36,300 nucleotides of DNA, from positions 1-36,300 of the forward strand of contig QCLK01000004.1 of assembly GCA_003214615.1 (NCBI GenBank). Direction: 5' to 3'. A model generated the notes under the pieces. It did not search any database and had not been told where the DNA came from. It was given only the letters and a program-made list of their open reading frames with translations. How positions within the stretch are numbered: the first letter of the stretch is position 1; every line of letters begins with the position of its first letter. Made by a program: the position numbers and the translations under genes. Origin of the DNA: Pelagibacteraceae bacterium AG-414-E02 (GTDB taxonomy: Bacteria > Pseudomonadota > Alphaproteobacteria > Pelagibacterales > Pelagibacteraceae). Shown here one piece after another: positions 1-36,300 of this stretch.

Positions 1-520
1 GGAAAGAAGAATAAACAAGGAAGAAGATGAAATTTCAAGAAAATTAAATTTTATAAAAACAAAAAAAGAAAAAGGAATTGAAGAAGAGAGAAAATTAATT
101 GAAAAAAAGGAACAAGCTTACAAGAATAAATTGGATAATGCTGAACAAGAAAAACTCTCACAACTTGAAGAGATCAATAAATTAAAAGAAAAAAGAATAA
201 CAGAAGAAAATGAAGCTAGAAGAAAATTAGAAAAAATACATAAAAATAAAATAGAAGAAGTAGAAAAAGATAGATCGAATCGTCTTGAAGAAGCAAAAAG
301 AATAATAGAAAAAAAATTAAGAGAAGATGAAAAAAATAGGAGATTAAAAGAAGAGCAAGAAAGAAAAATAAGAGCAGACGAAACTAGAAAAATTCAAATT
401 GAAGAAGTAAATAGAGCAAAAGAGATTGAAAGGGAAAATTTACAAAAATTAGAAGAAAGAAAGTTAAGTCATTCTTTGGAACAAGAAAATCTCGAGCAAG
501 AAAAAAAGGATCAGAGTTAA
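1..520 (+). CDS. Glu/Lys/Arg-rich helical protein, C-terminal part (5' end outside window)
   Basis: The reading frame is open from base 2 to a TAA at 518-520, giving 172 visible residues with no credible start, so the gene begins upstream of the window. A TTG at 131 is in frame but is not needed as a start. The visible protein is almost entirely Glu, Lys, Arg, Gln, Asn and Leu, with no Pro or Trp and few aliphatic residues. This predicts one long charged helix, either a weak coiled coil or a single alpha-helix of the ER/K type. No catalytic domain, membrane segment or cysteine is visible. The stop codon directly abuts the 3' CCA end of the oppositely oriented tRNA-Ser. I do not recognise the family; function is unknown and the missing N-terminus may hold the informative domain. 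Confidence 0.7.
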   Translation, partial: ERRINKEEDEISRKLNFIKTKKEKGIEEERKLIEKKEQAYKNKLDNAEQEKLSQLEEINKLKEKRITEENEARRKLEKIHKNKIEEVEKDRSNRLEEAKRIIEKKLREDEKNRRLKEEQERKIRADETRKIQIEEVNRAKEIERENLQKLEERKLSHSLEQENLEQEKKDQS

Positions 521-610
521 TGGCGGAGAGAGTGGGATTCGAACCCACGGTACCTTTGACAGTACACAAGCTTTCCAAGCCTGCGCCTTAAACCGCTCGG
601 CCATCTCTCC
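521..610 (-). tRNA. tRNA-Ser(GGA)
   Basis: On the minus strand the 7-bp acceptor stem GGAGAGA pairs with TCTCTCC, followed by discriminator G and an encoded CCA (523-521). The anticodon stem CAGGC/GCTTG holds the loop TTGGAAA, so the anticodon is GGA (Ser, UCC/UCU codons). A long variable arm with a GTAC/GTAC stem marks a class II tRNA, as expected for Ser. The T arm carries GGGTTCGAATCCC. The 5' end lies 2 nt after the lepA stop codon, so the tRNA is probably released from the lepA transcript by RNase P. A run of seven T residues (minus strand, 507-501) follows within about 15 nt, without a clear hairpin. Confidence 0.96.
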
Positions 611-612
611 AT

Positions 613-2421
613 TTAAGCATCTTTGTTTATTTTTAAAACTCCAATAAATGCTTCTTGAGGAATCTCGACTTTTCCAAATTGTTTGGCTTTTGATTTTCCT
701 TTTTTTTGTTTTTCTAATAGTTTTCTTTTTCTATCTCTGGCTCCCCCTCCATGAATTTTTGTAAGCACATCTTTCCTATAACCTTTAATGGTTTCCCTAG
801 CTATTATTTTTCCTCCGATTGCAGCTTGTATAGGAATTTGAAAATTGTGCCGTGGAATTAATTCTTTTAATTTTTCACATACCAATCTTCCCTGTGAGTG
901 AGCAAAGTCTTTGTGAATAATCATAGAAAGAGCATCAACCGGCTCTGTGTTTACTAAAATTCCCATCTTAACTAAATCACCCTCTTTGTAACCAGTAATT
1001 TCATAATCGAAACTTGCATAACCACTAGAAATAGATTTTAAACGATCATAAAAATCAAAAACAACTTCATTCAAAGGTAACTCATAACTTAATACAGCTC
1101 GGTTTCCTGAATATGTTAAATTGTTTTGAACTCCTCTTTTATCTTGGCAAATTTTAATGATCGATCCTAGATATTGATCTGGTGTAATAATTGTAGCTTT
1201 AATCCAAGGTTCTTCTATAGATTCAATTTGTGTAGGATCTGGCATTTCAGTTGGATTTTGTAACTCCTGAATAGATCCATCTCTCTTATTTAATTTATAT
1301 ATTACCCCAGGTGTCGTTGTAATTAAATTAATATTAAATTCTCTTTCAAGTCGCTGGGTGATAATTTCTAAATGAAGTAAACCTAAGAATCCACATCTAA
1401 AACCTATACCAAGAGCACTGGAAGATTCTGGTTCGTAAGAAAAACTTGAGTCATTTAATTTTAATTTTGCTAAACTGTCTTTAAGTTTTTGATACTCTGA
1501 ACTATCAATTGGAAATAACCCACAAAATACAACTGGCTTGCTTGGCTTAAATCCTGGTAATGGTTTATCAACAGGATTTGATGGATCACATATTGTGTCT
1601 CCCACCTTTGTATCGGATAGATTTTTAATTCCTGTTATAATGAAACCAATTTCTCCTGATGAAATTTTATCAATATCTTTAGGTTTAGGAGTAAATACAC
1701 CTACTTTTTCAATTATATGTCTGGTGTTATTGGACATCATTTTAATCTCCATGCCTTTTTTTAAGCTTCCATCAATTACTCTAACTAAAATTACAACACC
1801 TAGGTAACTATCGTACCAACTATCTACTAAAAGAGATTTTAGAGGATCGTTAATATTTCCCTTTGGCGAAGGTAAAATATTGATTATTGATTCTAAAATT
1901 TCCTCTACTCCTTCACCTGTTTTTCCTGAACAATTAATTGATCGGCTTGTATCAATTCCTATTACATCTTCTATTTGTTTTTTAACTTTTTCCGTATCTG
2001 CTGCTGGCAGGTCAATCTTGTTTAATACAGGAATGATCTCATGATTGTTTTCAAGTGCTTGGTATACATTTGCTAGTGTTTGTGCTTCTACTCCCTGAGA
2101 ACTGTCAACAATTAAAATTGACCCTTCACAGGCAGATAGAGATCTGCTTACTTCATAGCTAAAATCAACATGTCCGGGAGTATCAATAATATTTAATATA
2201 TATTTTTTTCCATCCTTTGCTTCATAATTTAAACGAACAGTTTGCGCTTTTATTGTTATTCCCCGTTCTCTTTCAATATCCATTGAGTCAAGAACTTGCT
2301 CTCTCATTTCCCTATCGGTTAATCCTCCACATTTATGAATTAATCTATCTGCCAAAGTAGATTTTCCATGATCTATGTGCGCAATTATTGAAAAATTGCG
2401 AATAATTTCATTCGTTGACAT
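613..2421 (-). CDS. lepA: Elongation factor 4 (LepA), ribosome back-translocating GTPase
   Basis: A 602-residue translational GTPase, full length for LepA (about 600). Visible elements are the P-loop AHIDHGKS (residues 14-21), the switch I segment RERGITIK (51-58), DTPGH (80-84) and NKID (133-136). Domain II follows, then EF-G-like domains III and V. The C-terminus is the LepA-specific basic domain, with the [13 protein letters not shown] stretch near residue 570. LepA binds stalled or mistranslocated 70S ribosomes and aids translation under ionic or cold stress. The ATG overlaps the upstream pheT stop by one base (TAATG), so translational coupling is likely. The tRNA-Ser gene starts 2 nt after its stop. 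Confidence 0.97.
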
Positions 2422-4823
2422 TAGGACCTTAACGAAGCGCCTGTTGTTTCTTGAACTGTAGATATAATTTTATTGCTTACTTGATCAATATCTTTTTCAC
2501 TTAACGTCTTATCTTTAGGTTCCAATATTACATTAAAAGCAATTGATTTTTTTCCTGAGGTAATATTATCTCCTTGATACACATCAAAAATTTTTACATC
2601 TTTAATCAAATTTTTATCAATTTTTTTAACTAAACTTATAATTTCCCCAGAGCTATATTTCTCATCAATAACAAAAGCAAAATCTCTAACTACTTTTTGA
2701 TAGTCGGAAACAATAAACTGAGGTTTTTCTTCTCTAATTTTCTTTCTTGGCTGAGGTATGTTGTCCAAAAATATTTCAAACCCCAAAACATTACCAGTCC
2801 TTAAGTCTAATTTTTTTATAATGGAAGGATGAATTTCTCCAAAATATGCTAATACAGGGCCGTTAGGTGAGCCCAAGGATAGCATGCCAGATCTTCCTGG
2901 GTGATACCATTTTTTTGTTTTATTACTTACTACAATCTTAGAACTTTCAATACCAATTTCAATTAAAGTTCTTAGAGCATCATTTTTCATATCAAAAACA
3001 TCAAAATCTCTTTCTTTTTCTATCCAATTTTTTCTAGAATATTTACCTGTTTTAATTGCACCAATCATCGTAGATTGTTCTCCAGGTTTGTTACCTCTAA
3101 AAACAGGTCCTGTTTCAAACAACATTAAATCTTCGAAATTTCTATGAATATTTTTTTTAGCACTAATAATTAAATTAGAATAAAGGGAAGATCTCAAAAT
3201 ATCTAAGTCAGAAGAAATTGGATTAGATAATTTAATTTGACTGTTTAAATCTGAAAATAATGTATCTGTTTTTGAATCTGTAAATGACCAAGTAACAGCT
3301 TCGGTATAGCCTTTTGAAGCGACCGATCTTTGAGCAAAATGAAAAAGTTTTTGTTTATAATTTAAAGTATCTTTAACATTTTCTTTTTCAGGATTTATCA
3401 AAGGTACTTTATCGTAACCTTTAATTCTTGTTAGCTCTTCTATTAGATCTATATCCTCTTTAATATCTGGCCTCCAGGTTGGTGGTAAAACCTTAATTTT
3501 TTTTCCACTTATTTTCAAACTACATCCTAGTGAAGATAAAATTTTTTGAATTTCTGCAGTTGTGATTGAAAAACCAATAACTTTTAAAAACTTTTCTGCT
3601 TCTAAAGTAATTATTTTTCTCTCGTCCTTTACCTTGCCCACAATCGAAAACTTGCTTGGCTCGCCACCACACATATCAAGTATCATGCACATTCCGAGGT
3701 CTAAACCTATTTTTATAGAATTGGGATCTATGCCTCTTTCAAATCTGTACTTTGCATCAGTATCAATGTTTAACTCTTTAGAAGTTTTTCTAATTGGCGA
3801 GGGGAAAAAATAGGCAGATTCTAACAAAATGTTTTTGGTTGAAAATTCTGTGCCAGATCTTGTTCCTCCAATTATTCCTCCAAGACCTAAAACTCCTGAT
3901 TTATCAGTTATTGCACACATATCGTTTTGTAGTGTGTATTTTTTGTTATCTAATGCTTCAAACGATTCTCCTTTTTTTGAATTTCTAACAATAATTTCTT
4001 GATCGATTTTATCAGCATCATAAGCGTGCAAAGGTCGATTCAAATCGAACATTACATAGTTGGTAGCGTCCACTATTGCTGAAACTGGTTTTAAACCTAG
4101 AGATATTATTCTTTTTTTAAGCCAATCTGGACTTTCTTTATTTTTAACATTTTTAATGTACACACTTCCAAAAATACCACATCCTTGGTTTTTCTCTTTT
4201 TTTATTGAAACTTTAATTGGATTTTTAAATTTTTGATTTATTTTAATAGGAGGTTGTTTTTTTAATTTACCTAGACCAGAAGAAGCTAGGTCCCTAGCTA
4301 TTCCACGCATACCCAAACAATCAGGTCGATTTGGAGTAATGGAAATATCCATAGTTTTTTCTCCAGTGCTCTTAAAGTATTTATCACCAATATTTTTTTC
4401 TTTTTTATTTAATTCAATTATTCCTTCCTTATCTGAGGTCTCGTTAAGTTCATAGCCTGAACAAAGCATTCCATGAGATTCTATTCCTCTTATTTTTGCT
4501 ACTTTTAATTTCATATTAGTTTTTGGAATAACTGCACCAGGAGGAGCATAAACTGCAAATAATCCATCTCTAGCATTTTGAGCTCCACAAACAACTTTTA
4601 CTAAAGTTCCAGAACCTGTATCAACGTCACAAAGCTTTAGTTTATCTGCGTTAGGGTGTTTTTGAGATTTTATAATTTTACATACAATAAAATTATCTAA
4701 ATTATTATTAGATGATTTTATATTTTCTACTTCCAAACCAATTTCTGTTAAACGATCAGCTACTTGATTTAAGTTTGCTTTAGTATCCAAATGATGTTTT
4801 AACCATGACAAAGAAGTTATCAT
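2421..4823 (-). CDS. pheT: Phenylalanine-tRNA ligase, beta subunit
   Basis: 800 residues, normal for bacterial PheT (about 790-800). Order of domains: N-terminal region, an EMAP/OB-type tRNA-binding domain (about 40-150, with [19 protein letters not shown]), the B3/B4 editing domain (about 200-400), the B5 domain (about 405-475, with [17 protein letters not shown]), the catalytic-like core, and a C-terminal FDX-ACB anticodon-binding domain (about 705-800). Together with PheS it forms the alpha2beta2 enzyme that charges tRNA-Phe; the beta subunit removes mischarged tyrosine. It overlaps the pheS stop by 4 bases (ATGA) and the lepA start by 1 base, so the three genes are almost certainly co-translated. 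Confidence 0.97.
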
Positions 4824-5887
4824 CTGCTTAACCCTCTATAATTTGTTGGAACATCAAGTGGGTCAAATCCATAAAATTCTAGCCATCTGATATCACTTTC
4901 AAAAAAAGCTCTAAGGTCGTTAATTCCATATTTCAACATAGCTAGCCGGTCAATTCCTACGCCAAAAGCATATCCTTGGTATTGCTTAGGATTTACTTTT
5001 GCATTTTTTAAAACATTTGGATGTACCATTCCACAACCAAGAATCTCTAACCATTTTTCGCCTTCTCCAATTTTAATTTTTCCATCCTGAATTTTATATC
5101 CAATATCTACTTCTGCTGATGGTTCAGTAAAAGGAAAATGGCTTGGTCTAAATCTTATTTTTACTTTTTCTACTTCAAAAAATTTTTTAACAAAATAATA
5201 TAAGCAACCCTTAAGGTGACCCATATTAATATTTTTATCTATATGCAGACCTTCCAACTGATGAAACATGGGTGAGTGTGTTTGATCGCTGTCATGTCTA
5301 TAGGTTCTGCCAGGAGCAATTATTTTAAATGGAGGTTTTCCCTTCAACATTGTTCTAATTTGTACTGGGGATGTGTGTGTTCGTAAAAGTAGATTTTTAG
5401 AATGATCAAGATAAAAAGTATCATGCATATCTCTTGCTGGATGATTTTCGGGTGTGTTTAACGCTGAAAAATTATAGTACTCATTTTCAACGTCAGGACC
5501 TTCTTCGACAGAAAAACCAATTTCAGAAAAAATAGAAGTAACCTCATCTATTACTTGCGAAACCGGATGTATCTTTCCTGCAAAATAAGTTCTGCCAGGT
5601 AAAGTTACATCTATTTTTTCATTTTTAAGTTTTTCATTAATTTCTGACTGATCAAAATCATTAAGTTTTTTTTCGAGAATTCCACTTATTTTTGTTTTTA
5701 AAGAATTAAGTTTTGAAGCATATTCTTTTCTTTGTCCTTGGTCTAAACTTCCAATTTTTTTGAATAGTTCAGTAATAATTCCTTTCTTTCCAAAAATTTC
5801 AGTTTTGATTGTTTCGTAAGAAATTCTATCTTTTACGTTTTTAATTTTATTTAAAATATCAGATTCAATTTGATTAAAATTTTCCAT
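4820..5887 (-). CDS. pheS: Phenylalanine-tRNA ligase, alpha subunit
   Basis: 355 residues, usual size for PheS. The first ~90 residues form the charged helical tRNA-binding coiled coil. The class II synthetase core follows, with [12 protein letters not shown] (about 150), motif 2 around [10 protein letters not shown] (about 208-217), and motif 3 in [14 protein letters not shown] followed by the FFESDIRWL end. This is the catalytic subunit activating phenylalanine with ATP. It lies 69 bp after rplT and overlaps pheT by 4 bases. The neighbouring order rpmI-rplT-pheS-pheT is the widely conserved bacterial arrangement. Confidence 0.97.
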
Positions 5888-5938
5888 TTTTCAATTTTTA
5901 CTTGGTGATTCTTTACTATACTCAAGATAATAGAAATA

Positions 5939-5955
5939 CCCTTATTAGTTAAGGG
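5939..5955 (-). promoter_or_regulatory. Small hairpin between rplT and pheS
   Basis: A 6-bp stem CCCTTA/TAAGGG with a 5-nt loop lies one base after the rplT stop codon on the minus strand. No T-tract follows, so it is a poor intrinsic terminator. It could be an mRNA 3'-end stabiliser or a processing site separating the ribosomal-protein part of the operon from pheST. In enterobacteria this position holds the pheM attenuator, but I see no Phe-rich leader peptide here. It is short enough to be chance in A+T-rich DNA. Confidence 0.3.
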
Positions 5956-5956
5956 A

Positions 5957-6313
5957 TTAGTTGAAGGAGGATTGTGCTTTTTTTACAATAGATTTGAATG
6001 CTTCTGGGTCATTATAGGCAATATCAGCCAAAACTTTTCTATCTAATTTGATCCCAGACTTGTTTAGTCCATGTATAAATTTAGAATAAGTGATTCCTTC
6101 TGCTCTCACTCCTGCGTTGATTCTTTGTATCCACAAAGATCTGAATTCTCTTTTTTTTGCTCTTCTATCTCTATAAGCATATTGCATTGCTTTCTCTAAA
6201 GCCTGTTTAGCTACACGAATAGTATTTTTTCTTCTGCCAAACTGTCCTTTGACTTGTTTTAAAACCTTTTTGTGTCTAGCGTGACTTGTGACTCCTCTTT
6301 TTACTCTCGCCAT
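5957..6313 (-). CDS. rplT: 50S ribosomal protein bL20
   Basis: 118 residues, the standard length. Starts [19 protein letters not shown] and contains the conserved [20 protein letters not shown] segment. It binds 23S rRNA early in large-subunit assembly. In E. coli L20 also represses the rpmI-rplT mRNA through a 23S-mimicking pseudoknot; no such structure could be established here. It starts one base after the rpmI stop, so the two are translationally coupled. Confidence 0.98.
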
Positions 6314-6314
6314 A

Positions 6315-6521
6315 TCAACCTCTCAAATTATAGGGCATATACGATTTTACAATTTTAGCATCTTGTTTTGACATAATTGTTGTACCCCTTTGTTTTCTTA
6401 TCTGTGAATTAGTTCTTTTAATCATTCCATGTCTTTTGCCTGCTTGAGGCATTTTAACTTTGCCGCTAGCTGTCAATCTAAACCTTTTTTTTGCTGAACT
6501 TTTTGTTTTTAATTTTGGCAT
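6315..6521 (-). CDS. rpmI: 50S ribosomal protein bL35
   Basis: 68 residues with the typical [20 protein letters not shown] start and a basic KRHGMIKRT core. It is a small large-subunit protein. It sits 56 bp after infC and 1 bp before rplT, the conserved infC-rpmI-rplT order. Confidence 0.97.
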
Positions 6522-6577
6522 AAAATTTAAGGCAGGTTATACAAAGTTTATATTTGATTTACAATAAGATAATAAAA

Positions 6578-7123
6578 CTAGTTAGGCTGAACAATCATTA
6601 TGATCTGTTTTCCCTCAAACTTTGGAGACACTTCTACTTTTCCTACAGCTGCAGTATCATTTATTATGCGATCCATAAGTTTGTTACCTAGATCCGTATG
6701 TTGCATTTCACGTCCTCTAAATCTTACGGTAAATTTAACCTTGTCTCCTTTTTCTAAAAATCTTTGTGCATTTTTAATCTTAAAATTATAATCGTGAATT
6801 TCTGTAACAGGTCTAAGTTTAATTTCCTTTAAATTAACAACTTTTTGTTTTTTTTTAGATTTATTTGCTTTCTTTTGTAAGTCATATCTATATTTACCAA
6901 CATCTACAACTTTACAAACTGGGGGATTGGCATTTGGTGAAATCTCTATTAGATCAAGACCTTCTTGTTTTGCCATTTCAATCGCTTCCTTAATAGCAAA
7001 AGTACCTAAATTTTTTCCATCACTGCTTATAACCTGAACTTCTAACGCACGAATCCTTTCGTTGGTTCTGGGTCCTTTAGGTTTCGTTCTATACTGAAAA
7101 TAATTTTTTTTTGGAAATGGCAC
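6578..7123 (-). CDS. infC: Translation initiation factor IF-3
   Basis: 181 residues. The N-terminal domain begins around GPRTNERIRALEVQVI (18-33); a lysine-rich linker lies near residues 88-100, and the C-terminal 30S-binding domain contains KVKFTVRFRGREMQH. IF-3 prevents premature subunit joining and proofreads the start codon and initiator tRNA. The start is GTG at 7123. It is directly preceded by an in-frame TAA, so no longer form is possible, and no in-frame ATG lies before the conserved domain. No clear SD is seen. E. coli infC uses AUU for autorepression; this GTG start would not be discriminated in the same way. thrS ends 7 nt upstream. Confidence 0.96.
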   Translation of the reverse strand: MPFPKKNYFQYRTKPKGPRTNERIRALEVQVISSDGKNLGTFAIKEAIEMAKQEGLDLIEISPNANPPVCKVVDVGKYRYDLQKKANKSKKKQKVVNLKEIKLRPVTEIHDYNFKIKNAQRFLEKGDKVKFTVRFRGREMQHTDLGNKLMDRIINDTAAVGKVEVSPKFEGKQIIMIVQPN

Positions 7124-7130
7124 TTATTTT

Positions 7131-9038
7131 TTAAAATCTGCTTTCTTTGGATATTTTATTTATTGCTTTATCTAATGATAACGTTTCTTGTTTTTCGGAA
7201 CCCAATTTTCTAATTGTAACACTTTTACTTTTTTTTTCTTTTTCTCCACATATTAACAAAAGCGGAACTTTCGACAATGAATGTTCTCTAATTTTATAAT
7301 TTATCTTTTGGTTTTTTAAATCCATCTCGGTGTTTATACCTGCTTTCACAAATTGTTCAAATATCTTTTTAGCATAATTATCAAACTCTGATGAAATGGG
7401 AATAACAACAGCTTGTAAAGGAGACAGCCACAAGGGCAATTTTCCAGCATAATGTTCTATCAAAATTCCAATAAATCTTTCCAAAGATCCGAATAATGCT
7501 CTATGCAGCATTACAGGAACCTTTTTTGACCCATCGCTCGAAACATATGTTGCTCCAAGTCTTGATGGAAGATTCAAATCTACTTGAAGTGTACCACATT
7601 GCCAATCACGTCCAATGGTATCTCTAAGTACAAAATCTATTTTGGGTCCATAGAATGCTCCTTCGCCTTTATTAATTTCATATTTTAATTTTGATTGTTT
7701 TATTGCTTTTAATAATGCTGCCTCAGCTTTATCCCATATTTTATCATCACCAACTCTTTTTTCTGGTCTATCAGAAAACTGCAATAAGACATTTTTAAAA
7801 CCTAGATCTTTATAAATTTCTAATATTAATTTTGTTACACTTAAACACTCATCGGTAATTTGATCTTCTGTACAAAAAATATGAGCATCATCTTGTGTAA
7901 AAGCTCTCACTCTTAATAACCCATGTAAAGCTCCTGAAGGTTCATATCTGTGAACTTTACCAAACTCTGATAGCTTGAGAGGAAGGTCTCTATAACTTTT
8001 AAGCCCTTGATTAAATACTTGAATACATCCGGGACAGTTCATTGGTTTAATTGCAAAAGTTTTTTCATCAGGAGTGTCTGAAGTAAACATATTTTCACCA
8101 AACTTTTCCCAGTGACCAGATTGTTCCCATAAAGTTTTGTCTAGTATTTCTGGAGTATTAATCTCCTTGTAGCCTGCACTTTTTTGTTTTTGCCTCATAT
8201 AACCAACTAGAGTTTGAAATAAAGTCCAGCCTTTATGATGCCAAAAAACTGCACCAGGACTTTCTTCTCTAAAATGAAATAAATCCATTTCTTTGCCAAG
8301 TTTTCTATGATCTCTTTTTTCTGCCTCTTCTAGTCTTAAAAGATATTCGTCTAATTCTTTTTTGTTACGCCAGCAAGTACCATATATTCTTTGCAACATT
8401 TCATTTTTTGAGTCGCCTCTCCAATATGCACCTGAAACTTTGGTGAGCTTAAAAGCTTTACCGATTTTTCCTGTAGACGGTAAGTGCGGACCTCTGCACA
8501 AATCATGCCATTTTCCATGATGATATATAGAAATTTCCTCATTGTCCGGAATGCTCTCGATTATTTCTGCCTTGTAATGTTCCCCTATTTTTTTAAAATG
8601 ATCTATAGCTTTATCCCTTTTCCATATTTCTCTTTTTGTTAATTCATTGCGATCAACTATTTCTTTCATTTTATTTTCTATTTTTTTAAGATCTTCTTTA
8701 GTAAATGGTTCTTTTCTTGAAAAGTCATAATAAAAACCATCCTCTATTACAGGTCCTATTGTGACTTGAGTACCTGGAAATAATTCTTGTACAGACATTG
8801 CTAAAATATGTGCAGCATCATGTCTCATAACTTCCAAACCTTCTTTATCTTTTTCTGTAATAATTTTAACTTCTGCGTCTTTTTCAATGGAAAAACTTAA
8901 ATCTTCAAGTTTTCCATCTACATTCATTACACAAGCTTGTTTCGAAAGAGATTTGCTAATTTTTTCGGTCAATTCAAAACCATTTACAGCTTTACTAAAC
9001 GAAATTTTTTTACCGTCGGGTAATTTTATTTCTGGCAT
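7131..9038 (-). CDS. thrS: Threonine-tRNA ligase
   Basis: 635 residues, close to the E. coli enzyme (642). An N-terminal TGS domain (about 1-60) is followed by the editing/SAD domain with HDAAHILA (around 74-81), the class II catalytic core, and a C-terminal anticodon-binding domain (about 535-630). The zinc ligands that recognise threonine can be placed: the Cys in MNCPGC (near 334), the His in TQDDAHIF (near 385) and the His in PVMLHRAL (near 511). It charges tRNA-Thr and hydrolyses Ser-tRNA-Thr. Only 3 bp separate it from the upstream glycosyltransferase gene and 7 bp from infC. Confidence 0.98.
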   Translation of the reverse strand: MPEIKLPDGKKISFSKAVNGFELTEKISKSLSKQACVMNVDGKLEDLSFSIEKDAEVKIITEKDKEGLEVMRHDAAHILAMSVQELFPGTQVTIGPVIEDGFYYDFSRKEPFTKEDLKKIENKMKEIVDRNELTKREIWKRDKAIDHFKKIGEHYKAEIIESIPDNEEISIYHHGKWHDLCRGPHLPSTGKIGKAFKLTKVSGAYWRGDSKNEMLQRIYGTCWRNKKELDEYLLRLEEAEKRDHRKLGKEMDLFHFREESPGAVFWHHKGWTLFQTLVGYMRQKQKSAGYKEINTPEILDKTLWEQSGHWEKFGENMFTSDTPDEKTFAIKPMNCPGCIQVFNQGLKSYRDLPLKLSEFGKVHRYEPSGALHGLLRVRAFTQDDAHIFCTEDQITDECLSVTKLILEIYKDLGFKNVLLQFSDRPEKRVGDDKIWDKAEAALLKAIKQSKLKYEINKGEGAFYGPKIDFVLRDTIGRDWQCGTLQVDLNLPSRLGATYVSSDGSKKVPVMLHRALFGSLERFIGILIEHYAGKLPLWLSPLQAVVIPISSEFDNYAKKIFEQFVKAGINTEMDLKNQKINYKIREHSLSKVPLLLICGEKEKKSKSVTIRKLGSEKQETLSLDKAINKISKESRF

Positions 9039-9041
9039 GAA

Positions 9042-10205
9042 TTATGATAACTCTATCAATTTTTTGTACTCAGTAAAGGTAGTCTGACACATTTTATCAA
9101 CATCAAATTTTTTTAATATATTTTTTCTACCCTCAAAACCTATGGATTTCAATGAATTATAATCTTTTTGCATAACCATAATTATTTTTTCAGCTAAAAT
9201 ATTTGCATCTCCACTTTTAAATAAAAAACCTGTTTTGTCTTGAACAATAGTTTCCTTTGATCCTCCTATATCGCTAGCAATTATTGGAACTTCCATTGAT
9301 TGCGCCTCCACAGAAACTCTGCCAAAAGCTTCTGGTTCAATTGAGCATGAACAAACCAAATTTGCGATTCGGTATGCCACTGGCATTTCCTCACAGTGAC
9401 TAATAAATTTTATTACTTTTTGTAATCTATATTGCTGAACCAAACCTAAAAGCTGTTTTTTATAAACATTTCTTCCTTGATCACTTCCAAGAATTATTGC
9501 TTCAAATGGTTGCGCATTATCTTTTTCGTTTAATAATTTTATAGCTTCAATAAATACTTTTTGACCTTTCCAAGAGGTCAACCTTCCCGGGAATAAAATT
9601 ATAAATTTATTTCTATCTATTTGGTGTTCTTTTAAAAATTTATCAACTTTTATGGATGAAATCTTTTGCGGATTAAAATAATTTGTATTAATACCTCGAA
9701 AAACTACTAAAAGTTTTCTCTGACTATTTGTAAAAAAATCTTCATAATTTTCATTAATATGTGAAAAAATAAAATTCGAACCTGCTATAACTAATTTAGA
9801 ACGAACCATAACAGAATTATAAAATTTTTTGAGTTTATTGCTAAACTTATATGTTCCATGGAATGTAGTTACAAACTTTCTTCTAGCAAGCTTTGTGGCA
9901 ATCAAACATGACCAAGCTGGAGCTCGACTTCTCGCATGAACAATATCTATATTATATAACAAGATTATAAAAAAAATTATTATTGAATTTAGTAAAATTA
10001 AAATTGGATTTTTTGAATGGACTGGCAATCTAATAACTTTAACTTTTTTCCTTTTTATAAATTTTAATAACTCTCCGCCGCTAGTAATAATAAAAGACTT
10101 ACAATTTTTTTCAGTTAAAAAGTGTGCTAGATCGTAACAGCCTGTTTCTGCTCCTCCATAGCCCATTTTTGGGATAACTTGTAAAACTTTTATATTTTTT
10201 TTCAT
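9042..10205 (-). CDS. GT4-family glycosyltransferase
   Basis: 387 residues with a GT-B fold. The N-terminal half has the acceptor-side glycine loop in IPKMGYGGAET, and the C-terminal half starts at LFPGRLTSWKGQ. The EX7E nucleotide-sugar motif is in EAFGRVSVE. A hydrophobic stretch near residues 65-85 suggests membrane association, which fits a lipid-linked acceptor such as cell-surface glycan or LPS. Donor and acceptor cannot be deduced. It is the first gene of the minus-strand run leading into thrS (3-bp gap), an unusual place for an envelope gene. Its ATG is 26 bp from the divergent hydrolase gene. Confidence 0.88.
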   Translation of the reverse strand: MKKNIKVLQVIPKMGYGGAETGCYDLAHFLTEKNCKSFIITSGGELLKFIKRKKVKVIRLPVHSKNPILILLNSIIIFFIILLYNIDIVHARSRAPAWSCLIATKLARRKFVTTFHGTYKFSNKLKKFYNSVMVRSKLVIAGSNFIFSHINENYEDFFTNSQRKLLVVFRGINTNYFNPQKISSIKVDKFLKEHQIDRNKFIILFPGRLTSWKGQKVFIEAIKLLNEKDNAQPFEAIILGSDQGRNVYKKQLLGLVQQYRLQKVIKFISHCEEMPVAYRIANLVCSCSIEPEAFGRVSVEAQSMEVPIIASDIGGSKETIVQDKTGFLFKSGDANILAEKIIMVMQKDYNSLKSIGFEGRKNILKKFDVDKMCQTTFTEYKKLIELS

Positions 10206-10216
10206 TATTTTAAAAT

Positions 10217-10224
10217 ATTATAAT
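10217..10224. promoter_or_regulatory. Overlapping divergent -10 boxes (ATTATAAT)
   Basis: The 8-bp string ATTATAAT contains a perfect TATAAT on the plus strand (10219-10224) and a perfect TATAAT on the minus strand (10222-10217). It sits in the 26-bp gap between the divergent glycosyltransferase and hydrolase ATGs. Normal spacing would put the plus-strand start site at about 10231, next to the ATG at 10232, and the minus-strand start site around 10210, about 5 nt from the ATG at 10205. Both mRNAs would then be nearly leaderless and the promoters mutually exclusive. No good -35 box is visible, and TATAAT is frequent by chance in such A+T-rich DNA. Confidence 0.4.
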
Positions 10225-10231
10225 ATGTCAG

Positions 10232-10993
10232 ATGAACTATAAAAGATCTAAATATTTTTTAACTACAACTAAAAGAAAAATCAAGCATTTGTATTTAAAT
10301 GCAAAAAGTCAAATTGCAGTAGTTTTTTTTCACGGGTTTATGTCAGATATGATTGGAAATAAGCCTAGGACAATTCAAAAATTTTGTAGAAAACGAAAAA
10401 TAAACTTCTTAAAATTTGAATACTCTGGTCATGGAAAGTCAAATGGTGAATTTATAGAAGGAAATATTTCTAAATGGACAAATGAAGCCAAGCAGTTAAT
10501 CAGGTCAAAAGTTGGAAAAGATAAAAATTTAATTTTTATTGGTTCAAGCATGGGAAGTTGGATTGCATTAAATTTATTTGCTTCTTTTAAAAAACAATTA
10601 AAAGGTTTTATTGGAATTGCTTCTGCTCCGGAATTTCTAGAAGAACTAATGTGGAAAAAATTTAACAATCAAATAAAAAAAATAATAATCGAAAATAAAA
10701 TCTATCATCTTGAACATGGAGAGTTTATTTACCCTATAACTAAGCAATTAATTTTTGATGGTAGAAAAAATAAAGTTTTAAATAGTAAAATAAATTTAAA
10801 AATACCTATTGTTTTATTTCATGGTACAAAAGATAAAGTTGTGCCTTTAAAATTTTCAAAAAAAATTTTTAAAATTTGCAAAAAATCTAAAAGAAAAATT
10901 ATCAAAATTAAAAATGGCGATCATAGTTTGTCCAGAAAAAGTGATCTAAAAAAAATATGTAATGAATTGAATAGTTTGATTTTAAACATATAG
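10232..10993 (+). CDS. Alpha/beta hydrolase (acyl thioesterase/esterase type)
   Basis: 253 residues with a complete catalytic triad. The nucleophile Ser106 is in GSSMG (104-108), the acid Asp201 in HGTKDKVVP, and the base His231 in NGDHSLSR. HGF at residues 34-36 provides the oxyanion hole, and YSGHGKS (64-70) is typical of this fold. No signal peptide is seen, so it is probably cytoplasmic. It resembles the ABHD10/palmitoyl-thioesterase-like hydrolases common in alphaproteobacteria, but the substrate is unknown. It converges with gltB with only 5 bp between stop codons, leaving no room for a terminator. A 5-codon ATG ORF (10225-10242) overlapping the start is probably meaningless. Confidence 0.85.
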   Translation: MNYKRSKYFLTTTKRKIKHLYLNAKSQIAVVFFHGFMSDMIGNKPRTIQKFCRKRKINFLKFEYSGHGKSNGEFIEGNISKWTNEAKQLIRSKVGKDKNLIFIGSSMGSWIALNLFASFKKQLKGFIGIASAPEFLEELMWKKFNNQIKKIIIENKIYHLEHGEFIYPITKQLIFDGRKNKVLNSKINLKIPIVLFHGTKDKVVPLKFSKKIFKICKKSKRKIIKIKNGDHSLSRKSDLKKICNELNSLILNI

Positions 10994-10998
10994 CTTAA

Positions 10999-13900
10999 TC
11001 AAACTGCTTTTAATGTTTTTGCTTTCATGCTCAAAGGATTTATAAGTTTGTCTAACATTTCCTTTGGACAGACTTGTTGAAATTTTTTTACTTCATTATT
11101 AAAATTCATTAATATTTTTTCTGCGATTTTGGATTGTGTTTCTTTAAAATGTTCATCAATTAAATTTTTTAGATAATTTTTCCAATAATCAGTTTCGGGT
11201 TCTATCCAGATTACAGATTCGGGGTTTACGTAATTTGTAAATTCTCGCATAGGGTCATAAACAAATGCCATTCCCCCTGTCATTCCCGCTCCAAAATTAT
11301 CTCCAATTTTACCTAAAATAACTACAGATCCACCGGTCATATATTCACAACCGTTTGAATCACAGCCCTCTATAACGGATAATGCACCTGAATTTCTAAC
11401 AGCAAATCTTTCGCCAGATTGTCCAGACGCAAAAAGTTTTCCTGACGTAGCTCCATAAAGTACAGTGTTGCCAATAATAGTATTTCTTTGGCTATCTAAA
11501 TTACTTTCTGGGGGTGCTTTTACAACTATTGTGGCCCCTGACAGACCTTTTCCAACATAATCATTTGCATCTCCTATAACATTTAATTTTAAACCTTTTA
11601 TAGCAAAAGCACCTAATGATTGTCCGGCCGATCCTGACAAATTAACCTCAAAAGTATTTTCTTTAATATCTTCTTTTCCAAATTTTTTAAAAATATAATG
11701 TGAAAGTCTTGTTCCTACAGCTCTGTGAATGTTTTTAATTTTATAACTTGATTGAACCTTACTTTTTTTATTAATAGAATTTTTTATATCTTCAAAAATT
11801 TTTTCGTCAATCGTTGCTGGAACTTTATTGATTAAATTATTTTCACAATATCTTTTATTTTTTCCAGGATCTGCTTGGACTAATAATGGATTGAGATCTA
11901 AATCATCTAAATTTGATCTGCCCAGACTTACTTGTTTTAAAAGGTCAGTTCTTCCAATAATTTCATTTAAATTTTTAAATCCTAAGTCTGCTAAAATTTC
12001 CCTAACCTCCTTTGCAATAAAAGTAAATAAATTGACAACTTTTTCGGGTGTTCCAGTGAACTTCTTTATTAGGTTTGGATCTTGAGTACAAACCCCAACC
12101 GGACAAGTATTTGAATGACATTGACGAACCATTATGCAGCCCATTGCTACCAAAGATGTGGTTCCAATTCCAAATTCTTCTGCTCCCATCATAGCTGCAG
12201 TCACAACATCTCTACCTGTTTTTATTCCTCCATCAGTTCTTAAAGTTACCTGATGCCTAAGACCATTTAAGGTTAAAATTTGATTAGCTTCTGTAAGTCC
12301 CATTTCCCAAGGAATGCCCACATGTTTTATGCTCGTTTGTGGGCTGGCTCCAGTACCACCCGAGTGTCCTGAAATCAAAATTACATCAGCTTTTGCTTTT
12401 GCAACTCCTGCTGCAATTGTTCCTACCCCAGTTGATGCCACCAACTTAACTCCCACCCTTGCTTTTGGGTTAACTTGTTTAAGATCATAAATAAGCTGAG
12501 CTAAATCTTCTATAGAATAAATATCATGATGAGGAGGAGGTGATATTAAAGTAACTCCTGGTGTTGAATGTCTTAATTTTGCAATTTGCTTTGAAACTTT
12601 AAAACCAGGTAATTGACCTCCTTCGCCGGGTTTTGCCCCTTGGGCAATTTTTATTTCGATTTCATTACAATTATTTAAATACTCAATAGTCACCCCAAAT
12701 CGTGCTGATGCTATTTGTTTTACTTTTGAATTTGCACTATCGCCATTTTTCTTTTTAATAAATCTTTTTGGATCTTCGCCGCCTTCTCCGCTACAGGAAG
12801 CGGCTCCAATTCTATTCATTGCAATTGCCAAAGTTTCATGGGCTTCCGCTGATAAAGCCCCATGAGACATGCTACCGCTGCCAAATCTTTTTCTTATACT
12901 TTCTACAGATTCAACTTCATTGATATTTATTTTTTTACCTAAATTTTTAAAAGCCAAAAGATCTCTCAAATTAATTGTGGGTAAATCATAAACTCCTTGA
13001 ACATATTTTTTATATGTCTCGTAAGAATTAATTGTTACAGCTTGTTGAAGCATATGAATTAATTGGCCTTGGTATTGATGATTTTCACCATTTTTTCTAT
13101 ATTTATAAATTCCACCTATTGGAAGTATTGAAATATTTTTTTGAAAAGCTTTTTTATGTAGTTCTTTTATTTTTGCTTCGATCCCAAAAATTCCAATACC
13201 TGATATTCGAGATATTATTCCGGGAAAATATTCGGCTACAATTGCTCTACTTAGTCCAACTGTTTCAAAGTTACAGCCACCTCTATAAGCACTAAGAACA
13301 GAAATTCCCATTTTAGACATGATTTTTAGTAAGCCTTTATCAACCGACAAAATGTATCTCTGAACGCATTCTTTATAACTAAACTTTCCAAACAGTTTTT
13401 TTTCGTATCTTTGATAAATTGAATCAAATGCTAGATAAGGATTTATGGTTGTGGCTCCAATTCCCAACAAAACTGCATAAGAATGTGTATCAAAAGCTTC
13501 TACTGTCTGAACATTAATAGACACAAAACCTCTTATGCCTAACTTTACTAACTTTGAGTTAATTGCTCCAAATGCAAGGATCATTGGTATTGCACACCTT
13601 TTTTCAGAAATTTTTTTATCGCTCAAAATTAAATGATTACACCCTTCACGAACAGCAATCTCAGCCTCTAAACATAATTCATCTATTCGTTTTTTTAAAT
13701 TATTTTCAGAGTTAAATGTACAGTCTAAAACTTTAAGATTATTTTTAAAAAATATTTTAAATTTTTCGAATTGAGAGTTAGATAAAATTGGACTTTCCAA
13801 TACATAGATATTATCTTTAGTTAAATTTTCAAAATCAAGAATATTTCCTAGATTTCCAAAACGAGTTTTTAAACTCATTACTTCATTTTCTCTCAATGAA

Positions 13901-15498
13901 TCAATTGGAGGGTTTGTAACTTGACTAAAATTTTGCCTAAAAAAATGTGATAAAGGTCTATATTTATCTGACAGTACGGCTGCAGGAGTATCATCGCCCA
14001 TAGAACCTACGGCTTCTTTTGCTTCTTCTACCATTGGATGTAGAATAAGCTCTAGGTCTTCAATATTAATTCCTGCTAAATATTGTCTGCGCCTCAATTC
14101 ATCGCCTGAATAAGTAAATTTTTCTTTTGAAATAATAAACTTTTTATCAAGATCAATAATTTGTTTACTATATTTTTTATAACTTTTAGAAATATAATCT
14201 TTAATATCCTTGCTGTTGAAAAATTTTCCATTTTCTAAATCAATTGCAATAATTTGTCCTGGCCCAAGTCTTCCTTTAGAAATTACTTTTTCATTCTGAA
14301 TTGGCACCATTCCAGTTTCGGATCCAGCAAATAAAAGTTTATCTTTTGATATTGTATAACGTAGTGGGCGAAGCCCATTTCTGTCTGTGGCTACAATTGC
14401 CCATCTTCCATCAGTTGCTGCAATTGCTGCAGGGCCATCCCAGGGTTCAATTGTACTATTTAAAAAATTGAATAGATTTTGATGTGCTTTGGAGATTGTT
14501 TTTCTTCTTTTCGACCAAGCATCAGGTATTAACATTAGTTTTACTAATGGAATAGATTTCCCTGATCTAACCAATAATTCGAAAACATTATCTAGAGCTG
14601 CAGAGTCTGAGTTTCCTGGAGTAATAACAGGTTTTAATGAATCAATATCATTAAAAAATTCGCTTTTCATATTTTGCTCATGAATTTTCATCCAATTTAT
14701 GTTTCCTTTAAGAGTATTAATTTCACCGTTATGAGCTAAAGTTCTAAAGGGTTGTGCCAAATCCCAGCTTGGAAAAGTATTAGTTGAATATCTTTGGTGG
14801 AATATTGCAAATCTAGAAATAAATCTTTTATCCATTAAATCAGGATAAAATTCGGATAATTCCTCTGCTAAAAACATACCTTTATAAATTACTGAGCGTG
14901 AACTAAATGAGCAAATATAAAAATCTTTTAGTTGTAATATATTAGATTGTTTTTCAATTGTTTTTCTGATTGCAAACAAATCTCTTTCGAGTTCATCTCC
15001 TGCTAAATTTTTTTTATTTGACTTGAAAATTACTTGTGTAATTTCAGGACGATTACTTTCAGCTTTTATTCCTAATATGCTTGTATTAATTGGGACTTGC
15101 CTCCATCTATAAATATAATAATTTTTACTTAAAAGTTCTGTTTCAATTAATGTTTTACATTTTTCTTGAGAGCTATAGTCATTTCGGGGTAAAAAAATCA
15201 TTCCAACACAAATTGCCCCGCCATGATATTGGCGACCATAATTCTCGATCTTTTCTTTAAAAAAATCCGTTGGAATTTCAATGTGAATTCCGGCTCCATC
15301 TCCAGTTTTACCATCGGCGTCTACAGCGCCACGATGCCAAACAGCTTTTAATGCTTGTATTCCATATTCTACAACTTTTCTTGATTTTTTTCCTTCTATT
15401 GAAGCTACAAGACCAACACCACAAGCATCATGTTCAAGACTTTGATAATATGCATGCGCATTTGTCAACTTGCCCAAATTCTTTTTATAAAGATCCAT
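10999..15498 (-). CDS. gltB: Glutamate synthase (NADPH), large subunit
   Basis: 1499 residues, full length for bacterial GltB. A 25-residue propeptide precedes the Ntn nucleophile Cys26 in EHDACGVG, so the mature enzyme should begin at Cys26. The glutaminase domain (26 to about 430) includes RYSTNTFPSWDLAQP and HNGEINTLKGN. The central domain is followed by the FMN-binding synthase barrel with GEGGEDPKR and SGHSGGTGASPQTS, and by the 3Fe-4S cysteines in CIMVRQCHSNTCPVGVC (near 1125). The C-terminal GXGXG beta-helix (about 1260-1480) completes it. It makes two glutamates from glutamine and 2-oxoglutarate. gltD lies 2 bp upstream and supplies electrons. Confidence 0.98.
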   Translation of the reverse strand: MDLYKKNLGKLTNAHAYYQSLEHDACGVGLVASIEGKKSRKVVEYGIQALKAVWHRGAVDADGKTGDGAGIHIEIPTDFFKEKIENYGRQYHGGAICVGMIFLPRNDYSSQEKCKTLIETELLSKNYYIYRWRQVPINTSILGIKAESNRPEITQVIFKSNKKNLAGDELERDLFAIRKTIEKQSNILQLKDFYICSFSSRSVIYKGMFLAEELSEFYPDLMDKRFISRFAIFHQRYSTNTFPSWDLAQPFRTLAHNGEINTLKGNINWMKIHEQNMKSEFFNDIDSLKPVITPGNSDSAALDNVFELLVRSGKSIPLVKLMLIPDAWSKRRKTISKAHQNLFNFLNSTIEPWDGPAAIAATDGRWAIVATDRNGLRPLRYTISKDKLLFAGSETGMVPIQNEKVISKGRLGPGQIIAIDLENGKFFNSKDIKDYISKSYKKYSKQIIDLDKKFIISKEKFTYSGDELRRRQYLAGINIEDLELILHPMVEEAKEAVGSMGDDTPAAVLSDKYRPLSHFFRQNFSQVTNPPIDSLRENEVMSLKTRFGNLGNILDFENLTKDNIYVLESPILSNSQFEKFKIFFKNNLKVLDCTFNSENNLKKRIDELCLEAEIAVREGCNHLILSDKKISEKRCAIPMILAFGAINSKLVKLGIRGFVSINVQTVEAFDTHSYAVLLGIGATTINPYLAFDSIYQRYEKKLFGKFSYKECVQRYILSVDKGLLKIMSKMGISVLSAYRGGCNFETVGLSRAIVAEYFPGIISRISGIGIFGIEAKIKELHKKAFQKNISILPIGGIYKYRKNGENHQYQGQLIHMLQQAVTINSYETYKKYVQGVYDLPTINLRDLLAFKNLGKKININEVESVESIRKRFGSGSMSHGALSAEAHETLAIAMNRIGAASCSGEGGEDPKRFIKKKNGDSANSKVKQIASARFGVTIEYLNNCNEIEIKIAQGAKPGEGGQLPGFKVSKQIAKLRHSTPGVTLISPPPHHDIYSIEDLAQLIYDLKQVNPKARVGVKLVASTGVGTIAAGVAKAKADVILISGHSGGTGASPQTSIKHVGIPWEMGLTEANQILTLNGLRHQVTLRTDGGIKTGRDVVTAAMMGAEEFGIGTTSLVAMGCIMVRQCHSNTCPVGVCTQDPNLIKKFTGTPEKVVNLFTFIAKEVREILADLGFKNLNEIIGRTDLLKQVSLGRSNLDDLDLNPLLVQADPGKNKRYCENNLINKVPATIDEKIFEDIKNSINKKSKVQSSYKIKNIHRAVGTRLSHYIFKKFGKEDIKENTFEVNLSGSAGQSLGAFAIKGLKLNVIGDANDYVGKGLSGATIVVKAPPESNLDSQRNTIIGNTVLYGATSGKLFASGQSGERFAVRNSGALSVIEGCDSNGCEYMTGGSVVILGKIGDNFGAGMTGGMAFVYDPMREFTNYVNPESVIWIEPETDYWKNYLKNLIDEHFKETQSKIAEKILMNFNNEVKKFQQVCPKEMLDKLINPLSMKAKTLKAV

Positions 15499-15500
15499 GA

Positions 15501-16940
15501 TTATGCTGCCTTTTCATTTTTCTTTAGTTTTTTTTCCAAATATTTTTTAATATATGTCGCTGCGTCCCTACCATCCCTTATAGCCCAAACAACCAAAGAT
15601 GCCCCCCTAACTATGTCGCCTGCAGCAAAAACACCGGGCAGGTTTGTTTCCATAGTTCTTAAATTAATCTTTATAGTTCCCCATTCAGACACGGATAAAT
15701 CTTGAGAATTAAATAATTTAGGTAAATTTTCAGGATCAAAACCAAGCGCCTTAATTACCATTTCTGATTTCATTTCAAAATCAGAATTTGGAACTGGTTC
15801 AGGTTTTTTTCTTCCGGAAGAATCAACTTTTCCAAGTTTCATTTTCTCAACTAATACTGAGGAAACTTTTGATTCTCCAATAAATTTTTTAGGATTTGAT
15901 AGCCATATAAATTCAACACCCTCTTCTTCTGCATTATAAACCTCTCTAGCAGAACCTGGCATATTTTCTCTATCTCTTCTATATAAACACTTTACTGATT
16001 TGGCGTTTTGCCGAATTGCAGTTCTAACGCAGTCCATTCCAGTATCTCCTCCACCAATTATAATAACATTTTTATTTTCAGCATTAAGTGTTCCATTATC
16101 AAAATTTTCTACTCTATCTCCCAATCCTTTTCTATTTGAAGCTGTTAAAAAATCCATAGCAGGAAAAATATTTTTTAGATCAGAACCTGGTAAGTCGACT
16201 TCTCGAGGTTTATAAACCCCTGTTGCTATGAGTGTAGCATCATGTTTTTTTCTTAGTTCATCAAGAGAAACATCTTTTCCAATTTCACAACTTTGTATAA
16301 ATTTTACTCCACTTTCTTTTAAAAGATCCGTTCTTCTTTCAACTGCAAATTTTTCTAATTTAAAGTTTGGTATTCCATAAATTAAAAGTCCCCCAGGGCG
16401 ATCATATCGATCATAAATGGTTATTTTGTAACCTAATTTTCTTAACTCTTCTGCGCAAGCTAACCCTGCCGGTCCCGCTCCAACAATACCGATAGATTGA
16501 TTTATTTCTTTGAAAACTTTTATTGGTTTAATCCAGCCCTTTTCCCACGCAGTATCTGTAATGTATTTTTCTACAGATCCTATTGTTACTGTTCCATGTC
16601 CTGCTTTTTCAATTACGCAATTACCTTCACATAAACGATCTTGTGGACAGATGCTTCCACAAATCTCTGGCATATTATTTGTGCTGTGAGCCAAGTCACT
16701 AGCTTCTTGAAGTCTACCTTCAGCGGTTAGTTTTAACCAATCAGGAATATTGTTATGTAAAGGGCAATGAACTTGACAAAAAGGAATACCGCATTGTGAG
16801 CATCGGCTTGACTGTTCTTTAGCCTTTTCATTAATAAACCGATTATAAATTTCTTTAAAATCTTCCTTTCTTGATTCGATGGCCCTCTTTTTGGGCATTT
16901 GCATATTGATATTCACAAATTTCAGCATTTTTTCCGTCAT
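15501..16940 (-). CDS. gltD: Glutamate synthase (NADPH), small subunit
   Basis: 479 residues, typical for GltD. Two N-terminal cysteine clusters (Cys47, 50, 55, 59 and Cys94, 98, 104, 108) can hold the two 4Fe-4S centres. The FAD-binding GAGPAG is at 154-159 and the NADPH-binding GGGDTG at 296-301. A C-terminal GVFAAGDIVRGASLVVWAI segment closes the FAD site. It transfers electrons from NADPH to GltB. The first ATG at 16940 is used; Met5 and Met13 are possible alternatives, since no strong SD decides. gltD-gltB is the reverse of the enteric gltB-gltD order, with a 2-bp gap. Its upstream region is shared with the divergent uppP. Confidence 0.97.
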   Translation of the reverse strand: MTEKMLKFVNINMQMPKKRAIESRKEDFKEIYNRFINEKAKEQSSRCSQCGIPFCQVHCPLHNNIPDWLKLTAEGRLQEASDLAHSTNNMPEICGSICPQDRLCEGNCVIEKAGHGTVTIGSVEKYITDTAWEKGWIKPIKVFKEINQSIGIVGAGPAGLACAEELRKLGYKITIYDRYDRPGGLLIYGIPNFKLEKFAVERRTDLLKESGVKFIQSCEIGKDVSLDELRKKHDATLIATGVYKPREVDLPGSDLKNIFPAMDFLTASNRKGLGDRVENFDNGTLNAENKNVIIIGGGDTGMDCVRTAIRQNAKSVKCLYRRDRENMPGSAREVYNAEEEGVEFIWLSNPKKFIGESKVSSVLVEKMKLGKVDSSGRKKPEPVPNSDFEMKSEMVIKALGFDPENLPKLFNSQDLSVSEWGTIKINLRTMETNLPGVFAAGDIVRGASLVVWAIRDGRDAATYIKKYLEKKLKKNEKAA

Positions 16941-17083
16941 TAATTTTCCTTATAATTATTAATTTTATATCAATAAAAATGGGGCTAAAAGTGTTTTTAG
17001 GACAGTAAAACTTACCTATTATTTAAAAAAACCAATAAATTAGTGATTTATATTGCATAGCTGCTATGCAATAGTACTATTTT
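16941..17083. promoter_or_regulatory. gltD/uppP divergent intergenic region
   Basis: This 143-bp A+T-rich region must contain the promoters of both gltDB (minus) and uppP (plus). It holds a 6-bp hairpin CTAAAA-GTGT-TTTTAG around 16985-17000 and the 23-bp palindrome listed separately. I could not assign a confident -35/-10 pair for either gene and see no known riboswitch. Confidence 0.5.
17051..17073. promoter_or_regulatory. Perfect 23-bp palindrome upstream of uppP
   Basis: Two perfect 11-nt arms, TATTGCATAGC and GCTATGCAATA, flank a single T. The repeat ends 10 bp before the uppP ATG and starts 110 bp upstream of the gltD ATG. As DNA it has the dimensions of an operator for a dimeric helix-turn-helix regulator. 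As uppP leader RNA it would form a 10-bp hairpin with a 3-nt loop next to the start codon. It is more G+C-rich than its surroundings and unlikely to be chance. The cognate factor is unknown. Confidence 0.6.
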
Positions 17084-17851
17084 ATGCTTCCTTCAGTAGA
17101 AATTTTAATCCTATCTGTAATACAAGGCATTTCAGAATTTTTGCCAGTTAGCTCTGCTGCTCACTTAGTTCTAGTTGGAAAATATTATGAGTTTATTAAT
17201 CAAAACTTGTTAATTGATATTTGTCTACATCTAGGATCGCTAATAGCAATCATATTTTATTTTAGAAATGATTTTTTTAGTTTTATTAAGAATAAAAATT
17301 TTTTAATTAAAATTCTTATAGGAACTATCCCTATAATTCCCATAGGTTTCATACTATATCAAACAGGATTGATTCAACAATTTAGAAATTTAGAAATTAT
17401 TGGCTGGATGAGCTTAATATTTGGAATCATTTTATATTTAAGTGATAAATCAAAAATTACGAGAAAAATTGATACAAAGTTTACAAATAAATCTGCAATT
17501 TTTATCGGCTTATTTCAAATACTTGCTTTAATTCCAGGAGTTAGTAGGTCTGGTATTACTATCACAGCTGGAAGATTTTTAGGATTTAATAGGTTTGAAT
17601 CGGCTAAAATTTCATTTTTTTTATCGATACCAACTCTAGCTGCTGCTAGCCTGTTAGGAATTTATAATATTTACAAAGAGGGTAGTGTAGAACTAAATTT
17701 TTTAGCAATTATTGCAGTAATATTTTCATTTATTTTTTCTTATATAACAATTGCGCTATTTTTAAAGTTTATTCAAGAATTTAGCTTAAATATATTCATT
17801 ATATATAGAATAGTTCTTTCCATATTTATACTAGGAATAGTTTATTTATAG
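17084..17851 (+). CDS. uppP: Undecaprenyl-diphosphatase (UppP/BacA family)
   Basis: 255 residues, very hydrophobic, with about eight predicted membrane spans. The N-terminal motif QGISEFLPVSSAAHLVLVG matches the (E/Q)XXXE plus PVSSxxH signature, and PGVSRSGITITAGRFLGF is the second catalytic motif with its Ser-Arg-Ser. The enzyme dephosphorylates undecaprenyl diphosphate at the membrane, recycling the lipid carrier for peptidoglycan and surface glycans. The gene is alone on its strand. Its stop overlaps the convergent EamA gene by 10 bp. The palindrome just upstream may control it. Confidence 0.95.
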   Translation: MLPSVEILILSVIQGISEFLPVSSAAHLVLVGKYYEFINQNLLIDICLHLGSLIAIIFYFRNDFFSFIKNKNFLIKILIGTIPIIPIGFILYQTGLIQQFRNLEIIGWMSLIFGIILYLSDKSKITRKIDTKFTNKSAIFIGLFQILALIPGVSRSGITITAGRFLGFNRFESAKISFFLSIPTLAAASLLGIYNIYKEGSVELNFLAIIAVIFSFIFSYITIALFLKFIQEFSLNIFIIYRIVLSIFILGIVYL

Positions 17852-18735
17852 TTTCTTTCATAAATAGGTGCTAATTGTGACAATAAAATTCCCCCAAGAA
17901 TTAATAAACAACCAATAATATTATTAAGGCCTAAAAATTGGTTTAATATTATCCATGCTGATATAGCGGCAATAACTCCTTCAAGTGACATTACGATTGC
18001 AGCTGGTGCTGCAGAAATATTTTTTTGACCAAAAAGTTGTAAAGCAAATGCTGCTCCACCCGATAAAATTCCAGCATATAAAATTTCAACGGTTTCTAAT
18101 TTAATTTTGGAAAAATTAAACTCTTCGAACATTATTACTAATATGAAAGATAAAGCTGCTACAATTAAATTTTGTATTAGTGCAATAAAAAAAGGTAAAT
18201 CAAATTCATTTATAATTTTGCCTATATAAATAATATGTAATGCCCAAAATAAAGCGCCAATCAACACTAGAGTGTCTCCATACCGAATACTGGCATTGCT
18301 GATATCACTTAATAAATAACCTCCAACTACACAAGCTAATACTGATGGCCATATTGACCAATGTATTTTTTCAGAAAATAAAAAATACGCAATTAGTGGA
18401 ACCATCAGTACATAAAAAATAGTAAAAAATGCAGAGTTTGCCACATCAGTATAAAGTAAAGAAACTTGTTGAAAGATGCATCCTAAAAATAAAAAAACTC
18501 CAACAGGAAATATAAGTCTATAGAATTGATTTTTTTTATTTTTAATTTCCTTATTTATTTTTTTTCTTTCAAACAAAAAAACAAAAGGAGCGACCGCCAA
18601 AAAACCAACAAAAAATCTAACGGAGTTAAAAGTAAACGGACCTATGTTGTCCATGCCGGTATCTTGAGCGATAAAAGTTGTACCCCAAATAAAAGTACAA
18701 AGAATTAAACATAAAAAAGAAACAATTTTTTTCAT
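17842..18735 (-). CDS. EamA/DMT-family permease
   Basis: 297 residues with about ten hydrophobic spans arranged as two EamA repeats (about 5-145 and 155-290). Family features include the N-terminal FIWGTTFIAQDTG and the C-terminal SLEGVIAAISAWIIL segment. Drug/metabolite transporters of this type export or exchange amino acids, nucleotides or other small metabolites, and substrate cannot be read from sequence. It follows aceF by 10 bp on the same strand and could be read from the aceEF transcript. It overlaps the end of uppP by 10 bp. Confidence 0.88.
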   Translation of the reverse strand: MKKIVSFLCLILCTFIWGTTFIAQDTGMDNIGPFTFNSVRFFVGFLAVAPFVFLFERKKINKEIKNKKNQFYRLIFPVGVFLFLGCIFQQVSLLYTDVANSAFFTIFYVLMVPLIAYFLFSEKIHWSIWPSVLACVVGGYLLSDISNASIRYGDTLVLIGALFWALHIIYIGKIINEFDLPFFIALIQNLIVAALSFILVIMFEEFNFSKIKLETVEILYAGILSGGAAFALQLFGQKNISAAPAAIVMSLEGVIAAISAWIILNQFLGLNNIIGCLLILGGILLSQLAPIYERNYK

Positions 18736-18745
18736 TTTTGTAAGC

Positions 18746-19657
18746 CTATACGGCTAATTTGTAGGCAAAATCTTTTCCGAGACTTTCTTTCAGATGCGAG
18801 CAAAAGCGAGCTCCCTCTGCTCCGTCTATAACTCTGTGATCGTAGGACAAAGATAGTGGTAGCATAATTCTATTTTCATAATTTTTACCCATGAAAACTT
18901 GTTTGGTTTCAGTCTTGCCTATACCAAGAATAGCTACTTCAGGTTGATTGATTATAGGGGTAAAAAAACTTCCTCCGATGCTTCCTAAACTTGAAATTGT
19001 CATGGAACCTCCAAAAAATTCTTTCTTGTTTATTTTGAGCTCTTTGCAAAGTTTGCTAACTTTTTTTAGTTCTTTCCCTAATTCGGTTATATCCTTTTTA
19101 TCAGCATCCCTAATTTTTGGCACCATTAGGCCATGGGGAGTATCAATTGCTATTCCAATATGAAAATATTTTTTGTAAACGAGTTTTTCTTTATTTATAT
19201 CCAGAGAAGAATTAAAATTTGGATAATCTTTTAAAGCCTTTACTACAGCTCTTATAATAAATGCCAATGGCGTAATTGAAAGTTTTTCTCCAGTATATAA
19301 ATCTCTTAAAGATTTTCTAAATTTTTCCATTTCAGTAACATCAGCCTCATCATGTTGGGTAACATGAGGTATTTCGCTCCAGGCTTTTTCTAAATGAGGC
19401 CCAGCAATCTTTTTAATTCTTGGAATAGCTTTTATTTCAATCTCACCAAATTCTGAATGATCGTACTGTTGTTGAGTGATAATTTGTTTTTTCTCACCTT
19501 TTCCTGAAATTGAATCTTTAATAAAAGATTTTACATCCTCTTCAGAAACTCTTCCTGCTCTTTCGGAACCCTTGATTTGATATATATCAGCACCAAACTC
19601 TCTTGCTAATTTTCTAACTTTTGGGCTTGCACTGACTATTTTTTTTTCATCTGACAT
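18746..19657 (-). CDS. aceF: Pyruvate dehydrogenase E2 (dihydrolipoamide acetyltransferase) lacking a lipoyl domain
   Basis: 303 residues, much shorter than usual E2 proteins (400-650). Residues about 8-46 form the peripheral subunit-binding domain (ASPKVRKLAREFGAD, GRVSEEDVK). A short linker follows, then the CAT acetyltransferase domain (about 72-303) with SYDHRVIDG; His274 and Asp278 are the catalytic residues. There is no lipoyl domain at all. The ATG lies 2 bp after the aceE stop, so a missing lipoyl-coding segment cannot lie between them. The lipoyl arm is instead on AceE. The catalytic core should form the oligomeric centre of the complex. No E3 (lpd) gene is in the window. Confidence 0.94.
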   Translation of the reverse strand: MSDEKKIVSASPKVRKLAREFGADIYQIKGSERAGRVSEEDVKSFIKDSISGKGEKKQIITQQQYDHSEFGEIEIKAIPRIKKIAGPHLEKAWSEIPHVTQHDEADVTEMEKFRKSLRDLYTGEKLSITPLAFIIRAVVKALKDYPNFNSSLDINKEKLVYKKYFHIGIAIDTPHGLMVPKIRDADKKDITELGKELKKVSKLCKELKINKKEFFGGSMTISSLGSIGGSFFTPIINQPEVAILGIGKTETKQVFMGKNYENRIMLPLSLSYDHRVIDGAEGARFCSHLKESLGKDFAYKLAV

Positions 19658-19659
19658 AA

Positions 19660-22600
19660 CTATAATTCTGTAGGAATAGGTTTTTCTTTATCAATATTAT
19701 ATTTCTTCATTGCCTTCTCAGCATGCTTTGATGGAATAAGCTGTTCTTTAGCTAGTGCACTCAATGCATATGTAACGATATGTTCTTTATCAACTTCAAA
19801 AAATTTTCTTAATTTTTTTCTACTGTCACTTCTTCCATATCCATCAGTTCCGAATGAATAAAATGGTTTCGAAAGATAGGGTCTTATTTGATCCGCATAA
19901 CTTCTCATATAATCGGAGGCAGCAATAATTGGGCCATCTCTTTCGTTTAAGCATTGTTGCACATATGATTTTTCTGGTTTTTCCCCGGGGTTAAGAAGAT
20001 TTTTTCTTTCTGTCTCCATCCCTTCTCTTCTTAATTCATTAAAACTTGTTATGCTCCAAACATCACTATCGACACCATAATCTTTACTTAGAACTTCTGC
20101 TGCTGCTAACATTTCTCTCAATATTGTTCCACATCCCAGTAATTGAATTTTAATTTTTCCTTTATTATTAAATTCCTTAAACAAATACATTCCTTTAAGT
20201 ATGCCTTTTTCACAATCTCTTGGAATTGATGGGTGCTTATAATTTTCATTCATTACAGTTACATAATAAAAAATATTTTCTTGTTTATCATGCATTCTGG
20301 TTAACCCTTCTTTTAAAATCACTGCTAGTTCATAAGCAAAGGTAGGATCGTAGCTAACACAATTCGGAATGGTTGATGCAAGTAAATGACTATGCCCATC
20401 CTGGTGTTGTAAACCTTCCCCTGCTAAAGTTGTTCTGCCTGCTGTTGCTCCTATTAAGAATCCTCTCGTTTGAGAATCTCCAGCTGCCCAAATCAAATCC
20501 ATAACTCTTTGAAAACCAAACATAGAGTAAAAGGTATAGATCGGTATCATTTCTAAATCGTGATTAGTGTAAGATGTGCCTGCCGCTATCCATGAGGATA
20601 TTGATCCTGATTCTGTAATTCCTTCTTCTAAAACTTGACCCTTTTTGTCTTCTTTATAAGAACTAAGCTGTTTCGAATCTTCGGGTTCATATTTTTGTCC
20701 TTCATGTGCATAAATACCAATCTTTGAAAAAAAACCTTCCATTCCAAAAGTTCTAGCCTCGTCTGGAATAATTGGTACCAATCTTGAAGCAATATTTTTA
20801 TCTCTTAACAAACTGGTTAACATTCTTACAAGAGCCATTGTCGTGGACATTTCACGATCTCCTGAAGATTGAAGCATGTTTTCAAAAATATCTTTTGAAG
20901 GTTTTTTTATAGGTTTTGCATAAGAAGTCCGCTCTGGTAAATTTCCTCCAAGCTTCATTCTTCTTTCTTTGAGATATTTTATTTCTTCTGATTTTTCTCC
21001 TGGTTTGTAAAATTCAATATTTTTAACTTGCTTATCAGTAAGTGGGATATCAAATCGATCTCTATAATAAAGAAGATCTTCTTCTCCTAATTTTTTTTGT
21101 TGGTGAGTAGTATTGGTGCTTTCTCCAGATTTGCCCATACCATAGCCTTTGATTGTTTTAGCTAAAATAACTGTTGGCTGGCCTTTATTTTTCACTGCAG
21201 CATGGTAGGCGGCATAAACCTTGTGCGGGTCATGCCCTCCTCTGTTAAGTTTCCATACATCTCTGTCAGTCATGGATGATACTAAATCTTTTAGTTCAGG
21301 ATACTTACCAAAAAATTTCTCTCTTACATAAGCTCCTCCTTTGGCTTTAAAAGCTTGGTACTCCCCATCTACACACTCGTTCATTCTTCTTACTAATAAA
21401 CCACTTTTATCTTTTGCGATTAAAGGATCCCAATACGAGCCCCAAATTACTTTAATTACATTCCAACCTGCTCCTCTAAAAATGCCTTCTAATTCTTGAA
21501 TGATTTTTCCATTTCCCCTAACAGGTCCGTCTAATCTTTGTAGGTTACAATTAATAACAAATATTAAATTATCTAATTTTTCTCTTGCAGCTAACCCAAT
21601 AGCTCCTAAAGATTCAGGCTCATCCATTTCTCCATCACCAAGAAAGGCCCAAATTTTTCTATCTTCATTTTTTAATAAGCCTCTATTAATTAAATATTTT
21701 GTAAATCTGGCCTGGTAGATTGATAAAATTGGACCAAGACCCATTGATACCGTAGGGAATTGCCAAAATTTAGGCATTAACCAAGGATGCGGATAAGACG
21801 AAAGTCCATCAACACCTACTTCTTGTCTAAAATTACTTAATTGATTTGCGGTAAGTCTTCCTTCCAAAAAAGCTCTAGCATACATTCCTGGTGCGCTATG
21901 TCCTTGAAAATAAATTAAATCTCCTCCAAATTTATTATTTTTAGCTCTCCAAAAATGATTCATCCCCACATCGTAAAGTGTAGCGGCTGAAGCGAATGTT
22001 CCTATATGACCTCCAAGTTCTGGGTTTTTTTTATTTGCTTTGACAACCATGGCTGCAGCATTCCATCTGATTAGCGATCTTATTTTTCTCTCAATATTTT
22101 GATCACCGGTAGACTTAACTTCATTTTCGGGTGATATTGTATTTATATAAGGTGTATTTCGAGTTAGAGGTTTATTAGCACCTTCCTTATAAGTTTCATC
22201 TATCAGTTTTTTTAAAATATAAGTCGCTCTATCTGAACCATCCTTTGAAATAACTGCACTTAAAGAATCTAGCCATTCTTGAGTTTCTATTGGATCTATA
22301 TCTGATCCATTTGAACGAGCAGGGATTTTTTTTGCTTGTTTTTTTTCTTTTTGTTTGGGGATAGCAGATTCAGCTTGTTTAATAATTTTTTCAGTTTCTG
22401 GTAAAATTTCTTCATCTTTTAATATTAATGGTTCTATTTTTTTTTCTTTTATTTCCTTTATATTTGTCGACTTTTCTGTTTCCTTAGAAGTGTCAGTTTC
22501 AATAATAGCTAATACACTTCCTTTTGAAACTTTATCGCCTATTTTTATTTCTAAAGACGAAATTTTTCCCGCATAAGGTGATGGCACTTCTACACTAGAT

Positions 22601-22725
22601 TTATCGCTTTCTAATGTCACAATTGGATCATTTTTTTTAATTACAGCTCCAGGCTTTGTAAGAACTTCAATTATCTCAACGTTTTCAAAGTCACCTATAT
22701 CTGGAACAGTTATTTTTGATGTCAT
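19660..22725 (-). CDS. aceE: Pyruvate dehydrogenase E1 (homodimeric) with N-terminal lipoyl domain
   Basis: 1021 residues, about 135 longer than E. coli AceE (887). Residues 1-79 are a biotinyl/lipoyl domain with the acceptor Lys42 in VTLESDKSSVEVP. Residues about 80-140 are a Lys/Glu/Pro/Ala-rich flexible linker. The homodimeric E1 starts near 141 (DIDPIETQEWLDSL) and runs to the end. The thiamine diphosphate motif is visible as GDGEMDEPES followed by NCNLQRLDGPV. The enzyme decarboxylates pyruvate and reductively acetylates lipoyl groups. Here the acceptor would be on its own chain, since the adjacent AceF has none. aceE and aceF form an operon with a 2-bp gap. The 290-bp region upstream is shared with the tRNA genes. 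Confidence 0.96.
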   Translation of the reverse strand: MTSKITVPDIGDFENVEIIEVLTKPGAVIKKNDPIVTLESDKSSVEVPSPYAGKISSLEIKIGDKVSKGSVLAIIETDTSKETEKSTNIKEIKEKKIEPLILKDEEILPETEKIIKQAESAIPKQKEKKQAKKIPARSNGSDIDPIETQEWLDSLSAVISKDGSDRATYILKKLIDETYKEGANKPLTRNTPYINTISPENEVKSTGDQNIERKIRSLIRWNAAAMVVKANKKNPELGGHIGTFASAATLYDVGMNHFWRAKNNKFGGDLIYFQGHSAPGMYARAFLEGRLTANQLSNFRQEVGVDGLSSYPHPWLMPKFWQFPTVSMGLGPILSIYQARFTKYLINRGLLKNEDRKIWAFLGDGEMDEPESLGAIGLAAREKLDNLIFVINCNLQRLDGPVRGNGKIIQELEGIFRGAGWNVIKVIWGSYWDPLIAKDKSGLLVRRMNECVDGEYQAFKAKGGAYVREKFFGKYPELKDLVSSMTDRDVWKLNRGGHDPHKVYAAYHAAVKNKGQPTVILAKTIKGYGMGKSGESTNTTHQQKKLGEEDLLYYRDRFDIPLTDKQVKNIEFYKPGEKSEEIKYLKERRMKLGGNLPERTSYAKPIKKPSKDIFENMLQSSGDREMSTTMALVRMLTSLLRDKNIASRLVPIIPDEARTFGMEGFFSKIGIYAHEGQKYEPEDSKQLSSYKEDKKGQVLEEGITESGSISSWIAAGTSYTNHDLEMIPIYTFYSMFGFQRVMDLIWAAGDSQTRGFLIGATAGRTTLAGEGLQHQDGHSHLLASTIPNCVSYDPTFAYELAVILKEGLTRMHDKQENIFYYVTVMNENYKHPSIPRDCEKGILKGMYLFKEFNNKGKIKIQLLGCGTILREMLAAAEVLSKDYGVDSDVWSITSFNELRREGMETERKNLLNPGEKPEKSYVQQCLNERDGPIIAASDYMRSYADQIRPYLSKPFYSFGTDGYGRSDSRKKLRKFFEVDKEHIVTYALSALAKEQLIPSKHAEKAMKKYNIDKEKPIPTEL

Positions 22726-23015
22726 AATTGATGTTTTATTTATACCACAATTTCATCCATTTTCAGCCATGTAAATATTCACACTTAAAACATGACCTTA
22801 ATTATAAGAAATATCGAAAAAATATTTCAACTAAAATATAAAAATTTAGATGGAAAATTTTGGATACAAAAAGTAATTTTAAAAAAATATTTAAAAAGTA
22901 ATTAACAGTTTAGTAATACACGCGTTGTGTTTCCTATTTCTCATTAACAATTTGGTAAAATAGCCTAGAAAGGCGCTTCAAATAAGGCATTTTCTTTGAT
23001 AAGAAACGCTAGGTA
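22726..23015. other. Intergenic region between aceE and tRNA-Arg
   Basis: 290 bp, very A+T-rich. On the minus strand a TATAAA lies about 15 nt before the aceE ATG and could be its -10 box, without a convincing -35. On the plus strand a TAAAAT at 22956-22961 could serve the tRNA genes, again without a good -35. A 37-codon ATG ORF (22792-22905) has no SD and no recognisable features. Nothing else could be supported here. Confidence 0.4.
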
Positions 23016-23092
23016 GGGCCCTTAGCTCAATTGGATAGAGCGCTACGCTACGGACGTGGAGGTTGAGGGTTCAAGTCCTTCAGGGCCCGCCA
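23016..23092 (+). tRNA. tRNA-Arg(ACG)
   Basis: The acceptor stem GGGCCCT (23016-23022) pairs with AGGGCCC (23082-23088), followed by discriminator G and an encoded CCA. The anticodon stem CTACG/CGTGG holds the loop CTACGGA, giving anticodon ACG. Its first base is expected to be deaminated to inosine to read CGU/CGC/CGA. The T arm contains GGGTTCAAGTCC. It lies 45 bp before tRNA-Lys and is probably in the same transcript. Confidence 0.97.
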
Positions 23093-23137
23093 GAATTAAA
23101 AATGAAAGAACTGGCTATAAATTTTTATAAATTTGGC

Positions 23138-23213
23138 GGACTGTTAGCTCAGTTGGTAGAGCGGATGACTCTTAATCATTAGGTCGTGGGTTCGACTCCC
23201 ACACAGTCCACCA
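23138..23213 (+). tRNA. tRNA-Lys(CTT)
   Basis: The acceptor stem GGACTGT (23138-23144) pairs with ACAGTCC (23203-23209), followed by discriminator A and an encoded CCA. The anticodon stem GATGA/TCATT holds the loop CTCTTAA, giving anticodon CTT (Lys, AAG). The D arm AGCTCAGTTGGTAGAGC and T arm GTGGGTTCGACTCCCAC are canonical. Confidence 0.97.
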
Positions 23214-23231
23214 TAGATTAAAAGGTTAAAA

Positions 23232-23333
23232 ATGAATTTTAATTGGGTTACAAAAATACCTTTGCAAAAAGCTGTTATATATTTTTTTATTTTAATTTTA
23301 ATATTTATATTAATATTAACACTAATATTTTGA
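23232..23333 (+). CDS. Possible 33-residue single-span membrane peptide
   Basis: An ATG at 23232 opens a 33-codon frame ending in TGA at 23331-23333, between tRNA-Lys and the thioesterase gene (7 bp before its ATG). The peptide has a short polar, mildly basic N-terminus (MNFNWVTKIPLQKA) and then about 19 uninterrupted residues of Ile, Leu, Phe and Tyr, the shape of a single-pass membrane peptide. There is no convincing SD. A+T-rich DNA easily encodes runs of Ile/Leu/Phe, so this may be chance. Confidence 0.3.
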   Translation: MNFNWVTKIPLQKAVIYFFILILIFILILTLIF

Positions 23334-23340
23334 AAAAATT

Positions 23341-23760
23341 ATGGATACTAAATTTGAACAAATAAGTCTTAAGCCAGGTTTCATGAAACACAATGGTGGA
23401 CTTTTATTTAGAACTGTTTCGGAAAAAGAATATCAGTTTAAAACTACTATCAAAGAAAATCACCTTAATGCCGCTGGCATTACACATGGTGGTTTTATTG
23501 CAGCAGTAGTTGATGCTGGTGCTGGTACTGCAGCTCATCGGGCTGCAGGCAAAGAACCATGTGTAACTATTTCTTTAGAATTAAAATTTATTTCTCCAGT
23601 TAAACTGGGTCAAGAATTAATAGGAACTACCAAAATACAAAAAAAAACTAAATCAATGATTTTTTTAACATGTGAATTAAAAACTTCTGATAAAATTGTT
23701 GCTACAGCATCTGGCGTGTGGAAAATATTAAAATTAACTGGAGCTGGTCCAGGCGGTTAA
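23341..23760 (+). CDS. PaaI-like hotdog-fold acyl-CoA thioesterase
   Basis: 139 residues forming one hotdog domain. The catalytic region reads HLNAAGITHGGFIAAVVDAG, with His41-Leu-Asn43, the His49-Gly-Gly motif at the helix start, and Asp58 as the likely general base, as in 4HBT/PaaI thioesterases. It should hydrolyse an acyl-CoA in the cytoplasm; the acyl group is unknown. It follows the two tRNA genes on the same strand. Its stop is 1 bp from the stop of the convergent TRAP permease gene. Confidence 0.87.
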   Translation: MDTKFEQISLKPGFMKHNGGLLFRTVSEKEYQFKTTIKENHLNAAGITHGGFIAAVVDAGAGTAAHRAAGKEPCVTISLELKFISPVKLGQELIGTTKIQKKTKSMIFLTCELKTSDKIVATASGVWKILKLTGAGPGG

Positions 23761-23761
23761 A

Positions 23762-26104
23762 TTACAAAATGGGTTTTCTTCTATAATTTAAAAAACCAAA
23801 ACCAACTAAAAATAATAAAGCAAATGGATAAACAATTGCTTTATTGGGCCTATCTAAATTTTCAATTTTGAATTCAGTAATTATATCTCCCATTTCCATA
23901 CCATCTTTCTTAGCTAGACCCTTCCAGTCAAGTGTATCTATTGTCGTTTTACCTTCTTGGTCAATTAAACTAATGCCATAATCTTTTAGTGAATAATTTT
24001 CATCAAAACTGCTACTTTCAATCACAAAAAGTTTATATCTTTCGCCATAGTCAGTATTTCTTGTTACTTTTATATGGACATCATGGTCAGGTTTTAAGGT
24101 AACCATTTCTAAATTATTTATTTGTAATGGAGAGTATTCAAATTTTGGATAGAACTTATCCATAACATAATCAGGTCTTAAAAATGATAAAGAAATTAAT
24201 AGAAAAGCAACTATTTCATACCATCTCATTTTATTAACGAACCAAGCTTGGGTAGCTGCTGTAAATACTAGTATGCCAATTAAAGAAGTTATAATGACTA
24301 CTAAACCGTGCCAAATATTTTCTATACCTATTAAAAGAAGCTCGTGATTAAACAAGAATACAATAGGAAGAATGGCTGTCCTTAAACTATACCAAAAAGC
24401 TTGAACTCCAGTTCTGAGAGGATCTCCTCCCGAAATGCCTGCTGCAGCATACGATGCAAGGCCTACCGGAGGAGTTACGTCCGCCATTAACCCAAAATAA
24501 AATACAAATAGGTGAACTGCTATAAGTGGAAATATATATCCTGAGGCATTACCTACGTCCACTAAAACCATAGACATTAATGATGCTACAACAACATAGT
24601 TTGCTGTTGTGGGAAGTCCCATACCTAACAACAAGCACAGAACTATAGTTAATAATATTAAAATTACGACATTATCTTTAGCAATAGATTCTATTACGAT
24701 AATTAAATTTGTACTTAAACCTGTGGAACCTACAGCTCCAACGATTACTCCTGCAGTTGCAATAGCAATTCCAACCGCCACCATATTTATTGCTCCCTTT
24801 TCAAATCCTACAATAGTTTGATTAAACCAAATTTTTAAAGCATCTTTGAAATTTGATTCTTTTCTTGATTGAAATAATTTATTTATTAGGTTAACCAAAA
24901 TTAATGCGATGGTTGCATAAAAAATTGAATAAGAAGCTGTAAAACGAAGAACAACCAATAAATATATTAAAACAAAAATTGGAATTAAAAAATGTAAGCC
25001 AGCTAAAAAGGTTTTTTTAAGATGAGGTACATCTTTTTCTTCCATTCCTTTTAGATTTAATTTTAAAGCTTCAAGGTGTGAAATATAAAATAAAGCTATG
25101 TAAGATATAACTGCTGGCAAAAATGCATGTTTTACAACTTCAAAATAAGTAACTCCTATAAAACTTGCCATGACAAAAGCGGCTGCTCCCATAACTGGAG
25201 GCATTATTTGACCATTAACTGATGACGATACTTCTATTGCTCCTGCTTTTTCTTTTGAGAACCCAGTTTTTTTCATAATCGGGATGGTGAAGGTTCCTGT
25301 AGTAACTGTATTTGCAACTGAAGAACCAGATATCATGCCGGTCATACCTGATCCTAATATAGCTGCCTTAGCTGGCCCTCCTCTCATTTTTCCAACCATA
25401 GCAAAAGCCAAATCCAGAAAATATTTACCTCCACCCGCTGTCTCTAAAAGTGCTCCAAATAAAACAAACAAAAATATAAAATCTACCGACACCCCAATAG
25501 GAATTCCAAATATAGCTTCTTGATCAAACCATTGAAATCCAACAAGTCTCTTTAATGAAAGTCCTCCATGAGAAATTATATCAGGAGCATATTGTCCAAA
25601 ATAAGAAAATAATAAGAAAATTATTGCTATTATAGCTAAAGGTTTTCCTATTACTCTTCTGGTTGCCTCAAGTAAAATTAAAATTCCAATTGTTCCAATA
25701 ATTAATTCAATTGGTACATTAATATTTTCACCTAAAGTGATGTTTAAAAGAACTCCTCCCCTGTCTATAAGTTGGTCATAAAAAAAATAAATATATAAAC
25801 AACAAAAAGATGCAACTATACTTATAAAAATATCAAAAACTGAAATTTTTTTACCGCGTGAAATTGGAAATATTAGAAATGCTAGTAATAAAGCAAAACC
25901 TAAATGAATTGCTCTAGCTGGCAAACCTTTGAACATTCCAATATTAAATATAAATGGAAATGGTGATGCGTACCAAAGTTGAAATAAGGACCAAATAATT
26001 GCTATAGCAGCAACAATTTTTAAATGTAATCCTGTCAGATTTCTAGTGGGTGATAAATCTTCGTGAATTTTGCTTTTAATTTTTGTATTAGTTTCTTGAT
26101 TCAT
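23762..26104 (-). CDS. Fused TRAP transporter permease (small and large subunits, TAXI-associated)
   Basis: 780 residues from the ATG at 26104. An in-frame TTG at 26140 would add 12 residues, but it lies inside a terminator hairpin, so I reject it. The N-terminal part has about four spans (DctQ-like). The large part is DctM-like, with GSGMTGMISGSSVANTVTTG and GLPTTANYVVVASL typical of the substrate/Na+ pathway. The C-terminal ~170 residues form the extra module of this subfamily (DUF3394-type), with a PDZ-like stretch GLAKKDGMEMGDII and a final span. It would import an organic acid using the Na+ gradient with the TAXI binding protein encoded just upstream. Substrate is unknown. Confidence 0.92.
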   Translation of the reverse strand: MNQETNTKIKSKIHEDLSPTRNLTGLHLKIVAAIAIIWSLFQLWYASPFPFIFNIGMFKGLPARAIHLGFALLLAFLIFPISRGKKISVFDIFISIVASFCCLYIYFFYDQLIDRGGVLLNITLGENINVPIELIIGTIGILILLEATRRVIGKPLAIIAIIFLLFSYFGQYAPDIISHGGLSLKRLVGFQWFDQEAIFGIPIGVSVDFIFLFVLFGALLETAGGGKYFLDLAFAMVGKMRGGPAKAAILGSGMTGMISGSSVANTVTTGTFTIPIMKKTGFSKEKAGAIEVSSSVNGQIMPPVMGAAAFVMASFIGVTYFEVVKHAFLPAVISYIALFYISHLEALKLNLKGMEEKDVPHLKKTFLAGLHFLIPIFVLIYLLVVLRFTASYSIFYATIALILVNLINKLFQSRKESNFKDALKIWFNQTIVGFEKGAINMVAVGIAIATAGVIVGAVGSTGLSTNLIIVIESIAKDNVVILILLTIVLCLLLGMGLPTTANYVVVASLMSMVLVDVGNASGYIFPLIAVHLFVFYFGLMADVTPPVGLASYAAAGISGGDPLRTGVQAFWYSLRTAILPIVFLFNHELLLIGIENIWHGLVVIITSLIGILVFTAATQAWFVNKMRWYEIVAFLLISLSFLRPDYVMDKFYPKFEYSPLQINNLEMVTLKPDHDVHIKVTRNTDYGERYKLFVIESSSFDENYSLKDYGISLIDQEGKTTIDTLDWKGLAKKDGMEMGDIITEFKIENLDRPNKAIVYPFALLFLVGFGFLNYRRKPIL

Positions 26105-26128
26105 TTGTAAAAGATACTTTACTATAAA

Positions 26129-26160
26129 AAAAAGGCCCAATAAATATATTGGGCCTTTTT
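26129..26160 (-). terminator. Intrinsic terminator/attenuator between TAXI receptor and TRAP permease genes
   Basis: A perfect 14-bp stem (arms AAAAAGGCCCAATA and TATTGGGCCTTTTT) with a 4-nt loop lies 21 bp after the receptor gene stop. On the minus strand it is followed by an uninterrupted T run, so it is a textbook intrinsic terminator in the direction of transcription. It lies 24 bp upstream of the permease ATG. It should let abundant receptor mRNA end here while some transcripts read on into the permease gene. Confidence 0.88.
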
Positions 26161-26181
26161 AATTTTAATTAAGTTTTTGGA

Positions 26182-27186
26182 TTACATTAATCCAGCTTCT
26201 TTATAGTATTTAATCGCACCAGGATGTAGCGGCGCAGATAAACCATCAGATATCATATTTTTCTTTTCTAATGGACCAAAAGCAGGATGTTGTGCTCTGA
26301 AAGCATCAAAATTTTCAAAAACAGCTTTTGTTACTAAGTAAACTAACTCTTCAGGAACATCAGCGCTAGTTACAACAGTAGCTTTAACACCAAAAGTAGT
26401 TACATCTTTTTTTTGTCCAGTGTAAGTACCAGCTGGTATTGTTGCTGCTGCATAATAGTCTGCACCATCAATTAAACCTTGTACAGGTCCGCCTGTAAGA
26501 TTAATTGGCAGAGCTTTTGCTCCACAAGTAGCGGCTTGTTCCATAGCACCATTTGGAAATCCTACTGAATAACCAAATGCATCTATTTTACCGTCACATA
26601 GTGCTTTTACTTGTTCTGATGAAGTTAATTCTGTTACTCCTTTAAAGTAACTATTATCAACTCCCATTGCTTTCATAAGCTCTTCCATGGTTCCTCTTTG
26701 ACCTGAACCAGGATTACCTATGTTAACAGTTTTACCTTTAAGACCTTTAAAGTCTTTAACTTTTGCTTTTTTTCTAGCCCAAATTTGGAAAGGTTCATTA
26801 TGAACTGAAAAAACAGCTCTTAAATTACCGAACTTTTTTCCTTCCCATTTACTTGAACCATTGACAGCATGAAATTGCCAGTCAGACTGAGCTACACCAA
26901 ATTGGAATTCTCCTTCTTTGATTTGTCCAATGTTGTAATTAGAACCTCCAGTTGACGGAGCAGTACATCTGTATGCTTTATTTGTACCTTTTTTTCTTCC
27001 ATGATCTGCACTTATCGCAAACTTGTGCATCATTTTACAAATCGCGTTACCAGTCTGAAAATAAACTCCAGTTGGTCCGCCTGTTCCTATTGTGAAGAAC
27101 TCTGCTGATTTTGCTATCGTTGCTAAAGGCGCAGATAGAGCAAACATCATTAAAGCTCCTGCAATAGTGGAAATAAACTTTCTCAT
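26182..27186 (-). CDS. TAXI-family TRAP transporter solute-binding protein
   Basis: 334 residues. A Sec signal peptide is clear: MRK, a hydrophobic core, and a likely cleavage after the KSA at 26-28. The mature protein starts with FFTIGTGGPTGVYFQTG, the hallmark of the TAXI (TRAP-associated extracytoplasmic immunogenic) family, and contains GNPGSGQRGT, typical of its ligand cleft. It would capture a substrate in the periplasm and hand it to the TRAP permease encoded next. It has one of the few strong SD-like sites in the window (GGGGG), fitting high expression. The 66 bp before it suggest a separate promoter from the aminotransferase gene. Ligand is unknown; some TAXI proteins bind glutamate or other dicarboxylates. 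Confidence 0.94.
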   Translation of the reverse strand: MRKFISTIAGALMMFALSAPLATIAKSAEFFTIGTGGPTGVYFQTGNAICKMMHKFAISADHGRKKGTNKAYRCTAPSTGGSNYNIGQIKEGEFQFGVAQSDWQFHAVNGSSKWEGKKFGNLRAVFSVHNEPFQIWARKKAKVKDFKGLKGKTVNIGNPGSGQRGTMEELMKAMGVDNSYFKGVTELTSSEQVKALCDGKIDAFGYSVGFPNGAMEQAATCGAKALPINLTGGPVQGLIDGADYYAAATIPAGTYTGQKKDVTTFGVKATVVTSADVPEELVYLVTKAVFENFDAFRAQHPAFGPLEKKNMISDGLSAPLHPGAIKYYKEAGLM

Positions 27187-27190
27187 TTTT

Positions 27191-27195
27191 CCCCC
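27191..27195 (-). promoter_or_regulatory. Strong SD of the TAXI receptor gene
   Basis: On the minus strand GGGGG lies about 4 nt before the ATG at 27186 and is flanked by A residues. Most genes in this window lack an SD, so this site suggests selection for high translation of the periplasmic receptor. Confidence 0.6.
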
Positions 27196-27252
27196 TTTTT
27201 AATTATTAATAATTAAATTTAATGTTAGAAGGATACCAACTTTAAAATGAAT

Positions 27253-28488
27253 CTAAAGTGAATTTGACCAATCTTTTAAAGCAGCCACGCCTGCAACTAT
27301 ATTTGGTGCGTTCTTTTCTAAATCAGCAGTATCTAGTTTTTTACTACCTAAAGTATTCTTCAAAAAATTACCACCATTAAAATCTGTATAGCTTAATCTC
27401 GCTAACATTTTACTGCTGTCTAATCCGAAATCACTTCCAGGAAGTAGGGCAACTCCTGTTTTATTTAAAATATCTTTACACATTTCAGATGATGAAGAAA
27501 AGTTAGCATTATTAAACTCTGGAAATAAATAAAATCCACCCTCAGGTTTTGAAATATTTATCACATTAGATCTTAAATTTTCATAAACATAATTAGCTGT
27601 AAAAGATAATATTTTTTTAACAGAATTTAAATATTTTGAATGATCGACTTTATATGCCTCTATTGCTGCATACTGTATCGGAGCACTTACAGAAGTAAAA
27701 GATTCGCTACAGAGTATTTTTAAACTATTTTTAAAATTTTCAAGTTGGTTTGGTATAGCAAAAAAACCAAGTCTCCAACCACCAGCTCCGCACCATTTGC
27801 TCAAACCAGTGCTAACAATGGTACCTTCAGGATAAAAATTTGAAATTGATTTGTATTGGCCGTTAAAATTAAGTTGAGAATATATCTCGTCAGATAATAT
27901 AATCACTTTATATTTTTTAGCTACCTCGGCAATTTCTTGCAAATTATTACACACTGTGCCGGATGGGTTATTTGGAGAATTTATAAAAAGTAATAAGCTT
28001 TCACTTTTAATATTTTTTATTTTATCTTCTAATTGTTTAGCTGTTGGAAACCAATTAGAATTTGATGAAGTTTGAATCCAGTGAACTTTATTTTTACCAA
28101 TAAGTGCCTGGGGTTGATATGAAACCCAACTAGGAGCAGGAAGCAATACATCTCCCTTAAAAATAATTTGAGTTAGAAGCATCAATTCTTTTGTGCCTGG
28201 TCCAATCACAATATTTTCTTTATTAAAATTATTATTGTTATTTTTGTTTAAATAATTAGCTATGGTAAATCTTAATTCTTCAAGACCTTGCATTGGAAGA
28301 TATCTATGCTTATCGGCATTATTTTTTAAAGCTAAAACTATACTATCAGGAATTGGAAATGGTGACTGGCCAAAACCAAACTTATAAATTTTTTTCCCAC
28401 TTTTTTCTAGTCTGCTGGATTCTTCGTTAATTGCTAAAGTAGCGGAAGGCTTCAATTTGGCTATTTGCTCTTTAATAATTTTATTCAT
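27253..28488 (-). CDS. PLP-dependent aminotransferase, class I/II
   Basis: 411 residues, fold type I. Key PLP residues can be placed: Asn174 in SPNNPSG, Asp200 and Tyr203 in SDEIYSQ, the Schiff-base Lys231 in STGLSKW, and the substrate-carboxylate-type Arg239 in GGWRLGF. It resembles the aspartate/aromatic aminotransferase group; amino acid preference is not readable. Its ATG overlaps the stop of the upstream acetoacetyl-CoA synthetase gene by 8 bases (ATGAATAA), so the two proteins are translationally coupled and probably serve one process. The TAXI-TRAP transporter genes follow on the same strand. Confidence 0.9.
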   Translation of the reverse strand: MNKIIKEQIAKLKPSATLAINEESSRLEKSGKKIYKFGFGQSPFPIPDSIVLALKNNADKHRYLPMQGLEELRFTIANYLNKNNNNNFNKENIVIGPGTKELMLLTQIIFKGDVLLPAPSWVSYQPQALIGKNKVHWIQTSSNSNWFPTAKQLEDKIKNIKSESLLLFINSPNNPSGTVCNNLQEIAEVAKKYKVIILSDEIYSQLNFNGQYKSISNFYPEGTIVSTGLSKWCGAGGWRLGFFAIPNQLENFKNSLKILCSESFTSVSAPIQYAAIEAYKVDHSKYLNSVKKILSFTANYVYENLRSNVINISKPEGGFYLFPEFNNANFSSSSEMCKDILNKTGVALLPGSDFGLDSSKMLARLSYTDFNGGNFLKNTLGSKKLDTADLEKNAPNIVAGVAALKDWSNSL

Positions 28489-30439
28489 TTAATTCTTTAA
28501 TATTTCTAAATTGTTTTAAACTATCTGGATTAGCTAAAGCTTCCAAGTTTTTTATTTTTTCACCCTCCACAGTCTGTTTAACAGCCAACTCCACAAGTTT
28601 TCCATTTTTTGTCTTTGGAACTTCAGAAATGGAAATTATTTTTGAGGGCACGTGCCTGGGAGATGCGTTAATTTTTATTGCATCTTTAATTTTCTTTTTA
28701 ATTTCGTTTGTTAAGTTATAACCCTTATTAAGCACTATAAATAATATTATTCTAATATCATTTTTCCAAGACTGTCCAATGACGATTGACTCTTGTATTT
28801 CTTCCAATTTTTCAACAACACTATATATTTCCGCTGTACCAAGTCGAACTCCTCCTGGATTAAGCGTAGTATCAGATCTTCCAAAAATAACGAAGCCACC
28901 ATTGTTCGTCATTTTGGCAAAATCTCCATGATGCCAAATATTTTTGTATTTTTTAAAATAAGCAGATTTATATTTTTTATCCTTATCATCATTCCAAAAC
29001 TTAACTGGCATTGAAGGAAAAGGTTTTTTGCATACTAATTCTCCTTTTGTATTTCTTATAGATAAACCTTTTTCATCAAATATATCTACGTCCATCCCTA
29101 AGCCTCTGTTTTGAATTTCGCCAGAGTAAACTGGTTGAAATAAATTTCCCAAAACAAAGCATGAAACAATATCAGTACCACCTGAAATAGAAGATAAATG
29201 AACGTCCTTTTTAATATTCTTATAAATATATTTAAATCCATCTTTGGATAAAGGTGAACCAGTTGAGCAAATTGTTCTTAATTTTGAAAGATTGTATTTA
29301 TCTTTTGGAACTACTTTTTCATTAATTAATGTATCTATATATTTTGCGCTAATACCAAATAGAGTTACTTTTTCTTCACTAGCAAATTCAAATAATAAAT
29401 CGTGTTTTTTATACATGGGAAATCCATCAAAAAGTAAAATTGTTGCTCCTGATGAAAGAGCTCCAACAAGCCAATTCCACATCATCCATCCGCAGGTTGT
29501 GAAATAGAATACTCGATCATTATCTTTTACATCGGCATGTATTTGTAACTCTTTATTATGCTGAAGCAAAACTCCTCCCGTTCCATGACAAATACATTTT
29601 GGTTTTCCAGTAGTTCCGCTAGAATAAAGAATTGCTAAGGGATCATTAAATTTAGACATTACAAATTTAATTTTGTTTCTTTTTTTGTCAGCAACTAAAT
29701 CGTTCCAATTATATTTATCAACTTTAATATTTTCTTTTTCTTCAATTGCTGTCCCAGGGTAAGGAACTACTACAATTTTTTTTATTGAGGGTATTTTATC
29801 TAAAATTGCAGGTAATCTTTCGATAATATTTATTTTTTTTCCATTATAAAAATATTTATCTCCAATAAATAATATTTTTGGATTAATCTGAGAAAATCTA
29901 TCTATAACACCTAGTGTGCCAAAATCTGGCGAGCATGAAGACCATATTGCTCCCAGAACAGATGTGCTAATATAAGCCGTTACAGTTTCCGGTATATTTG
30001 GTAAATATGCAGCAATTCTATCTCCTTTCTTGATTCCAATTGACTTCATCCAAAATGAAATTTGAGCTACATGTAAATTTAAATCTTTCCAAGATACAAT
30101 TGTTTTATAACCATTTTCACTTTTAAATATTATTGCTGGATCAAAATTATTTTTTTTTAAAATATTTTCTGCATAGTTAAGTTCAGCATCTGGGAAAAAT
30201 TTATTATTTATAAATATATTAGATTCTTTAAATAAAACGTTTCCTAACTTCCCTTTTACTTTAGTGAATTCCCAAATAGATTTCCAGAATTCTGGGGTAT
30301 TATCGACTGACCATTTCCAAATTTTATTAAAATCATTTCCTAAATTAACTTTATATTTTTGTTGAATGAAGTTTGAATAAAAAGTTAAATTTGTTTCTTT
30401 TAACTTCTTATCACTGATTTTCCAAAGATAGCTTTCCAT
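28481..30439 (-). CDS. Acetoacetyl-CoA synthetase
   Basis: 652 residues, the usual length for acetoacetate-CoA ligases. It begins with an ACAS-type N-terminal cap (about 35-95, with TPEFWKSIWEFTKVKG). The ATP-binding P-loop LYSSGTTGKPK is at 271-281, and GGTDIVSCF near 420 is characteristic of the acetoacetyl-CoA synthetase branch. HGDFAKM and FGRSDTTLNPGGVRLG follow in the hinge region, and the adenylation Lys614 sits in KTKNGK. It activates acetoacetate (or a related short 3-oxo acid) with ATP and CoA. It is the first gene of its strand group and is coupled to the aminotransferase gene. Confidence 0.93.
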   Translation of the reverse strand: MESYLWKISDKKLKETNLTFYSNFIQQKYKVNLGNDFNKIWKWSVDNTPEFWKSIWEFTKVKGKLGNVLFKESNIFINNKFFPDAELNYAENILKKNNFDPAIIFKSENGYKTIVSWKDLNLHVAQISFWMKSIGIKKGDRIAAYLPNIPETVTAYISTSVLGAIWSSCSPDFGTLGVIDRFSQINPKILFIGDKYFYNGKKINIIERLPAILDKIPSIKKIVVVPYPGTAIEEKENIKVDKYNWNDLVADKKRNKIKFVMSKFNDPLAILYSSGTTGKPKCICHGTGGVLLQHNKELQIHADVKDNDRVFYFTTCGWMMWNWLVGALSSGATILLFDGFPMYKKHDLLFEFASEEKVTLFGISAKYIDTLINEKVVPKDKYNLSKLRTICSTGSPLSKDGFKYIYKNIKKDVHLSSISGGTDIVSCFVLGNLFQPVYSGEIQNRGLGMDVDIFDEKGLSIRNTKGELVCKKPFPSMPVKFWNDDKDKKYKSAYFKKYKNIWHHGDFAKMTNNGGFVIFGRSDTTLNPGGVRLGTAEIYSVVEKLEEIQESIVIGQSWKNDIRIILFIVLNKGYNLTNEIKKKIKDAIKINASPRHVPSKIISISEVPKTKNGKLVELAVKQTVEGEKIKNLEALANPDSLKQFRNIKELNE

Positions 30440-30512
30440 TGCTCTATTATGCCAAAAAAAATTAATATTGAATTCTTTAAAACTATGCTAAACTTAATTT
30501 TCAAATATTGAA

Positions 30513-30612
30513 AAGGAGAACTTATATTAGGGTGATTCGGTCACGTTTTAATCATCTTTTGTTCCTAATGGAAATCTAAATGTAGTGCTTCAAAAAAAAT
30601 CAAACACAATTT
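30513..30612 (+). promoter_or_regulatory. Candidate structured leader before the helicase gene
   Basis: Two mutually exclusive hairpins share one segment: GTGA/TCAC (30532-30535 with 30541-30544) or the longer GGTGATT/AATCATC (30531-30537 with 30550-30556, one G-T pair). Both are enclosed by a perfect outer stem ATTAGG/CCTAAT (30526-30531 with 30564-30569), next to GAAC/GTTC (30518-30521 with 30561-30564). An SD-like AGGAG (30514-30518) precedes a 15-codon GTG ORF (30532-30579). I do not recognise a known riboswitch class. Stems are short, so chance folding is possible. Confidence 0.3.
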
Positions 30613-33105
30613 ATGGAAAACAATTTAAAAAGAATTACAGCTGTTTTAGGTCCAACTAATACTGGAAAAACTCATTTGGCTGTTGAAACAATGTTGGAAT
30701 ATGAAACAGGAATTATTGGTTTTCCTCTTAGATTGCTAGCCAGAGAAATTTTTGACAAATGTGTGAACAAAGTTGGAGCAGAGAAAGTAGCTCTCATTAC
30801 TGGAGAAGAAAAAATAATACCAAAATCTCCGAAATTTTACGTTTGTACTGTGGAATCTATGCCTCAAGATCTAATAGTTGATTTTGTAGCAGTAGACGAA
30901 ATTCAGATGTGTACTGATCATGAAAGAGGGCACATATTTACGGACAGACTATTAAATGCAAGAGGGGATAAACTCACAATGTTTCTAGGTTCTCATACGA
31001 TGAAATCTGTAATTGCTTCATTAATAAAAGATGTTGAATTTGTTAGTAGAGAAAGATATTCAAAACTTACATATAGTGGCTATAAAAAAATATCACGTTT
31101 AAATCCAAAAACAGCATTAATCGCTTTCTCAATAGATGAAGTATATGCAATAGCAGAATTGGTTAGAAGACAAAAAGGTGGGGCTGCGATAATTATGGGC
31201 TCTTTAAGTCCTAAAACAAGAAATTCTCAAGTAAAATTGTACCAATCAGGAGACGCAAATTACTTAGTAGCAACTGACGCAATCGGAATGGGAATCAATA
31301 TGGATATTGATAATGTTAGTTTTAGTAATTTAAAAAAATTTGATGGAAAAAAAAATCGAAAGTTAACTTTAAGCGAGATATCACAAATAGCAGGAAGAGC
31401 TGGAAGACACATTAACGACGGTACTTTTGGAATAACTGGCCAATGTAAGCAATTATTGCCTGATGAAATTGAAAAATTAGAGAATCATGAGCTCAATAAA
31501 ATTGATGTACTTTATTGGAGAAACTCAAACATTAATTTTGATAATTTAGATATTTTAGTATCTTCTCTTGAAAAACAAACTGATAATGAATTTTTAAAAA
31601 GAATTAATGATTGTGAAGACGAAAAAGTACTAAAATTTCTTATAAAAAACGAAGATGAATTGAAAAAAAAATCTTCTAAAGATTTTAATAAAATTCTTTG
31701 GGAATGTTGTCAAATACCAGATTTTTCAAAAAAAGAATATGGAAATCATATTGAAATAGTTAAAAAAGTTCTAGGTTTCCTAACATCAAAATCAGGAAAA
31801 GTTACAAATGATTATATGAAAAAACAACTTGAACGCCTAGACAGATATGATGGAAATATTGATACCTTAACTAATAGAATTTCAAATGTTAGAACATGGT
31901 CCTACGTTGCTAATAAAAAATATTGGGCAAATAATTATGACTATTGGATTGAAAGAACCAAGCACATAGAAGACAAATTGTCTGACAAGCTTCATGAAGA
32001 ACTCACTAAAAGTTTTATAGATAAAAGAATAAGTATACTATCTAGAAATTTAAAACAAAATATCACGTTAACAACAGAAATCAAAAATGAAAATGAAGTT
32101 ATTATTGACGGTCAATATATGGGTCGATTGAACGGTTTAAAATTAAACTTAGATTTAAAATCTGGATCTTTAAAAACTGACATTAAATCACTAAAAAAAG
32201 CCGCCAGACAAGCTATAGCACCGGAGTTAATGAAAAGAGTTCACAAAATAATTAAAAGTGATGATTTTAAAATTGAAGATGATTGTAAAATAAATTGGAT
32301 GGATAGTCCTATAGCTTATGCTACTCCAGGAAAAAATTATTTAAATCCAAAATTAGAATTATTAGTTGATGAAGCAATTGACGAAGAATCAAAACAAAAG
32401 TTAAAAGTGAACTTAGAAAAAAAACTTCATGAACTTATATCCACTGAGCTTAAGGATCTCGTTGACCTAAGCAATACAAAATTTAAAAATAATTATGTTA
32501 GAGCTTTATGTTATCAGCTATTTGAAAATAACGGAGTAATAAAAAGAGAGACAGTTCGTGAAATGATAAAAAATATTTCTAAAGAAAATCGACTAAGTTT
32601 GCGAAAAGCTGGTGTAAAAATTGGCAGGTATCATATTTTTCTTCCAAAAATGCTAAAGCCAAATGCTGTAAATTTAAGAGTAAAATTGTGGAAGCTATAT
32701 TATCCTGAAGATAAAAAATATAATGTTCCTAAATCTGGCTTAAATTTTTTAAAAGATCAAATCAAAAAAAATAATAAATTCCTTCTAATATGCGGCTTTG
32801 AAAATTTTGATCAATTTTATGTAAGAGTAGATATACTGGAAAGACTTTTTTTAAAAATTATAGAAAACAGTAAAGATAATATATTTAAAATTGACTCTAA
32901 TATGATTAACTTAATCGGTTGTACAAAGGAAAATTTTATTAAACTTTTAGAACTAATGCACTATCAACCTAAAAAAATTAAAGGCGATGAGGGAGAGCTT
33001 TTTATCTATAAACCTAAATTTGTAAAAAGAAAAAAAGAAAAAAATAATAAAAACGTTAATAAAAACAGCCCCTTTGATAAATTGTCAGAGTTAAGATTTA
33101 GATAA
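30613..33105 (+). CDS. Suv3-like ATP-dependent RNA helicase
   Basis: 830 residues. Walker A is GPTNTGKT (13-20), Walker B/motif II is DEIQ (95-98), and motif VI is QIAGRAGRH (about 258-266). This places it in the Suv3/SUPV3L1 branch of superfamily 2, the family of the mitochondrial degradosome helicase, present in alphaproteobacteria. It should unwind RNA in the cytoplasm, perhaps in decay or ribosome maturation. The long C-terminal region (about 330-830) is charged and ends in a Lys/Asn-rich tail. It is followed without any gap by the TerB-like gene, then fdxA and carD on the same strand. Confidence 0.9.
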   Translation: MENNLKRITAVLGPTNTGKTHLAVETMLEYETGIIGFPLRLLAREIFDKCVNKVGAEKVALITGEEKIIPKSPKFYVCTVESMPQDLIVDFVAVDEIQMCTDHERGHIFTDRLLNARGDKLTMFLGSHTMKSVIASLIKDVEFVSRERYSKLTYSGYKKISRLNPKTALIAFSIDEVYAIAELVRRQKGGAAIIMGSLSPKTRNSQVKLYQSGDANYLVATDAIGMGINMDIDNVSFSNLKKFDGKKNRKLTLSEISQIAGRAGRHINDGTFGITGQCKQLLPDEIEKLENHELNKIDVLYWRNSNINFDNLDILVSSLEKQTDNEFLKRINDCEDEKVLKFLIKNEDELKKKSSKDFNKILWECCQIPDFSKKEYGNHIEIVKKVLGFLTSKSGKVTNDYMKKQLERLDRYDGNIDTLTNRISNVRTWSYVANKKYWANNYDYWIERTKHIEDKLSDKLHEELTKSFIDKRISILSRNLKQNITLTTEIKNENEVIIDGQYMGRLNGLKLNLDLKSGSLKTDIKSLKKAARQAIAPELMKRVHKIIKSDDFKIEDDCKINWMDSPIAYATPGKNYLNPKLELLVDEAIDEESKQKLKVNLEKKLHELISTELKDLVDLSNTKFKNNYVRALCYQLFENNGVIKRETVREMIKNISKENRLSLRKAGVKIGRYHIFLPKMLKPNAVNLRVKLWKLYYPEDKKYNVPKSGLNFLKDQIKKNNKFLLICGFENFDQFYVRVDILERLFLKIIENSKDNIFKIDSNMINLIGCTKENFIKLLELMHYQPKKIKGDEGELFIYKPKFVKRKKEKNNKNVNKNSPFDKLSELRFR

Positions 33106-33528
33106 ATGTTTAAAAAAATGTTTAAAAAAAAGGACCAAATACCAACTGATAAATATATTTTAGTTGCTGCTTTATTGGTTCATGCCGCAAGAATTGATAA
33201 CAATTATTCGGAAACTGAAAGAAAAATGATCAAAAAAACTATTATAGATATGGGAATATCTAAGGAGAATGAAGTCGAAAAAATATTAATAAATGCTGAA
33301 AGAAAAGAAAAAGAATCAAATCAAATTGTCGAGTTTACAAGAGAAATTAAAAAAAATTCTATTGAATTTAGACTTAAAATAATTGAAATACTCTGGAAAA
33401 TTGTATATTCAGATGGCACAAATGATATTTACGAAACGAATTTGATAAGAAGAGTTTGTGGTTTGTTATATATTTCTGATAAGGATAGTGGAATAGTAAA
33501 ACTAAAAGTTAAAAGTTCAATAAAATAA
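33106..33528 (+). CDS. TerB-like (COG4103-type) alpha-helical protein
   Basis: 140 residues. After a basic N-terminus (MFKKMFKKKDQ) the protein is all-helical. It shows two TerB-type acidic metal-site segments: ALLVHAARIDNNYSETE near 25-40 and VYSDGTNDIYETNLIRRV near 102-120. The acidic Asp/Glu pairs recall the divalent-metal site of tellurite-resistance TerB, but the function of this stand-alone form is unknown. It starts on the base after the helicase stop, so it is translationally coupled, and lies 10 bp before fdxA. From memory, many other alphaproteobacteria have a small S4-domain RNA-binding protein at this position. Confidence 0.75.
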   Translation: MFKKMFKKKDQIPTDKYILVAALLVHAARIDNNYSETERKMIKKTIIDMGISKENEVEKILINAERKEKESNQIVEFTREIKKNSIEFRLKIIEILWKIVYSDGTNDIYETNLIRRVCGLLYISDKDSGIVKLKVKSSIK

Positions 33529-33538
33529 AAAATAAAAA

Positions 33539-33880
33539 ATGACTTATATAGTTAATGATAAATGTATTAAATGTAAATTATTAGATTGTGTTGAAGTTTG
33601 TCCCGTTGACTGTTTTTATGAAGGTGAAAATATGCTAGCAATTAAACCTGATGAATGCATAGATTGTGGTGTATGTGAACCGGAATGTCCTGTAGATGCA
33701 ATTCAGCCTGATACAGACGAAGTAGCAAGTAAATGGATAGAGCATAACACCAAATACAGCAACTTGTGGCCAAATATTACAAAAAAAAGGCCTGACGATG
33801 TACCTAAGGACCAAGAAAAATGGCGTGGCGTTGAAAATAAAATGAAATATTTTAGCGAGAAACCGGGCAAGGGAGATTAA
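33539..33880 (+). CDS. fdxA: 7Fe ferredoxin (3Fe-4S/4Fe-4S), FdxA
   Basis: 113 residues. Nine cysteines lie in the FdxA pattern: Cys9, 12, 17, 21, 25 and Cys40, 43, 46, 50. The N-terminal set [17 protein letters not shown] gives the 3Fe-4S plus one 4Fe-4S ligand, and [14 protein letters not shown] gives the rest of the 4Fe-4S site. The long C-terminal tail ([18 protein letters not shown]) is typical of the Azotobacter ferredoxin I type. It is a low-potential electron carrier; partner unknown. The fdxA-carD neighbourhood is recurrent in alphaproteobacteria. Confidence 0.95.
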
Positions 33881-33891
33881 AAAAAATTAAT

Positions 33892-34563
33892 ATGACTAAA
33901 AAAAAAAGAGGAAGGAAGAAAAAAGAAAAAGATAAAAAGAAAAAACTAAAAAAAGATATTAAGAATAAGTTGTTGAATAAAACAAAGAGTCTAAGCAAGC
34001 CAAATGAAGATAAAGTACAAATTACAAAAATAAAAAAACAACCTACTGAACCAAAAATATACAATATCGGTGATTATGTTGTTTATCCAAAACATGGTAT
34101 AGGAAAAATTATTGCGGTCGAAAAGGCAAAGATTGGAAATATAGAAATAACTTTTTATAAAGTATTTATTGAAAAAGAAAAATTAACTTTAAGTATACCT
34201 CTAAATCAACAGTCCCATCTAAGGCACGTTTCAAGTATTAATCAAATAAATAAATCAATTAATATCTTGAAAGGTAAACCAAAAATAAAAAGAACCATGT
34301 GGAGTAGAAGAGCTCAAGAATATGACCAAAAAATTAACTCTGGCAAGCTTTATGATTTGGCTGAAGTGGTAAGAGATTTAAATAAAAAAACAGATATTAT
34401 TGCTGATCAATCATACAGTGAAAGGCAACTTTTTGAAAAAGCATATGACAGACTAAAATCTGAAATTCAAATAATTATTGGAGACAAAGCCCAACAAAAA
34501 ATGGATAAGGCCCTTAAACGAGTAAATATTCCTGAACATGAGCATAAGGTAGAGCCTGAATAA
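33892..34563 (+). CDS. CarD/CdnL-family RNA polymerase-binding regulator with lysine-rich N-terminal tail
   Basis: 223 residues. Residues about 57-115 form the CarD RNA-polymerase-interaction domain (YNIGDYVVYPKHGIGKI), and the helical C-terminal DNA-binding part (about 125-215) has MWSRRAQEYDQKINSGKL and YSERQLFEKAYDRL. CarD proteins bind the RNAP beta subunit and stabilise open complexes, notably at rRNA and household promoters. The first ~55 residues are an extra low-complexity Lys-rich tail (KKKRGRKKKEKDKKKKLKK). Usual alphaproteobacterial homologues start near the CarD domain. No in-frame ATG lies closer to the domain, so the tail seems real. The TAA overlaps the T-tract of the opposite-strand terminator. 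Confidence 0.92.
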   Translation: MTKKKRGRKKKEKDKKKKLKKDIKNKLLNKTKSLSKPNEDKVQITKIKKQPTEPKIYNIGDYVVYPKHGIGKIIAVEKAKIGNIEITFYKVFIEKEKLTLSIPLNQQSHLRHVSSINQINKSINILKGKPKIKRTMWSRRAQEYDQKINSGKLYDLAEVVRDLNKKTDIIADQSYSERQLFEKAYDRLKSEIQIIIGDKAQQKMDKALKRVNIPEHEHKVEPE

Positions 34564-34594
34564 AAACGCCCCCCTTCATAAATAAAGGAGGGCG
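34562..34594 (-). terminator. Intrinsic terminator of the small basic peptide gene
   Basis: On the minus strand a 10-bp stem with one mismatch (CGCCCTCCTT against AAGGGGGGCG) and an 8-nt loop is followed at once by TTTTT (34566-34562). It lies 23 bp after the stop of the 21-codon gene. On the plus strand the same hairpin follows the carD stop but has no T-tract, so it serves the minus strand best. Confidence 0.82.
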
Positions 34595-34617
34595 CAAATC
34601 ATTAAAAAAGGTCTTAT

Positions 34618-34683
34618 TTATCTTCTTCTTCTTCTTTTTTTAGCTTTTTTCTTACCTTTTTTCTTTTTTCTACGTTTAGCCAT
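34618..34683 (-). CDS. 21-residue polycationic peptide (Lys/Arg-rich)
   Basis: ATG at 34683, TAA at 34620-34618. Of 21 residues, 10 are Lys and 7 Arg; the rest are Met1, Ala2, Gly10 and Ala14. The order is Met-Ala, a KRRKKKK block, Gly, KKK, Ala, KK and a C-terminal run of five Arg (all AGA codons). An SD (AGGGAG) lies 6 nt before the ATG, an intrinsic terminator 23 bp downstream, and a perfect TTGACA upstream, so it has the parts of an independent transcription unit. Such a peptide should bind nucleic acid; its size and composition recall eukaryotic ribosomal protein eL41, without claimed homology. Low-complexity A/G-rich DNA could mimic this, but the signals argue for a gene. Confidence 0.65.
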   Translation of the reverse strand: MAKRRKKKKGKKKAKKRRRRR

Positions 34684-34896
34684 TGTCAGCTCCCTTTTTG
34701 TTTTAATTAAAACAAATCATTAATATGATTCGCTTGTATTTTTAAGCTTTATTGTTTTTTTTCCCGATGTCAAACAGAAATGTTAACCAATTTTAAAAAA
34801 CTAATTTAAAAAAAAATAATTTTTTTCATATATTAAAAACACTAGCAATAACAATGTTTTTTAACATTATTTATAATTTAAATTTATTTAATTTAA
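34684..34896 (-). promoter_or_regulatory. Promoter and leader region of the small basic peptide gene
   Basis: On the minus strand a perfect -35 TTGACA (34773-34768) is followed after 16 nt by a poor -10 (TAAAGC, 34751-34746), giving a leader of about 55 nt. The leader contains a 14-bp palindrome GTTTTAATTAAAAC (34713-34700), a 6-bp AATCAT/ATGATT hairpin and the SD AGGGAG. The rest, up to the end of the acyl-CoA synthetase gene, is featureless A+T-rich DNA. Confidence 0.4.
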
Positions 34897-36300
34897 TTAT
34901 TTTTTATAAAAATTTTCTAAAATATTTTTATATTTTTGTGTTACTTTATTTCTTTTTACTTTCATTGTGGGAGTTAGCAAACCATTTTCAATTGAAAAAT
35001 TTTCTTCGAGTAAATAAAATTTTTTTATTTTTTCAACTAAAGTTAAGTTTTGGTTAATTTCATCTACAATTTCTTTTATTTTTTCTTTTTTGCCAATAAA
35101 ATCTTTGTTTGGAACAATAAGCGCTACCAAATAATTTTTACCTTCTCCGTAAACTATTGATTGTTCAATAGCTGGGGAATTAGATAGTTGATTTTCTATT
35201 TTTGCTGGAGAAATGTTATCCCCGCCAGCGCTAACTATTATATCCTTTTTTCTATCGGTAATTTTTAAATAACCGTCCTTGGGATCTATTTCGCCAATAT
35301 CACCGGTATACAACCAACCATCCTTCAGTACTTTTAAAGTATCTTCTTTTTTATTCCAATAACCTAACATTACATTTTCCCCTTTGACTAAAATTTCTCC
35401 ATCATCAGCTATTTTAACTTGATTACCTTTAAATGGAGGACCAACCGTTTCGACTCTAATTTTGTGAATAGGGTTGCAGCTTACCACTGGTGAAGTTTCC
35501 GTGAGACCGTAACCTTGTAAAGTAGGTAATCCTATTGAATTTAAAAATTCACCTATTTCTCTGTCAAGGGCTCCTCCACCAGATACAAACGCTTTTAAAT
35601 TTCCTCCGAATTGTTTTTTTACTTTTTTTCTAACCAAAATATTTACTATTGAATTTATAATCTTTTCTGAAAAACTCATTTTTTCTTTTAATAATTCTTT
35701 CTTACCTAAATTAATTGTAGATTGTATCAATTTAGCTTTTAAACCCTTTGCCTTTTTCATATTCATGTTTATTTTATTATAAAGATTTTGATAAAATCTT
35801 GGAACTGCTGTCATGATAGTTGGTTTGGCCTGTGAAATATTTTCTAAAAGTTTTTCTATTCTTTCTGCATAAAAAACTTTTGCTCCAACTGCAATTTGCA
35901 CAAACTGAACTGTATGTTCATATGAATGTGACAGTGGCAGCCAAGTCAAAAAAGTTGGTTTTTTGTCAATTAAAGGTTTTAAAATTTCTCTAGCACCTTC
36001 TAAATTATTTAGTATTCCTCCATGACTAAGTATAACTCCTTTCGGATTGCCAGATGTACCAGATGTATAGATAATACAAGCAGGAGAATTTCTTTTTAAA
36101 CTAGTATTTTTAATTTTATCATTTTCATCTAATTCATTTTTAACTAAGGAATCAAAGTTTAAATATTTATTTTCATGGTCTGTCTTTTTAATTTCATCAA
36201 AAAAAATTATTTTTTTAATAAAATCTTTTTCACTAATTATATTTTTTAACTTTTTATGCATCTCATCGTTAGAAATTATAATTACAGAAGGTTCGCAATC
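34897..36300 (-). CDS. Long-chain acyl-CoA synthetase (AMP-forming), N-terminus outside window
   Basis: The frame runs open to the window edge, giving 467 visible residues. The ATG at 36261 is internal, because the residues before it (EPSVIIISNDE) continue the fold. Key motifs are the ATP P-loop IIYTSGTSGNPKG, GYGLTETSPVVS, and the hinge region GWLYTGDIGEID followed by LKITDRKKDIIVSAGGDNIS. It activates fatty acids to acyl-CoA and belongs to the FadD15/long-chain ligase branch by appearance. It ends 213 bp before the small basic peptide gene on the same strand. Confidence 0.9.
   Translation of the reverse strand, partial: DCEPSVIIISNDEMHKKLKNIISEKDFIKKIIFFDEIKKTDHENKYLNFDSLVKNELDENDKIKNTSLKRNSPACIIYTSGTSGNPKGVILSHGGILNNLEGAREILKPLIDKKPTFLTWLPLSHSYEHTVQFVQIAVGAKVFYAERIEKLLENISQAKPTIMTAVPRFYQNLYNKINMNMKKAKGLKAKLIQSTINLGKKELLKEKMSFSEKIINSIVNILVRKKVKKQFGGNLKAFVSGGGALDREIGEFLNSIGLPTLQGYGLTETSPVVSCNPIHKIRVETVGPPFKGNQVKIADDGEILVKGENVMLGYWNKKEDTLKVLKDGWLYTGDIGEIDPKDGYLKITDRKKDIIVSAGGDNISPAKIENQLSNSPAIEQSIVYGEGKNYLVALIVPNKDFIGKKEKIKEIVDEINQNLTLVEKIKKFYLLEENFSIENGLLTPTMKVKRNKVTQKYKNILENFYKK

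Follow-up and report, generated by a model that had tools for sequence, protein, structure and literature searches.

A polybasic micro-gene convergent to carD in the SAR11 order: a candidate H1-tail-like nucleoid polycation

A very short gene encoding an almost entirely cationic peptide lies convergent to carD throughout the SAR11 order. The best explanation, to which we assign a probability of roughly 0.6, is that its product is an order-wide, minimal nucleoid polycation resembling a histone H1 tail and made in step with DNA replication. That the gene is coding is nearly certain; its function is read from sequence, with about that same rough probability.

The polybasic reading frame and its conservation

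The window (the whole stretch of DNA analysed, 36,300 nucleotides) contains the following features around the 3′ end of carD.

33892..34563, plus strand: carD, with domains CarD_TRCF_RID and CarD_C; convergent neighbour and synteny anchor
34561..34595, minus strand: intrinsic terminator, stem 34566-34595 plus T tract
34618..34683, minus strand: 21-residue reading frame, stop codon included in the coordinates, encoding MAKRRKKKKGKKKAKKRRRRR
34690..34694, minus strand: Shine-Dalgarno sequence GGGAG, 6 nt 5′ of the ATG
34710..34735, minus strand: predicted 5′ leader hairpin, 11 pairs, loop of 4
34726..34732, minus strand: CGAATCA (complement of TGATTCG), a GANTC, i.e. CcrM-type, site at predicted position about +5
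34768..34773, minus strand: perfect -35 hexamer TTGACA

The peptide MAKRRKKKKGKKKAKKRRRRR contains 10 Lys and 7 Arg (17 of 21 residues, 81%) and no acidic residue. The terminator stem has 13 pairs (7 G-C) and a 4-nt loop, is followed by T's, and touches the stop codon of carD. The TTGACA hexamer is missing from the promoter-scan calls because no good -10 element follows it, the candidate being TAAAGC at 34746-34751. Taken by itself, the terminator is at chance level (2 overlapping calls as compared to 1.8 expected from shuffles). The finding stands above chance because the reading frame, the CGAATC element and the terminator hairpin are conserved. As judged by tblastn, the polybasic frame is single-copy in its own genome (1.14 Mb, assembly 87% complete). 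The named relatives of the window carD are Pelagibacteraceae (SAR11).

The first-pass annotation had proposed a stand-alone polycation gene at this place. This is strongly supported: the Shine-Dalgarno sequence, the TTGACA and the terminator are present and have counterparts in relatives, in which the Shine-Dalgarno sequence reads GGGAG or GGAG. That annotation did not include the GANTC site or the 5′ hairpin, nor the occurrence of the gene throughout the order. It had also ascribed a polylysine tail to CarD. A Lys-rich segment does exist, but it forms the N-terminus (MTKKKRGRKKKEKDKKKKLKK) and not a C-terminal tail. A long Lys-rich N-terminus (33892-33990 in the window) is general to CarD in SAR11 and is seen in several other Alphaproteobacteria, in which it is Lys/Ala/Pro-rich and H1-like; its length is very variable.

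The 3′ side of carD was read in 90 genomes of the order and at 80 named loci, two sets that may share species. A frame convergent to carD was observed at 170/170 loci. It is intact at 163; at the other 7, the contig ends inside the frame, 66-134 bases beyond the carD stop. The product is 20-50 residues long in the window's family (144 members, 64 distinct), the 21-residue window copy being near the minimum, and 40-99 residues long in the sister family (19 members, 12 distinct). In the window's family, composition is 51% K, 26% R and 15% A, with neither D nor E. A terminator-like hairpin follows the frame in 163/163 relatives. When the intact relatives were searched for a kept terminator with a broken frame, as had been suggested, 0 broken frames were found among the 163. 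Length differences between members always amount to whole codons, and the start codon and Shine-Dalgarno sequence are conserved.

The tblastn survey recommended earlier gave only a partial answer, recovering the gene in 3/147 order genomes, whereas synteny anchored on carD recovered it at every complete locus. We ascribe this artefact to the low complexity of the protein; polybasic micro-proteins evade standard searches in this way. Similarly, a class-wide profile search returned 0 matches and missed the family's own members too, profile methods being blind to such sequences. No comparable convergent gene was found around carD in 28 other Alphaproteobacteria. On viral contigs, a search with the leader pattern gave 13 chance-like matches, 0 of them followed by a Lys/Arg frame. 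Rfam yielded weak matches only, far below gathering scores. No SAR11 lysine-rich or H1-like small protein was found in the open-access literature, and the text of a published structured-RNA screen of P. ubique does not name carD.

Substitutions were then counted in close pairs, i.e. members differing at 1-3 sites. There were 107 synonymous and 47 non-synonymous changes (69% synonymous, as compared to a neutral mutation expectation of 19-26%), in pairs that share ancestry and are non-independent, with no formal P value attached; the suggested check for synonymous changes was thus borne out. The amino-acid replacements comprised 41 K↔R, 3 A/P and 3 P/S. In these pairs, Lys and Arg were exchanged solely for Lys or Arg, as against a neutral expectation of 13-29% for K/R staying K/R. 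At the level of sequence comparison, this shows that the gene is under selection to stay all-cationic. Together, the synonymous excess and the conservation of the frame make it nearly certain that the polybasic frame is a real coding gene of the SAR11 order.

The same data bear on two other readings of the locus. An RNA, non-coding or antisense, that acts on carD and holds the reading frame only by accident would fit the convergent arrangement, the shared terminator region and the conserved 5′ hairpin. This reading was rejected because of the codon evidence, namely the synonymous excess, the frame intact in 163/163, the whole-codon length changes and the conserved start and Shine-Dalgarno sequence, and we regard it as very improbable. 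A short run of Lys/Arg codons with a terminator behind it might also be an attenuator leader peptide sensing charged Lys/Arg tRNA. That idea fails because no gene in the same direction lies downstream, the terminator abutting the convergent carD. Members also reach 99 residues, and it was rejected as scarcely credible.

The promoter layout and its putative link to GcrA, CcrM and HU

Upstream regions were compared in the 157 members for which at least 75 nt of upstream sequence were available. TTGAC is kept in all 157, and CGAATC occurs 38-42 nt past it in 157/157, as compared to 0.6% of shuffled upstream regions. With the transcript start derived from the -35 element (near 34737 in the window), CGAATC is predicted at about position +5, and an extended GANTC motif lies within 40 bp of the predicted start in 157/157. 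TGATTCG is the extended GcrA activation motif, the broader form of which is YGAKTCK (PMC7987155). In the window, the 7-mer is not enriched (5 occurrences for 3.2 expected). Two further CGAATCA sites lie at 30533-30539 (minus strand), some 94 nt upstream of an acyl-CoA-ligase-like gene (28481-30439), and at 16872-16878 (minus strand), within the first part of a glutamate-synthase-like gene (15501-16940).

A hairpin is predicted at CGAATC in nearly all leaders. Its covariation is weak, a two-sided change being seen at 1 pair, and a claim of proven RNA structure for the leader was dropped on this ground. The 3′ arm of the hairpin is fully different between genera while CGAATC is unchanged, and HU leaders with CGAATCA have no hairpin at the site. 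These observations suggest that CGAATC is under DNA-level rather than hairpin constraint. In some genera, a longer, different leader hairpin is followed by CTCC, which could base-pair with the GGAG of the Shine-Dalgarno sequence; translation may be under control there.

Both regulators of such sites were searched for in 58 genomes of the order. GcrA scored above cut-off in 53/58, own genome included, and an N6 methylase was found in 54/58. The genome carrying the window encodes GcrA as well as a CcrM-like methylase, the latter with a RAMA domain and adjoining a gene read as rnhB. In cultured Pelagibacter NP1, 99.86% of GANTC sites were reported to be fully methylated, with a lower level near the origin (PMC9516812). 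A 2021 study predicted few likely GcrA targets among conserved P. ubique orthologues (PMC7987155); a gene so small, if unannotated, would have been overlooked by that prediction. From the motif and its position, we infer a putative link between GcrA and the polybasic gene.

The pattern TTGAC-N31-39-CGAATCA was searched in the 58 order genomes, types being assigned by reading the matched sequences. It matched 50 times at the polybasic gene, 24 times at a second type and 4 times at scattered places. Matches of the second type immediately precede HU (MNKQDLIAKVADVTGMQKSDSEKAV...), and HU was confirmed in 17/17 sister-family genomes inspected, one of these loci having the variant CGAATCG. Sister-family HU has a TTGAC-39-CGAATC layout, about 30 nt before the start codon, with a CTCC...GGGG leader. 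It is the sole other recurrent gene with the promoter layout of the polybasic gene. Because this layout is common to them, the two genes are probably under the same control in that family. In the window's family, HU is preceded 10-15 nt before its start codon by ACGAATCG in one genus and by ACGATTCG in another, each a GANTC site that fits the extended GcrA motif; the remaining HU genes of this family, which are the majority, show no element within 120 nt upstream. The genome carrying the window has a single PF00216 match (positions 2067-2339 of its contig), which resembles an IHF subunit. Three members are found in most relatives, and the shortage here is probably due to the incomplete assembly.

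Proposed function and its main rivals

Sister-family members contain AAPKKKK/KRKPAKKK repeats and read MEELKVIFAKARKKAKKKAAPKKKRKAAKRKPAKKKAAPKKKK...; MAKKRKKAAKKKAPAKKKKVAKKRKPAAKKKAPAKKRKP... is the sequence in certain genera of the window's family. AlgP and PhaF have histone H1-like tails of such composition (PMC9239181). A Lys/Ala/Pro-rich, presumably disordered tail of short repeats is present in the sister family and in some genera. The window copy has it in part: it is made of Lys/Arg, apart from a single Gly and an Ala-rich remnant in its interior, and little more than charge is left of the gene in the window genus. Searches of Pfam, NCBIfam, PHROG and PDB gave no meaningful match for the polybasic protein, and neither a curated profile nor an AlgP-type N-terminal domain is present. 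With no profile match and no domain, the protein is therefore described as working like the H1-like proteins and not as a member of a family; the H1 likeness is one of composition only.

Among the roles offered by the first-pass annotation, a nucleoid component has gained most, through the H1-type longer orthologues and the promoter element in common with HU. RNA condensation, also offered there, is a less probable alternative. In the proposed mechanism, the peptide would be disordered, would bind DNA by charge alone, and would neutralise or compact the chromosome alongside HU/IHF. CcrM would methylate the GAATC at the transcript start and GcrA would read its methylation state. If so, synthesis would track the replication fork, following its passage, and new positive charge would arrive with new DNA. 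Extended to the whole order, the statement that each SAR11 cell has a chromatin peptide resembling an H1 tail, domainless and about 20-50 residues long, under replication-coupled methylation control, is more tentative, and we put it slightly below even odds.

The main rival to the nucleoid reading is a ribosomal or RNA-binding role, i.e. a ribosome- or RNA-associated micro-protein (cf. eL41, bTHX, SRA) that would neutralise rRNA and possibly feed back on its hairpin leader. Size and charge fit, the leader hairpin is conserved, and in some genera CTCC...GGAG pairing might engage the Shine-Dalgarno sequence. However, no ribosomal family is matched, the five-fold length range is unusual in ribosomal proteins, and the promoter layout is common with HU and not with a ribosomal gene. 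We consider this role unlikely, though a real contender. The polyanion partner might also be other than DNA, the peptide acting as an organiser of polyphosphate granules or as a polyamine-like counter-ion. AlgP, which spaces polyphosphate granules (PMC9239181), has a tail of similar composition, but no link to a polyphosphate gene was seen in the window or the leader and an AlgP-like N-terminal domain is absent, leaving this reading improbable.

If the nucleoid reading is true, few known chromatin proteins would be as small as this peptide, and a core gene would have gone unnoticed because it slips past similarity searches, tryptic proteomics and size cut-offs alike. SAR11 bacteria belong to the most abundant bacterial groups and serve as a model of genome streamlining; a gene of about 25 codons that all of them keep should therefore matter. 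The existence of one gene at 20 and 99 residues in sister families makes the minimum functional length of an H1-like tail testable. SAR11 has been reported to lack CtrA (PMC2877005). Were GcrA/CcrM to control the gene, these organisms would have their chromatin charge coupled to DNA replication.

Comparison with known systems

The archaeal and eukaryotic protein eL41 has a fixed length and characteristic Trp/Met/Leu positions. The SAR11 protein is like it in being very basic and about 25 residues long, which had led to their comparison. The parallel is not supported: SAR11 members have no Pfam match, range from 20 to 99 residues and, in the window's family, are without the Trp/Met/Leu positions. 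PF05162 was unmatched in the Pfam scans; the genome search for eL41 was one without a working positive control.

With SAR11 HU (PF00216), the likeness is one of promoter layout, TTGAC...ACGAATCA being common to sister-family HU and the polybasic gene. HU itself is an unrelated folded protein, and most window-family HU genes are without the element.

In Caulobacter, GcrA sites usually lie between or near the -35 and -10 elements. The SAR11 gene resembles Caulobacter GcrA/CcrM promoters (PMC3667746, PMC7987155) in having TGATTCG beside a TTGAC -35, both regulators being encoded in SAR11. It differs in the position of the site, which falls at about +5 of the transcript as predicted, and GcrA binding here is putative.

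Finally, the SAR11 protein has in common with chlamydial Hc2 (PMC2848022) and with the tails of Pseudomonas AlgP and PhaF (PMC9239181) a cationic sequence of low complexity, rich in Lys, Ala and Pro, that contains repeat units and varies strongly in length; this is clearest in the sister family and in certain genera of the window's family. In contrast to them, the SAR11 protein consists of a tail alone, 20-50 residues long and lacking a folded domain, and the window copy has no Pro, a single Gly and a very Arg-rich C-terminus. The SAR11 gene is also fixed beside carD, and its likeness to these proteins is by composition and not by established homology.
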